Origin: Phaeocystidibacter luteus
GTDB lineage: Bacteria > Bacteroidota > Bacteroidia > Flavobacteriales > Schleiferiaceae
Length of the DNA: 64,000 nucleotides
Direction: 5' to 3'
NCBI RefSeq assembly: GCF_008933115.1
Contig: NZ_WBVO01000005.1
Coordinates: 62,001 to 126,000 of the forward strand
Part shown: piece by piece, positions 1 through 64,000 of the stretch
Numbering within the stretch: position 1 is the stretch's first letter
Layout of the letters: every line of letters begins with the position of its first letter
Made by a program: the position numbers and the translations under genes
Notes under the pieces: generated by a model
Databases searched by the model: none
What the model saw: only the letters and a program-made list of their open reading frames with translations
What the model was told of the DNA's origin: nothing

Positions 1-708
1 GCGACCAATCATCGTTTTGGGAAGGCGAACCTCTTTGATGGAGCCCCCTTCGACCACACAGTTGTTCGCTATTCGAATGACTCCACCCGTGGCGATAATT
101 CGCGTATCCGTTTCCTCCAAGAAAGGCTTCATCAACTTTTGGAGACAATCCCGTTCGAGGATACAATCCACATCGATGTTCATCACGTAGGGAGACTGGG
201 CAACATTCAACCCGGCATTCAGGGCATCTGCCTTACCACCGTTCTCCTTGTCCACAACCAGTAACTTCTTGAATGCGGGATTCTTAGACCGGTATACCTG
301 ACGTATTCGTTTACACTCTAGGCTTCCCGTAGGCTGAAAAGGAATGGGTTCGAGATCGTAGTTGTCGATACACTGTTGTAGTGTTGAATCTTTACTTCCA
401 TCATTGACCACAACAACTTGAAATCTAGGGTATTTCAAGGATAAAAGTGATCGAATATTCTCTACAATTGTGGCTTCTTCATTGTAGGCTGGGGCAAGGA
501 CAGAAACGGGAGGCGCAACGGAGCTTTTTAAGAGTAAGTCGTATTTGGCGTACTTATTCCGCTGAATGTAAATGCGCGCTTGGAGATTGGAAAATACTGC
601 CAGGAAGGTATAGGACAACATGACCAAGATGGTGAAGACGAAGATTCCTCCATATAGAATGAAGAAAACCCAGTCGGCGAAATTCAAATCAGTATCAAGC
701 TGCTCCAT
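1..708 (-). CDS. Family 2 glycosyltransferase, membrane-anchored (3' part beyond left edge)
   Basis: The reverse strand encodes 236 residues from an ATG at 708 and runs off the left edge, so the C-terminal part is missing. Residues 11-38 form one membrane segment. A GT-A catalytic domain follows, with PAYNEEATI at 73-81, VNDGSKD at 101-107 and the metal/nucleotide-sugar DxD motif at 179-181 (NIDVD). This organisation is typical of processive membrane glycosyltransferases that make and export polysaccharides, but the distal QxxRW motif lies outside the window, so processivity cannot be judged. The start overlaps the end of the HEAT-repeat gene by 14 bases, which points to translational coupling in one operon with that gene and the response regulator. 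An exopolysaccharide role is inference. Confidence 0.85.
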   Translation of the reverse strand, partial: MEQLDTDLNFADWVFFILYGGIFVFTILVMLSYTFLAVFSNLQARIYIQRNKYAKYDLLLKSSVAPPVSVLAPAYNEEATIVENIRSLLSLKYPRFQVVVVNDGSKDSTLQQCIDNYDLEPIPFQPTGSLECKRIRQVYRSKNPAFKKLLVVDKENGGKADALNAGLNVAQSPYVMNIDVDCILERDCLQKLMKPFLEETDTRIIATGGVIRIANNCVVEGGSIKEVRLPKTMIGR

Positions 709-1810
709 ACAAGACTTGGTCAATTATAACGTGTCGGTCTTCCGGCACCGTAGCTTTCAATTCAACCATATACCCCTCACCCGCCGTGGCCTCGAGTGCT
801 TTTGCGGCTGCAAGGCTCACATCGAAATCGCCAAAAACAAGTTGTGAAATGAGAAAACTTCTGTGCTTTCCTTCGATATCCAAATCGGCAATTGCCTCAA
901 TAATTTCAATCTGAACTGATTTAGATTCCACTTCAAAACGGTGCAGAAGGTTGGAAATCATCTGGGAATCTCCAAGTTCGCTGACTGCTTGAACACACAG
1001 TCGACGAATCTCGGTATTCTTATGTCCTATGAGATCTGGCACGTTGAGGATAATTTCAAACCAGCTCATCTTTATGGCTATTCTCAGGGTTAGCTCTGTG
1101 AGTGATTCATTCGGCGACCCCATCCAGTCGAGAATATTTGGCTTAACTGGGTCGCCAAGTTTCGCGCATTGCTCCATCAACCTCAATTGCTGCCACTTGG
1201 AAATGGGGCTAGTCAATTCGCCTATAGATGAAAGTGCGCGCCGGCCACCTAGAACTATGGCCGCAAACTGAGCTTCGTCACGAACTAGTCGCTTGTCGTG
1301 ATCGATATATTGAACCACTTCAAAAAGGTACCGGCGAATTCTAAATTCAGAGAGCGCGCTCAATGCTTTTACCTTTTGATGCCAGGGTCCATTCTTGAGT
1401 AATTCGAGCGTCATTCTTGGAAGATCTAGGTCTTTATAAATCTTCTCAATTCTCTCGGCACTTTCCCCTTCTAGTTGTTGATGTAACTCAATAAGATAAT
1501 CTGAAACTTTCGCATAGCTGTGAAAGTCGTACATGCTCACATTGAGCTCATTGCGCAAGTAAGCCAGCTGGGCATTCCATTCCTTGTCTCCTTCCTCCAC
1601 CTCATAAATGAGCGCCAAAATAATAGGCTCAATTTCAGCGAGTAGGGCTTTGGCTTTTCTATCCGCTTTCGACTTCCTCTTTCTGAGTCTCAAAACGATG
1701 AAAAACAAAACCGCACTGAGGACCAGGAGGCCGAAGGAAAACGTAAAAACGATTTGAAAACGAACGTCCTTTGCTGCGAACTGATTCCACAATTCCGAAA
1801 AGGTGTTCAT
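695..1810 (-). CDS. Membrane-anchored HEAT-repeat protein
   Basis: The product has 371 residues. A single membrane segment lies at about residues 20-42, followed by a basic stretch (RLRKRKSK) that predicts a cytoplasmic C-terminal part. The rest is all-helical and has HEAT-like repeats, clearest from about residue 130 (HQKVKALSALSEF, DKRLVRDEAQFAAIVL, NTEIRRLCVQAVSELGD, SVQIEIIEAIADL, DVSLAAAKALEATAG). HEAT repeats are protein-binding scaffolds, and no catalytic motif is visible. It lies 33 bases downstream of the response regulator and overlaps the glycosyltransferase, so it may link the regulator to the glycosyltransferase at the membrane; that link is inferred only from gene order. Confidence 0.75.
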   Translation of the reverse strand: MNTFSELWNQFAAKDVRFQIVFTFSFGLLVLSAVLFFIVLRLRKRKSKADRKAKALLAEIEPIILALIYEVEEGDKEWNAQLAYLRNELNVSMYDFHSYAKVSDYLIELHQQLEGESAERIEKIYKDLDLPRMTLELLKNGPWHQKVKALSALSEFRIRRYLFEVVQYIDHDKRLVRDEAQFAAIVLGGRRALSSIGELTSPISKWQQLRLMEQCAKLGDPVKPNILDWMGSPNESLTELTLRIAIKMSWFEIILNVPDLIGHKNTEIRRLCVQAVSELGDSQMISNLLHRFEVESKSVQIEIIEAIADLDIEGKHRSFLISQLVFGDFDVSLAAAKALEATAGEGYMVELKATVPEDRHVIIDQVLYGAA

Positions 1811-1843
1811 GCGCCGGGGGTTAGGTTAGTGCCCCGAAAGATA

Positions 1844-2212
1844 TTAAGATTTCAATAGCTTCTTAACTCGAAGGACCAACTCTTTCGGATTGAAAGGTTT
1901 CGTCATAAAATCATCTGCACCAAGATCAAAGGCATCCACCACGGTGTCCTCCGTCTTCAGCCCTGTAAGCAACAAGACTTTCATGGAGGCGTCTTTCTCC
2001 TTGACAATTTTAAGAAGCTCAATACCGCTGAGCCCAGGCATCATTACATCACTGATAATCAAGTCGTAAGTCTGTTCGCCTTGCAACTTCTCAATAGCCT
2101 CTTCTCCGCTTGTAGCGGTTACAACTACTAGGCCTTCTTTCTGCAATTTAAATTCGACTGCCTTGAGCAAAATTGGCTCATCGTCTACCAGTAAAATCTT
2201 GGCCGAACTCAT
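1844..2212 (-). CDS. Single-domain response regulator (CheY-like)
   Basis: The 122-residue protein is one receiver domain with no output domain. The acidic pair D10-D11, the phosphoacceptor D55 (ISDVMMPG), T83 and K105 (KPF) are all present, so it should be phosphorylated by a histidine kinase. No kinase is adjacent. The gene comes first in the minus-strand run regulator-HEAT-glycosyltransferase, so it probably acts by protein contact, perhaps through the HEAT protein. The ATG at 2212 gives the standard start just before KILLVDDE. Confidence 0.9.
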   Translation of the reverse strand: MSSAKILLVDDEPILLKAVEFKLQKEGLVVVTATSGEEAIEKLQGEQTYDLIISDVMMPGLSGIELLKIVKEKDASMKVLLLTGLKTEDTVVDAFDLGADDFMTKPFNPKELVLRVKKLLKS

Positions 2213-2296
2213 TCCGTGATTTCTCTTTTGGTCGTGGTCAAAAACGAAGGTACTGCTTTGACAGAAAACCCCCTCATTTTGGCCAATCTTTACTTC

Positions 2297-2313
2297 ACAC
2301 CCCTATGGGGTGT
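2297..2313. promoter_or_regulatory. Inverted repeat ACACCCC-TAT-GGGGTGT in a divergent intergenic region
   Basis: Seven-base perfect arms flank a 3-base spacer. A related G-rich half site (ATAGGGGGTATA) occurs about 35 bases to the right, near 2342. The element sits in the 255-base gap between the divergent response regulator (minus) and the first surface-protein gene (plus). The symmetry and spacing resemble an operator, but no family can be assigned. The rest of the gap shows no gene. Confidence 0.4.
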
Positions 2314-2467
2314 ATCCTCACAGCCCAAATCAATGCCAACCATAGGGGGTATAGTGTCATTCATCGAGAAAAGGCTACCATTCATCGAAAACGCCCATGA
2401 ACATTGGGTTTCAGCGAGGTTTTAGAGCGAAATTTGTCTCCAGAGAGACCTGAAATTAATTCACGCT

Positions 2468-4768
2468 ATGAGACTTAAGAATTTTTACCTCGCGCTAACG
2501 ATGCTCACGACCGCTTTCGCTTTCGGTCAGAACAACGACATCGTGGTAACTATCCAAAACCAAAACCAGGATAGCACCAATTTCACATTTGACATTTATG
2601 CTAGCACCACTTCTGGTACAACTTACCTAGGTGATGCCGACATCGTAATGTCTACCGCAGCAGCTAAGTGGAGCTCACTTGCCGTTGCTCATTCGAATGT
2701 TGATCCTAAGATTGGAAACTTCTCGTCTTCAATTATTAGTGGCGACATCGTCATTAACATCGGTGGCAATCTTAGCGCTACAGGTGTTTCAGACTTTCCG
2801 GACCTCACCACCACTCCAAAGAGAATTGCTTCAATTACACTTACCGATGTAAGCGACTTCTCAGCTACCGCTGATTTGGCGTTTGTAACATCTGGTAGCC
2901 CAAAGACTTTGATTTACGAAGTATACCAGTCTGGTAGCCGTCTTCGTCAACGTAAAATCAACGCACCAACTCTTCAAGCTCCAGCCGCTGGTGTTGCACC
3001 AGCTTCTGCTGTAACCAACTTTGTGGCTGACCTTTCTACGGTTGGTCAGGCTGGTTTGACTTGGGACGCAGCAACCGACAGTGTATTGATTATCGCACGT
3101 GAAGGTTCTGCAGTTGCAACTGGCCCAATCAACACCGTTGGTTTCAACGCAAACAATGCATTTGGTGACGGAGACCAAATCAATGTGACTTCGAGCCGCG
3201 AGTATGTAGTAGGTAAGTATGACGGATCTGCAACATCAGCTACAATTACTGGTCTCGCATCAGGAACAACCTACCACTTCGCTATCTATAAGTTCTCTGG
3301 CGGAAACGGTAGAACAGAAGCTTACAGCGCTGCTGCTACAGCTACAGGTGTTGGACTTAACGCCGAGCCTACTATCGCAGCTTCTGGCATCGACTTCAAT
3401 AACATTACTCCAACTGCATTCGACATCTCTTGGACTCAAGGTGATGGTGACAGCGTACTCGTTGTACTACGTGTAGTTGACTCTGCACAAGTTCTTCCAA
3501 CAGACGGACAAGGATATACAGCTAGCACAGACTTCTCTAATCCTTCTGACAGCACAGGTAACGGAAACTACGTTCTCGTGTACGCAGCAAACACTGGTTC
3601 ACTTTCAGTAAGCGGTCTAACTGCCGGACTAGAGTACGCGGTTGAGATCTACGAATTCAACGGATCAGGTTCTTCTGCAAACTACTTAACTAGCAGCTTT
3701 GCTTCTGCTACTCAGTACAGCCAATTCGGCGAGCCTTCTACAGCCTTCGCTGGTGTAACTGTAAATGCAGTTACAGCTAACGGAATCCAAGTGACTTGGA
3801 CTGACCCTTCAGAGGCGGACAACCAATGGATTGTTGTAGCTCGCTTGAGCACAGATGCAGCAACTGCTCCTGGAGCGGGTGACGACTACGCGGCTGACAC
3901 AGCGTTCGGTTCTGGTGAAGCTATCGGTAACGGATTCGTAGTCTACAATGGCGACGGATCTGAAGGTTCTGTAACTATTGGCAACCTCGACCAGAATGAA
4001 ACTTACGCGTTCGACGTTTACGCATACACAGGTTCTACAGCTTCAGACAGCGCAGTACTTAACTACTCTGACGCGGTTGACGGAAACGGTTCTGCCGTGA
4101 CTTGGATGGAAGCTTCGGTAATCGTTCTTCTTGAAGGTCCATATGACGGAACGGATATGGGATCTGTAAACATCACAGTACCATCAAGCCAGCCATACAA
4201 CCAAGCACCTTGGAACTACGCTGGAACAGAGACAAACGGTTCACTTCCTGCGAACGTAGTTGACTGGGTTCTTCTAGAGCTTCGCACATCTGCTAGCGGT
4301 TCTGAGAACGCTTCAACAGTTGCCTTCACTCAAGCAGCACTTCTTCTTGACGACGGTACTATCGTAGCGGCTGACGGTTCTTCAACTCCAATCTTCGAAT
4401 TGAGCTCAGAAGACGACTACTACATCGCAGTACGCCACCGTAATCACTTGGCGGTTAGCTCAGACACTGTTCTTAGCGACGGTGGTAAGAGCGCCTTCAC
4501 GTACAACTTCAGCACTGCTGGAGCTAACGGAACAGAGGGTATGTACGACTACAACGGCGATGGTTCACTTTACGTGATGTACGCTGGATGGGTTGACCCA
4601 ACTACCGATGCAACAATTAACGCTGGTGACTACAGCGCGGTTTACACAGATCGCAACAACACTAGCGCTACTTACGACTTCACTGATGCTAACATGGACG
4701 GTCTAGTTGATTCTGCCGACCGAGCAGCAGTGTTCAACAACAGAGATTACGCGGAGCAACTTCCGTAA
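2468..4768 (+). CDS. Secreted multidomain surface protein with FN3-like repeats and dockerin-like C-terminus
   Basis: The 766-residue protein starts with a signal peptide (cleavage near AFAFG-QNN at about residue 21). Residues 22-165 form a beta-rich domain resembling cohesin or carbohydrate-binding sandwiches. Three FN3-like repeats follow at about 175-295, 300-415 and 425-545, each with a late T/S-Y-x-F-x-I/V-Y-x-F/Y strand (YHFAIYKF, YAVEIYEF, YAFDVYAY). Residues 550-766 are a C-terminal module (LEGPY, VDWVLLELR, HRNHL) ending in EF-hand-like loops DYNGDG and DANMDGLVDSADRA. The same module ends the next protein and the 3157-residue protein. No T9SS type A domain is visible. Codons for Asn, Asp, Tyr and Phe are mostly C-ending, which suggests high expression. 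A strong hairpin terminator follows. Confidence 0.8.
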   Translation: MRLKNFYLALTMLTTAFAFGQNNDIVVTIQNQNQDSTNFTFDIYASTTSGTTYLGDADIVMSTAAAKWSSLAVAHSNVDPKIGNFSSSIISGDIVINIGGNLSATGVSDFPDLTTTPKRIASITLTDVSDFSATADLAFVTSGSPKTLIYEVYQSGSRLRQRKINAPTLQAPAAGVAPASAVTNFVADLSTVGQAGLTWDAATDSVLIIAREGSAVATGPINTVGFNANNAFGDGDQINVTSSREYVVGKYDGSATSATITGLASGTTYHFAIYKFSGGNGRTEAYSAAATATGVGLNAEPTIAASGIDFNNITPTAFDISWTQGDGDSVLVVLRVVDSAQVLPTDGQGYTASTDFSNPSDSTGNGNYVLVYAANTGSLSVSGLTAGLEYAVEIYEFNGSGSSANYLTSSFASATQYSQFGEPSTAFAGVTVNAVTANGIQVTWTDPSEADNQWIVVARLSTDAATAPGAGDDYAADTAFGSGEAIGNGFVVYNGDGSEGSVTIGNLDQNETYAFDVYAYTGSTASDSAVLNYSDAVDGNGSAVTWMEASVIVLLEGPYDGTDMGSVNITVPSSQPYNQAPWNYAGTETNGSLPANVVDWVLLELRTSASGSENASTVAFTQAALLLDDGTIVAADGSSTPIFELSSEDDYYIAVRHRNHLAVSSDTVLSDGGKSAFTYNFSTAGANGTEGMYDYNGDGSLYVMYAGWVDPTTDATINAGDYSAVYTDRNNTSATYDFTDANMDGLVDSADRAAVFNNRDYAEQLP

Positions 4769-4783
4769 GTGAAATATGAACCA

Positions 4784-4820
4784 GGGTCTCGGGACAACCA
4801 ACCTGAGACCCCGGTTTTTC
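4784..4820 (+). terminator. Rho-independent terminator after the FN3 surface-protein gene
   Basis: A ten-pair stem with one G-U pair (4784-4793 with 4802-4811) closes an 8-base loop and is followed by GGTTTTTC at 4813-4820. It separates the first surface-protein gene from the next one, whose ATG is at 4881. Confidence 0.85.
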
Positions 4821-4880
4821 TTCGAGAGACCTAAGACCTACAACCTGTACTACCCACTAATTGAAAAGTTAATAGCGATA

Positions 4881-6167
4881 ATGAAATTTCGTCTATACAT
4901 ACTTCTTCTCCTTACTTCCCTCGCCGGCTGGGCTCAGTCGACGGACAGGGTAGACGTGGGTGTGCAGAATTATCAAGAGCATCCAAGCGGGTCTGTTTCT
5001 TTTGACCTTACGCTCGAATGTACTCTAGGAGACACTGTGTTCATCGGATTCTCTGATATCGTGTTCAGTGCGGATTGGACTCAGTTCGCAAATCCTACGT
5101 ACACAGTAACTTCACTTGGAAACGCAACGAGCCGTTCTGGCAACACGAACCTTTCTACAGGTTGGATTCGCCGCGGTATCCAAAACAACGAAGATGTTCT
5201 GATCTACACTTTAGATCCGAAGTTCATCGAGTATCAGTATCAGTTCAACGACAACGTAATCGCGTTGAAGAAGAACGTAGTTGTGCCTTTGGTTCACATT
5301 GAAATCGCAGGATACACCGGTGTAGCTGATCCAACACTAGCTTTTGTGGAAACTGGTGAGTCGAATGAGAACATCACAAACATGTACGGTTTCTCAACAC
5401 GCACACCGAAGTTCGAAACTGAAGCCGTAGACCTACGATTCAGCGATTTCCCTTCATTGGGGTCACCACGTTTGGATCTTACCATCATGTTGGAAGGCCC
5501 ATATAATTCTTCAACAGGTGAAATGAGCACCGACTTGAATAGCCAGGGCTTACTTCCACTGAACAACCCATACTCTGGAGCGCCTTGGAACTACACTGGC
5601 GGAGATAGTGTAACCTCTATCCCTAACGCTGATGTAGTGGACTGGGTACTCGTAGAAATTCGTGAATCAAATGCAGCAAACAATGCGAACTCTTCTTCTG
5701 TGATTGGAACGCGTGCAGCATTTGTTTTGAAAGATGGAAGCGTCGTTGATATGGACGGATCTTCTTATCTTGAATTCGACAACGTAGAGTTTGACCCAAG
5801 TAAGCGTCAATTTGCGGTAGTTTACCACAGAAACCACTTGGCCATCATGTGTGCAGACTCCCTCGATTATGTAGACACCAATCCTTCTGAACCAAGATGG
5901 GAGTGTGACATGACCGATGGCCTACATGAAATCTTCGGTGGAAACAATGGTGCGAAGCTTAGTGGAGGGACTGTAGCTATGATGATGGCTGGTGATGGTT
6001 CAAGTGATGGAAATATCCAGAACACAGATAAATTAACGACTTGGTTGCCTTTCAACGGAACTAGTGGTTACCTTTATGCTGACTTCAATTTGAATGGCCA
6101 AGTTCAAAATGATGACTCTGAATTACTTTGGTACGACAACAACGGTAAATCATCGCAAGTACCATGA
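4881..6167 (+). CDS. Secreted surface protein with cohesin-like N-terminal and dockerin-like C-terminal module
   Basis: The reading frame is open from 4776, but the ATG at 4881 is preferred: it yields a clear signal peptide (MKFRLYILLLLTSLAGWAQS) and lies after the upstream terminator. The protein then has 428 residues. Residues 20-190 form a beta domain (VDVGVQNYQ, FIGFSDIVFSADW) related in layout to the start of the previous protein. Residues 195-428 are the shared C-terminal module (LEGPYNSSTGEM, VDWVLVEIRES, HRNHLAIM), ending with the Asp/Asn-rich loop DFNLNGQVQNDD and a terminal VP. The binding role is inferred. Its stop overlaps the next start by four bases (ATGA), so the two genes are probably translated in a coupled way. 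Confidence 0.75.
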   Translation: MKFRLYILLLLTSLAGWAQSTDRVDVGVQNYQEHPSGSVSFDLTLECTLGDTVFIGFSDIVFSADWTQFANPTYTVTSLGNATSRSGNTNLSTGWIRRGIQNNEDVLIYTLDPKFIEYQYQFNDNVIALKKNVVVPLVHIEIAGYTGVADPTLAFVETGESNENITNMYGFSTRTPKFETEAVDLRFSDFPSLGSPRLDLTIMLEGPYNSSTGEMSTDLNSQGLLPLNNPYSGAPWNYTGGDSVTSIPNADVVDWVLVEIRESNAANNANSSSVIGTRAAFVLKDGSVVDMDGSSYLEFDNVEFDPSKRQFAVVYHRNHLAIMCADSLDYVDTNPSEPRWECDMTDGLHEIFGGNNGAKLSGGTVAMMMAGDGSSDGNIQNTDKLTTWLPFNGTSGYLYADFNLNGQVQNDDSELLWYDNNGKSSQVP

Positions 6168-8642
6168 GACCTGTAAACATTAAAATACTAGCGATAATCT
6201 TCGCAATAGGCATAGGTTTAAATCTGAATGCCCAAGAACAACTTGATTTTCAAATTTCAAGTTCAACAGTGACGTCGGGATCCCCAGACACTTTAGAAGT
6301 AACTGTTCAAATACGAGCTTCTGTAGGCTCATCTTGCCTTCGTACATCACAACTTTATTTCAATTACAACTCTGATGCGTTCGGCACAAACGTAATTGAC
6401 AATGAGAAAATCAGAATTGAGAAAGGGTCACTCATCGAAGATGTATCGTTCATGAGTAATCCTATTGAAATATACTCTATAGACACTGCCGATAATACTA
6501 CGTCAAGATTAGCGGTCACCATTACATCAACTCAACAATCAACGAATTGTGGAGATGACCTCTTTTTTAGTGGTTCTGGAGTGAATGCTCACGCCACAGT
6601 AACCTCTACTTGGTCAGATTTGATTATCCTACATATCCCAATTTCTAACGCAGCGGAATTACCGAAAATCGATTGGCAGTCTAGTTTAAGTAGTGGCCAG
6701 CAATTCTTTCAAACTACTTCTGCGAGTCCCGAGCAAAGTTCATTACCTGACTCTTTTTTCTTGGATGCTAAAGTATACCCTCTTCAAGACTACGACATCA
6801 TCTGGAACGGATCATCTTGGACTGGTGGATCGGGTGGTAGCGGAGAGCCAAACTCTGCCGATGCGGCACTTAACCTTCTTGTTGAAACTGGAACCCTCCC
6901 CTATTTCGGGTAATGCCTCAGTCCAAAACTTGATTATTTTGAACGAAGGCGTTCTTGATCTCGGTGGTAATACACTTACGATTACTGGTGATATCATTGG
7001 CTCGGTGAGTGGCTTCTTACGTAATGGAACTGTTCAATTCGCCGGAAGTTCCGCTCAAACCATTACCGGAACAACGAGTTGGGATGATATTCAAATTAAC
7101 AACGCCAATGGCGTTACGATTGAAAACGATACACAAAGCGTTTACGGTGTAGTAACTCTGACCGACGGAGCGCTTTCAACTAATGATGCACTTAAACTGA
7201 GAGCAACCGACACGAGCTATGCTCAAATCGAGCCAGGTAGTGGTTCCCTTTCTGGCAATGTGACGTACGAGATGTATATATCTCAAGCGGGATGGCATAA
7301 CATTGCATCACCTATCGCGAGTATGACCCTCGCCGATTTGGAAGACGATATCATCATCAACTATGATGGAAATGCCGCTGGTGTTTCAGCTTACTATTGG
7401 AATGCTGGTAGCGGAGATTTCGTTGCAGCTACCGCCAACACAGACAATTTTACTGGTGGATGGAATGTGTTTATCAACAACAACTTCATTGCGTCAGGAA
7501 AAGGTGTTAACAATGACGGTAACCTTCCAGTAATTCTTGATCTTACAGGGGTTCCCAACGATGGTTCTCAAAACATAACTCTAGATTACGCTGCTATTCC
7601 TGCGTGGAGCGGATTCTCTACATCTCAAGGCGGAGCTGCTACAGATACGGCTGGATGGAATTTGATAGCCAATCCATATCCTTCAAACCTAGATTGGAAC
7701 CAAGTCAACAAAGACATTCCAGGCACTATTAATGGATACTATTACATATGGGACCCAGGAGCGGGAAGTTATGTTTACCACAATGGTTCAACAGGGTCAG
7801 GAGGAAGAACAGCTACTATTGCTCCAATGCAGGCAGTTTGGGTCAAACTTGATGAGTCTGATGCTACATCCTCAACAGCCTTCGATTTTGCAAACGCTGA
7901 TCGTACGGTAAGCAATCCTGCTGCGCATCTTAAAATATTTGAGCAAATTGAATTGGGTCTGTCCGAAGCCTCGGAGCTTTCTGATGTGACTTATGCTGTT
8001 CGTGATCAAGGCGGCTACTCTTTGGACTATGACTCCAGAGGAGATGCGATTAAGCAGTTGAACCCAGGAAAGGCCAACATTTATTTCTTCACTAATGACA
8101 GCCTGCCTGTTGCAATTAACACAATCGACCAAAGCTACAGCGGAGACTCCCTTATGATTGGAGTTCAAGGTGAGAACGGCGTTGTATATGAAGTTGATTT
8201 GCGTCAAAACAGCTTCCCTCAGGACTTTAAAGTAGAGTTGTTCGATAGAAAGACAGGAACGATTACTGACCTGAAATCATCGAGCTATACATTCACGAAT
8301 GACACCGCATTCTCTGAACACCGCTTCAACCTTTACGCCGTTTCTAAGACCGTTGGTATCGAAGAGCCGGGAGATGGTGGTGCTGGAGGTCAAACCGCAT
8401 TTGGTGTGGTTACCCGTGGTGAATCGATAATCGTAGATCTTTCTTCCTCTCAATTGCCGCCTGAAGTCGACATTGATGTCGTAGATATTTCAGGCAGAAT
8501 TATTTACGAAAAATCAGGTATTGATTCCAATGGCGAATTCGAATTTAGTTTCGACACCGGACTTAATCAGGCTTACATCTACGTCGTTAGAGTAAAGAAC
8601 CCTGAGACTGGTGAGATGTGGACTGAGAAGATTTTCTACTAG
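6164..8642 (+). CDS. T9SS-secreted surface protein, split by a one-base frameshift at 6898-6901
   Basis: The first frame (6164-6913, 249 residues) has a signal peptide (to about LNLNAQ) and a cohesin-like beta domain, and ends a few codons after ETGTLP. The +1 frame, open to 8642, resumes at PISGNASVQNL with no loss of domain logic. Removing one C from the CCCC run at 6898-6901 gives a continuous 825-residue protein. The long part has hyaline-type beta repeats (GVLDLGGNTLTITGDI), a region with NIASPI and WNLIANPYPSNLDW typical of Bacteroidota surface proteins, and a type A T9SS sorting domain in the last 85 residues (DVVDISGRIIYE, YIYVVRVKNPETG, EKIFY). An assembly error, a real mutation or +1 frameshifting are all possible. 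Confidence 0.75.
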
Positions 8643-8718
8643 CCGCAACCTACCGGCATAGGTCTAACTTTCTCATTCTCTGCGAACTATAGCGGACTCG
8701 CTCAAGGTATAGAGAGTT

Positions 8719-11700
8719 TTGACCAAGCCGTATTCAATCATAAGGACGACCATTCGTCTGGCATTTGCCGTTGTTGCTTTGCTCCCATTGAGTGCGGAAG
8801 CGCAATTCGCCAATGGATATGAATACCGAATGCCCATCACAATCGACGAGTCCGTCGTCCCAGATGGCTCGGCGCTGTCAGACTTCACATTTCTCCTGGA
8901 CGTAACATCCACGAACCTTACCGCAGCCAGCGGAAAGGTGACGAATGCATCTGGTTTTGACATTCTAATCACCGACGAAAGTGGGTCAGCTCTCGATTTT
9001 GAATTGATTTCATACACCTCGGGAACAGGTCAATACCAGGCGTGGGTTGAGATACCTACATTCGAGGATGCGGTCAACACCACCCTCTACATCTACTACG
9101 GAAACAGCTCTGTATCAGCTGATCAATCGTCTTCTGGAACTTGGTCGAACGGTTATGTGATTGTAGACCACATGGAAGCCAGTGGTGCCGCAAACGCAGT
9201 GGGTAACGGTATCAGCCCGTCCTCCGATAATACCTCAAGCGCCACGGGTCAAATAGGTGGTGCGCGCAGTTTCGACGGTGCCGGAGACATCGTCGTGTAT
9301 CCGGACAACAATGCATTAGACCTCACCAACGACTTTACCATTACTGCGTGGGTCAATTCCACCAATGGGGCAAGCCAGCCAGATCTTATCACTAAGGGTG
9401 GATACCAAAGTGCATACTCGACCTGGATCAATTCGGATGATCTAGTCCTGCACACAGATGCCGATGACCTGCAATCTGCTACGAATAGTTTCGCTGGTAG
9501 TACATGGGAGTACTGTGCGTTTGTGTGGAATTCAGCTTCAGGGCGATTTATTTACCTAGACGGAACTCAAATAGCCACCGACGGCACAACGACAAACGCC
9601 ACAACGACCACAAGCACCCTCACGTTTTCCACACTCGACTACGACTATGCGGGTCTCCTTGATGAAGTGCGAATTATTGATGCTGTTCGATCTGCAGAAT
9701 GGATTCAAACCGAGTACAACAACCAAAATAACCCAACCAATTTCGCCAGCCTCGGTACTGAAGAGTGCGGAGGACTAACTTATTATACCTACCAAAGCGG
9801 AAACTTTACCACCGCAAATGTGTGGACTACTGACCCTTCCGGAACAACATTGCAAAATGCGGCGGTTCCTGACGAGTGTGACAATGTGGTAATCCTTTCT
9901 GGCCGCACAGTGACAAGTACAGCGAATAATATCGAAGTGGTCTCCCTAACCATCAATGGGGGTGCCACCTTCGATATCGGCACATCAACAGGTCATGATC
10001 TCGGGAACGTCTCCGGCACAGGCACCTTGATTTCACGAACGACTTCATTCCCTTCCGGTGACTTCACGTCGTTCGGTTCTGCTTCAGGTGGTACGCTCCA
10101 GCTCATTGACGCAGGCACCGGCAACTTCCCCATTGGAAGTGGAACTTGGAATGAAGTAGACCTCATTTCAACAAATGCCACCGTCGATATTATTTCACTG
10201 GCGTCCGACGTAACCATCCTCGGCGACCTGGATATCAGCCAAACCTCTGGTTCTGTAGAATTCAGGTTCGGAAACAACACAACTGATAGAACCTTGGTGG
10301 TTGAAGGTGATGTAAACGTAGGTTCTGGAACCAGCATGACCGTAGGAAGCTTTGATGCCTTCCACGAATTCGAACTTCAGGGAAGTCTAACCGCCGATGG
10401 GGACATTGACTTCTCGAATAGCGCTCAATACAGCACGGCTAGTTCTGGTGCAGTCAACCTGACGTTCACTGGCTTGTCAGATGAGGTCCTCACTGGCTCA
10501 GGGTCACAATTGGACTTGTATCGATTAATCGTTTACAAAGGAACCGACATAACCTATGAGGTAGCCGTTGACCATTCCGCGTTGGCAATGTATGGCCCAA
10601 CAAATCAAGCCAATGGTTCTACGAGCTCACCTTTTTCTGTAGAAAATCCAGAAATCAACAAAGCTATTTGGGTTCGAGCAGGAACTCTTAGGCTTCAATC
10701 TGGTGTTTCTATTCCCGCGCTCACTGAAGGTGGAAACGACTATTTCATCCCTCTCGCTGGTCAACTTTGGATTGACGGCGCCGATGTCGCCAGCACATCA
10801 CTAACCGGCAGCTCGGGTAATACAGGTCTTACGGTAATTGGAACGTTTAAGATTTCCGGTGGAACCTGGAGTGGTAATAAAAGTGCTGGTATTGTATATC
10901 GTGGGACAAGCACCGTGATTATCGAAGGAGGAGTAGTAAACATAAGTCAGTACAGACCCTCAGGAACGGTCATTGGTTCAGCAAATACAAGCTCTTATAC
11001 ACAGTCAGGTGGAGTATTCATTTGTAGAGGCGAAAATGGACAAGCCGGTGAGGTTGGAGTTGGTAATGGAATTTTTGATCTGAACTTCAGCACATCTGGC
11101 TACAATCAATCGGGCGGCACCATTGAAATTAGAGACGTAGCTTCTTCCGGCACAGGTGGAGGTGTTCTCATTGGGGTCGACGCAGCAAACGCTAGTGCAA
11201 CTGGAGGTAGAATTGTTGTGAATCTACCTGGTGGGACAAGCGGATACGTGAGCTCCACAGTTCCGCTTACATCGCTCTACACAGAAAGAGAGTCTGGAAC
11301 AGGCGATGCTACCGTATTCGTGGACGGCAATACCATAATTACAGATTCTCTTGTTGTCGGAACAAACAGTGTTTTTGATGGTCAAGCCAATGATATTACC
11401 ATTCGCGGTAACGTAGAAGTAATCGGAACCCTAACCCCTGGAACAGGCACGTGGAAAGCCGACGATACAGGGTCCAGAACTTGGACCTTGGGTGGAACTA
11501 TCAATGATTTCCAAAATCTCGATGTTGAGCTTACCGGTTCTGATTCACTTGTAATTTCAGGCCCTTCTGACATTACTGTGAGCAACGAATTGTCGGTGAC
11601 TTCGGGTATTCTCAATAATGGAACTACGCGTATTGATGTAAACGGCTCTTTTAACAACAGCGGCATTGTACGTGGATCTGAAGCCGTACGCTTTAATTCG

Positions 11701-14700
11701 GGTACATCGTTCACTTGGGGAGGATCTGGATCCGGCATCGTCAAGCAAATTGAAATTGGTGGAACAACTAGCTCTTCATCAACCGTTACGCTATCATCAA
11801 ATCAAATAGTAAGTGAATCATTAACCTTTATCACTGGTGACATAAACACCAGTAGAACGGTTGATCTCGCTTCCTTTAACCTCAGCCTTCCCAATAGCAG
11901 CGCCATCGTAGGTGCGGGTACAAACGGCACCGGCTACAGCGGTTTTTCCACAGGGGAGCTAGCCTCTAATGGCGGTTTGTCTATTGACGTCAACGCAACT
12001 TCTACAACGTTCCCAATGGTGGCGAACGCTGCATACGCGCCGGCTACACTCACATTAAGTAGCGCGCCGAGCTCTTATGGAACGGTAACTGTTATTCCGG
12101 TTGACGCTGAACACCCAAATGTGACGCAAACCAGCCAGAGTCTGACGTACTATTTCAAGGTGACCTCAGGAATAGCTCTTGGCTCCAGCACGGGTACTTG
12201 GGAGTTCACATACAACCAATCCGATGTTGTAGGAACCGAAGGAGACTATGCCACTGGAAAGTTCACGGGGCTTTCTTGGTTGAAAGATGGAACCGGGTCA
12301 ATCAATACGTCAAACAATACCATCGACTTCGGAGGAAGTACTTACAACTCTGACATTGCTGGCGATTACACGGCCGGGAACACCAACTCTGCGGATCCAT
12401 TTGGCGCCGTAGATATTTACTACTCCCGTCAAAACGGTGCCTGGAGCGCAACATCTTCTTGGTCTTTAACTGGACACAATGTGGATAACCAACCTTCGCA
12501 ACAGCCACAGTCGAACTCCATTGTAGTAATTGGAGACAACGACAGTATTTGGACGACGGCTAATAACGAAGAGTCAGGTTCCCTTACTATTGAAGAAGGT
12601 TCCTCACTGGACATTCAAGCCAACACAGGGCATGATTTCGGAATTGTTACCGGTACGGGATCTTTACGCATAAGGCAAGTCAATCTCCCAAGTGGCGACC
12701 TATCAGGTTTCCTTGGAGCATCCGGCGGTACTGTTGTAATTTATGTGAGTGGGTCTGACCAAACCTTTACCGGCCACAATATCTCTTGTAGGAGGATGAA
12801 ATGGGTGCTTCAGACAGGACACCGCGTTACCCTAAGGGATGCAACATTTGACGTACTAGAAGACCTAACTTGCATCAGTCTAGGAAACAATACAGAGGAC
12901 TACCGCATAGAGCAAGTTCAACTCGACGTTGGAGGAAATATCAATGTCATTAGTGGCGATTTTAGATTCAGAAACTCCCGCGGAGTTACGAATATGACCG
13001 TTGGCGAGGACTTCTATGTTGGATCCAACGCTCGAATTCAAATCAACCAAAACACGGATAGAGTCCATACCCTAGAAATTGGAGACTCGCTGGTTATTGA
13101 CGGTGGTTTTGATACCTACCTAAATGCCAGTAGGTATGTTGACATGACCTTCAACGGCACTGGAGTCTCGGCAATTACGGGTTCTGGCACAACTCAAATT
13201 CTGAATATTCAAGTTGACAAAGGTTCGGATACCACGTCACAATTGTGGTTCTCACATACAGGAACATTTAATATCGAAGCATCTAGCTGGTTGGCCTTAT
13301 CCAATGGACTCTTCGTTTACGATAGAAACGATACACGTACAGTAAGTTCAGCCACAAGCACGTTTACCATTCCTGCAACAGCTGGTATTCGAATGGCCGC
13401 ATCAGGTGGCACCTTAAACATTATTGATGCCGATGATGACGCTGCCGATTTAATACTATCCGGATATATCGGCTGCTCCGACGGAACACTGAATATTGGT
13501 TCGAATGCGGATGATGCAGGTAACGACATATCGTTCACCACAAGCGGAAACCCAGTACTAGACGTCAACGGTGGAACCTTCAACGTGAATGGTCAGGTTC
13601 GTCGCGATTTAGCAACATCCCTTGGCGCTGTCCAAGTTTCAGTAACCGATGGAGGAACACTGACAATCCGAGGCAAAAATGCCTCCGACACCAGAGGGAA
13701 GCTCGAAATATTAAATTCTGGCTCACTTACAATGGATGCTTCCTCGGAAATTGTATTTGAAAGAGGTGGCGCGGGTTCGACAATTGCCGACCTGTATATC
13801 GAGTCTGGTTTGACCACATTGAGTGGAGGTACGATTACCTTTAATACGGCTTCAGGCGTTTCGACCGCCGAAGAGACTTTTACCATAAACTCGGCTGATG
13901 CTTTATATAATCTGCAAGCAACAGGTTCGGCCGGCGATATTGCTACCCTACAACTAAAATCAAGAGGATTAACCCTGTCAGGAGACCTTACAACAAGTAA
14001 TGCAAACTCTGCATTCGACGCGAATGAATTCGACGTGTCTATGGCCGGAAACTTAACGCTTAACGGTAGTGGAGATTGGACAGGCTCAACGCTTACGGTC
14101 ACCTCATCAACAGATTTCACGGGCGATGCCACCACCACAAACGCCTTCGAGAACGTCGTTATCTCTGGATCTGCTTCATTGAATTTCCTATCAGGCAGCG
14201 ATGCAACAGCCTCTGGCACGCTCAACATCAACTCCCTTGGTTCTATTGATTTAGGAACGAGCTTCTTCCAAGTAGAAGGAAACGCTACTGTCAACGGCGA
14301 CGTAACCTCAGATGCCGCCTCAGCATCCAATGGTCTTGTCCTCGCAGGCTCCTCTGCTCAAAACCTTTTTGGTTCTGGAACCATTGACAATTTGATTATC
14401 AACAACGCAGCTGGAGTAAATACGCTAAGCGACATCAGCGTCAATCGCCAGCTTGAACTCACTTCTGGCGTGCTGTTCCTAGCGGCAAATGCGCTTACGC
14501 TGAGTGAGGATGTGGCTATGACAGGATCCTTCTCTGCATCCAACATGATCGCTACCAACGGGGTGCTTACCGACGAAGGCGTGTACTACTCTATTTCGGC
14601 AGGCGCAAAGTCATTCCTACTTCCAATCGGCTCTAACGGCAAGTACACCCCGGCTTCCTACGATTTTACAAGCCTCAGTGCATCTGGCCAACTTCAGGTC

Positions 14701-17700
14701 GTTCCGGTAGACATCTTGCACCCATCAACCACGGATACGGCGGAAACTCAGCTCGACTACTATTGGTTTGTTCAGACCAGTGGCTTGGGGAGCTACACGG
14801 TTTCACATCAGTATCAATATGACAATTTAGATGTGAATGGAATCGAGTCATCGTGGGTTGCAGGCTATTTCGATTTGGTGAACTGGACGCCTTCAGGTGG
14901 AATTGCAAACGCCATTGACCCTACGAATGACAGCATTACAATCTGGAGTGTAGATTATCTCGACGGAGAATTCACAGCAGGTGAAGCCGACGAGTTTGGA
15001 GAAGCACCTATCTTCTATTCCAGAACTGGAAGCGGTGTTTACGATTGGGATGATCCAAACAGTTGGTCGAACGATTCCCACCTCGGCGTAGCCGCAGCCA
15101 CGGCTCCAACCGGTGCTGCAAAAATTGTGATTGCCTCAGGCGATTCTATTACGACAAACGGCGACCTCAGAATTTGCCAAAGTGTGCAAAACAACGGTGT
15201 ACTTAACGTCGGCACAACCATTGGCCACAACTTTGGAAGATTCAACGGATCGGGCAAGCTAATACTCGATGTTGCACCGTCCAACGTGTATATTTCCCCA
15301 GCGGGAATCTTCGTTGGCTTTGCATCTGACACGGGAGGAACTTGGGTGTACACCGGCAGCGTGAATGCAGATATCCTCAACGGTCTCAATTCATACAAGA
15401 ATCTTCAGTTTGAAGGAACCTCTACAAAAGACCTCGGTTCACAAAACCTTACCATTTATGGTGACTTGAATATCTATGGAGGTAATGTAACCAACACCTC
15501 AAATATCGACTTAGAGATTCGAGGAAATTGGACAAACACTTCTGGTGCTGCCGCTTATACATCAGGAAGTGAAACCATCACGTTCACCGGAACAGCTACT
15601 AGCGAGGTTTCGGGAAGCACGAGCTTCAACAATGTTGTTGTCAACAAGACAAGTGGTGCTGATTCGCTCGAAATCACCAATGGAACGACCACCATTTCAG
15701 GCAGCTTTAGCCAAACCAGCGGTGCACTTTCTTTAAATGGAGGCAATATTGATCTTGGTGGGAACATCACCAACGGTACCTGGTATGGAACAGATGTATC
15801 AAGCGTTACTATTAGCGGAACCGGCTCGATTTCCTCCCCTGTTACTTTTGGTATGGGAGGTCAAAGTTTGAATAATTTCACCATCACAAGGGCTCAAGCC
15901 ATCAGCCTAAATTCAGACTTAGACGTAGCGGGAACGCTCACATTGGGAACGGAAGACTTGAGCTTGACCAGTAGCACACTTACCATTAACAATGCGATTG
16001 CGGGCACACCGACATCCCTACAAACGACCAACGCTACTACTTTGGAAGTTCACGGAACTGGCTCTGGAATTCAAATTCCAACTTCTGTTTCCGCATTGAA
16101 AATTCTTGAACTTGACAACCCGAATGGCCTTTCTCTATCTTCTGCCTTGAATGTTAATGATTCTATTCGTGCATTGAACGGCGCGCTTAACGCGGCAGGT
16201 AATGATTTATCTATTGGCGCTAACGGCTGGGTTGTTCGTGGAGATGGTTCCTACACCGAATCCGTAAACTATGCTGGAAACGGAAATATCCTTTGGATTA
16301 ACTCTACCTCGATTACCTCAGGTGGGGAAGTTCCGACTTCTAGAAACACGGTTCAAACGGCGAGCGTCAACGGCTCTGCTTCTGTAGCTCTGGGCTCGGA
16401 TCTTGTTGTAAACTCGTCGCTCGTTCTCAATCAAAACCTCAGCCTAGGGTCGGATTCACTTTCGCTCTACGGAACCATTACTGGAAGTGGAGAACTAGCA
16501 TCGTCTGGAAGCGGCAGTCTTGCTCTGCACGGTTCGGGAGCGATTTCGTTACCAGCCTTCACAACTGGACAACAAAGTCTCGCGTCTTTGGTCGTTCAAA
16601 GAACCGGCACCCACACGCTGCAATCCAATCTAGAAGTAATTGCGGATCTAGATTTGCTCCGCGGACACATAGAAGTGGATGCAAACAACTTGTCTTTGGG
16701 CAGTGCAATAGCGATTTCGAACGCATCTAACGCATCTTTCTTGTCAACGGGCTCCACTGGTTCCGTAGTGATTCAAACGCCTTCTACTGGCGCGTATACA
16801 GCGCCGTTGGGTGACCTCACTACGGATTTGGAGTACTCTCCAATTGAAATTCGACTCACGGGAGGAAATCTAGTGAGCACTTCAACCCTTGCCACACAAT
16901 GTGTGGACGCTATCGCCACCGAATGCCCAGGAGCTACAGACTATCTCACCAGATATTGGAACGTGGTTTCAACGGATGTGACAGATGCAGAAGGCTCAGT
17001 GCGCATGTGGTACACGGATGATGATATTGTAGGGACAGAGGCCAACATTCTCGGAAAGCGTTTCGATGGAACGAACTGTGTAAACGGCGACTCTGCCATT
17101 CTCGACAGTAACATCGTTTCTGTTTTCATTGATGGTTTTGGGGAATTTAGTGGCCGAGAAATTGATATCGCTACAGAACCAACAACCGCCGCAACAAGTT
17201 TCAGCGTCACCAACGTCTCTACACTCAACTTCGATGTAGATTGGACAAATGGCGACGGTCAAGAAAGACTTGTGATTGCTCGAGAAGGTGCACCTGTATC
17301 ATTCGAGCCAGAAGACAATGTGTTCTACACTTTCAATACTGAATTTGGAGCCTCCACGCCGCTTAACGGAACCGAATATGCAGTGTACAAAGGAAGCGGA
17401 GCTGACTTTACGGTTACAGGTCTTTCACCGAACCGCACCTATTACTTTGAAATCTTTGAGTTCAACAAGCTAGACACCTTGTCTGAAAACTATCTGGTTT
17501 CTTCGAGTCTCACCGGGGATCAAAACACGGCTATCGAAATGGACTTGACCGTCTTTCTCGAAGGCCCCCTTGATTCTGTTTCTGGAGAAATGTCTACTAC
17601 CCTCCAAAGCTCGGCACTGATTCCAACTTCTCAACCTTTTGGCTCATTCTATGCTGGCTCTGAATCCGTTGGTAGTGTTCCTGCCGATGTCACCGATTGG

Positions 17701-18192
17701 GTCTACGTACAAATTTTTGATGCCGAAAGCCCATCTGATGCCATTGCCATCAACTCGGTTCACGAAGGCGCTTACTTCTTGAAAAAAACAGGAGGGGTTG
17801 TCGGATTGGATGGCACCAGCAGTCCAGAAATTCTGCCAACCGAGAGCGGTCATTTACGCGTGCTCATTCGCACTAGAAATCACCTCAACCTCATTTCGGC
17901 CGATACATTGAGTCCATCTTCAAACATACACACTCTTGACACACGCATTAATGGGGGCGTTAGTACATCGCCAACCAATGTGATAGCCGGATGGCATACC
18001 ATTCCAGCGGGAGTAATTGAAAACACTACACCAAATAGCATAGATATGGCCGACGCTGTGGAGGTTTGGATGCAACGCAATGCATTAAACGTCTACCAAA
18101 TAGGCGATGTGACGATGGATGGAGAAGTGAATGCAGACGACCGTTCGAAGGTGTTTGAGAACATTGGGAAGGACTTCTCAGTACCCGAGTAG
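8719..18192 (+). CDS. Giant secreted adhesin-like protein, 3157 residues (DUF2341, LamG, beta-helix repeats, FN3, dockerin-like end)
   Basis: TTG at 8719 is the only plausible start, because an in-frame TAG lies at 8710; it gives a signal peptide ending near LSAEAQ. Domains in order are DUF2341 at about 30-130 (YRMPITIDES, LYIYYGNSSV), a LamG/concanavalin-like domain at about 200-340 (FTITAWVNS, LLDEVRI), and a very long Ser/Thr/Gly/Asn-rich beta-solenoid with three large repeat units beginning near residues 354, 1232 and 2097. Each unit opens with an aromatic Y/F-Y-x-R/Y-x-x-G-x-x-x-x-x-x-W-like block and a TGHD/N motif. One FN3-like domain (about 2815-2930) and the shared LEGP/DWVYVQI/TRNHL module with GDVTMDGEVNADDR at the C-terminus follow. 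It is probably a fibrous cell-surface adhesin. Confidence 0.8.
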   Translation: MTKPYSIIRTTIRLAFAVVALLPLSAEAQFANGYEYRMPITIDESVVPDGSALSDFTFLLDVTSTNLTAASGKVTNASGFDILITDESGSALDFELISYTSGTGQYQAWVEIPTFEDAVNTTLYIYYGNSSVSADQSSSGTWSNGYVIVDHMEASGAANAVGNGISPSSDNTSSATGQIGGARSFDGAGDIVVYPDNNALDLTNDFTITAWVNSTNGASQPDLITKGGYQSAYSTWINSDDLVLHTDADDLQSATNSFAGSTWEYCAFVWNSASGRFIYLDGTQIATDGTTTNATTTTSTLTFSTLDYDYAGLLDEVRIIDAVRSAEWIQTEYNNQNNPTNFASLGTEECGGLTYYTYQSGNFTTANVWTTDPSGTTLQNAAVPDECDNVVILSGRTVTSTANNIEVVSLTINGGATFDIGTSTGHDLGNVSGTGTLISRTTSFPSGDFTSFGSASGGTLQLIDAGTGNFPIGSGTWNEVDLISTNATVDIISLASDVTILGDLDISQTSGSVEFRFGNNTTDRTLVVEGDVNVGSGTSMTVGSFDAFHEFELQGSLTADGDIDFSNSAQYSTASSGAVNLTFTGLSDEVLTGSGSQLDLYRLIVYKGTDITYEVAVDHSALAMYGPTNQANGSTSSPFSVENPEINKAIWVRAGTLRLQSGVSIPALTEGGNDYFIPLAGQLWIDGADVASTSLTGSSGNTGLTVIGTFKISGGTWSGNKSAGIVYRGTSTVIIEGGVVNISQYRPSGTVIGSANTSSYTQSGGVFICRGENGQAGEVGVGNGIFDLNFSTSGYNQSGGTIEIRDVASSGTGGGVLIGVDAANASATGGRIVVNLPGGTSGYVSSTVPLTSLYTERESGTGDATVFVDGNTIITDSLVVGTNSVFDGQANDITIRGNVEVIGTLTPGTGTWKADDTGSRTWTLGGTINDFQNLDVELTGSDSLVISGPSDITVSNELSVTSGILNNGTTRIDVNGSFNNSGIVRGSEAVRFNSGTSFTWGGSGSGIVKQIEIGGTTSSSSTVTLSSNQIVSESLTFITGDINTSRTVDLASFNLSLPNSSAIVGAGTNGTGYSGFSTGELASNGGLSIDVNATSTTFPMVANAAYAPATLTLSSAPSSYGTVTVIPVDAEHPNVTQTSQSLTYYFKVTSGIALGSSTGTWEFTYNQSDVVGTEGDYATGKFTGLSWLKDGTGSINTSNNTIDFGGSTYNSDIAGDYTAGNTNSADPFGAVDIYYSRQNGAWSATSSWSLTGHNVDNQPSQQPQSNSIVVIGDNDSIWTTANNEESGSLTIEEGSSLDIQANTGHDFGIVTGTGSLRIRQVNLPSGDLSGFLGASGGTVVIYVSGSDQTFTGHNISCRRMKWVLQTGHRVTLRDATFDVLEDLTCISLGNNTEDYRIEQVQLDVGGNINVISGDFRFRNSRGVTNMTVGEDFYVGSNARIQINQNTDRVHTLEIGDSLVIDGGFDTYLNASRYVDMTFNGTGVSAITGSGTTQILNIQVDKGSDTTSQLWFSHTGTFNIEASSWLALSNGLFVYDRNDTRTVSSATSTFTIPATAGIRMAASGGTLNIIDADDDAADLILSGYIGCSDGTLNIGSNADDAGNDISFTTSGNPVLDVNGGTFNVNGQVRRDLATSLGAVQVSVTDGGTLTIRGKNASDTRGKLEILNSGSLTMDASSEIVFERGGAGSTIADLYIESGLTTLSGGTITFNTASGVSTAEETFTINSADALYNLQATGSAGDIATLQLKSRGLTLSGDLTTSNANSAFDANEFDVSMAGNLTLNGSGDWTGSTLTVTSSTDFTGDATTTNAFENVVISGSASLNFLSGSDATASGTLNINSLGSIDLGTSFFQVEGNATVNGDVTSDAASASNGLVLAGSSAQNLFGSGTIDNLIINNAAGVNTLSDISVNRQLELTSGVLFLAANALTLSEDVAMTGSFSASNMIATNGVLTDEGVYYSISAGAKSFLLPIGSNGKYTPASYDFTSLSASGQLQVVPVDILHPSTTDTAETQLDYYWFVQTSGLGSYTVSHQYQYDNLDVNGIESSWVAGYFDLVNWTPSGGIANAIDPTNDSITIWSVDYLDGEFTAGEADEFGEAPIFYSRTGSGVYDWDDPNSWSNDSHLGVAAATAPTGAAKIVIASGDSITTNGDLRICQSVQNNGVLNVGTTIGHNFGRFNGSGKLILDVAPSNVYISPAGIFVGFASDTGGTWVYTGSVNADILNGLNSYKNLQFEGTSTKDLGSQNLTIYGDLNIYGGNVTNTSNIDLEIRGNWTNTSGAAAYTSGSETITFTGTATSEVSGSTSFNNVVVNKTSGADSLEITNGTTTISGSFSQTSGALSLNGGNIDLGGNITNGTWYGTDVSSVTISGTGSISSPVTFGMGGQSLNNFTITRAQAISLNSDLDVAGTLTLGTEDLSLTSSTLTINNAIAGTPTSLQTTNATTLEVHGTGSGIQIPTSVSALKILELDNPNGLSLSSALNVNDSIRALNGALNAAGNDLSIGANGWVVRGDGSYTESVNYAGNGNILWINSTSITSGGEVPTSRNTVQTASVNGSASVALGSDLVVNSSLVLNQNLSLGSDSLSLYGTITGSGELASSGSGSLALHGSGAISLPAFTTGQQSLASLVVQRTGTHTLQSNLEVIADLDLLRGHIEVDANNLSLGSAIAISNASNASFLSTGSTGSVVIQTPSTGAYTAPLGDLTTDLEYSPIEIRLTGGNLVSTSTLATQCVDAIATECPGATDYLTRYWNVVSTDVTDAEGSVRMWYTDDDIVGTEANILGKRFDGTNCVNGDSAILDSNIVSVFIDGFGEFSGREIDIATEPTTAATSFSVTNVSTLNFDVDWTNGDGQERLVIAREGAPVSFEPEDNVFYTFNTEFGASTPLNGTEYAVYKGSGADFTVTGLSPNRTYYFEIFEFNKLDTLSENYLVSSSLTGDQNTAIEMDLTVFLEGPLDSVSGEMSTTLQSSALIPTSQPFGSFYAGSESVGSVPADVTDWVYVQIFDAESPSDAIAINSVHEGAYFLKKTGGVVGLDGTSSPEILPTESGHLRVLIRTRNHLNLISADTLSPSSNIHTLDTRINGGVSTSPTNVIAGWHTIPAGVIENTTPNSIDMADAVEVWMQRNALNVYQIGDVTMDGEVNADDRSKVFENIGKDFSVPE

Positions 18193-18197
18193 AACTA

Positions 18198-18566
18198 CTA
18201 CGATTCACCTCTCAGCCTATCCAAATCTCTTCGCTCCCTTTTCGTCGGACGTCCCGTACCGCGATCCCGCTGTAAACTTCGCGCCATGCGCAAAAACTCT
18301 TGCTTGTCAATCTCGTCCGCGGGTGTTGTTTCTTCCAACAAATCCGGAACAAGCTTTGCGCCTACTCTAGACTTAGGTATATCAAGCACCTTAAAACTTC
18401 GCGAGTATCCATGATACTTCACCGTGAACTCATCTCCGGGCTTCAATTCACGAGATGCCTTGACTGGTTCGTCGTCAATCAACACACGTTCATTCTTTAC
18501 CTCATTTGAGGCAAGGGAACGCGTCTTAAACAGACGCACACACCACAGGTATTTGTCAATTCTCAT
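18198..18566 (-). CDS. hslR: S4-domain RNA-binding heat-shock protein 15 homologue
   Basis: The 122-residue protein opens with an S4 domain (MRIDKYLWCVRLFKTRSLA, then NERVLIDDEPVKAS), as in Hsp15, which binds stalled 50S subunits carrying peptidyl-tRNA. The C-terminal tail is highly basic (GRPTKRERRDLDRLRG), as in the family. Its start overlaps the esterase stop by 11 bases, and its stop lies 5 bases from the convergent giant adhesin gene. It is the last gene of the nine-gene minus-strand run. Confidence 0.85.
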   Translation of the reverse strand: MRIDKYLWCVRLFKTRSLASNEVKNERVLIDDEPVKASRELKPGDEFTVKYHGYSRSFKVLDIPKSRVGAKLVPDLLEETTPADEIDKQEFLRMARSLQRDRGTGRPTKRERRDLDRLRGES

Positions 18567-19209
18567 GATCTATAATCTCCTTCAAAAGAGCAGGTTCAAT
18601 ACTGTGCCCTCCACTATATCTGTGGAGCTTTGGTACAATGTCGAATTCCGCAAGCTGACCTAGAACCTCCTGAATTTTGTGCTCTGGAGCAAATTCATCG
18701 GTATCGCCAAAGGCTGTATCAAATCTCAGGTTTGTAAAGGCCTCCTTTTTCAACGCATAATCTATATCGGGAGGAAAGGATCCCGCCCAACAAATGAGAT
18801 GGTCGATAGACTTACCCGCCCGGTGATCTACCCAGCGGCAAGCGGCTGATACTCCTTGTGAAAAGCCAACAAGCGTAACATGCTCTACGTTCGGGTTCTT
18901 CTCGAGTTCGCGAGCTAATACCGCATCTAGATGTGCGGCTTGATCGGCAATATCGTCGAGCCGAGCCTCCTTGGTCATCCACGAAGCTCCTACTCTTCCA
19001 CTTGTACCGTCAAGATAGAATCGGTGCAAGCCTTCTGGAGCGACAATTCTGCGCTCTGCGTTTTCAAGGTCCGTAAACTTCCTCAAGAAAAATGCAGGAA
19101 GCTGACCATACCCGTGAAGGGCAATGATCAGCTTCTTAATATGTGGCCCAGCTTTTCCGAGTGAGAATACTCTGGACGTTTTTTCTACTGTAAACTTCTC
19201 CTCCTGCAA
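18556..19209 (-). CDS. Alpha/beta-hydrolase, phospholipase/carboxylesterase type
   Basis: The 217-residue protein has the serine-hydrolase layout: LHGYGQ near residues 31-36 (oxyanion region), the nucleophile elbow GFSQG with S117, the probable acid D169 (FGDTDEF) and the base H202 (GGHSIEP). Its length matches the cytosolic carboxylesterase/YpfH group, whose substrates are poorly defined. The start appears to be TTG at 19209, since no ATG or GTG occurs in the first 80 codons. It follows the crotonase gene after 20 bases. Confidence 0.8.
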   Translation of the reverse strand: MQEEKFTVEKTSRVFSLGKAGPHIKKLIIALHGYGQLPAFFLRKFTDLENAERRIVAPEGLHRFYLDGTSGRVGASWMTKEARLDDIADQAAHLDAVLARELEKNPNVEHVTLVGFSQGVSAACRWVDHRAGKSIDHLICWAGSFPPDIDYALKKEAFTNLRFDTAFGDTDEFAPEHKIQEVLGQLAEFDIVPKLHRYSGGHSIEPALLKEIIDHEN

Positions 19210-19229
19210 ACCTTGGGAGTGTGAAATGA

Positions 19230-20003
19230 TTACTTGAACTCTGGCTTTCTCTTTTCCAAGAACGCCGTTGTTCCCTCTTTGAATTCATCCGTTCCGAAGG
19301 CCTCGCCAAAGGCGGTGATTTCGGCTTCGAACCCATCAACTCCTTCTGCAAAACCTGCATTTACAGCCGAGATAGCTGCAGCAATGGCAACTCCACTGTT
19401 TCTAGCTATTTTTCCGGCGATCTCCGAACACTTCGTCATCAGTTCGTCGGCAGATGTCACATGGTTCACAAGCCCCCATTTGAGGCCGTCATTTGCGTCA
19501 ATCATTCCAGCCGTGGTAATCATCTCCATTGCCTTGCCTTTGCCAACGAGCTGCGCTAGACGCTGTGTGCCTCCGTAACCAGGAATTACGCCCAACGTAA
19601 CCTCCGGCAATCCCATGCTAGCATTGTCGGATGCCACACGCATGTGACAACTCATGGCCAATTCTAAACCTCCACCAAGAGCAAAGCCGTTTACAGCGGC
19701 AATTACTGGCTTGCGGAGGTTTTCAATAAGGTTAAAAAGAGATTCGTGACCGCGACGAGCGAGGTCCTTACCCTCCTCAACGGAATAATTCGCAAACTCC
19801 TTAATATCGGCACCAGCAACAAACGACTTTTCGCCTGATCCGGTCAATATAATTGCGCGCACAGAGTCGTCGCCTTCAAGCGATTTCATAGTCTCGCTAA
19901 GTGTTGCAATGGTTTCCCCGTTTAAGGCATTAAGCTGCTTTGGACGGTTGATGGTAACGGTTGCAATTTTTCCCTCTTTGGATACGAGCACTAATTCCTC
20001 CAT
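19230..20003 (-). CDS. Enoyl-CoA hydratase/isomerase (crotonase family)
   Basis: The 257-residue protein has the full-length crotonase fold. The oxyanion-hole segment FVAGADIKEF spans 61-70, and the second half of the hole is GFALGGGLELA at 106-116. Both catalytic glutamates of hydratases are present at E114 and E134 (GLPEVTLG), which favours 2-enoyl-CoA hydration, as in fatty-acid beta-oxidation or the crotonyl-CoA step of butyrate metabolism. No other beta-oxidation gene is adjacent, so the pathway is open. The gap to the SIMPL gene is 22 bases. Confidence 0.9.
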   Translation of the reverse strand: MEELVLVSKEGKIATVTINRPKQLNALNGETIATLSETMKSLEGDDSVRAIILTGSGEKSFVAGADIKEFANYSVEEGKDLARRGHESLFNLIENLRKPVIAAVNGFALGGGLELAMSCHMRVASDNASMGLPEVTLGVIPGYGGTQRLAQLVGKGKAMEMITTAGMIDANDGLKWGLVNHVTSADELMTKCSEIAGKIARNSGVAIAAAISAVNAGFAEGVDGFEAEITAFGEAFGTDEFKEGTTAFLEKRKPEFK

Positions 20004-20025
20004 GATATATCGTGTTAGATTGTTC

Positions 20026-20715
20026 TTATTCTGCGGGCGCTAAGATCGCAAAACGAACTTGGACCTCCATCTGAATGGTTTGTTTTCCTGGCGCTACAGT
20101 TGGTCCACTGGAATTGCCTGCAGCTTCATACCGCACGTTTGCCAGCATTCCGCCAATGGCATAACCACCATCTGGCTCTATGTACATTTCAGCTGTACCG
20201 AGCCCGACACCCAATGCGGCTGCAATTTCTTCCGCCTTTCTTTTCGCCACCATAATAGCTTCGATGCGCATTTCATTCTTTACCTCTTGCGCCTTCGAGT
20301 AAACGAACTGAACCCCGCCGATGTTCTCTACGCCGAGGTCAATCAATTTTGACATAACCTCTGGGTATTTGTCGAAGTCTTTCAACGTAACTTTTAAGAA
20401 TTGAGAAGCTCGAAACCCAAGGCGAATCTGTTCACCATTTCGGTATTCATTCTTTTCACTCACTTGAATGTGTTGCGTTTCAACCTCACAGATATCTTCC
20501 AATCCTTCTAGGTAAGCCAGAATAGCTTCCGCCTTTTTCTCGGTGCCCTCAAAGGCCGTTTTCACATCATTCTCTAAAGTGGTAATCCCAAAAGAGATGA
20601 GCATTTCGTCTGGTTCAACCTCTCGGCTAACTGTTCCTGTTACTGTAATTCCCTCTGCTTGTGCGAAGGTCAGCGCACTCATAAGCGCGAGACCAAAAGT
20701 TGCTAATGCTTTCAT
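20026..20715 (-). CDS. SIMPL (DUF541) domain periplasmic protein
   Basis: The 229-residue protein begins with a signal peptide (MKALATFGLALMSALTFAQA). The SIMPL/DUF541 domain fills the rest (ITVTGTVSREVEPDEMLISFGI, RKAEEIAAALGVGLG near residues 160-175). Members form periplasmic or surface multimers of unclear function, some linked to oxidative stress. The start overlaps the kinase stop by four bases (ATGA), so it is co-translated with the kinase. Confidence 0.85.
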   Translation of the reverse strand: MKALATFGLALMSALTFAQAEGITVTGTVSREVEPDEMLISFGITTLENDVKTAFEGTEKKAEAILAYLEGLEDICEVETQHIQVSEKNEYRNGEQIRLGFRASQFLKVTLKDFDKYPEVMSKLIDLGVENIGGVQFVYSKAQEVKNEMRIEAIMVAKRKAEEIAAALGVGLGTAEMYIEPDGGYAIGGMLANVRYEAAGNSSGPTVAPGKQTIQMEVQVRFAILAPAE

Positions 20716-22157
20716 TCTGTTTCTTTTATTGATTTAGGTAATCGAACGTGGAAAGTGGTGCCTTCGTCTACTACAGATGTAAAGGTTATTTCACCTTTGA
20801 AGCCATTGACGATGTTCTTCACCATCGCCAAGCCCAAACCCATTCCCGTAGTTTTTGTGGTAAAGCTTGGCTCGAAAACTTTCTCCCTTCTAGACTCGGG
20901 AATCCCCACACCATTGTCCTTCACGAAGATTTCAATCCGGTCTGAATCAAGCTCGATGTATCCAACTGTTATTTGAGGCTTTCGATTCTCGGGCATGGCC
21001 TGCTCGGCATTCAAAATCAGGTTGTTGAGCACGCGTGTGAGTTGATCTTTATCGCCTTCAATGGTGATTTCCTCTTCTGGCAGGTTGAGTACCACTACTT
21101 CGTGCGCTGCGTTGATGCGCTCTAGGAAGGCCTTCACATCAATCTTCTCCTTCTTCATCTCTGGCATACTTGCAAAGCGCGAGAATGCCGTGGCAATATT
21201 GCTTAGCGCATCGATTTGGGCAATCATGCTTTCAGTGAACTCCTGAAGCCTTTGTGGATCGCTCACCTCTAGCTTGCGCTCTAGCATTTGCACGGAAAGA
21301 CGCATAGGGGTAAGCGGGTTCTTGATTTCGTGAGCCACCTGCTTGGCCATTTCCTTCCAGGCGGTTTCACGTTCGCTTTGTGCAAGCTTGATGGCGTAAT
21401 CTTCAAGCTCTTTCATCATCTTGTTGTACTCGTCTACCAGCGCGCCAATTTCGTCGTTACTCCTCCATTGTATGGGCTCGTTGTTCCTGCCCAGTTTCAC
21501 CTCTCGCATCTTCTTCGTAATCGCAATTAGCGAATGAGTGATGTAGTTGGATAAGAAGTAGGCGAGCAATACAGCCGCCAGGAAGAGTATGATGTACAGT
21601 CCGATAAGGGTCTCAAGAAACTCTAAGTCTTGCTCCGGAATATTATTGGGCTCGAAATAAGGTAGATTGAGAATGGCGAGAGGTTCGCCAGAAGTGGTGT
21701 AGAGAATACTATAAATCAACAGTACATCCGTCGTGTCAGACGATGGAAGGATGAAGCGTCGCTCGCCCTCTACGATTCTCGAAAGTATCTCACGTGGGAC
21801 GCTCTCAGGAAGAATCTCCACATCGAAGAGCTGCGAATTATTGGTGATGAGAAGCTTTCCCTCGGGGCTAAAGAAGTTGATGTCGAGATTGTGCACATCC
21901 GACAATTCACAAATCTTATCGGAGAACAGTGAAGAAAGACTATCGGTATGCTGCTTTTCCGGATGGCTCGCCAAGAAGTACTGAATATTGCTTTCAATGG
22001 CGTACTCCTTGCGCTTGAGTCGCTCCTGGTGGTATTCCTCGTTCTCCTCTTCAAAATGATAAAGAGAAATGAGTCCCGTGAGCACGAAACTCACGAAGAT
22101 CATGAAGGTGAGAGAGATGAATATTCGGGCCCGCAGTGTGGGTTTAAAAAATGTCAT
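20712..22157 (-). CDS. NtrY-like sensor histidine kinase with HAMP domain
   Basis: The 481-residue protein has membrane segments at about 11-33 and 184-206 around a periplasmic sensor of roughly 150 residues. A HAMP linker covers about 207-255. The phosphoacceptor is H276 in AHEIKNPLTPMRLS, a wording typical of NtrY-type kinases. The catalytic domain is complete: N383 (NNLILNAEQAMP), DNGVGIP at 414-420 and TGMGLGL at 437-443. No partner regulator is next to it; the nearest, 35 bases upstream, is a NarL regulator that belongs with the other kinase. Confidence 0.9.
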   Translation of the reverse strand: MTFFKPTLRARIFISLTFMIFVSFVLTGLISLYHFEEENEEYHQERLKRKEYAIESNIQYFLASHPEKQHTDSLSSLFSDKICELSDVHNLDINFFSPEGKLLITNNSQLFDVEILPESVPREILSRIVEGERRFILPSSDTTDVLLIYSILYTTSGEPLAILNLPYFEPNNIPEQDLEFLETLIGLYIILFLAAVLLAYFLSNYITHSLIAITKKMREVKLGRNNEPIQWRSNDEIGALVDEYNKMMKELEDYAIKLAQSERETAWKEMAKQVAHEIKNPLTPMRLSVQMLERKLEVSDPQRLQEFTESMIAQIDALSNIATAFSRFASMPEMKKEKIDVKAFLERINAAHEVVVLNLPEEEITIEGDKDQLTRVLNNLILNAEQAMPENRKPQITVGYIELDSDRIEIFVKDNGVGIPESRREKVFEPSFTTKTTGMGLGLAMVKNIVNGFKGEITFTSVVDEGTTFHVRLPKSIKETE

Positions 22158-22192
22158 GCGTAAAGATGGGCAAAAATCGTGCTAGGGCAATA

Positions 22193-22825
22193 TTACCAAA
22201 TCCCCTTCCGCTCCATCGCATACTTGACCAGCCCTACCGTATTCTTTACACCCGTTTTTTCAAGCAGCTGTTTTCTGTACGTTTCTACAGTACGTGGACT
22301 TAAAAACAACTCCTCCGCGATTTCAGGCGTGGTCTTCTCCTCGCAAATGAGCTTGAGAACCTGTTTCTCTCTTTCGCTGAATTCCGGTGGGCTGCTTTCA
22401 TCTGGATTCATTCGATGGAGTAAGGCTTTAGAAGCTTCGAGGGTTAGGTACCTCCCCTCTTTGGCGACTTGAACTATGGCCTTCACCATTTCGTCGGAGG
22501 AGGAATCCTTGAGCAAATACGCTCCCGCTCCGTGCGATAGAAAATGAAGAAGATGCTCTTCGTGTGCATACATGGTGAGCATGATCACGCCTATCTCTGG
22601 GAAGTTCTTTCGCATTTCCGCCAGCGTTTCAGCACCATCTAGCTCGGGCATCTCTACATCCAAGAGCACAATGTCGGGCTTGTCTATCGGCAAGCGCTCT
22701 AACAGGACCTTTCCGTTGGGGGCCTCGCACACGACATCCATGTTATCCTGCCCTTCCAACATCATTCGTATTCCGTTTCGAAACAACTGATGATCGTCTG
22801 CTATGGCTACCTTAATCTTATCCAT
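22193..22825 (-). CDS. NarL/LuxR-family response regulator
   Basis: From the ATG at 22825 the protein has 210 residues; an in-frame ATG at 22837 would add four. The receiver has the acidic pair in IADDHQLF, the phosphoacceptor Asp in VLLDVEMPELDG and the Lys in LLKDSSS. The C-terminal LuxR helix-turn-helix is complete (FSEREKQVLKLICEEKTTPE, LSPRTVETYRKQLLEKTGVK). The start overlaps the kinase stop by 8 bases, so the two form a NarL-type pair. The palindromes at 25085-25123, at the head of the same gene run, are possible targets, but that is inference. Confidence 0.92.
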   Translation of the reverse strand: MDKIKVAIADDHQLFRNGIRMMLEGQDNMDVVCEAPNGKVLLERLPIDKPDIVLLDVEMPELDGAETLAEMRKNFPEIGVIMLTMYAHEEHLLHFLSHGAGAYLLKDSSSDEMVKAIVQVAKEGRYLTLEASKALLHRMNPDESSPPEFSEREKQVLKLICEEKTTPEIAEELFLSPRTVETYRKQLLEKTGVKNTVGLVKYAMERKGIW

Positions 22826-23588
22826 GAAGCGTTGCATTGGCGGTTACTGGGGCTGAGACTTGGGCGCTAAATCCCTGATTCGGACCTGTTCGATAGCTGA
22901 AGTTCCCACCAATTACTTGAGCTCTACTTGCCATGTTCAAAAGTCCGACGTTCTTCTTTACATTCTGAGGGTCGAATCCCTTTCCATTGTCGTGGAAAGC
23001 GAGTTGCGCTTCTCCCTCATCTTCTGTGAAAGTAAAACTGATTTGAGACGCTTCGCTGTGCTTGAGTGAATTATTGAGAAGCTCTTGAGCAATCCTGTAA
23101 AGGACCAACTCTGTTTTCGATTCGAAACGTTCCGTTGGCGAAAGCCAATCCAATTCCACGTTTAATGTTCCCTGGTTGGCATGGTTCACCAATTCTTGTA
23201 GGGCGGATTTCAGTCCAAAATCTGCAAGAGTTGGCGGCATGAGGTCGTTTACAATTCTACGGAGACTTTGAAGGCTCGAACTCAACACTTCATTCACAGA
23301 ATCTCCTCCTTCGAGAGTATTCAGTTGAAGCTTTGCAGTGCTAATGCTCGCTCCGAGGTCGTCATGGAGGTCGGCCGCAATCCGTTTCTGCGTAATCTCG
23401 ATGGCCTCGTGTGCAGAAGAAAGCAAGTCCTTTTGATGCTCAATTTCAATGTCGCGAAGCTGCGACTTATGTTTCCACAATCTGCGCTGATAATTGACCA
23501 CAAACACAATCACCAGCGCAACGAGAACGAGCACTATTAAAGATGAAGTGAGGAACAGGTTCAGTATTTCGCGGTCGGTGTCCGACAT
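22818..23588 (-). CDS. NarX/DesK-type sensor histidine kinase (HisKA_3)
   Basis: The frame opens at 23648, but the ATG at 23588 (MSDTDREILNLF) gives the usual short N-terminus, so 256 residues are proposed. One membrane helix (about 13-33) leads to a coiled coil and the HisKA_3 motif RIAADLHDDLGASIS with the phosphoacceptor at H75. The ATPase domain is intact: LYRIAQELLNNSLKH (N box), DNGKGF and NVGLLNMASRA. With almost no extracellular part it may sense through the membrane or through a partner such as the adjacent membrane protein, whose gene overlaps by 28 bases. Confidence 0.9.
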   Translation of the reverse strand: MSDTDREILNLFLTSSLIVLVLVALVIVFVVNYQRRLWKHKSQLRDIEIEHQKDLLSSAHEAIEITQKRIAADLHDDLGASISTAKLQLNTLEGGDSVNEVLSSSLQSLRRIVNDLMPPTLADFGLKSALQELVNHANQGTLNVELDWLSPTERFESKTELVLYRIAQELLNNSLKHSEASQISFTFTEDEGEAQLAFHDNGKGFDPQNVKKNVGLLNMASRAQVIGGNFSYRTGPNQGFSAQVSAPVTANATLHG

Positions 23589-24208
23589 AATAAGGCCACG
23601 GTTAGGAGGGAATAAAATATCACATTTAACCCAGTATGAATGTACCAAACGGCTGAAAACAGTTCCATGGACTGTTCAGCTAAGTAATCGGTGTACGCGA
23701 AAATGAGCATGTTGGCGCTGAAGTAAATGAGCATGGCTGAGCTAATCCAAAAGTTCGCGGATTTAAAGAGATTGATAAACTCTTCAGACTTCATTACGGA
23801 AAGGAAATACAACACGCTCAGCCCAATAAGCACCCCTGATTCTACCGGCCTCAGAACACTCGGGAATTCAAAAATCGATTCCCAGTCCAGTAGTTTCAAC
23901 AGAAGTGCTGCTACGAACGCACCGCTCAATGTCAGCTGCCTTGCTGGGGTGAGAACATTGGGAAGAATTGCGGAGAACAAGTAGGTCACCAAAAAGAACT
24001 CCATGCCAATGTACACATGGTACAAGGGCATGTTGTTCTTAACTCCTGAAATGAACAGTAGTGCCGAAACCAGTTCGATTATGCAGTTGGCCCAAATCAC
24101 AATGCTCAGTCGGATCTTAACACTATTCCCGTACCGTTCAAACCGGAATACCGAGATGGTAGAGGGAACTAGGGCTATAAGAAGTCCTATCCACGTTACG
24201 AGATACAC
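23561..24208 (-). CDS. Polytopic membrane protein of unknown function
   Basis: The 215-residue protein is almost entirely hydrophobic and has about seven predicted helices, starting at residues 2-20, 33-53, 64-85 and 92-107. The GTG at 24208 directly follows the lipoprotein stop. It overlaps the NarX-type kinase gene and may be the membrane sensor or modulator of that pair. I recognise no named family; proteins of this size and layout often sit beside such kinases in Bacteroidota. Confidence 0.6.
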   Translation of the reverse strand: MYLVTWIGLLIALVPSTISVFRFERYGNSVKIRLSIVIWANCIIELVSALLFISGVKNNMPLYHVYIGMEFFLVTYLFSAILPNVLTPARQLTLSGAFVAALLLKLLDWESIFEFPSVLRPVESGVLIGLSVLYFLSVMKSEEFINLFKSANFWISSAMLIYFSANMLIFAYTDYLAEQSMELFSAVWYIHTGLNVIFYSLLTVALLCRTPTAKY

Positions 24209-25033
24209 CTACTCTGCTGTATAGAAACTCACAGGAGGACAGAATTTAGGGCACGGGCTAGAGAAATCCATATGCGAATTATCCGCATACGTCCCTTGGT
24301 CATTCAGGCTTGTTACCACGAGATTGAAGGTAATCCATCCTTCTGCTCCATCGTTCACTTCGGGGTGTTCATACATCGTATCATCCGGCATCACGGTGTG
24401 CATCCCTAGATAGATGCCGAGTGTGCTTCCTCCATCTGTAAAGGCAGTGTTAAACGCATCGCGTGTGAACGTGTAGGCTTCCACATTTAGCATGGAAGGC
24501 ATCTTGGTTTGAACGGATGTGAGGTAGGTTTGCCACGTGTTGTAGTACGCTGCTGCCGCATCTGGAGATATAAGGCCGCTGCCTTGCAAAGGCTGAATCA
24601 TCAAGATTCCATTTTCATTAAAAGCGGTGTCGTTGCACGTTGAGCTCGCCACATTCGTGAACATCAAGAACGGCGTATAGATCCCTGTTTCATTGTCCTG
24701 CGAAGCACCGAAGTACACCCGAACCGCATTGCAATCGGTACAGCGACTTGTGAATTCGCTCATCAGGGTAGAATCGACCGAATACATGGTCACACTTTGG
24801 TTGAGCTTAATGCCATTGGCATCCGTGTATCCATGAGTGGAAGCAAAATTGGAGTATTCTGTCATCCATTCTTCGAATACATCACGACTCACCTTTTGGT
24901 CGGTGATATTGCATGAAGCGTTTGTGGTTTCATGCTTCGGAGTATCTACTACGTCGGTGTTTTCCGAGTTATTTGAGGAATTGCACGAAAGAGTGACTGC
25001 CGCGCATACGGCTAGCAAGAGGGGAAGTTTCAT
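24209..25033 (-). CDS. Secreted lipoprotein of unknown function
   Basis: The frame is open from 25075, but the ATG at 25033 gives a lipoprotein signal with lipobox TLSC and the acylated Cys at residue 17 of 274. A Ser/Asn-rich tether follows (NSSNNSENTD). The mature part has paired cysteines (SRCTDCN) and two GIYLGMHT/RVYFGA-like segments that may be internal repeats. No catalytic motif is recognised. It is the first gene of the nine-gene minus run, directly downstream of the palindromic repeats at 25085-25123. Confidence 0.7.
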   Translation of the reverse strand: MKLPLLLAVCAAVTLSCNSSNNSENTDVVDTPKHETTNASCNITDQKVSRDVFEEWMTEYSNFASTHGYTDANGIKLNQSVTMYSVDSTLMSEFTSRCTDCNAVRVYFGASQDNETGIYTPFLMFTNVASSTCNDTAFNENGILMIQPLQGSGLISPDAAAAYYNTWQTYLTSVQTKMPSMLNVEAYTFTRDAFNTAFTDGGSTLGIYLGMHTVMPDDTMYEHPEVNDGAEGWITFNLVVTSLNDQGTYADNSHMDFSSPCPKFCPPVSFYTAE

Positions 25034-25084
25034 AAGGTGGTTGTTTGATTTACAGCAAGGTACACTTTTCTCCAAGGACTTCCT

Positions 25085-25123
25085 TCCGTAAAACTACGGA
25101 GGGTCTTTCCGTAGAAATACGGA
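25085..25123. promoter_or_regulatory. Two tandem TCCGTA-N4-TACGGA palindromes (candidate operator)
   Basis: Two 16-base elements, at 25085-25100 and 25108-25123, have identical TCCGTA and TACGGA arms around AAAC and GAAA spacers and are 23 bases apart start to start. They lie in the 178-base divergent region, 52 bases upstream of the lipoprotein gene (minus) and 89 bases upstream of the 5-Cys protein gene (plus). Duplication and placement favour a dimeric regulator, for example the NarL-type regulator encoded 2.3 kb downstream in the minus run. Tandem hairpins in RNA are the alternative. Confidence 0.6.
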
Positions 25124-25211
25124 GTGCGTTTGGGGGAAACGACTGAGCTAAAGGGTTGGCGGTGTGCGGACTTTTGTCCTGTAAGCATTTGTAACCCTTA
25201 AATCACAGATC

Positions 25212-25586
25212 ATGACAACTGCCATCCAAACACTTCCAACCGCATCAGAAATTGTTAAGCAACTTACCGTAGAGTCAAAGACAGCCTTCCAATCTTTCGT
25301 GTACTTATATGCAGCGCGCTGCGCGAACATTGAAAAGGCAAAAGTTTCAGAATGGTTGCAAAATCACGGCGCTTTCAACGAGAGCATCATGGCTAAGGAT
25401 GTTCCTTGCAACGACATTACCTGTTTGAACTTCATTGTGGAGAACTTAGAGCGTCATTTCCAGACCCAGGAGGAACGCGAAGTATTCTATCAAGAACTAA
25501 TCGATTTTCTTCATTCTGCCTGCACTTCTTGCTCATTGCGTAAGATGTTCCTCTCTAGCTTCAGAAAACTCTTTAGAGCCGCTTAA
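25212..25586 (+). CDS. Small cysteine-containing protein of unknown function
   Basis: The 124-residue protein has no signal peptide or membrane segment and is predicted helical. It has five cysteines: C37, C66, C71, C104 and C107, the last two in SACTSCSLRK. Two close pairs plus H82 and H101 could hold zinc or an Fe-S cluster, but no known motif matches exactly. It stands alone on the plus strand between the TCCGTA palindromes and a structured 78-nt element. Confidence 0.6.
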   Translation: MTTAIQTLPTASEIVKQLTVESKTAFQSFVYLYAARCANIEKAKVSEWLQNHGAFNESIMAKDVPCNDITCLNFIVENLERHFQTQEEREVFYQELIDFLHSACTSCSLRKMFLSSFRKLFRAA

Positions 25587-25600
25587 TTGCGCGGATTAGC

Positions 25601-25678
25601 CTACCCGCTCATCGACAATTAAGGGTTATCAGTCTCGCGGAGTATCGAGACACGGCCCGGGGCGAGGTGAGCGGGTAG
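25601..25678 (+). ncRNA. 78-nt structured element closed by an 11-bp perfect stem
   Basis: CTACCCGCTCA at 25601-25611 pairs perfectly with TGAGCGGGTAG at 25668-25678. Inside is a second 6-bp stem, GTCTCG (25632-25637) with CGAGAC (25646-25651). No tRNA features (T-loop, anticodon arm, CCA) and no T-run on the plus side are seen, so it is not an ordinary terminator. It may be a 3' UTR structure of the upstream gene or a small RNA. The strand is uncertain because the stems fold on both. Confidence 0.5.
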
Positions 25679-25680
25679 TA

Positions 25681-25718
25681 TCTAAAAAGAAAAACCCCGA
25701 CGTCTTTCGACATCGGGG
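25681..25718 (-). terminator. Rho-independent terminator of the ATP synthase operon
   Basis: On the minus strand a nine-pair stem with one mismatch (25709-25718 with 25695-25704) closes a 4-base loop and is followed by TTTTTCTTTTTAGA at 25694-25681. It lies 31 bases after the atpG stop. Confidence 0.85.
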
Positions 25719-25748
25719 CATTCTTGAACATGTGTTCGAAACTTGCTA

Positions 25749-26612
25749 TCAACCATTCAGCGCTTCTGCACCACCAACAATCTCGAGGATTTCGTTGGTA
25801 ATGGCAGCCTGACGGGCTTTGTTGTAGTCCAGCGTGAGCTGATTCTTCAAGTCGTTTGCGTTGTCTGTTGCCTTGTGCATTGCCGTCATGCGTGCACCGT
25901 GCTCAGACGCATTACTATCGAGTAGCGCTTTGAATACCTGAATCTTCAAGGAAGTAGGAATCAAGTCGCTCAAGATTTCTTCTTTAGAAGGCTCGTAGAT
26001 ATAGTCGCCACCAGCTGCTCCCTCTTCAGAAACAGTAGGAACTACAGGCAAGAACTGTTCGCGGGTTGCGATTTGAATTGCTGCGTTTCTAAAGTGGTTG
26101 TAAACGATCTCTACGCGATCCCAAGTACCGTTGAGGAATCCTTCCATCGCTTCTTCTGCGATTTCAGCAGCACCTTCGAAGTGAAGGTCGCCCCAGATTG
26201 CGTTGTTCTCAGAGTGAATCATTGGGGTTTTGCGGAAGGCGTCGTATGCCTTCTTACCCACGGCCTTGATGTGAATGTTCACGTTCTGGCCTTCGTACTC
26301 ACTAATGATGGTCTTCGCCTTCTTAACGATGCTCGAGTTGAACGCACCACACAAACCTCTGTTTGAGTTCACGAGGATCAAAAGAACGTTCTTCACTTCG
26401 CGCTCTTCCGCGTAAACGTTTTCTGAAGCTTCGAGTGTTGCGCTTACATTGGATAGAATGTCTTTCAACTTGTTGGCGTAAGGGCGCATCTGGGTGATGC
26501 CATCCTGGGCCTTTTTCAGCTTCGCTGCAGAAACCATCTTCATGGCAGAAGTGATTTGCATCGTAGAGCCGATGGAGACAATTCTATTACGTAATTCTTT
26601 CAGGTTCGCCAT
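25749..26612 (-). CDS. atpG: ATP synthase F1 subunit gamma
   Basis: The 287-residue product has the conserved N-terminal helix (LKELRNRIVSIGSTMQITSAMKMVSAAKLKKA) and the C-terminal helix (EHGARMTAMHKATDNANDL, NKARQAAITNEILEIVGGAEAL) that form the rotating central shaft in F1. Length and ends are standard. It is the last gene of the atpBEFHAG run and is followed by a strong terminator; atpD and atpC do not follow. Confidence 0.97.
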   Translation of the reverse strand: MANLKELRNRIVSIGSTMQITSAMKMVSAAKLKKAQDGITQMRPYANKLKDILSNVSATLEASENVYAEEREVKNVLLILVNSNRGLCGAFNSSIVKKAKTIISEYEGQNVNIHIKAVGKKAYDAFRKTPMIHSENNAIWGDLHFEGAAEIAEEAMEGFLNGTWDRVEIVYNHFRNAAIQIATREQFLPVVPTVSEEGAAGGDYIYEPSKEEILSDLIPTSLKIQVFKALLDSNASEHGARMTAMHKATDNANDLKNQLTLDYNKARQAAITNEILEIVGGAEALNG

Positions 26613-26668
26613 GGAACGAGTATTAAGTCCTCCTGACGCAGCGTTTGCTGGTCAGGAGGAATCACATA

Positions 26669-28249
26669 TTATCCTTCGTAGTTTGGAAGCACTTCGCGAG
26701 CACCCGCTTCAATAGCCTTGCTCTCTGCGTCTGTCCACTTGCCTGCTGCAATAGCCTGCAATGCGTCACCGTGCTTGCTCTCCATGTACTCGAGGAATGC
26801 AACCTCGAATTCACGTACTCTGTCAACCGGAACTTTGTTGATCATACCTTTCGTACCGAGGTAGATGATAGCTACCTGCTTCTCTACTGAAAGTGGAGAG
26901 TTAACCGATTGCTTGAGGATTTCAACGTTACGGCGACCCTTGTTGATCACGGCCATGGTAGCCGCATCGAGGTCAGAACCGAACTTTGCGAATGCCTCTA
27001 GCTCGCGGAACTGAGCTTGGTCAAGCTTCAAAGTACCCGATACTTTCTTCATTGGCTTAATCTGAGCTGAACCACCTACACGTGATACAGAGATACCTAC
27101 GTTAATCGCTGGACGAACGCCAGAGTTAAAGAGGTCAGACTCCAAGAAGATCTGTCCGTCAGTAATCGAAATCACGTTAGTTGGAATGTACGCAGAAACG
27201 TCACCCGCCTGTGTTTCGATGATTGGAAGTGCAGTCAATGAACCGCCACCTTTTACTTTGCCTTTCAAAGACTCAGGAAGGTCGTTCATTTGAGATGCGA
27301 TAGTGTCATCAGCAATCACCTTTGCAGCGCGCTCGAGGAGACGGCTGTGAAGGTAGAATACGTCACCTGGGTATGCCTCACGTCCTGGAGGACGACGAAG
27401 AAGTAGAGATACCTCACGGTAAGCAACCGCCTGCTTCGAAAGGTCATCATAGATGATCAAAGCTGGGCGACCTGTATCGCGGAAGTACTCACCAATCGCA
27501 GCACCTGCAAATGGAGCGTAGAACTGCATTGGAGCAGGATCAGATGCGTTAGAAGCAACGATAGTAGTGTAGGCCATCGCACCCTTCTCTTCGAGGGTCT
27601 TAGCGATACCTGCAACGGTAGAACCTTTCTGACCTACAGCAACGTAGATACAGTAAACTGGCTCACCTTTATCGTAGAATTCCTTTTGGTTAAGGATGGT
27701 GTCAATGGCAACGGTAGTCTTACCAGTCTGGCGGTCACCAATGATAAGCTCACGCTGACCACGACCGATTGGAATCATCGCGTCGATTGACTTAATACCT
27801 GTTTGAAGTGGTTCGTTTACCGGCTGACGGTAAATTACACCTGGAGCTTTACGCTCGAGTGGCATTTGGAAAGTTTCACCTTCCAATGGGCCTTTACCGT
27901 CGATTGGGTTACCTAGGGTATCCACAACGCGACCGAGCATTCCTTCACCTACGTTGATAGAGGCGATTTTGCCGGTACGCTTAACGGTTGAACCTTCTTT
28001 GATGCCTTCAGCAGCACCGAGGAGTACGATACCTACGTTATCTTCCTCGAGGTTGAGGACGATACCTTGAAGACCATTTTCGAACTCAACGAGTTCACCT
28101 GCTTGGGCGTTTTGTAGACCAAACGCACGGGCGATACCGTCACCAACTTGAAGGATGGTGCCAACCTCTTGCATTTCGGTTTCGGAACTGAATCCGGAGA
28201 GTTGCTTGCGCAGGATTGCTGAAATTTCAGCGGGCTTTACTTCTGCCAT
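26669..28249 (-). CDS. atpA: ATP synthase F1 subunit alpha
   Basis: The 526-residue product contains the P-loop GDRQTGKT at about residues 170-178 and the family signature [14 protein letters not shown]. Alpha subunits bind non-catalytic nucleotides and alternate with beta in the F1 hexamer. It lies between atpH (30 bases) and atpG (56 bases) in the usual order. Confidence 0.98.
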
Positions 28250-28279
28250 GATTGACTTGCTTAAAGGGTTCTGCGCGGA

Positions 28280-28837
28280 TCAGTAATCCGCCACGTACAG
28301 ATTGTCTTTGTATTGTTGTTTCAATTCGTGAAGCTGTCCAGCCACACTTGTATCAATTTGCTTGTCGCCAACGCGAAGAACGAAACCACCGATGATTTCG
28401 GCGTTTACTTTCTCTTCAAGCTCTACCTCGTTACCGGTCATTTCCTTCACCAATAGTGTGAACTTGTTGCGAAGTTCAGCGCTAAGCGGAGTTGAAGATG
28501 TCACAGTAGCGTGGGTGATTCCCTTCACTTTGAGGTATCCGGTGTGGAAGCTATCGATCACCTCAGCGGTGATGCCTTCACGACCATGATCCACCAAAAG
28601 TGCGAGGAACATATTCGTTGTATTTGATAACGAGCTTTCGAAGATGGCCTTCAAGACCTGTACCTTTTGGTGAGGCTTGATAACCGGGCTCGCTAGCAAG
28701 TTGCGGAACTCACGGCTCTCGCGGATAGATGCCTTCACGTCATTCAAGTCCTGCTGGACGCGATCGAGCTCATTGCGCTCAACAGCGAGGTCCAATAGGG
28801 CCTTGGCATAACGATGGGCTGCTCTAGCGTTACTCAT
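28280..28837 (-). CDS. atpH: ATP synthase F1 subunit delta (OSCP)
   Basis: The 185-residue protein has the N-terminal helical domain (RAAHRYAKALLDLAVE) and the C-terminal signature region (KVNAEIIGGFVLRVGDKQIDTSVAGQL) of delta/OSCP, which links the F1 head to the b stalk. Ten bases separate it from atpF. Confidence 0.96.
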   Translation of the reverse strand: MSNARAAHRYAKALLDLAVERNELDRVQQDLNDVKASIRESREFRNLLASPVIKPHQKVQVLKAIFESSLSNTTNMFLALLVDHGREGITAEVIDSFHTGYLKVKGITHATVTSSTPLSAELRNKFTLLVKEMTGNEVELEEKVNAEIIGGFVLRVGDKQIDTSVAGQLHELKQQYKDNLYVADY

Positions 28838-28847
28838 CAGTTGCCGA

Positions 28848-29342
28848 TTAGTTCAATTTAACGTCGTCTACCAAGCGCTCAACCATTTCGGTTTGTGCAC
28901 TGGCGTCTTTCAATTCAGCGCGAAGAACCTTTTCAGCCATCTCGATTGAAAGGCTAGCTACTTGATTCTTCAACTCTGTGATGGCAGCCATTTTCTCATG
29001 CGCGATCTGCTCTTTCGCAGCGGCGATGATTTTGTCTGCTTCACTAGAAGCTGCTTCTTTCGCTTCAGCGATAGTCTTCTCTTTCATGGTACGAGCCTCC
29101 TTCAAGATGTTGTCGCGCTCTTCGCGAGCACGCTTGAGAAGGTTCTCGTTGTCTGCCTGAAGATTCTTCATCTCGTCGCGAGCGCGTTCTGCACTCTTAA
29201 GCGCATCTTCAATAGCAGATTCACGTGTTTTAACGGCTCCCAAGATTGGCTTCCACGCGAACTTCGCGAGCAAGAAAATCAAGAGGAAGAAAACCAATGA
29301 GGTCCAGAAAATCAGACCAAGGCCAGGAGTTACTAAGTCCAT
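28848..29342 (-). CDS. atpF: ATP synthase F0 subunit b
   Basis: The 164-residue protein has one N-terminal membrane helix (about residues 8-27) and then a long charged, Ala-rich helix (ESAIEDALKSAERARDE and beyond) that forms the peripheral stalk. The size is typical, and it lies between atpE and atpH. Confidence 0.96.
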   Translation of the reverse strand: MDLVTPGLGLIFWTSLVFFLLIFLLAKFAWKPILGAVKTRESAIEDALKSAERARDEMKNLQADNENLLKRAREERDNILKEARTMKEKTIAEAKEAASSEADKIIAAAKEQIAHEKMAAITELKNQVASLSIEMAEKVLRAELKDASAQTEMVERLVDDVKLN

Positions 29343-29448
29343 CTAAATTGCGTATTAAAACGTTTGTCGTTGTCTAAAAACCAAGGTCCGCAGCCAACCG
29401 CTGCGTGACCTTGATTATTTGATTGCGCTTGTTGAGCTAAGGAATTCC

Positions 29449-29655
29449 TTACAGACCCAACAAACCTACTACGATACCGAATAGACCAGCACCCTCGATA
29501 AGAGCGGCTGCGATAATCATAGCAGTTTGAATCTTACCAGAAGCTTCAGGCTGACGTGCAATTGCGTCCATTGCCTGGCCACCGATACGACCGATACCAA
29601 GACCTACACCGATAACTGCGAGTCCGGCTCCGATTGCTGCAATACTACCTCCCAT
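29449..29655 (-). CDS. atpE: ATP synthase F0 subunit c
   Basis: The 68-residue protein forms a two-helix hairpin with a polar loop (RQPEASGKIQ). The ion-binding carboxylate is E54 in ALIEGAGLFG. The sequence around E54 lacks the Ser/Thr expected of Na+-type rings, so proton coupling is likely. The first helix is Gly-rich (GAGLAVIGVGLGIGRIGG), as in ring-packing c subunits. Confidence 0.97.
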   Translation of the reverse strand: MGGSIAAIGAGLAVIGVGLGIGRIGGQAMDAIARQPEASGKIQTAMIIAAALIEGAGLFGIVVGLLGL

Positions 29656-29693
29656 AATTGAAATGGATTATAAATGATTAAACAACGAAATTC

Positions 29694-30908
29694 TTAATGA
29701 TGCTCTTCCACAGCCGCCCCAATGAAGAGCGCAGTTAGAAGTGCAAAAATGTATGCCTGTAGTGCGGCTACCAACAACTCCAATGTGCTAATGAACAACG
29801 TCAATGGAACTGAAAGCGCTGATACCGCTACTGAATTCAAAATGAAGATCAAGCCAATCAAACTCAATACGAGAATGTGACCCGCCGTGATGTTCGCGAA
29901 AAGACGAAGCATCAATGCGAATGGCTTAGTGAATACACCAACGAATTCCACGATAGCCAAAATCGGACGAACCGCATACGGTACTCCTGGCATCCAGAAA
30001 ATGTGCATCCAATAGTCCTTCTTACCGTTGAAGTTCACAACGAAGAAAGTGAAGAGGGCCAATACCATAGTAACTGCGATGTTACCAGTAAGGTTAGCCG
30101 ACCCAGGGAAGAATGGAATCAAACCAAGAAGGTTAGAGAACCAAATAAAGAAGAACAATGTGAGAAGGAACGGAACGAAGCGCTCGTAGTGCTTCTCGCC
30201 AATGTTGTCCTTAGCAATGTCGTCACGTACAAACACAACCAATGGCTCCATGAATGAAGCGAGTCCCTTTGGAGCTACCGCACCGTTCTTCTTGTAGAAT
30301 CGTGCTGTGGATCCAAAAACAACAAGCAATAGGAATGCAACCAATAGAAGGGTGAATACGTTCTTCGTGATTGAAAGGTCAAGCGGCATAGCATTCGTCG
30401 GGTGACCATCATGCTCCTCGTAATACGCTCCATGTGCGTTCGCCTCTTCGCTCGCGTGGTAAATCTTACCGTGAACGTTGATGAAACGCTGACCACCAAC
30501 TTCGGCTACGTGTGAACCTGTTTCGTCGTGGTGGAATGCGCTAGACATGAACATCACTAACCCGTCTTCTGTATAGAGAATAACCGGAAGTGGAATGCTC
30601 ACTGCGTGAACGTGACCGTGCTCGTCTTCCGTGTCCCATAGGTGGAAAGAGTGGCTGTCCGCGATGTGGTGCATGATCATCTCATTGATGTCAAATGCCT
30701 CCTCTTCGCCATGCGCTGCTTCCTCGCCGTGGGCATCACCCTCAGCGTGAGCGGCATGTGCGTCATGCGCATGCTCATCAGCTACATGTTGAACCGTGTC
30801 TTCGTGAGAAGTCGTCGCGTGTTCGTGTTCCGAACCATTCGCAAAGGCTGTGCTTCCGTATCCTAGGAAAGACAGCGTAAGTGTCAGTAATACAGACTTT
30901 TGTTGCAT
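29694..30908 (-). CDS. atpB: ATP synthase F0 subunit a with His-rich N-terminal extension
   Basis: The 404-residue protein is much longer than the roughly 270 residues of E. coli subunit a. A signal-like segment (1-25) precedes a His/Glu/Ala-rich region (about 26-80) and a predicted extra-membrane domain to about residue 185, as in other Bacteroidota. The membrane core follows with the essential arginine at R335 (ALMLRLFANITAGH). The His-rich part may bind metal or buffer protons, which is inference. It is the first gene of the atpBEFHAG unit and has a clear promoter. Confidence 0.96.
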   Translation of the reverse strand: MQQKSVLLTLTLSFLGYGSTAFANGSEHEHATTSHEDTVQHVADEHAHDAHAAHAEGDAHGEEAAHGEEEAFDINEMIMHHIADSHSFHLWDTEDEHGHVHAVSIPLPVILYTEDGLVMFMSSAFHHDETGSHVAEVGGQRFINVHGKIYHASEEANAHGAYYEEHDGHPTNAMPLDLSITKNVFTLLLVAFLLLVVFGSTARFYKKNGAVAPKGLASFMEPLVVFVRDDIAKDNIGEKHYERFVPFLLTLFFFIWFSNLLGLIPFFPGSANLTGNIAVTMVLALFTFFVVNFNGKKDYWMHIFWMPGVPYAVRPILAIVEFVGVFTKPFALMLRLFANITAGHILVLSLIGLIFILNSVAVSALSVPLTLFISTLELLVAALQAYIFALLTALFIGAAVEEHH

Positions 30909-30945
30909 GTGTCTAGTGCTCTATAAGGCCGCTCAAAAATCGGTG

Positions 30946-30975
30946 CAAATGTAGAGATAAATCCTATAAACCAAA
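30946..30975 (-). promoter_or_regulatory. Promoter of the atpBEFHAG operon
   Basis: On the minus strand TTTG (30975-30972) is followed after 18 bases by TACATTTG (30953-30946), matching the Bacteroidota consensus TTTG-N19-TAnnTTTG. It would give a leader of about 30 bases before the atpB ATG at 30908. The remaining bases up to 31191 hold no gene or clear structure. Confidence 0.75.
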
Positions 30976-31191
30976 GGTTATAAACAATGATTTTTCGATT
31001 GTTGATAAGTCTTTTTGAGGCGGGGGTGCAAAGGGAATACCTGAATAGGGGATTCTCAAGGAGATACCGCGCGTAACAACCCTATCTGAAGGGTCGATAA
31101 GCGCATCCTTTAAAATTCGTAATCTGTAAAGCCAGATGTCTTTCTCGCCGCAGATTGAAGCTCCCGCTTGCAGCAAGGGTGTGGTCGTAGT

Positions 31192-31560
31192 CTACTTGCT
31201 TCTCAGCAACTTAAACACCCAGTACAATTCAATCGCGAAGTACAAGAAATACGGTACCATGAAATGAATCGCATACAAGCGAGCGTCATCTCCAGCATTG
31301 AGAATGAATGGAATCAAGAAGACAAGAGAGATCAGCATCTTCATCGGGCTGCCCGCGATAAAGGCCAAACCCATCTTGCGCTCGTCATATCCTTTCACAA
31401 AATTCAACATGGCGAAAAGTCCGGCCGTAAGCACAAAGAGCAGGGCATAAAGCCAAAGGAAAGTGAAGCCGATCTTTTCTTCGTTGTAAATGATCCATGC
31501 GTGCGCTGCCCCTAAGAGCAAGCTGAACACAGCGGTAGATATGATTGCTTTCTTTAACAC
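31192..31560 (-). CDS. Small membrane protein upstream of the ATP synthase genes
   Basis: The 122-residue protein starts at GTG 31560 and has four predicted membrane helices (about 5-26, 34-54, 73-92 and 98-116). It occupies the place between atpI and atpB where Bacteroidota carry an AtpI-like assembly or ion-handling protein. The similarity is positional and topological; no family motif is clear. Sixteen bases separate it from the AtpZ/AtpI gene. Confidence 0.65.
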   Translation of the reverse strand: MLKKAIISTAVFSLLLGAAHAWIIYNEEKIGFTFLWLYALLFVLTAGLFAMLNFVKGYDERKMGLAFIAGSPMKMLISLVFLIPFILNAGDDARLYAIHFMVPYFLYFAIELYWVFKLLRSK

Positions 31561-31576
31561 GGTGTGGAGGGGTTGA

Positions 31577-31813
31577 TCACTCGTCTTGATTCAGCTTCGT
31601 AACCTCCTTGTAAACGAGGTATAAGCCGGCAAACACGCCAAACAGACTAAGTGAAATGGTAAGTATTGGTTTCAGGTCCCAAAGTTCGTCGAGCTTCACC
31701 CCACCGTATACACACACGGCAATGGTCACACCCATCTGAATCCCCATGCTGCTAAAACGCATGTAGGGATTAAGCGGTCTCTTTGGATTCTTTTGATTCT
31801 TCTCCTGAGTCAT
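31577..31813 (-). CDS. AtpZ/AtpI family protein
   Basis: The 78-residue protein has the AtpZ/AtpI pattern: a basic N-terminus, YMRFSSMGIQMGVTIAVCVYGG as the first helix, the loop KLDELWDLKP and a second helix with a small-residue face (SLFGVFAGLYLVYKEV). These proteins sit beside ATP synthase operons and are thought to aid c-ring assembly or ion supply. Its start lies 44 bases inside the bactofilin gene. Confidence 0.85.
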   Translation of the reverse strand: MTQEKNQKNPKRPLNPYMRFSSMGIQMGVTIAVCVYGGVKLDELWDLKPILTISLSLFGVFAGLYLVYKEVTKLNQDE

Positions 31814-32186
31814 TCTTGCGCTCCATCTTGCGAACTACGGCGCCCATGTTGCACGTTCCCGATAGCTCTGCTCCAGGTTCAACGGAAAGCTTACCTGTTA
31901 CAACATCTCCTTGCACAACAGCTGTGGCTGTCATGGTGAGGAGTTCTTTTACCTCAGCTTTACCCTTCAATAGGCCGGAAACTGTGGCGTTAGAACAAAC
32001 CACTTCTCCTTCTACCTTTCCTTTCTCTCCAATAACAAGTTTGCCTGTAACCTGAATGTTTCCTTTCACCACTCCATCGATACGGATGTCGCCATTCGAC
32101 TTTACATCGCCCTCGATTTCAGTACCGATAAGGATACGGTTACTCGCTTGTGCTTGCTCTGGATTCTTCTTTGCTGATGTGATCAT
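31770..32186 (-). CDS. Bactofilin (polymer-forming cytoskeletal protein)
   Basis: The 138-residue protein has a short disordered N-terminus, a bactofilin core of repeated beta-helix turns (EIEGDVKSNGDIRIDGVVKG, LVIGEKGKVEGEVVCSNATV, LLTMTATAVVQGDVVTGKLSVE) and a charged Ser/Glu/Lys tail. Bactofilins form nucleotide-free filaments that organise envelope growth or motility. The start overlaps the sprE stop by four bases (ATGA), and its 3' end overlaps atpI. Confidence 0.92.
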   Translation of the reverse strand: MITSAKKNPEQAQASNRILIGTEIEGDVKSNGDIRIDGVVKGNIQVTGKLVIGEKGKVEGEVVCSNATVSGLLKGKAEVKELLTMTATAVVQGDVVTGKLSVEPGAELSGTCNMGAVVRKMERKNDSGEESKESKETA

Positions 32187-34786
32187 CTTCCTGTGATTTG
32201 CTCGTAAAACGTCAAATATTCATCTACATCCTTCACTCTATAGAAGGTTTGATAATTCGCGTCACTGATTGCAAATATCCGCATAATCTCCGAGGAATAA
32301 AGCGGAGTGAAGCTAGGGTGCTTTAATAACCTATCCGTATACGTGAGTGCATCTTCTTGCTGGATGAAGCCACTAATCACAATGAGCTGACGGTCCCTAT
32401 CCAAGAATATATTCTGAACCTGGAGGTTTTGGAAACGATTAAAATTCTTGTTGTAATCGCTAATCTCGTTGCGCATTTGGGTCATTCCGCCCGTGCCATT
32501 TGGAACTATGAGCAGTACTCTATGTGGTGTTTTTGGATCTATGGAATATGGCCCTTGTACCGCTTCTGTTTGGGCGGTTGACGAATTGTCGATATACATC
32601 AACAGTTCATTCGCTCGCTCGGCTTCTACCGTTCCGGAATAGGTTTCAGACACGTGCTTGAGCTGCGATTCGTAAGCCTCAGGCCCATCCGTCTTCGCCA
32701 TGCTCAATGCCAATAGCAAATCAAACTTAGGCGCCAGCGGTGTGGCCAGGTAGGTGCTCAACCCTTCCTGAGCGGTTCGCTTCGCAGCAGAATAGTTTCC
32801 ACCCAAGTAATGGTTGTACGAGGTCTTGTAGGCTGCGTTGGCCGCCTTCAACTCCGCATTCTCTTCCGGACTTTGTCCATTCAATTGTGCCGCGAATGTG
32901 CTAGACGGGTGTTGATTTTGTAGCCTTTGTGCGTATTCCTGGGCTTTTGCTTCCTCCCCTTTGTTTTTGAAAATGAGGTACAAGGCGTATAGCGCACGTG
33001 CATTGTGCTTGCCTTCAGGATACCTGCGCAAAAGGGTTTCGTAGGTCTTTATCGCCTCTTGCTCATCCTTGATTTCATCCTTGTAGATGCCGGCCATTCT
33101 CAAGAGTGCATCTTGGTTCTCCTCATGCATAGCAGCAATGGTGGCTTCATCCTTAGGAATCTGAGCCAAGTAGGCTTCTACATTGTATCGCTCCTCTCCA
33201 ACAGGCCCCGTTTCTCCGCGCCCGCCGTCGTTTTCTTCTCCTTCTTCAGACTCTTCTTCGCCACTGTTGTTGGTCACTGCGGCAATATTGGCGGAAGCCG
33301 ACCGTCGCCAGTTGTCCTTCAGCTCTCGTCTGCCCCAATACTGTTGGAAGTCTCGAACACCCGAAGTTCTCGTCGTTTGATTGTAAAAATACCAGCCCCC
33401 GCCAGAGATGCCTGCCGTTGGGCCACTCCCTTGAGCGTTTAATTCAGCCGCCAAGGCTTGATTTAGTGCACGGTTTCTCTCCTGCTCCGCTTTGCGTTCT
33501 TCTTCCTCTTTAAGGCGAGCGATGTAGTCTTCAAAAAGTGAACGTTGTTGCGATGGGCTCATGCCTGCCAATCGAATTAAGCTGTCGTTCAGCTCAACGA
33601 TGCGAATCTCTTTTACCAAGTTGCCTAGGCTCTCGCGAAAGCGCTCAACTTTCTCGTATCGTTTGTTGGACGGCGACATGGATTGATATGCCGAGTCGTA
33701 ATAGGCTTGTGCCTTTACGTAAGACTTGAAGGTAAAATTGATATCCGCAAGCTCGGCGTACGACAGCCCTTTCTGGTCTTGGTTCACGATACTTGCGCGG
33801 ATTGACAGCTTCAAGCTCTCCTCCGCCAATAAGAAGTCCTCCGACTCCAAAGCGAGGAGCGCCTTTACGTAATAGATTCGGTCGCGGTATTCTTCATTCT
33901 TTGAATCCTCGGCCAAATCGTCGAGATCCTCATACACCTCAAATACATTGCCCTGGTAAATGTCGAAGTTGAGCGCGCTCGACAACACGGCGTTCAAGTA
34001 GAACTCGTAATTGTCGGGATGGGCGCTCGCCACCTCACCAAAAGCTTCACTGGCTTCGTGGCGCAGTTCAAGCTTTTCGTAAACCTGACCGAGAATGTAC
34101 TGCCAGCGAACGCGGTATTTCTTTTCTGGTCGGGCATCAATCGCCTCTTGCAGAAGTGTTGCGGCAGCCGTCCAATTTTTCTTTGAAATCTCCAGCTCGG
34201 CCATTGAGGCGGAAACATGAGGAATATACCGGTCGCGCAAATCGCGGTTATTCTGAACCATCTCGAAGTTGTTGCGCGCGGCAAACTCACTTCCAATTCG
34301 CGTATTTGTTCTCCCCGCCCAGATGTAGGCTTCCAGAGCTTGGTCCGATTTCTCGTAACGCTGGATTACGTAGTTGAAGCCTTCTAGTGCCTTGAAATAA
34401 TCTTGCTTAAAGAAGTAGGCCTTCGCCAACAAGAGGTAAGCATCAATCACATAGGGGTTCTTTTGCTCGCCCCCGATACTCATACTGTGCTCTTTTACCA
34501 CTTTAACGGACTTCTCAATCGCGCGGTCCATTTGCGGAACAACTGCTTGTGCTTGTTCTGGGGAACCGAAAGGGTAAACTGCCAACATCTCGTCGTAGTT
34601 GTCAATATGACCGTTTTCGAGTGTTGTGAATCCTTGTAAAAAAGCCTGTTCACCGTTAAACAGCGGGTTGTACTTCGCGGTCATTCGATGGTAGGTCCGA
34701 CTGAAGAAGTTATCCTTGGTACGGCTGCACGAAGTGCTTACCCCGACGAGAACGACGAGGGAGAGAGATAACTTCAGTATGCGCAT
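32183..34786 (-). CDS. sprE: SprE/PorW-type TPR lipoprotein of the type IX secretion and gliding machinery
   Basis: The ATG at 34786 is preferred to the GTG at 34801. It gives 867 residues with lipobox VSTSC and the lipidated C20. The segment after the Cys (DNFFSRTYHRMTAKYN, FNGEQAF) is characteristic of SprE/PorW. TPR-like helices cover about residues 110-400 and again 560-760. A Glu/Gly-rich low-complexity linker lies near 505-535, and the last 120 residues form a distinct domain with a repeated YSSEIMRIFAI/DANYQTFY pattern. SprE is needed for T9SS export and gliding in Flavobacterium, which fits the T9SS substrate at 6164-8642. Confidence 0.85.
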   Translation of the reverse strand: MRILKLSLSLVVLVGVSTSCSRTKDNFFSRTYHRMTAKYNPLFNGEQAFLQGFTTLENGHIDNYDEMLAVYPFGSPEQAQAVVPQMDRAIEKSVKVVKEHSMSIGGEQKNPYVIDAYLLLAKAYFFKQDYFKALEGFNYVIQRYEKSDQALEAYIWAGRTNTRIGSEFAARNNFEMVQNNRDLRDRYIPHVSASMAELEISKKNWTAAATLLQEAIDARPEKKYRVRWQYILGQVYEKLELRHEASEAFGEVASAHPDNYEFYLNAVLSSALNFDIYQGNVFEVYEDLDDLAEDSKNEEYRDRIYYVKALLALESEDFLLAEESLKLSIRASIVNQDQKGLSYAELADINFTFKSYVKAQAYYDSAYQSMSPSNKRYEKVERFRESLGNLVKEIRIVELNDSLIRLAGMSPSQQRSLFEDYIARLKEEEERKAEQERNRALNQALAAELNAQGSGPTAGISGGGWYFYNQTTRTSGVRDFQQYWGRRELKDNWRRSASANIAAVTNNSGEEESEEGEENDGGRGETGPVGEERYNVEAYLAQIPKDEATIAAMHEENQDALLRMAGIYKDEIKDEQEAIKTYETLLRRYPEGKHNARALYALYLIFKNKGEEAKAQEYAQRLQNQHPSSTFAAQLNGQSPEENAELKAANAAYKTSYNHYLGGNYSAAKRTAQEGLSTYLATPLAPKFDLLLALSMAKTDGPEAYESQLKHVSETYSGTVEAERANELLMYIDNSSTAQTEAVQGPYSIDPKTPHRVLLIVPNGTGGMTQMRNEISDYNKNFNRFQNLQVQNIFLDRDRQLIVISGFIQQEDALTYTDRLLKHPSFTPLYSSEIMRIFAISDANYQTFYRVKDVDEYLTFYEQITGR

Positions 34787-34823
34787 ACCATTTCCTTTCA
34801 CGGTGTGATGAACAACAAAAGCG

Positions 34824-34831
34824 CAAAATTA
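34824..34831 (-). promoter_or_regulatory. -7 element of the sprE-bactofilin-atpI promoter
   Basis: TAATTTTG on the minus strand matches the TAnnTTTG box 37 bases before the sprE ATG at 34786. No good -33 TTTG is found at the expected distance. Confidence 0.45.
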
Positions 34832-34946
34832 TTTTAATTATTCCGAGGGATTTGTGCATTTCTCCTACTATTTCCCTTCAAGGCCTCGCTCGTGGTCCAA
34901 TTTGGTTTTAGATATTTGCCTTTCCATCCCGCAAGGAAAGACCTGA

Positions 34947-35801
34947 ATGAGTAAGGAAGAAAAGCGCAAAGCGCGGATTGAAAAATACCGAAACAAGTAT
35001 CGTTTAGTGATTCTGAACGACGACACGTTCGAGGAAAAAGTTTCCTTGAAGTTGAGTCGTTTGAACGTGATACTCGTCTCTTCGGTTACCGCTGTCCTAC
35101 TTATCATCCTCACGATTCTCCTCATTGCTTTTACTCCTTTGAGAGAATACATTCCTGGCTACGCCTCTACCGAAGTAAAGCTTCAAATTCACAAACAGCG
35201 GGTTCAAATTGATTCATTGACACAAGTCGTTGGTGTTTACGACCAGTATTACAACAACTTCATCCGAATTGCGAATGGTGATACCCTTGCAGGAACGGAA
35301 CTGCCAGACACCAACGTGGCGGCTCACCCTTCGGAATTGGAAGCGGACATATCGCCGGCTGACTCGTCACTCAGAGAGTTAGTGGATGAAGAAGACCGAT
35401 TCAACCTACGTGCTGGCGACGCTGATATCGCCACATTTACGTTCTACGCTCCGGTGAAAGGTTTGATCAGTGGAGAATTCGATCCGCAATCAGATCACCT
35501 GGCGGTTGATGTGGTCGCGCCGAAGAACACGGCCATCAAAGCGTGCTTGGACGGAGTCGTTGTGATTTCGGACTGGACGGTAGAAACGGGTCATGTAATC
35601 ATTGTTCAACACAGCGATAACCTGATATCCGTTTACAAGCACAATTCTGCCTTGCTAAAAGCGCAGGGAGATGTGGTTCAAAGTGGTGAAGCCATTGCCA
35701 TTATCGGAAACTCGGGAGAGCAAAGTACTGGTCCGCACTTGCACTTCGAGTTGTGGCACAATGGAATTCCGGTGAATCCAGTCAATTACATTTCCTTCTA
35801 G
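34947..35801 (+). CDS. M23-family (LytM) peptidase, membrane-anchored
   Basis: The 284-residue protein has a basic cytoplasmic N-terminus, one membrane helix (about 43-64), a coiled-coil-like periplasmic segment (about 75-110) and a LytM domain from about 165. All zinc ligands are visible: H and D in [10 protein letters not shown] and the HLH of GPHLHFEL. It may therefore be an active peptidoglycan endopeptidase, although no substrate can be named. It shares a 4-base overlapping stop (CTAG) with the convergent rnhA. Confidence 0.9.
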
Positions 35802-36268
35802 AAAAGGCCTTTCTCTTGGGCCTCAAACCCTTGATCGATGGCTGTCGGCGAGGCAAGTGCGGCATCCGTAGCCAGCTTGTCGCACCGTTCGTTCCATTTG
35901 TGGTTGTTGTGTCCTTTTACCCATTGAAACCTGACGTTCTGCTGGCGTAAAAGTGGCAGCATTCTTCTCCATAGGTCAGGATTCTTCACTTTCGCAAAAC
36001 CTTTACGTTCCCAATTTTGCAACCAGCCTTTGGTGACAGCATCTACGACATACTTGGAGTCGGAGACTACTTGAACATCCAGGCCCGTTTTTTTGAGTGC
36101 TTCAAGCCCGACGATTACGGCGAGGAGCTCCATTCGGTTGTTGGTCGTTCTTCGGTAGCCCTTCGATATCTCCTTCATTTTATTTCCGGAGATAAGCACT
36201 ACGCCAAATCCGCCTGGGCCTGGGTTGCCTCGCGAGGAACCGTCGGTATAAATGTATACTGGGAGCAT
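35798..36268 (-). CDS. rnhA: Ribonuclease HI
   Basis: The 156-residue protein has the RNase H fold with catalytic acids in [15 protein letters not shown] (D9), the NRMELLAVI glutamate, DSKYVVDAV (Asp) and the C-terminal CDKLATDAA aspartate. It removes RNA from RNA-DNA hybrids. Its start shares one base with the purN stop (TAATG). Confidence 0.95.
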
Positions 36269-36831
36269 TAAGAAAGGAGCTTTTCGATCACTTCTGGGTA
36301 GTGCTTGTGTTCGAGCACCTGCACTTTTTTCTGAACCTCTTCGGGTGAATCAGAAGGGCTCACTTGCACACTAGCCTGGAAGATTGGAGCACCTTCATCG
36401 TAGTGTTCGGTCACATAATGAATGGTGATTCCCGATTCTGAATCTCCGGATTCAACGACTGCCTTGTGCACATTCATACCGTACATGCCTTTGCCTCCGT
36501 GTTTGGGAAGTAGGGCGGGGTGAATATTGATGATTCTGTTTGGAAAAGCTTTCACCCAAGACTCGGGAATGAGTTTTAGGTATCCGGCGAGAACGATCAG
36601 ATCTGGGTTTAGATCTACGAGCATTCCGAGGACAGAGCCGTTTTTTACGGCGGATGGACTGAACTGAACGGTGGGGAGTCCGAGACGTTTTCCGCGTTCG
36701 AGGACCCCGGCGAGGGGATTATTTGTGAAGAATGCAGAAACTTCTACATCTTTTGAATTTTTAAAATAATCTACAATCTGTTCGGCGTTAGAGCCTGAAC
36801 CAGAGGCGAAAATGACTATCTTACGTGACAT
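36268..36831 (-). CDS. purN: Phosphoribosylglycinamide formyltransferase
   Basis: The 187-residue protein has the GART motifs [16 protein letters not shown] (phosphate-binding N-terminus), the catalytic [18 protein letters not shown] (N and H) and the [17 protein letters not shown] loop with the third catalytic Asp. It formylates GAR with 10-formyl-THF in purine synthesis. A consensus -7 box lies 23 bases upstream of the start, and rnhA is co-transcribed downstream. Confidence 0.95.
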
Positions 36832-36853
36832 AATTACTGAGTAAAATGCGCCG

Positions 36854-36861
36854 CAAAGATA
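36854..36861 (-). promoter_or_regulatory. -7 element of the purN promoter
   Basis: TATCTTTG on the minus strand matches TAnnTTTG exactly, 22 bases before the purN ATG at 36831. A -33 TTTG is not evident. Confidence 0.5.
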
Positions 36862-36941
36862 GCTTTGCCCTTCGGCTTATTGGCTGAATTGGGATTTTAT
36901 CCTTTCTTTGCAGGCTGAATAAATCCTAAACTCTCACAACC

Positions 36942-37178
36942 ATGTCAGACATTGCAGCAAGAGTGAAAGCAATCATCGTAGACAAGTTGGGCGTCGACGA
37001 GAACGAAGTAACAACTGAAGCGTCTTTCACTAATGATTTGGGTGCAGATTCACTCGATACCGTGGAATTGATCATGGAATTCGAAAAAGAATTTGACATT
37101 CAAATCCCTGATGACCAGGCGGAAAACATTGCCACGGTAGGACAAGCTGTCGCTTACATCGAAGAAGCAAAATCGTAA
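36942..37178 (+). CDS. acpP: Acyl carrier protein
   Basis: The 78-residue acidic protein has the phosphopantetheine site S37 in [13 protein letters not shown]. It carries growing acyl chains in fatty-acid synthesis. fabF follows after 10 bases, which is the common acpP-fabF order. Confidence 0.98.
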
Positions 37179-37188
37179 ATCACTTCCT

Positions 37189-38442
37189 ATGGAGCTGAAA
37201 CGAGTTGTAGTCACTGGAATTGGTGCATTGACACCAATCGGGAACACCGCAGGTGAATTTTGGAAAAACTTGGTAGCTGGCACTCCTGGTGCTGCACCGA
37301 TTACTCTTTTTGACCCTGAAAAGTTTAAGACTCGTTTTGCTTGTGAAGTGAAGAACTTCGTGGCAACGGACTTCATCGATCGCAAAGAAGCGCGAAAGAT
37401 GGACCGTTTTTCTCATTTTGGGCTGGTGGTCGCTGATGAAGCGATCGCCGACGCCCGACTTGAGGATGGGAGTATCGATCACGACCGCGTAGGTGTGATT
37501 TGGGGTTCTGGAATTGGTGGATTAGACACTTTCCTCCAGGAGTCTAAAAGCTACGCAGCCGGCGATGGCACCCCTCGCTTTAATCCGTTCTTCATTCCGA
37601 AAATGATTGCCGATATCACCGGTGGTCATATTTCGATGAAGTACAATTTCCGCGGCCCGAACTTCACGACTGTATCTGCTTGTGCATCGGCCACCAATGC
37701 GTTGATTGACGCCTACACATACATTCGCCTAGGAAAGGCGGATGTGATTGTAGCCGGTGGTTCAGAAGCTGCCGTTACCGAAGCTGGTATCGGTGGATTC
37801 AACGCCATGCACGCACTTTCAACCAGAAACGACGATCCTCAAACCGCGTCACGTCCATTCGACAAAGACCGCGACGGATTCGTCATGGGTGAAGGTGGAG
37901 CAGCTATTGTTCTCGAAGAATACGAGCACGCGGTTAAACGCGGAGCCACGATTTATGCTGAATTCGCTGGTGGCGGCCTATCTGCCGATGCACACCATCT
38001 TACCGCTCCACATCCAGAAGGTCTAGGAGCAAAGAATGTGATGCGTTACGCACTCGATGATGCCAACATGAAGGCAGATGAACTCGACTATGTAAACGTT
38101 CACGGAACCTCTACTCCTCTTGGAGATATTGCGGAAACACTCGCAATCAAAGAAGTTTTCGGTGAGCATGCTTACAAGTTGAACATCAGCTCAACAAAGT
38201 CCATGACGGGCCACCTTCTCGGTGCCGCAGGGGCCGTTGAAGCCATCGCAAGCATCCTCGCCGTGCGCGACGGAATTGTTCCTCCTACGATCAACCACTT
38301 TACGGACGATCCTGGGCTGGACAATGACCTCAACTTCACTTTTGAAAAGGCTCAAAAACGTGAGGTTCGAGCAGCGCTGAGCAACACATTTGGTTTTGGT
38401 GGACACAATGCGTCAGTGATCTTCAAGAAATTTGAAGGCTAA
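37189..38442 (+). CDS. fabF: Beta-ketoacyl-ACP synthase II
   Basis: The 417-residue protein has the condensing-enzyme triad C165 (VSACASATNA), H305 (VNVHGTSTPLGD) and H342 (MTGHLLGAAGA). It elongates acyl-ACP with malonyl-ACP. It lies between acpP and rnc (6-base gap). Confidence 0.98.
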   Translation: MELKRVVVTGIGALTPIGNTAGEFWKNLVAGTPGAAPITLFDPEKFKTRFACEVKNFVATDFIDRKEARKMDRFSHFGLVVADEAIADARLEDGSIDHDRVGVIWGSGIGGLDTFLQESKSYAAGDGTPRFNPFFIPKMIADITGGHISMKYNFRGPNFTTVSACASATNALIDAYTYIRLGKADVIVAGGSEAAVTEAGIGGFNAMHALSTRNDDPQTASRPFDKDRDGFVMGEGGAAIVLEEYEHAVKRGATIYAEFAGGGLSADAHHLTAPHPEGLGAKNVMRYALDDANMKADELDYVNVHGTSTPLGDIAETLAIKEVFGEHAYKLNISSTKSMTGHLLGAAGAVEAIASILAVRDGIVPPTINHFTDDPGLDNDLNFTFEKAQKREVRAALSNTFGFGGHNASVIFKKFEG

Positions 38443-38448
38443 ACGCGC

Positions 38449-39192
38449 ATGAGCGGTTTTCTAAATCGCCTTCTTCCCAAATCAAGGAAAGCTCGTCCGA
38501 AAAAGGACGAATTCTACCATCGTATTGCACAACTTACTGGAGTAGAACCGAAAGATATTTCGTTGTACAAGTTGGCCATGCGCCATAGTTCCGCTTCAAA
38601 GCGGTCCGACGGCTCCACTTGGTCCAACAACGAACGTCTGGAGTTTCTTGGTGACGCTATCCTGGGAGCCGTGGTTGCAAAGTGGCTTTACGAGCTCTAT
38701 CCAGCCGAGAATGAAGGCTTTCTAACGAGTATGCGAGCTAAAGTTGTGAGTCGAAAGAACCTCAACAAACTCGCGAGCCAACTCAATTTGGCCCCGCTTG
38801 TTGTGAGTCGATTGGACGCAAAAAAGCCGGCAAGATCTCTTTTGGGGGATGTGCTCGAAGCCCTGATAGGAGCGGTATATCTCGACAAAGGCATGGAGGC
38901 AGCTGAGCGGTTTATCGAAACGAAAATCATTCTCGATAAATCCGAATTCGACAACCTCAAAGACCAAGTCGTAAGCCACAAAAGCGCATTCATTGAACAC
39001 GCCCAAGCGCAAAGAATTCATCATGAATTCAAACTAGAGGAACGTTGGGGTAAAAACCATAGCCTTAACTTTAGGGTTGGATTATATCTCGAGGGAAAGA
39101 AGATATCAGAGGGCGTCGGCACGAGTAAAAAACGAGCCGAAGAAAGCGCCGCCAAGGAGGCCTGTCAAGAACTGCAGATTATAAAGAAATGA
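38449..39192 (+). CDS. rnc: Ribonuclease III
   Basis: The 247-residue protein has the signature NNERLEFLGDAILGAVV with its catalytic acids, a second acidic site in GDVLEALIGAVYLDKG and a C-terminal dsRNA-binding domain (about 175-245, ending KKRAEESAAKEACQEL). It cuts double-stranded RNA in rRNA maturation. Its stop overlaps the next start (ATGA). Confidence 0.97.
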   Translation: MSGFLNRLLPKSRKARPKKDEFYHRIAQLTGVEPKDISLYKLAMRHSSASKRSDGSTWSNNERLEFLGDAILGAVVAKWLYELYPAENEGFLTSMRAKVVSRKNLNKLASQLNLAPLVVSRLDAKKPARSLLGDVLEALIGAVYLDKGMEAAERFIETKIILDKSEFDNLKDQVVSHKSAFIEHAQAQRIHHEFKLEERWGKNHSLNFRVGLYLEGKKISEGVGTSKKRAEESAAKEACQELQIIKK

Positions 39193-39677
39193 AACCCGGA
39201 AAGGTGTTCACATTAGAGGATGAAGATTTCGAGAGCAACGCTCCTTCCCTCTATTGGACAATTTCCGCTTCTATTTCCGATCATAAGCTCGCTTACCGCA
39301 TCAATCAGACGCTACAGTTCAACCTTGGTCGGGCAAAACACGATCACGTTTCTACAAGCAAGGGTATCCACTTTGTGCATACCACCTATTCTTGGCAAGA
39401 CTTCAACCTGGATATCGACTGGTTTCTACTCGCGAACAAAGGCGTACACTTACAGGTTGAGAACACGCTGTTCCCTCAAACCTTGCAGACAACCATACTG
39501 CCGGCTAGTAAGAAGATTGATTATATTCTGATGGTTCAAGACGAGCTGTCGAAAGATGAAATAAAGGCTATTTCAGCCGCTTTAAAGAGCATTCCAGGTG
39601 TTCTTCGGGCGACAGAGTATATGCCAGCTGAAAACGAGCGAAAATCGCTCGAAATAGAACTTGAAAACACCTATTGA
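39189..39677 (+). CDS. IPExxxVDY family protein
   Basis: The 162-residue protein carries the family's central motif as ILPASKKIDYILMV (about residues 102-115). The family is found in Bacteroidota between rnc and pyk, as here, and has no known function. It is coupled to both neighbours by overlapping stops and starts. The fold appears alpha/beta with no membrane segment. Confidence 0.85.
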   Translation: MKPGKVFTLEDEDFESNAPSLYWTISASISDHKLAYRINQTLQFNLGRAKHDHVSTSKGIHFVHTTYSWQDFNLDIDWFLLANKGVHLQVENTLFPQTLQTTILPASKKIDYILMVQDELSKDEIKAISAALKSIPGVLRATEYMPAENERKSLEIELENTY

Positions 39678-41092
39678 TGAACAGAGCCAAAATTGTTGCT
39701 ACACTCGGTCCAGCCTCGGCTAAGAAGGACACCATGCTCGCCATGGTCCACGCCGGTGTCAACGTGTTCCGAATCAATTTCTCCCACGGAGATCACGCAA
39801 CTCATCGCAAAACGATTCAACTGATTCGTGAGCTCAATGAAGAATACGATTTAAACATCGCTACACTTGCCGATTTACAAGGCCCTAAACTGCGCATTGG
39901 CGAAGTTGAAGAAGGAGCCATTGTAAACGTGGGCGACACTGTAACCTTTACGACGAAAGAAACGAAGGGAACAGCCCAAAAAGTGTTCATGACCTACGAG
40001 CAATTCCCTCAGGATGTGCAAGTTGGTGAGCGAATTCTACTTGACGACGGCAAGTTGTTGATGACTGTTAGCAAAACTAACGGCGTTGACGAAGTTCAGG
40101 CGCAGGTAGTGCAAGGTGGTCCGCTTAAAAGTAAAAAAGGGGTAAACCTTCCAAACACGAAGATTTCCCTTCCGTGCCTTACAGAAAAAGACCTTGCCGA
40201 CCTCAAGGTGGCTCTAGATGAGAACGTTGAGTGGATAGGGTTAAGCTTTGTGCGTAACGCAGAAGACGTAACCGAACTCAAAAGGCTCATCCAAAAATCT
40301 GGAAAGACTGCTTTTGTAATCAGTAAGATTGAAAAGCCAGAAGCAGTGATGGACATCGACCGCATTCTAGAGGAAACGGACGGCGTAATGGTGGCTCGTG
40401 GTGATCTAGGTGTCGAAGTTCCTATGCAATCTGTGCCGTTGATTCAAAAAATGATTGTTGAAAAGGCACTCATGCACAGTAAGCCCGTGATTATCGCCAC
40501 TCAAATGATGGAGTCGATGATCGAAAACATGTCTCCAACGAGAGCCGAGGTGAACGATGTGGCGAACTCGGTACTTGACGGAGCCGATGCAGTGATGCTT
40601 AGTGGTGAAACTTCCGTGGGTAAACACCCTGTGGCGGTAGTTGAGGCGATGAGTCGCATTATTTCGCATGTTGAAGAAACAGCGGAAATTACTGCACCTG
40701 AGCATCCTCCGGTTGAGAGAAACGGCCGCTTCATTACGGATAGCATTTGTTACCACGCTTCCAAAGTCGCTGACAGCGTGAGCGCTAGCTCGATCATGAC
40801 CATGACTTTCAGTGGGTATACTGCCTTCAAGATCAGTTCCCACCGCCCTAAATCAAATGTTTTTGTGTTTACGGCTAACCGCTCGATTCTCAATACTTTA
40901 AGTCTCATCTGGGGTGTGCACGGATTCTTCTACGACAAAATGGAGAGTACGGACAACACCTTCCATGAGATTAAAGAGCTCATTCGTCAGAAGAAATTGA
41001 TGAAAAAGGGTGAATTAATGGTGAAAATTGCCTCCATGCCAATTGAGGAACACGGATTCACCAACATGTTGAAGATTGCAGAAATGGACTAA
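39677..41092 (+). CDS. pyk: Pyruvate kinase
   Basis: The frame opens at a TTG at 39674, but the ATG at 39677, overlapping the previous stop by one base (TGATG), is the likely start and gives 471 residues. Motifs are KIVATLGPAS at the N-terminus, the active-site signature FVISKIEKPEAV with its catalytic Lys, and MVARGDLGVE. It makes pyruvate and ATP from phosphoenolpyruvate. Confidence 0.97.
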   Translation: MNRAKIVATLGPASAKKDTMLAMVHAGVNVFRINFSHGDHATHRKTIQLIRELNEEYDLNIATLADLQGPKLRIGEVEEGAIVNVGDTVTFTTKETKGTAQKVFMTYEQFPQDVQVGERILLDDGKLLMTVSKTNGVDEVQAQVVQGGPLKSKKGVNLPNTKISLPCLTEKDLADLKVALDENVEWIGLSFVRNAEDVTELKRLIQKSGKTAFVISKIEKPEAVMDIDRILEETDGVMVARGDLGVEVPMQSVPLIQKMIVEKALMHSKPVIIATQMMESMIENMSPTRAEVNDVANSVLDGADAVMLSGETSVGKHPVAVVEAMSRIISHVEETAEITAPEHPPVERNGRFITDSICYHASKVADSVSASSIMTMTFSGYTAFKISSHRPKSNVFVFTANRSILNTLSLIWGVHGFFYDKMESTDNTFHEIKELIRQKKLMKKGELMVKIASMPIEEHGFTNMLKIAEMD

Positions 41093-41097
41093 ATGCC

Positions 41098-41337
41098 ATG
41101 TCGCACTTCCTTAAAGTAAAAGATCAACTAGTGGCCGAATTTGAGTTCAATGAATTCAATTCGGCCATTCGTTTTGTCAACCAGATCGCCGAGTTGGCAG
41201 AGCGTGAGCATCACCACCCAGACATAGACATTCGCTACACCAAAGTGACGGTAAAATTATCGACGCATGACGCTGGTAATGTGGCGACCGAAAAGGACTA
41301 TTCTCTAGCGGAAAAAATTGAAACGCTCTTTTCGTGA
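41098..41337 (+). CDS. Pterin-4a-carbinolamine dehydratase family protein
   Basis: The 79-residue protein has the PCD core: FNSAIRFVNQIAELAEREHHHPDIDIRYTKVTV, with the EHHHPD histidines that form the active site, and an HDAGNVATEKDYSLA end. PCD recycles tetrahydropterin cofactors. No aromatic hydroxylase is nearby, so its substrate context here is unknown. It is the last gene of the acpP-pyk run (5-base gap). Confidence 0.88.
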   Translation: MSHFLKVKDQLVAEFEFNEFNSAIRFVNQIAELAEREHHHPDIDIRYTKVTVKLSTHDAGNVATEKDYSLAEKIETLFS

Positions 41338-41440
41338 TTTCTGCTGAGGCCTGTTTTCCGATATTTGTTTCAGCTTGATTTTCTGCGAATTAGTTTAAAT
41401 TCTGTCAGAAGCGTTTTCTGCTGAGTGTTGTTTTCACGCA

Positions 41441-41469
41441 AACAAAAAAGAGCCGCAATCTGCGACTCT
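41441..41469 (-). terminator. Rho-independent terminator after pheS
   Basis: On the minus strand AGAGTCGC-AGATT-GCGGCTCT forms a stem with one C-A mismatch and is followed by a T-rich tail (41448-41441). It lies 31 bases after the pheS stop and may also serve the plus-strand pyk run. Confidence 0.7.
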
Positions 41470-41499
41470 CTCGTGTGTTTTTGACCTTCTGGTTTTCTC

Positions 41500-42519
41500 C
41501 TAAATCACTCCCTTGAACTGGTTCAGGAAACGCATGTCATTTTCGAAAAGCATGCGGATATCTGGGATGCCAAATCGTTGCAACGTGATTCGCTCGATAC
41601 CTAATCCGAAGGCATATCCAGAATACACTTTAGGGTCGATATTCGATGCCTCGAGTACGGCAGGATCAACCATTCCGCAACCCATAACTTCGAGCCAACC
41701 GGTTCCCTTTGTCATTCGATAGTCGGTTTCAGTTTCCAATCCCCACCAAATATCCATTTCGGCGCTTGGCTCTGTAAAAGGGAAATAACTTGGACGAAGT
41801 CGAATTTTCGTTTCCGCTCCGAAAAACTCTCTAGCGAAGTAGAGCAATGTTTGCTTCAAGTCAGCGAATGAAACATTCTTGTCGATGTAAAGACCTTCGA
41901 TTTGATGGAAGATACAGTGTGATCGGGCTGAAATTGCCTCGTTTCTGAATACTCTACCTGGCGCGATGATTCGAATTGGCGGCTCGTTTCCTTCCATTTC
42001 TCTTACTTGAACGGAAGACGTGTGCGTTCTCAAAGCCCAATCTGGGTCAGTGTGCACGAAAAACGTATCCTGCATGTCACGAGCCGGATGCTCCTCAGGG
42101 AAGTTCAAGGCAGAGAAGTTGTGCCAATCGTCTTCAATTTCAGGTCCTTCGCTTACGCTGAACCCGATTCGCTTGAATATGTCTACAATCTCGTTGCGTA
42201 CGGTTGTAACTGGGTGCTGTGATCCTGTAAATACGTGGTCACCCGTTTTTGTTAAATCGTTTTCTGAATGTAGAGGCTTGGACTGCTCTAGCTCTGACTT
42301 AAAACGCAATACAGCTTGCTCTGCAGCGTTTTTAAGTTGATTTACGACCCTACCGTATTCTTTCTTTTCTTCGTTTGGAACAGACTTGAAAGCGGCGAAA
42401 AGATCATTTAGAACACCCTTTTTACCTAAATACTTGAGTCTGAAGGCCTCTAATTCATCCGCGTTTGACGGCTGAAAGTCGGCGACAACTCTAAGATGTT
42501 CGGCGATTGCTTTATTCAT
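41500..42519 (-). CDS. pheS: Phenylalanine-tRNA ligase subunit alpha
   Basis: The 339-residue protein has the N-terminal coiled coil of about 90 residues and class II motifs: [14 protein letters not shown], motif 2 [21 protein letters not shown] and motif 3 [21 protein letters not shown]. It charges tRNA-Phe together with PheT, whose gene is not in the window. Confidence 0.97.
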
Positions 42520-42521
42520 GA

Positions 42522-42551
42522 TTGTGGTATAGGGTGTGCTTGTTATATTTG
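42522..42551 (+). promoter_or_regulatory. Promoter of the tandem lipoprotein genes
   Basis: TTG (42522-42524) and TATATTTG (42544-42551) are separated by exactly 19 bases, a full match to the Bacteroidota promoter. It implies a leader of about 35 bases to the ATG at 42592 and fixes that start rather than the upstream in-frame ATG at 42496. Confidence 0.75.
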
Positions 42552-42591
42552 TGGTGCGTCGAAGTGCGCAATATTACTGAATTTCACACTG

Positions 42592-42960
42592 ATGAGAAAG
42601 CTTCTACTAGGACTCTTTGTTGCCTCTACCCTCCTGTTTATCACGGGATGTAACGAAGCAACACCCATCGAAGACGGCCGTGCAACGTTGTATGTTTACA
42701 GCGAAGATGGTCGTGCCATACAAAACGCTCTCGTCGTTTTTCGTTCGCCTGTTGACGTTCCAAATGGACTTGAAGTTTATAAATACACGGAGATTGATGG
42801 TAGCGCCTTCGTAAAATGGTCATACGATGTATTTGCAGACGTGGAGGTATCAAAAGCTGGTCTTCGCAGCTGTACCGCCATCCAAATTGAACCAGGTAAG
42901 ACTACTGAAAAGGATTTAATCCTATTGCCAACAGATCATCCAGCCAACGGCTGTCCATAA
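42592..42960 (+). CDS. Small lipoprotein, carboxypeptidase-regulatory-like fold (paralogue 1)
   Basis: The 122-residue protein has a lipoprotein signal (LLFITGC, lipidated C20) and one beta domain resembling carboxypeptidase-regulatory or Ig-like modules (ATLYVYSEDGRAIQNALVVFRSP, GSAFVKWSYDVFADVEVSK). It shares layout with the next gene (EDGxxIQNAxVV), so the two are tandem paralogues. Function unknown. Confidence 0.75.
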   Translation: MRKLLLGLFVASTLLFITGCNEATPIEDGRATLYVYSEDGRAIQNALVVFRSPVDVPNGLEVYKYTEIDGSAFVKWSYDVFADVEVSKAGLRSCTAIQIEPGKTTEKDLILLPTDHPANGCP

Positions 42961-42972
42961 CTGACGCAACAC

Positions 42973-43347
42973 ATGCAAAAGCTTATTTATTCAGCGCTAA
43001 CCGCACTAGCATTCGTAGGGATTATGTCGTGTACAGCCGACGACCCCACTTACCCGTTCCGCGTAAAGGTTGTGGGTGAAGACGGCACGCCTATTCAAAA
43101 TGCTACTGTTGTTGCACGCGTACCGCTTCCAAACACCAACATTCGATACGAGGGTGTTACCGGCGTTGCTGGCACACGTTCTTTTGAGCACGACGGTGGC
43201 GAAGTTGTTCTGCAGGTTCAAGTGACAAAAGGAGAAAATCCTATCGTTGGGGCAGGCTGTGGCTTCATCAAGCTCGAGCCAGATCAAATGGTGACAACGA
43301 CTATTGTAATGACGAACTACGACCCAGACGATCCGGGTTGTCAATAA
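42973..43347 (+). CDS. Small lipoprotein, carboxypeptidase-regulatory-like fold (paralogue 2)
   Basis: The 124-residue protein has the lipobox VGIMSC with C20 and a domain with KVVGEDGTPIQNATVVARVP and a GGEVVLQVQVTK strand, parallel to the preceding paralogue. Both end with a Cys-containing, Pro/Asp-rich tail (DPDDPGCQ here, TDHPANGCP in the first) and have an internal C (GAGCGF, RSCTAI), so a disulphide is plausible. Twelve bases separate the genes. Function unknown. Confidence 0.75.
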   Translation: MQKLIYSALTALAFVGIMSCTADDPTYPFRVKVVGEDGTPIQNATVVARVPLPNTNIRYEGVTGVAGTRSFEHDGGEVVLQVQVTKGENPIVGAGCGFIKLEPDQMVTTTIVMTNYDPDDPGCQ

Positions 43348-43351
43348 GCAA

Positions 43352-43699
43352 CTATTCGAGGAATCCCGATTCTTCGAAATAGTGAATAATAGCCTCCTTC
43401 ATTAAGCGCGACTGATGTCCAGGCTTTAAATGAGGGAGGTTTTCTATTTTCCGATAGTGCGGCCAGCCGTCCTCATCAAATGCTTCGAACTCATAATAAC
43501 CATACGGTTCTAAGAGTTTGCAAATAGCGATGTGCATGATGTTGACTTTCTCGTCCTTCTTAAATTTGCGATAACCTTGCCCAAGTTCCTGAACACCAAT
43601 AAGAAAGATGATTCCATCAATGTCAATGTCCTCCCCTTGAGAGAACTTTTCAGAAATTGTGGAGACAGTTTTCTCCCATTTTTCACTCATTCCATCCAT
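43352..43699 (-). CDS. Conserved hypothetical protein
   Basis: The frame opens at a TTG (43717). The ATG at 43699 (115 residues) or at 43690 (112 residues) is more likely. The protein is soluble, acidic and helical, with motifs IFLIGVQELGQGYRKFKKDEK and YYEFEAFDEDGWPHY. I recognise no function. It is divergent from the CvpA-like gene (36 bases) and convergent with the lipoprotein genes (4 bases). Confidence 0.65.
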   Translation of the reverse strand: MDGMSEKWEKTVSTISEKFSQGEDIDIDGIIFLIGVQELGQGYRKFKKDEKVNIMHIAICKLLEPYGYYEFEAFDEDGWPHYRKIENLPHLKPGHQSRLMKEAIIHYFEESGFLE

Positions 43700-43735
43700 C
43701 GTGGAGTACTTTCGCAATTAGACGGCTAAAATACC

Positions 43736-44266
43736 ATGAACACAACGGATATCGTACTACTTATTCCCGTTCTCTTCGGATTTATTCGCGGACTTTGGTC
43801 TGGATTGATCCAAGAGGTAGCTGGAATTGTGGGGGTTATTGTGGGTGTGATACTTGGCTACATGTTCAATGAACAAGTTGTTTCGTTCCTTCAATCCGAG
43901 TTTGAAATGAGCAACGAAGCGGCGAACATCACAGGGTTTGCGATTCTTTTCTTGGGAGGATTCCTCGCAGTATTGCTGCTTGCTAAGATGCTTACCAAAG
44001 GCGTTTCGATGGCAGCTCTAGGAGGAGTGAACCGAGTACTAGGTGGTGTCTTTGCCGCATTTAAGTATGCGGTTTTTACGGCTATTTTACTGAGTGTGTT
44101 CGACCGTGTAAACGACTCGATTCAAATAGTAGAAAAAGAAAAACTCGCCGAAAGTATCGTGTATCGTACTTACGGCGAGTTTAGTTCTATTCTATGGGAT
44201 TACGTTCCTGAAGAGGAAGACGATTTTGATTTCGAATCAATCCAAAATCGCCTGGATCCCCGGTAG
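43736..44266 (+). CDS. CvpA family membrane protein
   Basis: The 176-residue protein has four membrane helices (about 3-20, 25-45, 65-85 and 100-120) and the CvpA pattern [24 protein letters not shown]. CvpA-like proteins are linked to colicin V production and envelope homeostasis. The C-terminal tail is acidic (EEEDDFDFE). Its 3' end overlaps the convergent pgk by 30 bases. Confidence 0.88.
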
Positions 44267-45427
44267 TGTTTTTCCCTCGAGGTATTCCAACATCGCGCCT
44301 CCACCGGTGCTCACATAGCTCACCTTATCGGCAAGACCAAATTGTTTCACTGCTGCTACAGAATCTCCCCCGCCCACTAGCGAGAATGAGCCGTTTGAAG
44401 TAGCTGAGGCGATTGCGTTTCCTACTTGTTTCGTGCCTGCACTAAAGGCTTCAAACTCAAAAACACCCAATGGGCCGTTCCAGAGTATTGTCTTACTTGC
44501 CGCAATTACTTTCGAATAGTTCGCGATCGTTTCTGGGCCTGCATCCAACCCCATCCAGCCGTCGGCAATGGAATCGGCTGCCGTTATTTCGGTATTCGCA
44601 TCTGCAGAAAATGCGTCTGCATTTACAGAATCTACGGGTAAATGAAACTCTACATTGTTTTCTGACGCCTTTGAGAGGAGTTCATTGGCAAGGTCGAGCT
44701 TATCCTCTTCCACGAGCGAATTCCCAACCTTACCACCTTGTGCTTTGAGGAAGGTATAAGCCATTCCTCCACCAATAATGAGGTGATCTACGCGCTTCAT
44801 GAGATTTGTAATGATATCTATCTTGCTACTCACCTTAGCACCCCCTACAATGGCTGTAACGGGCTTATCGTCGCTTTTAAGGACCTTATCCACATTGACG
44901 ATCTCGTTGGCCATTACGTAGCCAAAAGCCTTCTTGTCGGCAAAGAATTGTGCAATTACGGCTGTGCTAGCATGGGCGCGGTGTGCGGTTCCAAATGCAT
45001 CGTTGATGTAGAAATCACCGTGAACGGATAGCTTCTTCGCAAAATCAACGTCTCCAGCCTCTTCTCCTGCATGGAATCTCAAGTTCTCAAGTAACAAAAC
45101 TTCTCCTGGCTGTAATTTGCTGGATAAGTCCTCCGCTTCACCTCCAACACAATCAACCGCAAATTTTACATCTACACCAATGGCTTTCGACAAATCCGCT
45201 ACGATGTGCGAAAGAGAGAAGTCTGGATTAACCTGACCTTTCGGGCGCCCGAGGTGAGACATCAAAACAACAGATCCACCGTCGTTCAAAATCTTCTTGA
45301 TGGTAGGAATAGTCGCCTGTATGCGCGTATCGTCCGTGATTTCGAATGAATCGTTCAGAGGCACATTAAAGTCTACACGTATGAGTGTCTTTACTCCTTT
45401 AAATGAGAAATCGTCGATCGTTTTCAT
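44237..45427 (-). CDS. pgk: Phosphoglycerate kinase
   Basis: The 396-residue protein has the PGK signature ([14 protein letters not shown]), SHLGRPKG, the ATP-site Gly-rich [13 protein letters not shown] and a C-terminus ([20 protein letters not shown]) of standard length. It makes ATP and 3-phosphoglycerate in glycolysis. A consensus -7 box lies 22 bases upstream. Confidence 0.98.
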
Positions 45428-45448
45428 GCTGGAAAATTGAATTCATAG

Positions 45449-45456
45449 CAAAAGTA
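45449..45456 (-). promoter_or_regulatory. -7 element of the pgk promoter
   Basis: TACTTTTG on the minus strand matches TAnnTTTG exactly, 21 bases before the pgk ATG at 45427. A -33 TTTG at about 19 bases is not clear. Confidence 0.5.
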
Positions 45457-45505
45457 AGTTCTTCCTTTCAACCTACCTCATTCTCAAGATTTTTACCTTC
45501 GCCTC

Positions 45506-46636
45506 ATGCTGTTTTCATCTATACCCGGACAATCAAAGTTGGCTGAAAAGCTGAAGTCCAATATTCGCAATAAGAAGGTCCCTCATGCACAACTCTTCGT
45601 TGGAGCGGAGGGCAGTTGTGCTTTAGCTATGGCAATCGCTTATGCTCAATACGCGCTTTGCAAGAATCCGGGAGAAGAAGCCTGTGGCGTTTGTCCGGCT
45701 TGTAAACAGGCAGAAAACATGCAGCATCCGGATATTCACTTTGCCTTTCCCGTAGCAAAGACAAAAGACTCTTCGGACAAACCGGTGAGTGAGGAGTTTT
45801 TGGCACAGTGGCGTTCGCTATTGGAGGTAAACCCATTTCCTCTGTACATCGAGTGGCTTTCGCATATTGGAGTGGAGAACAAACAGGCTCAACTGTCTGT
45901 ATATCAGGCAAATAAGATTAGTTCAGCCCTTCAATTGAAGAGTTATTCTGGAGGTCTAAAGGTGTTAATCCTCTGGATGCCGGAGAAGTTGAATACGGCA
46001 GCGGCGAACAAGCTGCTGAAACTCATTGAGGAGCCGGAGGGACAAACCGCGATTCTGATGGTGACCCATCATGAAGAGAATGTCCTTGGAACCATTCGCT
46101 CTCGTTGTCAGGCTGTAAATGTACCACCTGTAGAACGCGATGAGCTTATTCAATTCATTGATAATCAATCAAATAGCAACACTCCATCGGCTGTAGTAGC
46201 AAGTTTGTCGCAGGGAGAACCAGGACAAGCGCTTCACATTTTGAAGGATCCACAGTGGATTCAGGAGGATGTGGAGAGGTTTACGCAGTGGGTGCGGGTT
46301 AGTTTCCAAAGAAAGGTTGCAGGGATGCTGGAATGGTCAGAATCAGCAGCTGGACTTGGACGTGAACGCCTAAAGAGCTTTTTGCATTTTGCCCTTGACG
46401 GATTTGAGCAGGCGTTAACATTCAACTACGGTGCACATCAAACAAATCCATTTGAAGTCAGCGGTTCTGATTTCAAGTTTGACAAGTTTGCGCCCTTTGT
46501 ACATGCTCAAAATATCATCTCGATACAAGAGGACATCAACCGAGCCATCTATGAGATTGAGCGAAATCTCAATCCAAAAATCGTGTTATTGGACCTCACT
46601 TTTCAGGTTGCGAAGTCGTTGAATGTAAAGCCTTGA
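45506..46636 (+). CDS. holB: DNA polymerase III subunit delta'
   Basis: The 376-residue protein has the AAA+ clamp-loader layout with the Cys4 zinc module C52, C60, C63, C66 (CKNPGEEACGVCPAC), a degenerate P-loop (GAEGSCALA) as usual for delta', and LIEEPEGQTAILMVTHHEENVLGTIRSRC with the sensor-1 and SRC motif. It is a clamp-loader subunit. Confidence 0.93.
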   Translation: MLFSSIPGQSKLAEKLKSNIRNKKVPHAQLFVGAEGSCALAMAIAYAQYALCKNPGEEACGVCPACKQAENMQHPDIHFAFPVAKTKDSSDKPVSEEFLAQWRSLLEVNPFPLYIEWLSHIGVENKQAQLSVYQANKISSALQLKSYSGGLKVLILWMPEKLNTAAANKLLKLIEEPEGQTAILMVTHHEENVLGTIRSRCQAVNVPPVERDELIQFIDNQSNSNTPSAVVASLSQGEPGQALHILKDPQWIQEDVERFTQWVRVSFQRKVAGMLEWSESAAGLGRERLKSFLHFALDGFEQALTFNYGAHQTNPFEVSGSDFKFDKFAPFVHAQNIISIQEDINRAIYEIERNLNPKIVLLDLTFQVAKSLNVKP

Positions 46637-46729
46637 AAATCAGTAGTTTAAAAAAACAGCGTATAATTCAATATCTCCTTCCGGGAGGGGTGTTGGTCCA
46701 GAGAGCGGTGAAAACGGCTTAAAACGGCT

Positions 46730-47623
46730 CTAAACCGCCTTTTTCAACACATAAACCAGGCTGCTCATGTTCTTTGAGCTTCTTCCCGCTAAATTGGAGC
46801 GTAATCCGGTCAGAAACGCTTGAATTGGACGCATGGATCCATTCTTGTATTTCTCGCTCAGGAGAGACACATAGAAGGAGTCGAAAGACATATTCTTAAT
46901 CTCTACGATCTCGAAACCATTCTTTGCGGCAAGGTTATTCATGCTCGATTTAGAAAAATGCCAGAGGTGAATGGGCACATCCCATGCGGCCCATTGCGGC
47001 CCATAATGTTTGGCGTCCAAACTTTCGTGGTTGGGAACTGCGATCAACAAGGCGCCATTCTCCTTCAAAATCGTATGAAACTTTTGAAGGTGTTCATTTA
47101 AGTTTGGAAGATGTTCTAATACATGCCACATAGAAATCGCATCAAACTGCGCTGGGCTATCAGACACTTCATCAAACGAACTTAAGGGCTCTATGCCGTG
47201 TTCAGTTTTGGCATTTGCACGTGCCACTTCGCTCACTTCAACGCCTGTTATATTCCAGCCGTTCGTTTTACACTCGTTCAAAAAGTGTCCGGTTCCGCAA
47301 CCCATATCGAGAAGATCGCCTTTACTCGCGTGTTGCTCTACCCATTTCCTTTTATCGCGCACAGCTTTATTTCGTACAATTTGATACGCTCTACTGAACA
47401 ACGACTTCTTGGTGTTGCTGTGTGAGATATAATCTTCGCTCTCGTAGTATCGGCCCAACTGATCATCTGCCGGGCGGGGAGATGTTGCTAGGAATCCACA
47501 ACTATCACATTTCACAATCGTGAAGTCCTCTTGACTCACCATATGATCATTAACGACGCTGTGTTTTGAAAACGAAGTGCCCTCACAAACGGGGCACTTT
47601 TGAATAGAAACTGTATGTTCCAC
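46730..47623 (-). CDS. Class I SAM-dependent methyltransferase with N-terminal zinc ribbon
   Basis: The frame opens at 47695 inside mnmG. The GTG at 47623 (about 297 residues) fits the zinc-ribbon start CPVCEG...KCDSCGF best. The Rossmann SAM motif is LLDMGCGTGHFLNEC, and HVLEHL (motif IV region) follows. Members often act on glycans or small molecules; the substrate is unknown. The GTG lies inside a parS-like site. Confidence 0.8.
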   Translation of the reverse strand: MEHTVSIQKCPVCEGTSFSKHSVVNDHMVSQEDFTIVKCDSCGFLATSPRPADDQLGRYYESEDYISHSNTKKSLFSRAYQIVRNKAVRDKRKWVEQHASKGDLLDMGCGTGHFLNECKTNGWNITGVEVSEVARANAKTEHGIEPLSSFDEVSDSPAQFDAISMWHVLEHLPNLNEHLQKFHTILKENGALLIAVPNHESLDAKHYGPQWAAWDVPIHLWHFSKSSMNNLAAKNGFEIVEIKNMSFDSFYVSLLSEKYKNGSMRPIQAFLTGLRSNLAGRSSKNMSSLVYVLKKAV

Positions 47624-47631
47624 GTGAAACG
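47616..47631. other. parS-like ParB/Spo0J binding site (15 of 16 bases)
   Basis: TGTTCCACGTGAAACG differs from the 16-base parS consensus TGTTNCACGTGAAACA only at the last base. It lies 12 bases past the mnmG stop and covers the putative GTG start of the methyltransferase gene. Confidence 0.8.
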
Positions 47632-47642
47632 AAATTGTGTTT

Positions 47643-49514
47643 TTACCTCCCCATGTGTACCAACAAAACGCTGATATCAGCAGGGGAAACTCCACTAATG
47701 CGTGAAGCTTGCGATACTGTTGCAGGGCGAATATCGGATAATTTTGTGCGCGCCTCCATACTCAGACTAGTAATATCCTTGTAGGCGAAATTACTTGGAA
47801 TTCTGATGTTCTCAAGTCGACGCATCTTGTCTACGTTATCTTGTTCCTTCTGAATATAGCCGCTGTATTTGTAATCGATTTCAACTTGCTCCACCACTTC
47901 TGGATCAAGCGAGTCAACATCAACCACCGCTTTAACCACATCCAAATTCAACAAGTGTGTCAGTTGTATTTCAGGTCGACTAATGAAAGAATCGACTTTA
48001 TTCTTTTGTTTGGCCGGAGCTGAATTCAATGATTCGAGAAGCGGGTTGATGTCCGACGTCTCAATGCTGATATCATTCAGTTGCTTTTTCAGCATTGCTA
48101 TCCCCTCCTCTTTTTCAACTACACGTTGTAGTCTAGCATCGGAAGCTAGCCCCCAAGCGTGACCTAATCTTGTGAGACGCAAATCGGCATTGTCTTGTCG
48201 AAGCAAGAGTCTGAACTCCGCTCTACTGGTAAACATCCGGTACGGCTCCTCTGTGCCTTTCGTGATAAGGTCATCTATCAACACGCCGATATAAGCTTGA
48301 GAGCGATCGAGTATAACTTCCCCTTCCCCATGGACCTTCCGGTGAGCATTTATACCCGCCATGAGGCCTTGAGAAGCCGCTTCTTCATAACCTGTTGTTC
48401 CGTTGATTTGACCCGCGAAATACAGGCCATCAACTAACTTGGTCTCTAACGTATGCTTGAGTTGGGTAGGTGGGAAATAATCATATTCGATGGCATACCC
48501 AGGACGAAAGAATCGCACATTCTCAAAACCTGGAACCTTACGCAACGCCTCCACCTGCACCTCTTCAGGTAGAGAAGTGCTGAAGCCGTTGATATAATAC
48601 TCTACCGAATTCCAATTCTCCGGTTCTACGAACAGCTGATGGCGGTCCTTATCGGCAAAGCGGTCTATCTTGTCCTCAATACTCGGACAATAACGCGGAC
48701 CCTTCGACTGAATAGCACCGTTGAACATGGGGCTTCTATCAAAACCCGATCTCAGAGTTTCATGTACTTCTGGACTTGTATAGGCAATCCAGCAGCTTCT
48801 CTGCTCTGTGATTTTGTGTTCATTCAAGTATGAAAAATTACCTGGAGCTTCATCTCCTTCTTGCTCTTCAAACTTGGAGAAGTCCAACGACCTGCCATCT
48901 ACACGAGGAGGTGTTCCCGTCTTCATTCTACCACTATCAAAACCTAAAGAAACAAGTTGTTCGGTAATACCTTTAGCTGCACGTTCACCAGCTCTACCCC
49001 CACCGAAATTCTTCTCTCCAATATGAATGAGTCCATTGAGAAAAGTCCCATTAGTTAGAACAACAGACTTCGCACGGATAGAGATGCCCATACCCGTAAT
49101 GACGCCTACAAGCTTATCCCCTTCCATCCACAATCCTGTGACCATGTCCTGGAAGAAATCTAAGGTAGGAATACGCTCAAGTGCAAGCCGCCATTCTTCG
49201 GCAAATCGCCAACGGTCTGACTGCACTCTTGGACTCCACATCGCGGGACCCTTACTTCTATTTAGCATTCGAAACTGAATGGCCGTCTTGTCAGCAATCA
49301 CACCACTCAGTCCTCCTAATGCATCAATCTCACGTACTATCTGTCCCTTGGCAACACCACCCATAGCGGGGTTGCAAGACATCTGTCCGATGGTCTGCAG
49401 GTTCATTGTCACCAACAACACACGACTACCCATATTAGCTGCAGCTGCGGCCGCCTCATTTCCGGCGTGACCACCACCCACAACTATAACATCATATTCA
49501 TCTCTCGTCATCAT
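47643..49514 (-). CDS. mnmG: tRNA uridine 5-carboxymethylaminomethyl modification enzyme MnmG (GidA)
   Basis: The 623-residue protein has the FAD-binding GGGHAGNEAA at 13-22 and the GidA signatures CNPAMGGVAKGQIVREIDALGG, TGTPPRVDGR and GYEEAASQG. With MnmE it modifies U34 of several tRNAs. In many bacteria gidA lies near oriC. Here it is bracketed by two parS-like sites, one filling the 18-base gap to ybeY. Confidence 0.97.
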   Translation of the reverse strand: MMTRDEYDVIVVGGGHAGNEAAAAAANMGSRVLLVTMNLQTIGQMSCNPAMGGVAKGQIVREIDALGGLSGVIADKTAIQFRMLNRSKGPAMWSPRVQSDRWRFAEEWRLALERIPTLDFFQDMVTGLWMEGDKLVGVITGMGISIRAKSVVLTNGTFLNGLIHIGEKNFGGGRAGERAAKGITEQLVSLGFDSGRMKTGTPPRVDGRSLDFSKFEEQEGDEAPGNFSYLNEHKITEQRSCWIAYTSPEVHETLRSGFDRSPMFNGAIQSKGPRYCPSIEDKIDRFADKDRHQLFVEPENWNSVEYYINGFSTSLPEEVQVEALRKVPGFENVRFFRPGYAIEYDYFPPTQLKHTLETKLVDGLYFAGQINGTTGYEEAASQGLMAGINAHRKVHGEGEVILDRSQAYIGVLIDDLITKGTEEPYRMFTSRAEFRLLLRQDNADLRLTRLGHAWGLASDARLQRVVEKEEGIAMLKKQLNDISIETSDINPLLESLNSAPAKQKNKVDSFISRPEIQLTHLLNLDVVKAVVDVDSLDPEVVEQVEIDYKYSGYIQKEQDNVDKMRRLENIRIPSNFAYKDITSLSMEARTKLSDIRPATVSQASRISGVSPADISVLLVHMGR

Positions 49515-49516
49515 AG

Positions 49517-49532
49517 TGTTCCACGTGAAACT
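49517..49532. other. parS-like ParB/Spo0J binding site (15 of 16 bases)
   Basis: TGTTCCACGTGAAACT matches the parS consensus except at the last base, and shares its first 15 bases with the site at 47616. It fills nearly all of the 18-base gap between the ybeY stop (49533) and the mnmG ATG (49514). Confidence 0.85.
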
Positions 49533-49949
49533 TTAAGGGCGCAAAAGTAAATATTTATCTTCTAACTTCCTCATTATCAACTTCTCCGAATCTGTAGAAT
49601 CATTATAGCCGCACAAATGCAACAAACCATGTATCAGGACACGGTCTCTCTCATCTAACACGCTCTTGTCCAGTTGTTTAGCGTTGTCGAATATGCGATC
49701 ATAACTCACAATGATATCGGCCAATACTCTATCATTCACAACCTCGCCGAAGGTGATGATGTCTGTATAGTAATCATGATCTAGGAGACGTTTGTTTTCC
49801 GTTCGCATTACTTCATCCGAAACAAAGCGGTATGCTACACGCCTCACGCGCAAACCCTCTTCCTTCAAGGATACGGTGAGCCATTCGGGAACATAGTCTA
49901 ACGACTCCTCCCAAACACTAGGAACATCATGAAAATGGAATTTACTCAT
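49533..49949 (-). CDS. ybeY: Endoribonuclease / rRNA maturation factor YbeY
   Basis: The 138-residue protein has the metal motif HGLLHLCGYND with H107, H111 and D117. The last ligand of the usual HxLHLxGYDH is shifted here (GYND), as commonly seen in Bacteroidota. It acts in 16S rRNA 3' maturation and ribosome quality control. The start overlaps the DUF4175 gene stop (ATGA). Confidence 0.92.
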   Translation of the reverse strand: MSKFHFHDVPSVWEESLDYVPEWLTVSLKEEGLRVRRVAYRFVSDEVMRTENKRLLDHDYYTDIITFGEVVNDRVLADIIVSYDRIFDNAKQLDKSVLDERDRVLIHGLLHLCGYNDSTDSEKLIMRKLEDKYLLLRP

Positions 49950-52900
49950 CGTCCGCGAAGGTACGAAGAGCTTCTGGCTCGATAGTACGGAGTGAGTAAC
50001 GGAGCTTCAAACCTAAGCTCTTCTTTGCGCGATTGATTCTTACGGATGAACTCTTCCATATACTCATCGCGTAACTCTTGGTATCTATCTCCTGTAGTGG
50101 AACGACGCTGTTCGTCTTGTTCTTGCTGACGCTCCGCCTCTTCTAACTCCAGCATTTTAACCTCGATCTCTTTCTGCCTTTCCCAGAATTCTGAATCAAA
50201 ATTCCTTCGAGCCAAGTCTCTTTCATTCTCCTTTAAAAGCTCATCTAAATCTCCATTGTTCCCCGTGGAACCACTTTGCTTTAGCATGTCACGAATCTCA
50301 GATTGGCGACGCATCATGTCAACGATTTCCTGACTCATCCGGCCATTCTCTCCTTGTCCACCTTCACCAGAATTTTGCTGTCTCGACTCTTGTCCTTCTC
50401 CCTCGCCACTGCCCTTCTGCTGACCCATTTCCTTCATGGCTTCATTCAGCTCTTGCTGTCTGCGACGCATGTTAGAAGAACTAGGTTGTCCTTGTCCGGG
50501 TCTCTCGCATGTCTGGTCACTTTGCATCATGCCAGCCATTTGTTGTTGCATTTGATCCATAGCACCATCAAGCATAACGGCAAGCTCATTCAAGCTTAAC
50601 ATAGATTCTCGCATATCTGCTCCGGCCATTTGCATTTGGCGCTCACTCATCTTCTCGTTGGCCTGTTCCATCTCTGACTTAGCCATCACCAACCATTCTG
50701 TCACCACAGCATCCAGCTGTGGAATTCGCGTAATCAACGCCGACAAACTATCATCTACTACTTGATATCCCTTTCGTAAATCCTGTTGTCTTTTCATCCA
50801 ATCAACCACAACCGCATCACTTGCATTGTCCTCATTTGATTCTTGTAAAAGCACTTCTTGATCCTCTGACAGATGAATCAAATTGGTAAGTATTCTACGT
50901 AGATTTTCAAGGTTCTCTACATGCATTTCCATTTGCATACTCATGATAGACTTGGACATCTGCTCCATCATCTCTTGCATGCTTTGGGAAGACTGCTGCT
51001 GCTTATCATTCGCTTTTTGAGGTTCACCTTGCTCTAACTGTTCCGAACTTTCTTGCATGGATTCCTCTGTCTCCTCACCTTTTTCCTTAGGAGATTCGAA
51101 GCCATTTGGTCGCTTTAATTCCTGATCCTCCTTTTCTAAATCTTCGAGGTCTTGCATCAACTGTTCGAACTCTTCATTCAACTGTTCTTGCTCCTCTTGT
51201 GTATCGTCCTCCCTATTCGCAAGTTCTTCCTGTCGTTGCTGAAGATCCTCTAAATCTTCAAGTGCTTGATTGAGGTTCTGTTCAAAGTTCAATCGTTTCA
51301 TCAACTCTTCGATACGTTCAGCATCCAACTCCATTCTTTCATTCTGCTGCTCAACTCTACGCATCCAATCGCGCAACTTGTCGTCATTCATTTCTTCACC
51401 TTCCCGCTCCATTTCTCTTAGAAGTTCGTCGAGCTTATCGGTGTTCATAGAATCGAGGAGACGTTGAAGTTCTTCTCGTTTTTGAGCTAGCTCGGAATCC
51501 TCTGGATTCTGAAGCATTCGCTCTTCATTCTGTTGTTCGAAGGAGCGTTTCATCTCCTCCCATTGATTCATCAACTCCTGCTGTTGATTCTGCATTTGCT
51601 GACGCATCTGATTGCGTTTCCATTCACTGGTTCCTTCAATCATTCTCTGTTGTAAGTCTTCCCTCTGTTCTCTAGCCCGCTCTTGATTCTCCCTAAATTT
51701 CTCTAAGTTTTCAACTCGTTCGCGATCTCTATTCTGCATCTCCTCTCTTCGCTCGCTTTCCGTTGGAAGGCCGATGTCATACGGACCAAGGACCGTCTTC
51801 TTTCCCCCTCGAATGGCATCATTGTCAATGACCTCAATGCTGAATCTAGACCATTGCTTATCTACCACAATGGCCTTGCTAAAGTTGGATGGCCGACCTT
51901 CCACCACAACGGTCGAAGCTTCCGATCCTTCTGTTTCAAACTTTAATTGGACACGAGCAACACCATAATCATCCGATGCATTTCCTCTTACGAAGAGCAT
52001 TCCAGTAACTGAATCTACATTCCAAGATGCTGTTGCTGTAGGACGTTTATCTGAAAGCACATTCAAGGCATATTGTCCACTTCTAAACGTGGTACCAACT
52101 TCATTCTCGCCGAGTACTCGATACTTTGAATCGCGATAAATCTTCTGGTTGTAAATGAAGTCATCGCCAGTCTTACTAGAACTTTGGATTGTATCATCGA
52201 ACTGGAGCATGACAGCATCGGCATATGCCCAATTCATTTTCCATATCACATTGGATCCTTCCGGGATGAGGGCATCGCCTGAACCTGTAAGTTCGAAAGG
52301 TGAAATACGCGTATAGCTTGGGGGAATAACAGAAATATCAAAACTCAACAAAGACGGAACATCAAGAACCACGATTTCCCTGACGTCACTTATAAAATCC
52401 ATCGCTTCGAATTGGATCTTTTCCGAATTCGTAACTCGGTTAATGGTCCATAGGAAGTTGCCGTTTTCGAGTTTGCGCATTGGCAACCTTTCATTGTCGA
52501 TGTAAACATGTGCTGCTGATGGAATCTTCTCCCCTTTAAAGCTCAGCTCTATATCAAGTTTACTTCCTCGTTCTACCGTCCATTGAGATTTCGATACAAA
52601 TTCAAAAGGTGCTTTTGGTGTATACGCTGTTGAGTAATTGAAGAACCGTGAGCTTCCCTCTTGAAGCGATTGTGCGTCAAAGGCTGCATAAGTGAAAATA
52701 AGCACCGTGGGAATTCCGGCAATCCAGGCGGCCTTTACAAGTTGTGCTCTATTGATTGATTGAAATAGATTCTCTCCACTAAGCTGAGCGGTGCGTTGAA
52801 CCACAAGATTCTGCAGATACTCCGACGGAATTGACTTATCTCCTTCTAATTCAAGAATATTGATAATCTTATCCTCTACACCAGGACTAGCCTTTCCCAT

Positions 52901-53185
52901 TCTGACGGCTATCTGTCTGTCGCTTAACGCTTTAAATCCAATCAATAAGGATAGTGAAGGACGGACTACCACACTCCAAAAGAAATAGAGCAGTACTCCT
53001 AGCCAGATGAAGAATAAAACGGTCTTGATGGTGCTATTCAGATAGAGAAAGTATTCGCCCACAGCTAGAATACTTGAGCTAATCAATAGCACGGCAATGA
53101 AGAGTAAAACTCCCCTATACACCTCTAGTCTATGATACTTCTTTCTGTAAAGCTCAATCTGCTCTCGTAAGCTAATTCCCACCAT
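49946..53185 (-). CDS. DUF4175-type membrane protein with long coiled coil
   Basis: The 1079-residue protein has membrane helices at about 23-45, 55-75 and 150-168, then a beta-rich periplasmic part (about 190-470) with Ig-like segments. The last 600 residues are extremely rich in Gln, Glu, Met and Arg and predicted as coiled coil (QQEELMNQWEEMKRSFEQQN and similar). DUF4175-like proteins are large envelope proteins of unknown function. It is co-translated with ybeY and mnmG. Confidence 0.8.
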   Translation of the reverse strand: MVGISLREQIELYRKKYHRLEVYRGVLLFIAVLLISSSILAVGEYFLYLNSTIKTVLFFIWLGVLLYFFWSVVVRPSLSLLIGFKALSDRQIAVRMGKASPGVEDKIINILELEGDKSIPSEYLQNLVVQRTAQLSGENLFQSINRAQLVKAAWIAGIPTVLIFTYAAFDAQSLQEGSSRFFNYSTAYTPKAPFEFVSKSQWTVERGSKLDIELSFKGEKIPSAAHVYIDNERLPMRKLENGNFLWTINRVTNSEKIQFEAMDFISDVREIVVLDVPSLLSFDISVIPPSYTRISPFELTGSGDALIPEGSNVIWKMNWAYADAVMLQFDDTIQSSSKTGDDFIYNQKIYRDSKYRVLGENEVGTTFRSGQYALNVLSDKRPTATASWNVDSVTGMLFVRGNASDDYGVARVQLKFETEGSEASTVVVEGRPSNFSKAIVVDKQWSRFSIEVIDNDAIRGGKKTVLGPYDIGLPTESERREEMQNRDRERVENLEKFRENQERAREQREDLQQRMIEGTSEWKRNQMRQQMQNQQQELMNQWEEMKRSFEQQNEERMLQNPEDSELAQKREELQRLLDSMNTDKLDELLREMEREGEEMNDDKLRDWMRRVEQQNERMELDAERIEELMKRLNFEQNLNQALEDLEDLQQRQEELANREDDTQEEQEQLNEEFEQLMQDLEDLEKEDQELKRPNGFESPKEKGEETEESMQESSEQLEQGEPQKANDKQQQSSQSMQEMMEQMSKSIMSMQMEMHVENLENLRRILTNLIHLSEDQEVLLQESNEDNASDAVVVDWMKRQQDLRKGYQVVDDSLSALITRIPQLDAVVTEWLVMAKSEMEQANEKMSERQMQMAGADMRESMLSLNELAVMLDGAMDQMQQQMAGMMQSDQTCERPGQGQPSSSNMRRRQQELNEAMKEMGQQKGSGEGEGQESRQQNSGEGGQGENGRMSQEIVDMMRRQSEIRDMLKQSGSTGNNGDLDELLKENERDLARRNFDSEFWERQKEIEVKMLELEEAERQQEQDEQRRSTTGDRYQELRDEYMEEFIRKNQSRKEELRFEAPLLTPYYRARSSSYLRGR

Positions 53186-53237
53186 CTTTGTGCTTTAATC
53201 TCGTATATTTCCGAGCAATACCAAGTTACATTCATTT

Positions 53238-55247
53238 GTGCAGACTCGCGCAACACATTTTACGAGCCTGTTATTTATCGCTTTATGGCTGACTTTCAGT
53301 TATTCTGCGATAGGTCAGACCATCAGTTCAAACTATCTCGAGGAGAATAAATTTCTAGATTCTCTCATTTCAGCCGGAGATTATGAAGCGGCAATTGAAC
53401 ATACGCTGACTACACCACCTGATAACTTCCAGTGCAAAATACTCTATGTCTTACAGCGCAATCGCGCCTATTTGCGTCAACATGATTCGCATGACGAAGT
53501 TCAGCGCGAGTGCTTAGAAGCTCACAAGTTACTTCAAGCTAAAGACGACAGCCTTTACAAATACATGGATGCACGGATATTGGAACTGCTCGGGCATTTT
53601 CATTATCAACGTTCCAACTTGTTTATTGGTTTGACCTACCTAGATTCTGCCGCGATTGTATATCAAGATATCGGTGCACATGATAGATCTATTTACAATC
53701 TGAACATGATTGGAACGATCTATTATCTAAACGATGAAAAGGCAAAATCCATACGATACTACAAGCAGGCACTTCATCTGTTTGAAAAATTTCCAACAGA
53801 TTCGAGCTACTACTTCGAAGTGCTTAACGACTTGGGCAATTTATACTTGAGTCTCGAGCAACTGGATAAAGCCGAAGCGTACTACAGAAGTATCTATGAG
53901 AATTCGAGCATAAGCAGATACCCTAAGATCTTAGCAAACACATTTGCAAACCTTGGCAATGTCTCCCAACGAAAGGAGATGAACACTGAAGCCATCTTCT
54001 ATTATCGAAAGGCTCAGGAACAGTTTGAAGCAAATGGAGACAGTTCAAAGCTCGGCCTTATCTATCACAATATGGGTGCGCTCATGGAAGATAGTTCTGC
54101 CAATCGAGCGATGGAATTCTACCTTCAATCGCTTGAAATTAAGAGAGAGGAGGAGGATACAGAAGGAATTATAAATACACTGTTCTCCATCGCTCGACTT
54201 GAATACATCAATGGCAACTACGCGAATGCTGAAAAGAATGCATTTGAAGCGTTGGAGCTGACCAAAGCCACAACTCAACTTGCGCAAAAAGCAGATCTCT
54301 ATAAACTGATTGGCCTCTTAGAATCGAAAAAAAGAAATTGGCAATCCGCCTACGATTACAATCTGAAATACCAGGAAATATCGGACAGCATTCGGCTCAT
54401 TGCTGACCAGGAGAATATTTACCGGTTAGAACAGATTTACGATTTAGAAAGGCAACAGGAAATCATCGACAACTTCGAAGAATCCAGTGAAGCAAACAAG
54501 GCCCGCCTTCGGAAGAGTAAGGTGATAAATTACGCATTGGGAGGCGCTTCCGTCCTACTTATCATCGTACTTGTATTGTTGATGCAAAACTTTCAACAAA
54601 TTCAAAAAACGAAGAATACGCTATACAAGAAGAACTTGGAAGTAACAGCAGCCGAAGCGTTGGTGAACGGACAAGAACAGGAGCGACAAAGACTTGCGCA
54701 TCAGCTTCATGACAAAGTGGGAAACCACATTACGGTTTTGAAGAATCACATCATTGCGAAGGGAACGAATGATGATGAGCTTTTGCGCATTGTTCAAGAA
54801 ATGTCGGCTGAAGTGCGAAACATATCCCAAGATTTGATGCCTCCGGTTTTGGAGCGATTTGGTCTTGCAGATGCATTAGAGGAATTGTGTTCTCGGTATA
54901 GAGATCAGACTGAAGCAACAATCGATTTGAATATTGATCAATCGGAAATGATTCCAATGAACAATGACGATCAGATCAATCTCTACAGGCTTGTTCAGGA
55001 AATCATCCAGGTATCGCTATTTCAATATCGAGCGAATTACTTGTTGATTGAAATGCGTTGGAATGAAGATGGCATTTGGGTTGCTATAGAAGATAATGGT
55101 ACGCGAAGAGTTCGTACTGGAGATGATGAACTTGTCATTCATCCATGGAAGGGAATTGAACACAGAGTACAATTCCTAAAAGGAGAGTTTAAAAGAAGTA
55201 GCCACAACCAAGGCAACGAATACAAAGTATACATACCACGACCTTAA
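53238..55247 (+). CDS. TPR-containing histidine kinase with degenerate ATPase domain
   Basis: The 669-residue protein starts at GTG 53238 with a signal-like N-terminus (to about SYSAIGQ). TPR repeats cover about 90-400, a membrane helix lies at 432-452, and the HisKA_3 motif RLAHQLHDKVGNHITV has the phosphoacceptor at H491. In the ATPase domain the N-box asparagine seems lost (RLVQEIIQVSLFQYRAN), and DNGT is followed by no clear GLG loop, so ATP binding may be impaired. It is followed after 3 bases by its NarL regulator. Confidence 0.85.
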   Translation: MQTRATHFTSLLFIALWLTFSYSAIGQTISSNYLEENKFLDSLISAGDYEAAIEHTLTTPPDNFQCKILYVLQRNRAYLRQHDSHDEVQRECLEAHKLLQAKDDSLYKYMDARILELLGHFHYQRSNLFIGLTYLDSAAIVYQDIGAHDRSIYNLNMIGTIYYLNDEKAKSIRYYKQALHLFEKFPTDSSYYFEVLNDLGNLYLSLEQLDKAEAYYRSIYENSSISRYPKILANTFANLGNVSQRKEMNTEAIFYYRKAQEQFEANGDSSKLGLIYHNMGALMEDSSANRAMEFYLQSLEIKREEEDTEGIINTLFSIARLEYINGNYANAEKNAFEALELTKATTQLAQKADLYKLIGLLESKKRNWQSAYDYNLKYQEISDSIRLIADQENIYRLEQIYDLERQQEIIDNFEESSEANKARLRKSKVINYALGGASVLLIIVLVLLMQNFQQIQKTKNTLYKKNLEVTAAEALVNGQEQERQRLAHQLHDKVGNHITVLKNHIIAKGTNDDELLRIVQEMSAEVRNISQDLMPPVLERFGLADALEELCSRYRDQTEATIDLNIDQSEMIPMNNDDQINLYRLVQEIIQVSLFQYRANYLLIEMRWNEDGIWVAIEDNGTRRVRTGDDELVIHPWKGIEHRVQFLKGEFKRSSHNQGNEYKVYIPRP

Positions 55248-55250
55248 GTT

Positions 55251-55874
55251 ATGAGACCTGGCATTATTCTATTAGATGATCATCCGCTCATCCTGCGAAG
55301 CATGAAAGCTATTGTAGAGATGGATGGTGCGTTTGAAATTCTGGCCACTTGTTCTTCTTCTGAAGAGCTATTTAAGACGATAGAAACAAAGTCTCCCGAG
55401 ATTATCGTGCTCGATATCAGTTTACCTGACGTAGATGGCTTTGACATTTTCGCCAAGCTGCGCACTTTTCATCCCCATATTAAAACCATCATTTATACGA
55501 TGCATCGTGTTCGCAGGTATATGGAACACTTTCATCAAAATGGAGCGGATGGATATGTCCTTAAATCAGGTGAGTTAGGTGAGCTCGTGGATGCACTCAA
55601 ACTCGTGCACAAGGGCGAGCGCTACTTTCCAGAAAGCGTCACCGGAATGAAGGTTAAGGATGATGATTATGAGGATAATCAGATTCAATTGACGGATACT
55701 GAAAGAATTACACTGAAGGCGTTAAATGCTAACCGATCGAACAAGGAAATTGCGGAACGCTTAGATATCAGCATCAATGAAGTGATTGACATTCGAAAGA
55801 GTTTGCTTTTTAAGTCGAATGCAGTGAGCACTCGTGAACTACTGGAATACGCAAAGAACAAAAAGTGGATATGA
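55251..55874 (+). CDS. NarL/LuxR-family response regulator
   Basis: The 207-residue protein has the receiver with D9-D10, the phosphoacceptor D55 (IIVLDISLPD) and K105 (YVLKSGE), and a C-terminal HTH (LTDTERITLKALNANRSNKE, RLDISINEVIDIRKSLLFK). It is the partner of the upstream TPR kinase. Its stop overlaps the start of the lipoprotein gene (ATGA). Confidence 0.93.
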   Translation: MRPGIILLDDHPLILRSMKAIVEMDGAFEILATCSSSEELFKTIETKSPEIIVLDISLPDVDGFDIFAKLRTFHPHIKTIIYTMHRVRRYMEHFHQNGADGYVLKSGELGELVDALKLVHKGERYFPESVTGMKVKDDDYEDNQIQLTDTERITLKALNANRSNKEIAERLDISINEVIDIRKSLLFKSNAVSTRELLEYAKNKKWI

Positions 55875-56710
55875 GAATTCTGGCGTTTCTATCCATTCTA
55901 CTTTTCGCCGCTTGTGGTGTGAAATACACGGAATCCACCTTCCTCTCAGAAGAAGAACAAATGGGTTATGAATGCGTAATTCTCACACCTAAAAAACCTG
56001 TTGGAACCTTTTTATATCTATCAGATAGCAGCGAATTTCAGTCCTATCCAACGGCTCTACAAAAGGAGATGATCAAGGATGGATATCGCGTGGTAATCCC
56101 TACACGTTGGGGAAACAACGGACGCTCACGAGCGAAGTTTGATACGTACAACAACAGACTCAACGGCGTTACAAACAGTTTGACTCAAATAGCTAGTGAG
56201 ATTGATACGCTTGGAAACCTCATCGTATTCGCGGATGGATTTTACGCTCCTATCGCAATACGTACAGCGAGAGACTACCGTGCAAGTCAGCTTTGGATGG
56301 TCGAACCCCTTTCTAATCCTCTGTATTCCATTGTTATTTCTCAGGTGAATAGCTCGGCAGACACATCAAGTATTAGTGAGCTTTGGGGATTGAGCAGTGA
56401 CGTTGAATTTCAAGAACTTTCGGCTTCGATGGATCTTGATAATCGTGTACCCGAGCGGTTTTTTGGTCCACACTACTCCGCATTCATTCGAAGTTATTGG
56501 ACCTTAGATGTTGTGAATACCGCGATGTACAATGTGGATAGCAGTACTCGAATTATGACGGCTTTTCATTCCGACTATACGTTTCATTCCTCCGAGAATG
56601 AGACCTACTGGGTAGAAAATGAAAAAGCGGAAGTTTTGCAACTCCCGCTCGAAGTCGATACGGTTCCGTATCGTTTATCTGTAGTTGAAAGTGTATTCCT
56701 AGAGAATTAG
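55871..56710 (+). CDS. Lipoprotein with alpha/beta-hydrolase-like layout
   Basis: The ATG at 55871 overlaps the regulator stop (ATGA) and gives 279 residues with lipobox LFAAC and C15. The body resembles an alpha/beta hydrolase (VGTFLYLSDSSEF, GYRVVIPTRWGNNGRS, LIVFADGFYAPIAIRTA), but the nucleophile elbow reads FADGFYAP and lacks the Gly-x-Ser-x-Gly, so catalysis is doubtful. It is convergent with rpiB (4-base overlap). Function unknown. Confidence 0.7.
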   Translation: MRILAFLSILLFAACGVKYTESTFLSEEEQMGYECVILTPKKPVGTFLYLSDSSEFQSYPTALQKEMIKDGYRVVIPTRWGNNGRSRAKFDTYNNRLNGVTNSLTQIASEIDTLGNLIVFADGFYAPIAIRTARDYRASQLWMVEPLSNPLYSIVISQVNSSADTSSISELWGLSSDVEFQELSASMDLDNRVPERFFGPHYSAFIRSYWTLDVVNTAMYNVDSSTRIMTAFHSDYTFHSSENETYWVENEKAEVLQLPLEVDTVPYRLSVVESVFLEN

Positions 56711-57135
56711 CAAGGAATCTTACCTACGCGTCTATCGTGACGACCACCTTCAAACTTCTCATTTAAAAACGTATCCACACACTCTAAGGCTAGATTTTGA
56801 TCGATGAATCTGGCAGGTAGTGCGAGGACATTAGCATCGTTATGTTGACGTGCAAGAGCTGCTAGTTCGGTATTCCAGCATAGCGCAGAACGAATTCCTG
56901 CATGCTTATTAACCGTCATATTAATTCCATTTCCACTTCCGCAGATCACAATACCGAAATCGGCTTTACCTTCTTCAACATCGTTTGCTACGGGGTGACC
57001 AAAATCAGGATAATCAACACTGTCGTCATTATCTGTACCGTGATTTGTAACGGTATGACCTTCAGCCTCTAGCTTTTTGATGATGGCATTCTTGTAATCC
57101 GTTCCGGCGTGATCGTTACCAATGGAAATGTTCAT
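56707..57135 (-). CDS. rpiB: Ribose 5-phosphate isomerase B
   Basis: The 142-residue protein has the RpiB active-site residues D8, H9 (GNDHAG), C65 (ICGSGNGINM) and H98 (ARQHNDANVL). It interconverts ribose- and ribulose-5-phosphate in the pentose phosphate pathway. Its promoter side is the candidate oriC region. Confidence 0.95.
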   Translation of the reverse strand: MNISIGNDHAGTDYKNAIIKKLEAEGHTVTNHGTDNDDSVDYPDFGHPVANDVEEGKADFGIVICGSGNGINMTVNKHAGIRSALCWNTELAALARQHNDANVLALPARFIDQNLALECVDTFLNEKFEGGRHDRRVGKIPC

Positions 57136-57189
57136 GATTCAAAATTTTTACAAAGGTCTGAAAATCCTACCAGTTGAAAACCGATGTCG

Positions 57190-57600
57190 TTATCAACATA
57201 CGCTGTGTATATGTGTTAGTAACTGTGGAAAAGAGAACGAAAACTTTTCCTTGACTTTTCAAAGAAAAAACGTCAAATGGTGAACTCGATTCACAAATGC
57301 AAGAGTTGGGAACGTGTAGTTTTGAGGAATTCATCAACCATCTCTTTGAGGTTATTCACCGTAATTAAGAGTGAAAGATTTCAAAGTTCCCCTTAACTTC
57401 ACGTTATTCACAAATGTGGATACAGAATTATAGTTGACTGATAATCAAACCAAGAATACAGAACTACACGTTCATAAGCTGTGAATAAACTCAGATCACT
57501 TACAAATACAAGCCTTGATTCCGAAAGTTATACCGGGAATCAACAGCCTATTATCATTAGTATATTCTCTTTTATAAAAGCATATATATTAATACTACTA
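57190..57600. other. Candidate chromosome replication origin (oriC): DnaA-box cluster plus AT-rich tract
   Basis: The 345-base gap between rpiB and the gene at 57481 carries seven DnaA boxes matching TTATNCACA: exact at 57404-57412 (plus) and 57480-57488 (minus), and with one mismatch at 57190-57198 (plus), 57204-57212 (minus), 57224-57232 (minus), 57352-57360 (plus) and 57415-57423 (minus). A weaker eighth lies at 57287-57295. Bases 57548-57600 are about 83% A+T and could unwind. Genes diverge from this point, and two parS sites lie 8-10 kb away. Confidence 0.8.
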
Positions 57601-59085
57601 TGGGTTGTTAACATTCCAGCTTACGGACAAGAGACCGACAGTTCAGAGTTTGTTCAATACACGTATCCAAACGGACAAGTATCCAGCGAAGGATATTTAG
57701 AAGATGGTCAGCCCGAAGGTTATTGGAAAGCATATTATCCTTCTGGTATTCTCAAATCCGAAGGCAACAGAGTAAATCACTTTTTGGATGGGCCTTGGAA
57801 ATTTTACAATGAGGAAGGTCAGCTCGAAACAGTGATCCGCTATACAGATGGACAAAAGAACGGCATTCGAGAAACCTGGCGCGATTCGGTTTTAGTGGCT
57901 GAAGAGCCCTATGTGAACAACAAGCAGCAAGGGCTTTCAAAGTATTTCTATCCGGATGGAAAAATAAAAAAGTGGATACCCTTTGAAAGAGGTCGTGAAC
58001 AGGGCCGCGGATTTGAATTTGATGAAGACGGAAAGGTCATAGCCTTACTCACCTACAAATCCGGAGTACTCACACAAAATCAAGAAATCAACAGAACGAA
58101 CCGCTTAGGCCTTAAAAGGGGTGTATGGATGGAATTCCACAGGAATATGAACATACGCGTTGAGGGGACCTATAAAGACGATTTAAAGCACGGTTTCTGG
58201 AAGTACTACCAACCCAACGGCAATTTAATTCGGGTTGAGCGATGGATCATGGGTGTTCTTCAGGAGGAAGATCAAGAAACAGCAAAGGTTGAAATACGCA
58301 GAGAGATTCATGAATCTACCGGTGCACTTAAATCGAAAGGTGCTTATCAGAACGGTTTAAAAGAGGGCGTTCACCAACAATTTGATGAAGATGGAAATCC
58401 CATCGGTGCTCAGCTTTACCATGAAGATATTCTACTCGCTGAAGGAATGTATGACGAGCGTGGGCGAAAGCAGGGCGAATGGAAATTCTATTATCCTGAT
58501 GGCACGCTAAAAGCCATTGGCGATTATGTAGATGATTATAAGAACAATCAATGGAAATACTACTTCCAAGACAGCACGCTTGAACAAGTAGGCCGATATA
58601 TTTTGGATGCTCCAGATGGCGAATGGAACTGGTATTTCAATGGTGGAGAATTGAGAAAACGTCAGATGTTCGTTGATGGACTTGCCAGCGGAGAATTCAT
58701 AGAGTACAATGATTCTAATGAAGTCATTGCAGAAGGTCAGTTTATCGATGGACTCCGCACAGGTATTTGGAAATACTATGTACACAACGTGTTAGAAACG
58801 GGTGAGTTTGTTCAGGATGCTCGAGAAGGTAGGTGGACGATCACATGGACGGACATTGATCAACTTCGAGAAGAAGGCAGTTGGTCAAATGGACTCAAAG
58901 AAGGAACACACGTAATGTATTACCCGAATGGGAATATTAGAAGAAGGGGTCGTTTTGTAGGTGGACAAAAGGATGGAACGTGGGAGTACTTTGCGGAAAA
59001 CGGAGCTCGAATCGTTACCGTGACCTATGAAATGGGAGAAGAAGTTGAATACAACGGACGAGACCTTGGCGATGGAAGAAGATAA
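57481..59085 (+). CDS. YwqK/MORN-repeat protein
   Basis: The 534-residue protein starts at GTG 57481, with a long N-terminus before a hydrophobic signal (FIKAYILILLWVVNIPAYGQ). The mature part is a run of about 16 repeats of the form YPNGxLxxEGxYxDGxxxGxWKxY (for example YPSGILKSEGN and YFNGGELRKRQMFVDGLASG), as in MORN/YwqK-family proteins, which are often exported or linked to polymorphic-toxin immunity. No toxin domain is seen here. The true start is uncertain, because the GTG overlaps a DnaA box. Confidence 0.8.
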   Translation: MNKLRSLTNTSLDSESYTGNQQPIIISIFSFIKAYILILLWVVNIPAYGQETDSSEFVQYTYPNGQVSSEGYLEDGQPEGYWKAYYPSGILKSEGNRVNHFLDGPWKFYNEEGQLETVIRYTDGQKNGIRETWRDSVLVAEEPYVNNKQQGLSKYFYPDGKIKKWIPFERGREQGRGFEFDEDGKVIALLTYKSGVLTQNQEINRTNRLGLKRGVWMEFHRNMNIRVEGTYKDDLKHGFWKYYQPNGNLIRVERWIMGVLQEEDQETAKVEIRREIHESTGALKSKGAYQNGLKEGVHQQFDEDGNPIGAQLYHEDILLAEGMYDERGRKQGEWKFYYPDGTLKAIGDYVDDYKNNQWKYYFQDSTLEQVGRYILDAPDGEWNWYFNGGELRKRQMFVDGLASGEFIEYNDSNEVIAEGQFIDGLRTGIWKYYVHNVLETGEFVQDAREGRWTITWTDIDQLREEGSWSNGLKEGTHVMYYPNGNIRRRGRFVGGQKDGTWEYFAENGARIVTVTYEMGEEVEYNGRDLGDGRR

Positions 59086-59629
59086 TGCCCAATGGAAGCG
59101 ACTTTCACGTCATGAGGCATATGACAACCCTTGGATAACTGTACATCACGATGAAGTGGTCAATCCTAACGGAGGTCATGGAATTTATGGGAATGTTCAT
59201 TTCAAGAACTTAGCTATTGGAATAATTCCGGTAGATGAAAATGGATGGACCTGGCTTGTAGGTCAGCATCGTTACCCCTTAGATTATTACAGTTGGGAAA
59301 TTCCCGAAGGAGGAGGATTATTAGAAAGGGATCCCCTTGATTCAGCAAAAAGAGAACTACGTGAGGAAGTTGGGTTGAATGCTGAACACTGGAAGAAAAT
59401 CATCGAATTTGAAACGAGTAACAGCGTGACTGACGAGCGCGCCATCATATACGTCGCAGAAGGGCTTTCTAATGTTGGTCAGGATTTAGACGAGACTGAG
59501 AAACTAGACATAATGCACCTTCCGTTGGAAGATGCGATTGGCATGGTCGATAACGGTGAGATTACAGACAGTTTATCTGTGGTTGGGTTGATGTGGATGG
59601 CAAGAAAATATGGGAAACATGGAGAATAA
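59072..59629 (+). CDS. NUDIX hydrolase (ADP-ribose pyrophosphatase-like)
   Basis: The frame opens at 59027, but the ATG at 59072 (MEEDNAQWKRLSRHEAYDNP) is more likely and gives 185 residues. The core NUDIX helix RELREEVGL is intact, but the upstream part of the box (EGGGLLERDPLDSAK) has one residue fewer than the strict GX5EX7 spacing. Proteins of this type hydrolyse nucleotide-sugar diphosphates. It overlaps the MORN gene by 14 bases and the next gene by 11. Confidence 0.85.
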   Translation: MEEDNAQWKRLSRHEAYDNPWITVHHDEVVNPNGGHGIYGNVHFKNLAIGIIPVDENGWTWLVGQHRYPLDYYSWEIPEGGGLLERDPLDSAKRELREEVGLNAEHWKKIIEFETSNSVTDERAIIYVAEGLSNVGQDLDETEKLDIMHLPLEDAIGMVDNGEITDSLSVVGLMWMARKYGKHGE

Positions 59630-60662
59630 GCTGACGGTTGCTGTTACGGGAGCGAGTGGATATATAGCCTCTTGGGTGGTAAAGAAACTGCTAGATCACG
59701 GTCATGTTGTACATGGTACTGTTAGAGATACCGAGAATGAGGATAAGGTTGGCCACTTGAAGAAACAGGGGGTTTCACATGATGGCAGATTGAGACTATT
59801 CAAAGCCGATTTACTTGAAGGAGGTTTCGAAGAGGCTTTTGAAGGATGCGATGTGGTTGTGCACATGGCTTCTCCTTTTCTGATCGGAAAAGTATCGGAT
59901 CCAGAAAATCAATTGCTGCGTCCAGCGCTGGAAGGAACAGAGCGTGTTTTGAATGCGGTGAATGCCTCGGCATCCGTTAAGCATGTTGTGCTTACCAGCA
60001 GTGTTGTATCTATTTTCAATGATGCAATTGAAGCGGCGGAATTGCCGGATAACACCTTTACTGCTGAGCATTGGAATCAAACATCTTCACTTGATTATCA
60101 GCCCTACAATTACTCGAAGATGATGGCTGAAAAGAAGGCTTGGGAACTTTGTGAAAATCAGGATAGGTGGAAGATGACCGTAGTGAATCCGGCCTTTGTA
60201 TTAGGACCGTCGTTATCAAAGCGAAGTGATGGTGCAAGCATCGATTTTATGAGTCAGATGTTGCGAGGCGATTTCAAAATGGGCGCTCCCCTTCTCTACT
60301 ATGGCATTGTGGATGTTCGCGATGTGGCTGAAACTCATGTTCACGCCATTGAGCGAGAGCACCCTTCTGGAAGGTACATCAGCGTCAATGAAGTTCAGTC
60401 GTTGTTGGAGATGGCTAACACAATTCAGAGCGTTACGGAGAATGTTGAATACCCACTTCCAACGAAAAAATTACCGACGTTCCTCCTCTATATTTTCGGG
60501 CCGCTTCGCGGCTTTTCTTGGAACTTCATCAAGAAAAACGTGGGACACAAAATTCAGTTTGACAACGCTCCAGCTCGAAATAAATTGGGCGTGAGATTCC
60601 GATCCATAGAAGAGACGTATCGCGATATGGTCTTGCAAATGGACCGTGACAACATCATTTAG
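59619..60662 (+). CDS. NAD(P)-dependent epimerase / dihydroflavonol-4-reductase-like protein
   Basis: The ATG at 59619 gives 347 residues; an in-frame ATG at 59610 is an alternative. The Rossmann motif VTGASGYIASWVVKKLL is at the N-terminus, and the SDR Tyr-Lys pair is in YNYSKMMAEKKAW. The layout fits the extended SDR dihydroflavonol reductase/cinnamyl-alcohol group. The substrate is unknown. It is convergent with the GSCFA gene (4-base overlap). Confidence 0.85.
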   Translation: MENKLTVAVTGASGYIASWVVKKLLDHGHVVHGTVRDTENEDKVGHLKKQGVSHDGRLRLFKADLLEGGFEEAFEGCDVVVHMASPFLIGKVSDPENQLLRPALEGTERVLNAVNASASVKHVVLTSSVVSIFNDAIEAAELPDNTFTAEHWNQTSSLDYQPYNYSKMMAEKKAWELCENQDRWKMTVVNPAFVLGPSLSKRSDGASIDFMSQMLRGDFKMGAPLLYYGIVDVRDVAETHVHAIEREHPSGRYISVNEVQSLLEMANTIQSVTENVEYPLPTKKLPTFLLYIFGPLRGFSWNFIKKNVGHKIQFDNAPARNKLGVRFRSIEETYRDMVLQMDRDNII

Positions 60663-61642
60663 GACATTCGAATAAGCTCATTCCACCTGAGTTTTTCTTC
60701 TCTCCAATCGGCATCAGGCCAGCGTTGAATCCAAGCTTCAAACTTTTTCTCTAAACTCTTAAGGTGCCCGTCGAAAGCTGGTCCACTTGTTTGACGCGGG
60801 CGATGGTATAGAGCCTTTCTAAAGCCATCAAACGACTCTAGCGTGTTGGTTGTGTTGGAATCAAAGAAAGTCCCTTGAAAGTGCTCCCACACGTATTCAA
60901 TAGCTTGTTGCGACGGATGGGTGAGGCTATGATCGTAGAAACGATAATCACGGAGATCATCTAGAATGAGTTCATAGCTTGGATAGTAGTGAACGAACTC
61001 GAACTCATCATTCAGAAGATGAGCTACTTCGAGCAGTCTGGCTTTGCTTCTGTTGTTTTCCATCAGTCCAGATCGCAAGTGACGTACGGGACTAACCGTA
61101 ATAAGGAAAACATGATTGGGATGTGATTCCTGCCAATTGGAAATTGTGGCAGAGAGTGCTTTGTGCATTTCGTCTATGGAAAGCAGACGGAAATCAAATT
61201 CACGTTCTGGAATTTGGTGACAGTTGTTGACGACTTTCCCTTCTTTAAACCAAGCCCAAGCTGTTCCTAAACTCAGGATGGTCCACCGGTACTTTCCCAC
61301 TTTATTTTGTGCTGATTCCAACCGATTGGAAATAAGGTCGATTGCTCCTTTGGAGGTTGGGGAAGCAAAGGAACCGTGGTGATCGAAGCTTATCCAAGAA
61401 TCACGGTACTTCTCTAGATCGACTACATCGTACACTCGCTTTCGATGGATGGCGGTCAGTTGATCTGCTATGCTCAGCGGATTATAGGTAGTTCCGAAGG
61501 GATTTACCTGTACTGGAAACTTGTAATCGCGAAGCTTTTCGAGAATATGATTGGCAAAACACGACCCAATGGACAGAATGGGATGGTCGTGTTTTATGGA
61601 CACAGAAAAGGGAGAGGGGGATAGTTCGGTTCGAAATTTCAC
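60659..61642 (-). CDS. GSCFA domain protein
   Basis: The 327-residue protein starts at GTG 61642 and has the family motif GSCFANHILEKL near the N-terminus, followed by PFGTTYNPLSIADQL. GSCFA proteins resemble SGNH/GDSL esterases and are thought to act on polysaccharides; the Ser of GSC is the probable nucleophile, and DHSLTHPSQQAIEYVWEHF carries the late Asp/His. The substrate is unknown. Confidence 0.9.
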   Translation of the reverse strand: MKFRTELSPSPFSVSIKHDHPILSIGSCFANHILEKLRDYKFPVQVNPFGTTYNPLSIADQLTAIHRKRVYDVVDLEKYRDSWISFDHHGSFASPTSKGAIDLISNRLESAQNKVGKYRWTILSLGTAWAWFKEGKVVNNCHQIPEREFDFRLLSIDEMHKALSATISNWQESHPNHVFLITVSPVRHLRSGLMENNRSKARLLEVAHLLNDEFEFVHYYPSYELILDDLRDYRFYDHSLTHPSQQAIEYVWEHFQGTFFDSNTTNTLESFDGFRKALYHRPRQTSGPAFDGHLKSLEKKFEAWIQRWPDADWREEKLRWNELIRMS

Positions 61643-62097
61643 GAAGTAAAGATAGAGAATGGGAGGGTGAAAGAGTAGACACTTCAGGCGAGATACGATA
61701 GACGACGGACGACGGGCAACAGATATGAGGGTTTGGACATGAGGTTGGTGCTGGAGTGTGTGGATTTGGTGCTACAGTTTGGGGTTTTGTGGAAGGTTTG
61801 GGGTGTGGGGCCCCTTCCCCACCCCTTGAGGTGAAGTTCCGAATTTGAGGTTTAAGATGGCGCGTTTTCAAAAGGACAAATGGTAGACAAGGAGTAGACA
61901 TTTGGTGGACTAGCCAATTTCGTAGACACTATCCGTACGTAAACGTTTATAATCCGACTGTTCATAACTGAAATCGTAGCTTGAGAACGGGGCGGGGTAT
62001 TCGGCTCCCCTAGTCATTGGCGTGAGTCCCTAATGCATCTTTTCACTTCAACGCAATGGCAGACTACCACGAAACACCTTAGTGCTATATTTGATAC
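61643..62097. other. 455-base intergenic region without a gene
   Basis: It holds no supported coding sequence. Notable are a GACGACGGACGACGG direct repeat at 61701-61715 and a G/C hairpin with a two-base bulge near 61799-61825 (GGGGTGTGGGG with CCCCACCCC). A TATATTTG box ends 5 bases before the CDF gene start at 62098, which would leave almost no leader. Confidence 0.5.
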
Positions 62098-62943
62098 ATG
62101 TCCCAACGATCTACCAAACTATTGAGACTTGCCTTTTGGCTCAATATCAGCTTTGCTGTGTTTGAACTCATTGGTGGATATATAAGTGGATCACTTGCCA
62201 TTTTATCCGATGCACTTCACGATTTTGGAGATTCCCTCTCCCTCGGCCTAGCGTGGTACTTTCAGCACTTATCTCAACGTAGAAGCGACGATAAATTCAG
62301 TTTTGGGTACGCGCGTTTTTCGACTCTCGGAGCACTAGTAAACAGTCTAATTCTGATTCTTGGAAGTGCGTTCTTGCTCTATCTTTCCATCTCTACTTTC
62401 TGTGAACGCGAGGCTCCTTTAACAGGCTGGATGATGATTATTGCCGTTATTGGAGTTGTAATCAACACTGTCGCGTTTAAGACACTTCATTCGGGAGACT
62501 CCCTCAATGAAAAAACAGCAGCCCTTCACCTACTCGAGGATGTTGTGGGATGGATCGCAGTGCTTATCGGTGCAATTGTCATGTACTTCACGGGGTGGGC
62601 TTGGATTGACTCGCTTCTATCCGTAGCCATCGCCGTTTGGATTGGTACTACCGCGGTCCGACAGCTGCTCAAATCTACAGGCGTATTTATGCAGTCTGTA
62701 CCTCCAGGCATTGATTTAGACGAGGTTTGTAGGGCGCTCGAAGCGGATCCAAGAGTGCGGGAAGTTCACAATGTGCGTATTTGGTCGCTCGACGGTAGCG
62801 ATCACGTTGTGAGCATGCATGTTGTTTTAGATAGCGATATGCGTATTTCTGAAGTTGAAGCGGTTCGACGTGAGCTCAAATCCCAGCTGCAAGAAAGAGG
62901 CTTGATGGAAGTAACCTTGCAATTTGAAGCGCCTAGGGTTTAA
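62098..62943 (+). CDS. Cation diffusion facilitator (CDF) transporter
   Basis: The 281-residue protein has six membrane helices, the metal-site motifs HDFGD in helix 2 (SDALHDFGDSLSLG) and HLLED in helix 5, and a C-terminal cytoplasmic domain (about 205-281) with DPRVREVHNVRIWSLDGSDHVVSMHV. It probably exports Zn, Co or Cd in exchange for protons. It ends convergently with the quinone reductase gene (4-base overlap). Confidence 0.92.
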   Translation: MSQRSTKLLRLAFWLNISFAVFELIGGYISGSLAILSDALHDFGDSLSLGLAWYFQHLSQRRSDDKFSFGYARFSTLGALVNSLILILGSAFLLYLSISTFCEREAPLTGWMMIIAVIGVVINTVAFKTLHSGDSLNEKTAALHLLEDVVGWIAVLIGAIVMYFTGWAWIDSLLSVAIAVWIGTTAVRQLLKSTGVFMQSVPPGIDLDEVCRALEADPRVREVHNVRIWSLDGSDHVVSMHVVLDSDMRISEVEAVRRELKSQLQERGLMEVTLQFEAPRV

Positions 62944-63518
62944 GCGTTTTTCTTACCCAGTTGGCGAACCTTTTCCAACCACTTAGCACGGTAGCTATCC
63001 TTCGATAGTCTAAGCGGCCCGATTGTCGTTACCTTCACTTTTCTAACTCCAGTATAGTGCAGGGTTAATCGCTTCATTGCGTTGTGACTCGGACTTTTAT
63101 ACATCAAGCGATAGAACCAACCAGGCTGGTCCAAAGTGCTGATAATTCGTGCCGTTTTACCCTTCAAGAGCTTTTTGGAGAATAAAGAGCCTTCAATTTT
63201 TTGAAAAGCAAAACCAGGAAGAAGAACACGGTCTAAAAAGCCTTTCATGATTGCCGGATATGAACCCCACCAAACAGGATAAACCCATACGAGATGGTCA
63301 GCCCACTTTAGCATTTTCTGTGCATCGAGTAGATCAGGCTCAAGCTCGGTTCGCTTTCTATATCCAAAGCTCAAATTTGGATTGAACTTTAGGTCGCGAA
63401 TATTGAGCATTTTTACATTGGACTTTGCACTTAGCGCGCCTTCTCGATAAGCCTCGGAAAGGGCGAAATTGTAGCTTTCGGAATCTGGATGTCCGTTGAT
63501 AATAAGAACGTTTTTCAT
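62940..63518 (-). CDS. Flavodoxin-fold NAD(P)H:quinone oxidoreductase family protein
   Basis: The frame opens at 63650, but the ATG at 63518 (MKNVLIINGHPDSES) is the natural start, sharing one base with the upstream stop (TGATG), and gives 192 residues. The FMN-binding N-terminus and VYPVWWGSYPAIMKGFLDRVLLPGFAF match the KefF/MdaB-NQO1 group, which reduces quinones or aldehydes by two electrons. It lies in a unit with a small membrane protein behind an FNR-like box. Confidence 0.9.
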   Translation of the reverse strand: MKNVLIINGHPDSESYNFALSEAYREGALSAKSNVKMLNIRDLKFNPNLSFGYRKRTELEPDLLDAQKMLKWADHLVWVYPVWWGSYPAIMKGFLDRVLLPGFAFQKIEGSLFSKKLLKGKTARIISTLDQPGWFYRLMYKSPSHNAMKRLTLHYTGVRKVKVTTIGPLRLSKDSYRAKWLEKVRQLGKKNA

Positions 63519-63847
63519 CAGAAATAGAATTTGAATTTTTGCTCGAATAGAGTTCCAGAGAGATTTTCTTTTTTGAAAAATTGATAAAGAATGAACCCTC
63601 CGGGAACCGCGAGAAACAGGAAGCAAATGAGAAAGACGAGCACACCGCACGTCATGGAAAGTACCTCTGCGCCTGAATCGCCAAGTAGATCCGTAATATT
63701 AGTCTGAACGTATGCTTGTGTTTGAGAGGCGTACTCTATAAAGCGAATGGAGGTTTCATAAATGAGCCAAGCGGGGTAAAACCACTTTCGGAATGCACTC
63801 CAGTACGGCCCAAGAAAAGAAGGGGAAGGTGTCGATCTGCCTGACAT
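63518..63847 (-). CDS. Small membrane protein of unknown function
   Basis: The 109-residue protein has a reentrant or amphipathic N-terminal part (WKFYPAW-like aromatic stretch) and one clear membrane helix at about 68-90 (GVLVFLICFLFLAVPGGFIL). No family is recognised. It lies directly after a perfect FNR-like box and is coupled to the quinone reductase gene. Confidence 0.6.
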   Translation of the reverse strand: MSGRSTPSPSFLGPYWSAFRKWFYPAWLIYETSIRFIEYASQTQAYVQTNITDLLGDSGAEVLSMTCGVLVFLICFLFLAVPGGFILYQFFKKENLSGTLFEQKFKFYF

Positions 63848-63893
63848 TGCTTTTACTTTTCGACAAAGTTCCAGCGGCCAAAGGCAGCGTCAT

Positions 63894-63907
63894 TTGATTT
63901 ATATCAA
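63894..63907. promoter_or_regulatory. FNR/CRP-type box TTGAT-N4-ATCAA
   Basis: TTGATTTATATCAA is an exact match to the FNR consensus; the symmetry extends two bases each side (ATTTGAT/ATCAAAT). It overlaps the stop of the Crp/Fnr regulator gene and lies about 47 bases before the ATG of the membrane-protein gene, suited to activation near -41.5. Confidence 0.8.
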
Positions 63908-64000
63908 ATTCGGTTTTTAGGATTTCGAATACGGCTAAGCGTTTCAAGTGTAATTCCCAGATAAGATGCAATGTGTGTAAGCGGCATTCGATTCGTGATG
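63904..64000 (-). CDS. Crp/Fnr-family transcriptional regulator, C-terminal end (5' part beyond right edge)
   Basis: Only the last 31 residues are in the window: ...NRMPLTHIASYLGITLETLSRIRN... then PKNRI and a TGA at 63904-63906. IASYLGITLETLSRIR is the recognition-helix region of Bacteroidota Crp/Fnr regulators. Its own stop lies within the FNR-like box, which points to control of the downstream quinone-reductase unit. Confidence 0.8.
   Translation of the reverse strand, partial: ITNRMPLTHIASYLGITLETLSRIRNPKNRI

Follow-up and report, generated by a model that had tools for sequence, protein, structure and literature searches.

Given that the window, the 64,000-nucleotide stretch of the Phaeocystidibacter luteus genome analysed here, contains a dense group of DnaA boxes at a gene boundary and no dnaA gene, we wondered where replication of this chromosome starts. 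The first-pass annotation had proposed a candidate oriC apart from dnaA at this boundary, and the GC skew, a conserved element and the location of dnaA on another contig, C1, all support that proposal. Judged from sequence, we consider it very probable (about 95%) that the boundary between rpiB and a MORN-repeat protein gene, at about 57190-57600, is the chromosomal origin oriC, because a box cluster beyond chance and a conserved 40-bp element are found there, the skew of relatives switches at the same boundary and the genome encodes a full-length DnaA. An oriC far from dnaA is common in Bacteroidetes, as described for Prevotella intermedia OMA14 (PMC4755523), so the headline of the earlier proposal is not new in itself. 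In Mariniflexile litorale, dnaA and the skew likewise disagree (PMC11278836). In both species the origin predicted by Ori-Finder lies at a GC-skew switch away from dnaA, as it does here; unlike here, neither an rpiB neighbour nor an unwinding element is named in the passages of those descriptions that treat the origin.

A DnaA-box cluster between rpiB and a MORN-repeat gene

The features of the locus and its surroundings are as follows.

47616..47631 (+): parS-like site, two mismatches to the 16-mer
49517..49532 (+): parS-like site, two mismatches to the 16-mer
56707..57135 (-): rpiB, ribose 5-phosphate isomerase B (PF02502, E=1.2e-58), the conserved left neighbour
57190(+), 57204(-), 57224(-), 57352(+), 57404(+, exact), 57415(-), 57480(-, exact): TTATNCACA-like sites with at most one mismatch
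57190..57232: rpiB-proximal DnaA-box array, consisting of TTATCAACA (+, 57190) and three minus-strand boxes at 10-bp steps, TGTGTATAT at 57204, TGTTAGTAA at 57214 (two mismatches) and TGTGGAAAA at 57224
57352..57360 (+): DnaA box TTATTCACC; L004 has a box at the corresponding position
57404..57423: divergent DnaA-box pair TTATTCACA-AA-TGTGGATAC, a layout shared with L003, L010 and L024
57480..57488 (-): exact DnaA box TTATTCACA
57481..59085 (+): MORN-repeat protein gene (PF07661), a right neighbour retained across several genera, with its listed GTG start overlapping the exact box that begins at 57480
57525..57564 (+): BUS-like element of 40 bp, with weak tandem DnaA boxes TTATACCGG and GAATCAACA followed by a DnaA-trio-like ladder of 3-bp step
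57565..57600: A+T tract of 36 bp, 83% A+T

Clustered DnaA boxes, one of the marks of an oriC, are present at 57190-57488, where seven sites within one mismatch of TTATNCACA, two of them exact, fall in 299 bases; our recount returned every position given earlier, and the boundary is divergent as described, with rpiB on the minus strand and the MORN-repeat gene on the plus strand. The whole window contains 52 such sites against 52.65 expected. Because the motif shows no excess over chance at that scale, the clustering alone is special. Dinucleotide shuffles of the window (n=40) gave at most 4 sites per 299 bases, and when 57136-57489 was shuffled 2000 times the mean was 0.57 sites, with at least seven reached in 0 of 2000. 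The claim that the cluster exceeds chance thus stands, with 0.57 in place of the roughly 0.3 sites first expected. Along contig C23 (197 kb, 137 sites), which carries the window, the cluster is the sole place with at least four sites in 299 bases; one other place on C23 (L032) has 4 sites in about 350 bases. These scans, at up to one mismatch, covered the window, C23, the 20 kb around dnaA and selected places on C1 and C12. Triple boxes at 10-bp steps recur in two relatives of the same genus (L003, L004) and in one from another family (L024), and the L004 counterpart of the divergent pair has one of its two boxes within one mismatch.

The A+T-rich region that accompanies the boxes of an origin is also found, and the 83% A+T quoted for it before agrees with our count over 57565-57600; A+T over 57540-57600 is 79%. 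This tract is probably the continuation of a predicted unwinding region, whose conserved part at 57525-57564 lies inside the interval of the first-pass annotation. The boxes and the tract had been listed there, and this element had not been singled out. The layout is similar to that of E. coli, where an oriC with several boxes, close to gidA/mnmG and away from dnaA, has an A+T-rich unwinding region next to it. Sequence comparison with E. coli covered the DnaA proteins.

If the largest group of boxes marked the origin wherever it lay, contig C12 would compete with the rpiB-MORN boundary. There, at G000:C12:43877-44317 (L182), a G+C-rich tandem repeat of 55 bp in 9.1 copies carries one box-like word per 55 bp, four exact and five with one mismatch, so that by count it holds more sites (nine in about 450 bp) than the boundary does. 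By number of sites the array is a rival, but the words lie in a tandem repeat, and the model of the element matches this genome at E <= 0.01 on C23 only. The words are probably chance matches amplified by repetition, and we attach next to no probability to an origin at this array; the repeat could serve as a DnaA titrator. Two exact-box pairs on C1, at 172554/172618 and 209625/209816, have three and two sites, respectively, in about 1 kb.

GC skew and the position of dnaA

A minimum of cumulative GC skew at the cluster had been named as a check on an origin here. For P. luteus itself the skew was computed on C23, and its lowest point is at window position 53970, close to the cluster and 3.2 kb away from it, in a shallow trough that extends to about 58 kb. 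The right side is noisy, climbing from -2193 to -1241, returning to -1733 and ending at -1594. This outcome favours an origin at the boundary, and the offset of the minimum, the shallow trough and the noise count against it. In relatives, where skew was taken over stretches no longer than 20 kb, the sign switches from minus to plus at the same boundary. The switch is clear in G029, where 11/11 stretches before the locus are negative and 9/9 after it positive, in G005 (9/9 negative on one side, 11/11 positive on the other) and in G001, of the same genus, where 12/12 stretches of contig C2 through the locus are negative (the last at -0.006) and the following 6/6 positive. G049, from another family, shows the same switch more weakly, with 1 of 10 stretches wrong-signed on each side. 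G125 (4 stretches) and G168 (14 stretches) have a local flip at the locus, G168 being noisy elsewhere. The skew of G122 is weak and mixed with hardly any switch at the locus, which, like the noise in G168, also counts against the assignment, and that of G054, a member of family f6 without an element match that was intended as a negative control, is too noisy to place an origin.

In this genome, dnaA has a single match, on contig C1 near 406 kb, in line with the earlier statement that the window lacks dnaA. The gene is the default place to look for an origin, as in many bacteria. Eleven relatives with an element match consist of a single contig, and in five of them (G029, G122, G108, G147, G160) the genome record begins within 1.5 kb of dnaA, which may be convention. 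The 20 kb around dnaA contain scattered boxes only, at most 2 TTATNCACA-like sites per 350 bp, so the denser cluster that might have been met there is absent; nor does this region contain the element, its best score being 6.6 bits. Across the same 11 relatives, dnaA lies 0.73-1.89 Mb from the element match, or 0.38-0.96 of half a chromosome (5 of the 11 lengths are rounded, and the matches of G160 and G183 are not just upstream of rpiB). In G029, G005 and G049, no more than about 0.4 Mb separates dnaA from the opposite skew switch, which, as judged by sampled skew, puts the gene near the replication terminus. An origin at dnaA on C1 is accordingly a reading to which we give almost no credence. 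Some genome records have their first base at dnaA, a gene that can be situated close to the terminus. Besides its full-length dnaA, G122 has a second match to the DnaA C-terminal domain, in a 134-aa open frame at G122:C1:1536068-1536283.

The 40-bp element and its possible reading by DnaA

Close inspection of the sequences upstream of rpiB revealed a 40-bp motif in 26 of 30 regions, that of this genome included; 60 genomes were searched for rpiB, 53 gave a match, and the regions, mostly 1.5 kb upstream of rpiB, come from the 30 best-scoring of these. Since the motif was seeded by eye from 8 of these 30 regions before iteration, 26/30 is not an unbiased rate. In a leave-one-out procedure, 26/26 copies were recovered at the same place. 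A matrix made without the genus scored 37.5 bits at 57525-57564, against 10.4 for the next best place on C23 and the low score near dnaA given above. The model R1, built from the 26 sequences, has its sole match at E <= 0.01 in this genome here (E = 3.6e-6), at a copy that was itself used for training.

The element resembles, by its sequence, a DnaA-box plus DnaA-trio unwinding module. A periodic ladder follows the tandem boxes: with the frame as assigned here, starting at column 24 of A1, A recurs at 3-bp steps on the box strand, occupying 120 of 130 cells over the 26 sequences. Of 13 copies outside the training set, 12 show A throughout the five ladder positions, but apart from L196 these 13 had been picked out with that same model. 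On the trio strand the assigned frame gives T as the third base in 120/130 and, as the central base, A in 74/130 and G in 35/130. As in the BUS of B. subtilis, two tandem boxes precede a ladder of 3-bp step and the trio strand is opposite the boxes. In the assigned frame the ladder begins 11 bp beyond the first box and 2 bp beyond the second, where the published spacing peaks at 10-13 bp from the better box (PMC8287927, PMC10721633). Unlike in the B. subtilis BUS, the boxes here are weak, the third base T is the best kept and the origin would not be at dnaA.

The strict published rule asks for at least three consecutive 3'-NAN-5' trios and, no more than 16 bp from them, a DnaA box that differs from TTATCCACA at two positions at most (PMC8287927). 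In the window the two boxes have 4 and 3 mismatches to TTATCCACA, so this copy fails the rule, another point against the assignment; the element appears BUS-like by layout, yet is not classed as a BUS by this rule. The better box has at most two mismatches in 14 of the 26 sequences, at least three consecutive trios occur in 17 of them in some phase (11 in the assigned frame), and 10/26 pass the complete rule. The BUS survey predicted the module in 1755 of 2070 species, and its main text names neither Bacteroidetes, Flavobacteria nor rpiB (PMC8287927); its tree and supplements may include Bacteroidetes. DoriC may already list the locus in relatives. Among the titles and abstract openings listed by literature searches outside subscription journals, supplements and DoriC, none described the neighbourhood of rpiB or trios in Bacteroidota.

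Clusters of DnaA boxes that are not origins occur in other bacteria. A DnaA-titrating or regulatory site (like datA or DARS, or controlling rpiB and the MORN gene) would suit such precedents as well as the position at a divergent gene boundary, but the skew changes sign here in several genomes, and the boxes are accompanied by a conserved unwinding-type ladder and an A+T tract, so that we hold this explanation highly improbable. If the boundary is oriC, we infer that DnaA supplied from its distant gene would bind the box array and nucleate where the 57525-57564 element has its tandem boxes, at its left end. From there a filament would grow over the 3-bp-step ladder, following the strand opposite to that of the boxes. 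The A+T-rich tract would then open towards the MORN gene, allowing helicase loading, and forks would depart both ways.

The DnaA that would act here is full-length at 477 aa and has the domains usual for this protein. In B. subtilis, DnaA bound to tandem boxes spreads from them onto trios of the type 3'-GAT-5' (PMC10721633, PMC8287927). A pocket of Arg202, Glu228 and Asn187 captures the first two trio bases, Arg202 and Glu228 holding the first; the third points away from the pocket, with Ile190 and Ile193 on its flanks and a hydrogen bond from Asn196 (PMC10721633); changing the central A to G slows opening and growth (PMC10721633, PMC8287927). Aligned to 8btg_A, with positions counted by hand, the DnaA of this genome carries Gln at 187 and Val at both 202 and 228, with Glu183, Ile190, Ile193 and Asn196 unchanged. 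Two more DnaAs, from another genus and another family (L041, L129), have Gln at 187, Leu or Ile at 202 and Ala or Val at 228, and keep Asn196 with Val for Ile at 190 (L041) or 193 (L129). The E. coli protein has Gln, Lys and Glu at 187, 202 and 228, and in those of T. maritima and A. aeolicus the Arg and Glu at 202/228 are retained. Since Gln187 also occurs in E. coli, it is not special; what appears distinctive among the six DnaAs is the loss of the 202/228 pair in the three compared here.

A ladder whose third base T is better kept than its central A, together with the absence of Arg202 and Glu228 from three DnaAs, is possibly new. The joint change in protein and DNA is a correlation only, seen in three related proteins and dependent on the frame of the ladder. 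Tentatively, this part of Bacteroidota could use a shifted DnaA-trio code, in which the third base T is anchored and the two captured bases are relaxed, a possibility we regard as rather doubtful. It would match Gln in place of Asn187 and small or aliphatic residues in place of Arg202 and Glu228, with Asn196 and Ile or Val at 190 and 193 kept. If true, strand opening here would read the origin differently from B. subtilis. With this locus, the base-reading model of origin opening can be put to the test beyond the species for which it was developed.

Gene neighbourhood of the element in relatives

At E <= 0.01, the model from 26 sequences has matches in 58 of the 196 genomes searched in the order. 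The place of rpiB is listed for 52 of them, and in 45 of these, 27 being genomes outside the training set, the match and rpiB are divergent, with the match 273-750 bp upstream. The other seven are not just upstream: five are on another contig, that of G183 is 2.1 kb from rpiB, and that of G160 is 4.1 kb away on the same strand. Outside the count of 52 are G013, G066 and G131, which have no rpiB match, and G100, G105 and G137, where the place of rpiB is not among the matches listed; a second, weak match of G193 was omitted. The remaining 138 of 196 genomes have no model match under strict filters by which weak matches are lost, which counts against the assignment, as do the seven matches not just upstream of rpiB; these 138 include all sampled genomes of family f16 (0.3-0.6 Mb) and those of family f6 except G140. 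A class-wide search with the model matched 16 of 198 genomes, 12 of them outside the order. Four of the 12 (G215, G272, G275, G338) have the element divergent from rpiB, at 305-497 bp upstream of the gene; in the other eight it is on a contig other than that of rpiB (seven) or about 70 kb away (G218). The class-wide copies L192 and L194 look weak.

On the opposite side, tblastn placed the MORN gene beside the element in G001, G005, G029, G049, G125, L190 and L196, and did not find it there in G122 or G168. A search with the MORN protein gave eight distant loci, seven of which were scanned (all but L201); only L196, a Bacteroidota MAG found in this way, has the element and rpiB, with rpiB, element and MORN gene in the same order as here. 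The landmark of rpiB next to oriC, often with the MORN gene opposite, combined with the 40-bp core, offers a precise marker for placing the origin in many genomes of the order, drafts included. In three species of the genus (L002, L003, L004), a similar GTG start precedes a MORN frame that stays open across the predicted unwinding element; either the element would be coding, or the true MORN start would lie downstream. The rpiB match at G004:C95:9193-9612 has one internal TAA stop.

ParB sites had been reported 8-10 kb from the cluster. Two parS-like sites do lie 7.7-9.6 kb away, and since at least two such matches also arose in 4 of 100 shuffles, the pair is only suggestive by sequence alone. 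Among the stretches of relatives scanned next to the locus, parS-like words are present in L052, L113, L171 and L180, and absent from the 13 other non-window stretches; with so few relatives having them, nearness to parS is a weak supporting sign. The text on M. litorale sets oriC by mnmG and ter by leuB, the reverse of its figure legend (PMC11278836). In P. luteus, mnmG is 8-10 kb from the candidate origin on the rpiB side; in G029, G125 and G168 it is 17-19 kb away, on the side opposite rpiB. In G168, seven parS-like sites lie within 2.5 kb (L171, 16307-18752) around ybeY/mnmG, about 16-19 kb from the element.
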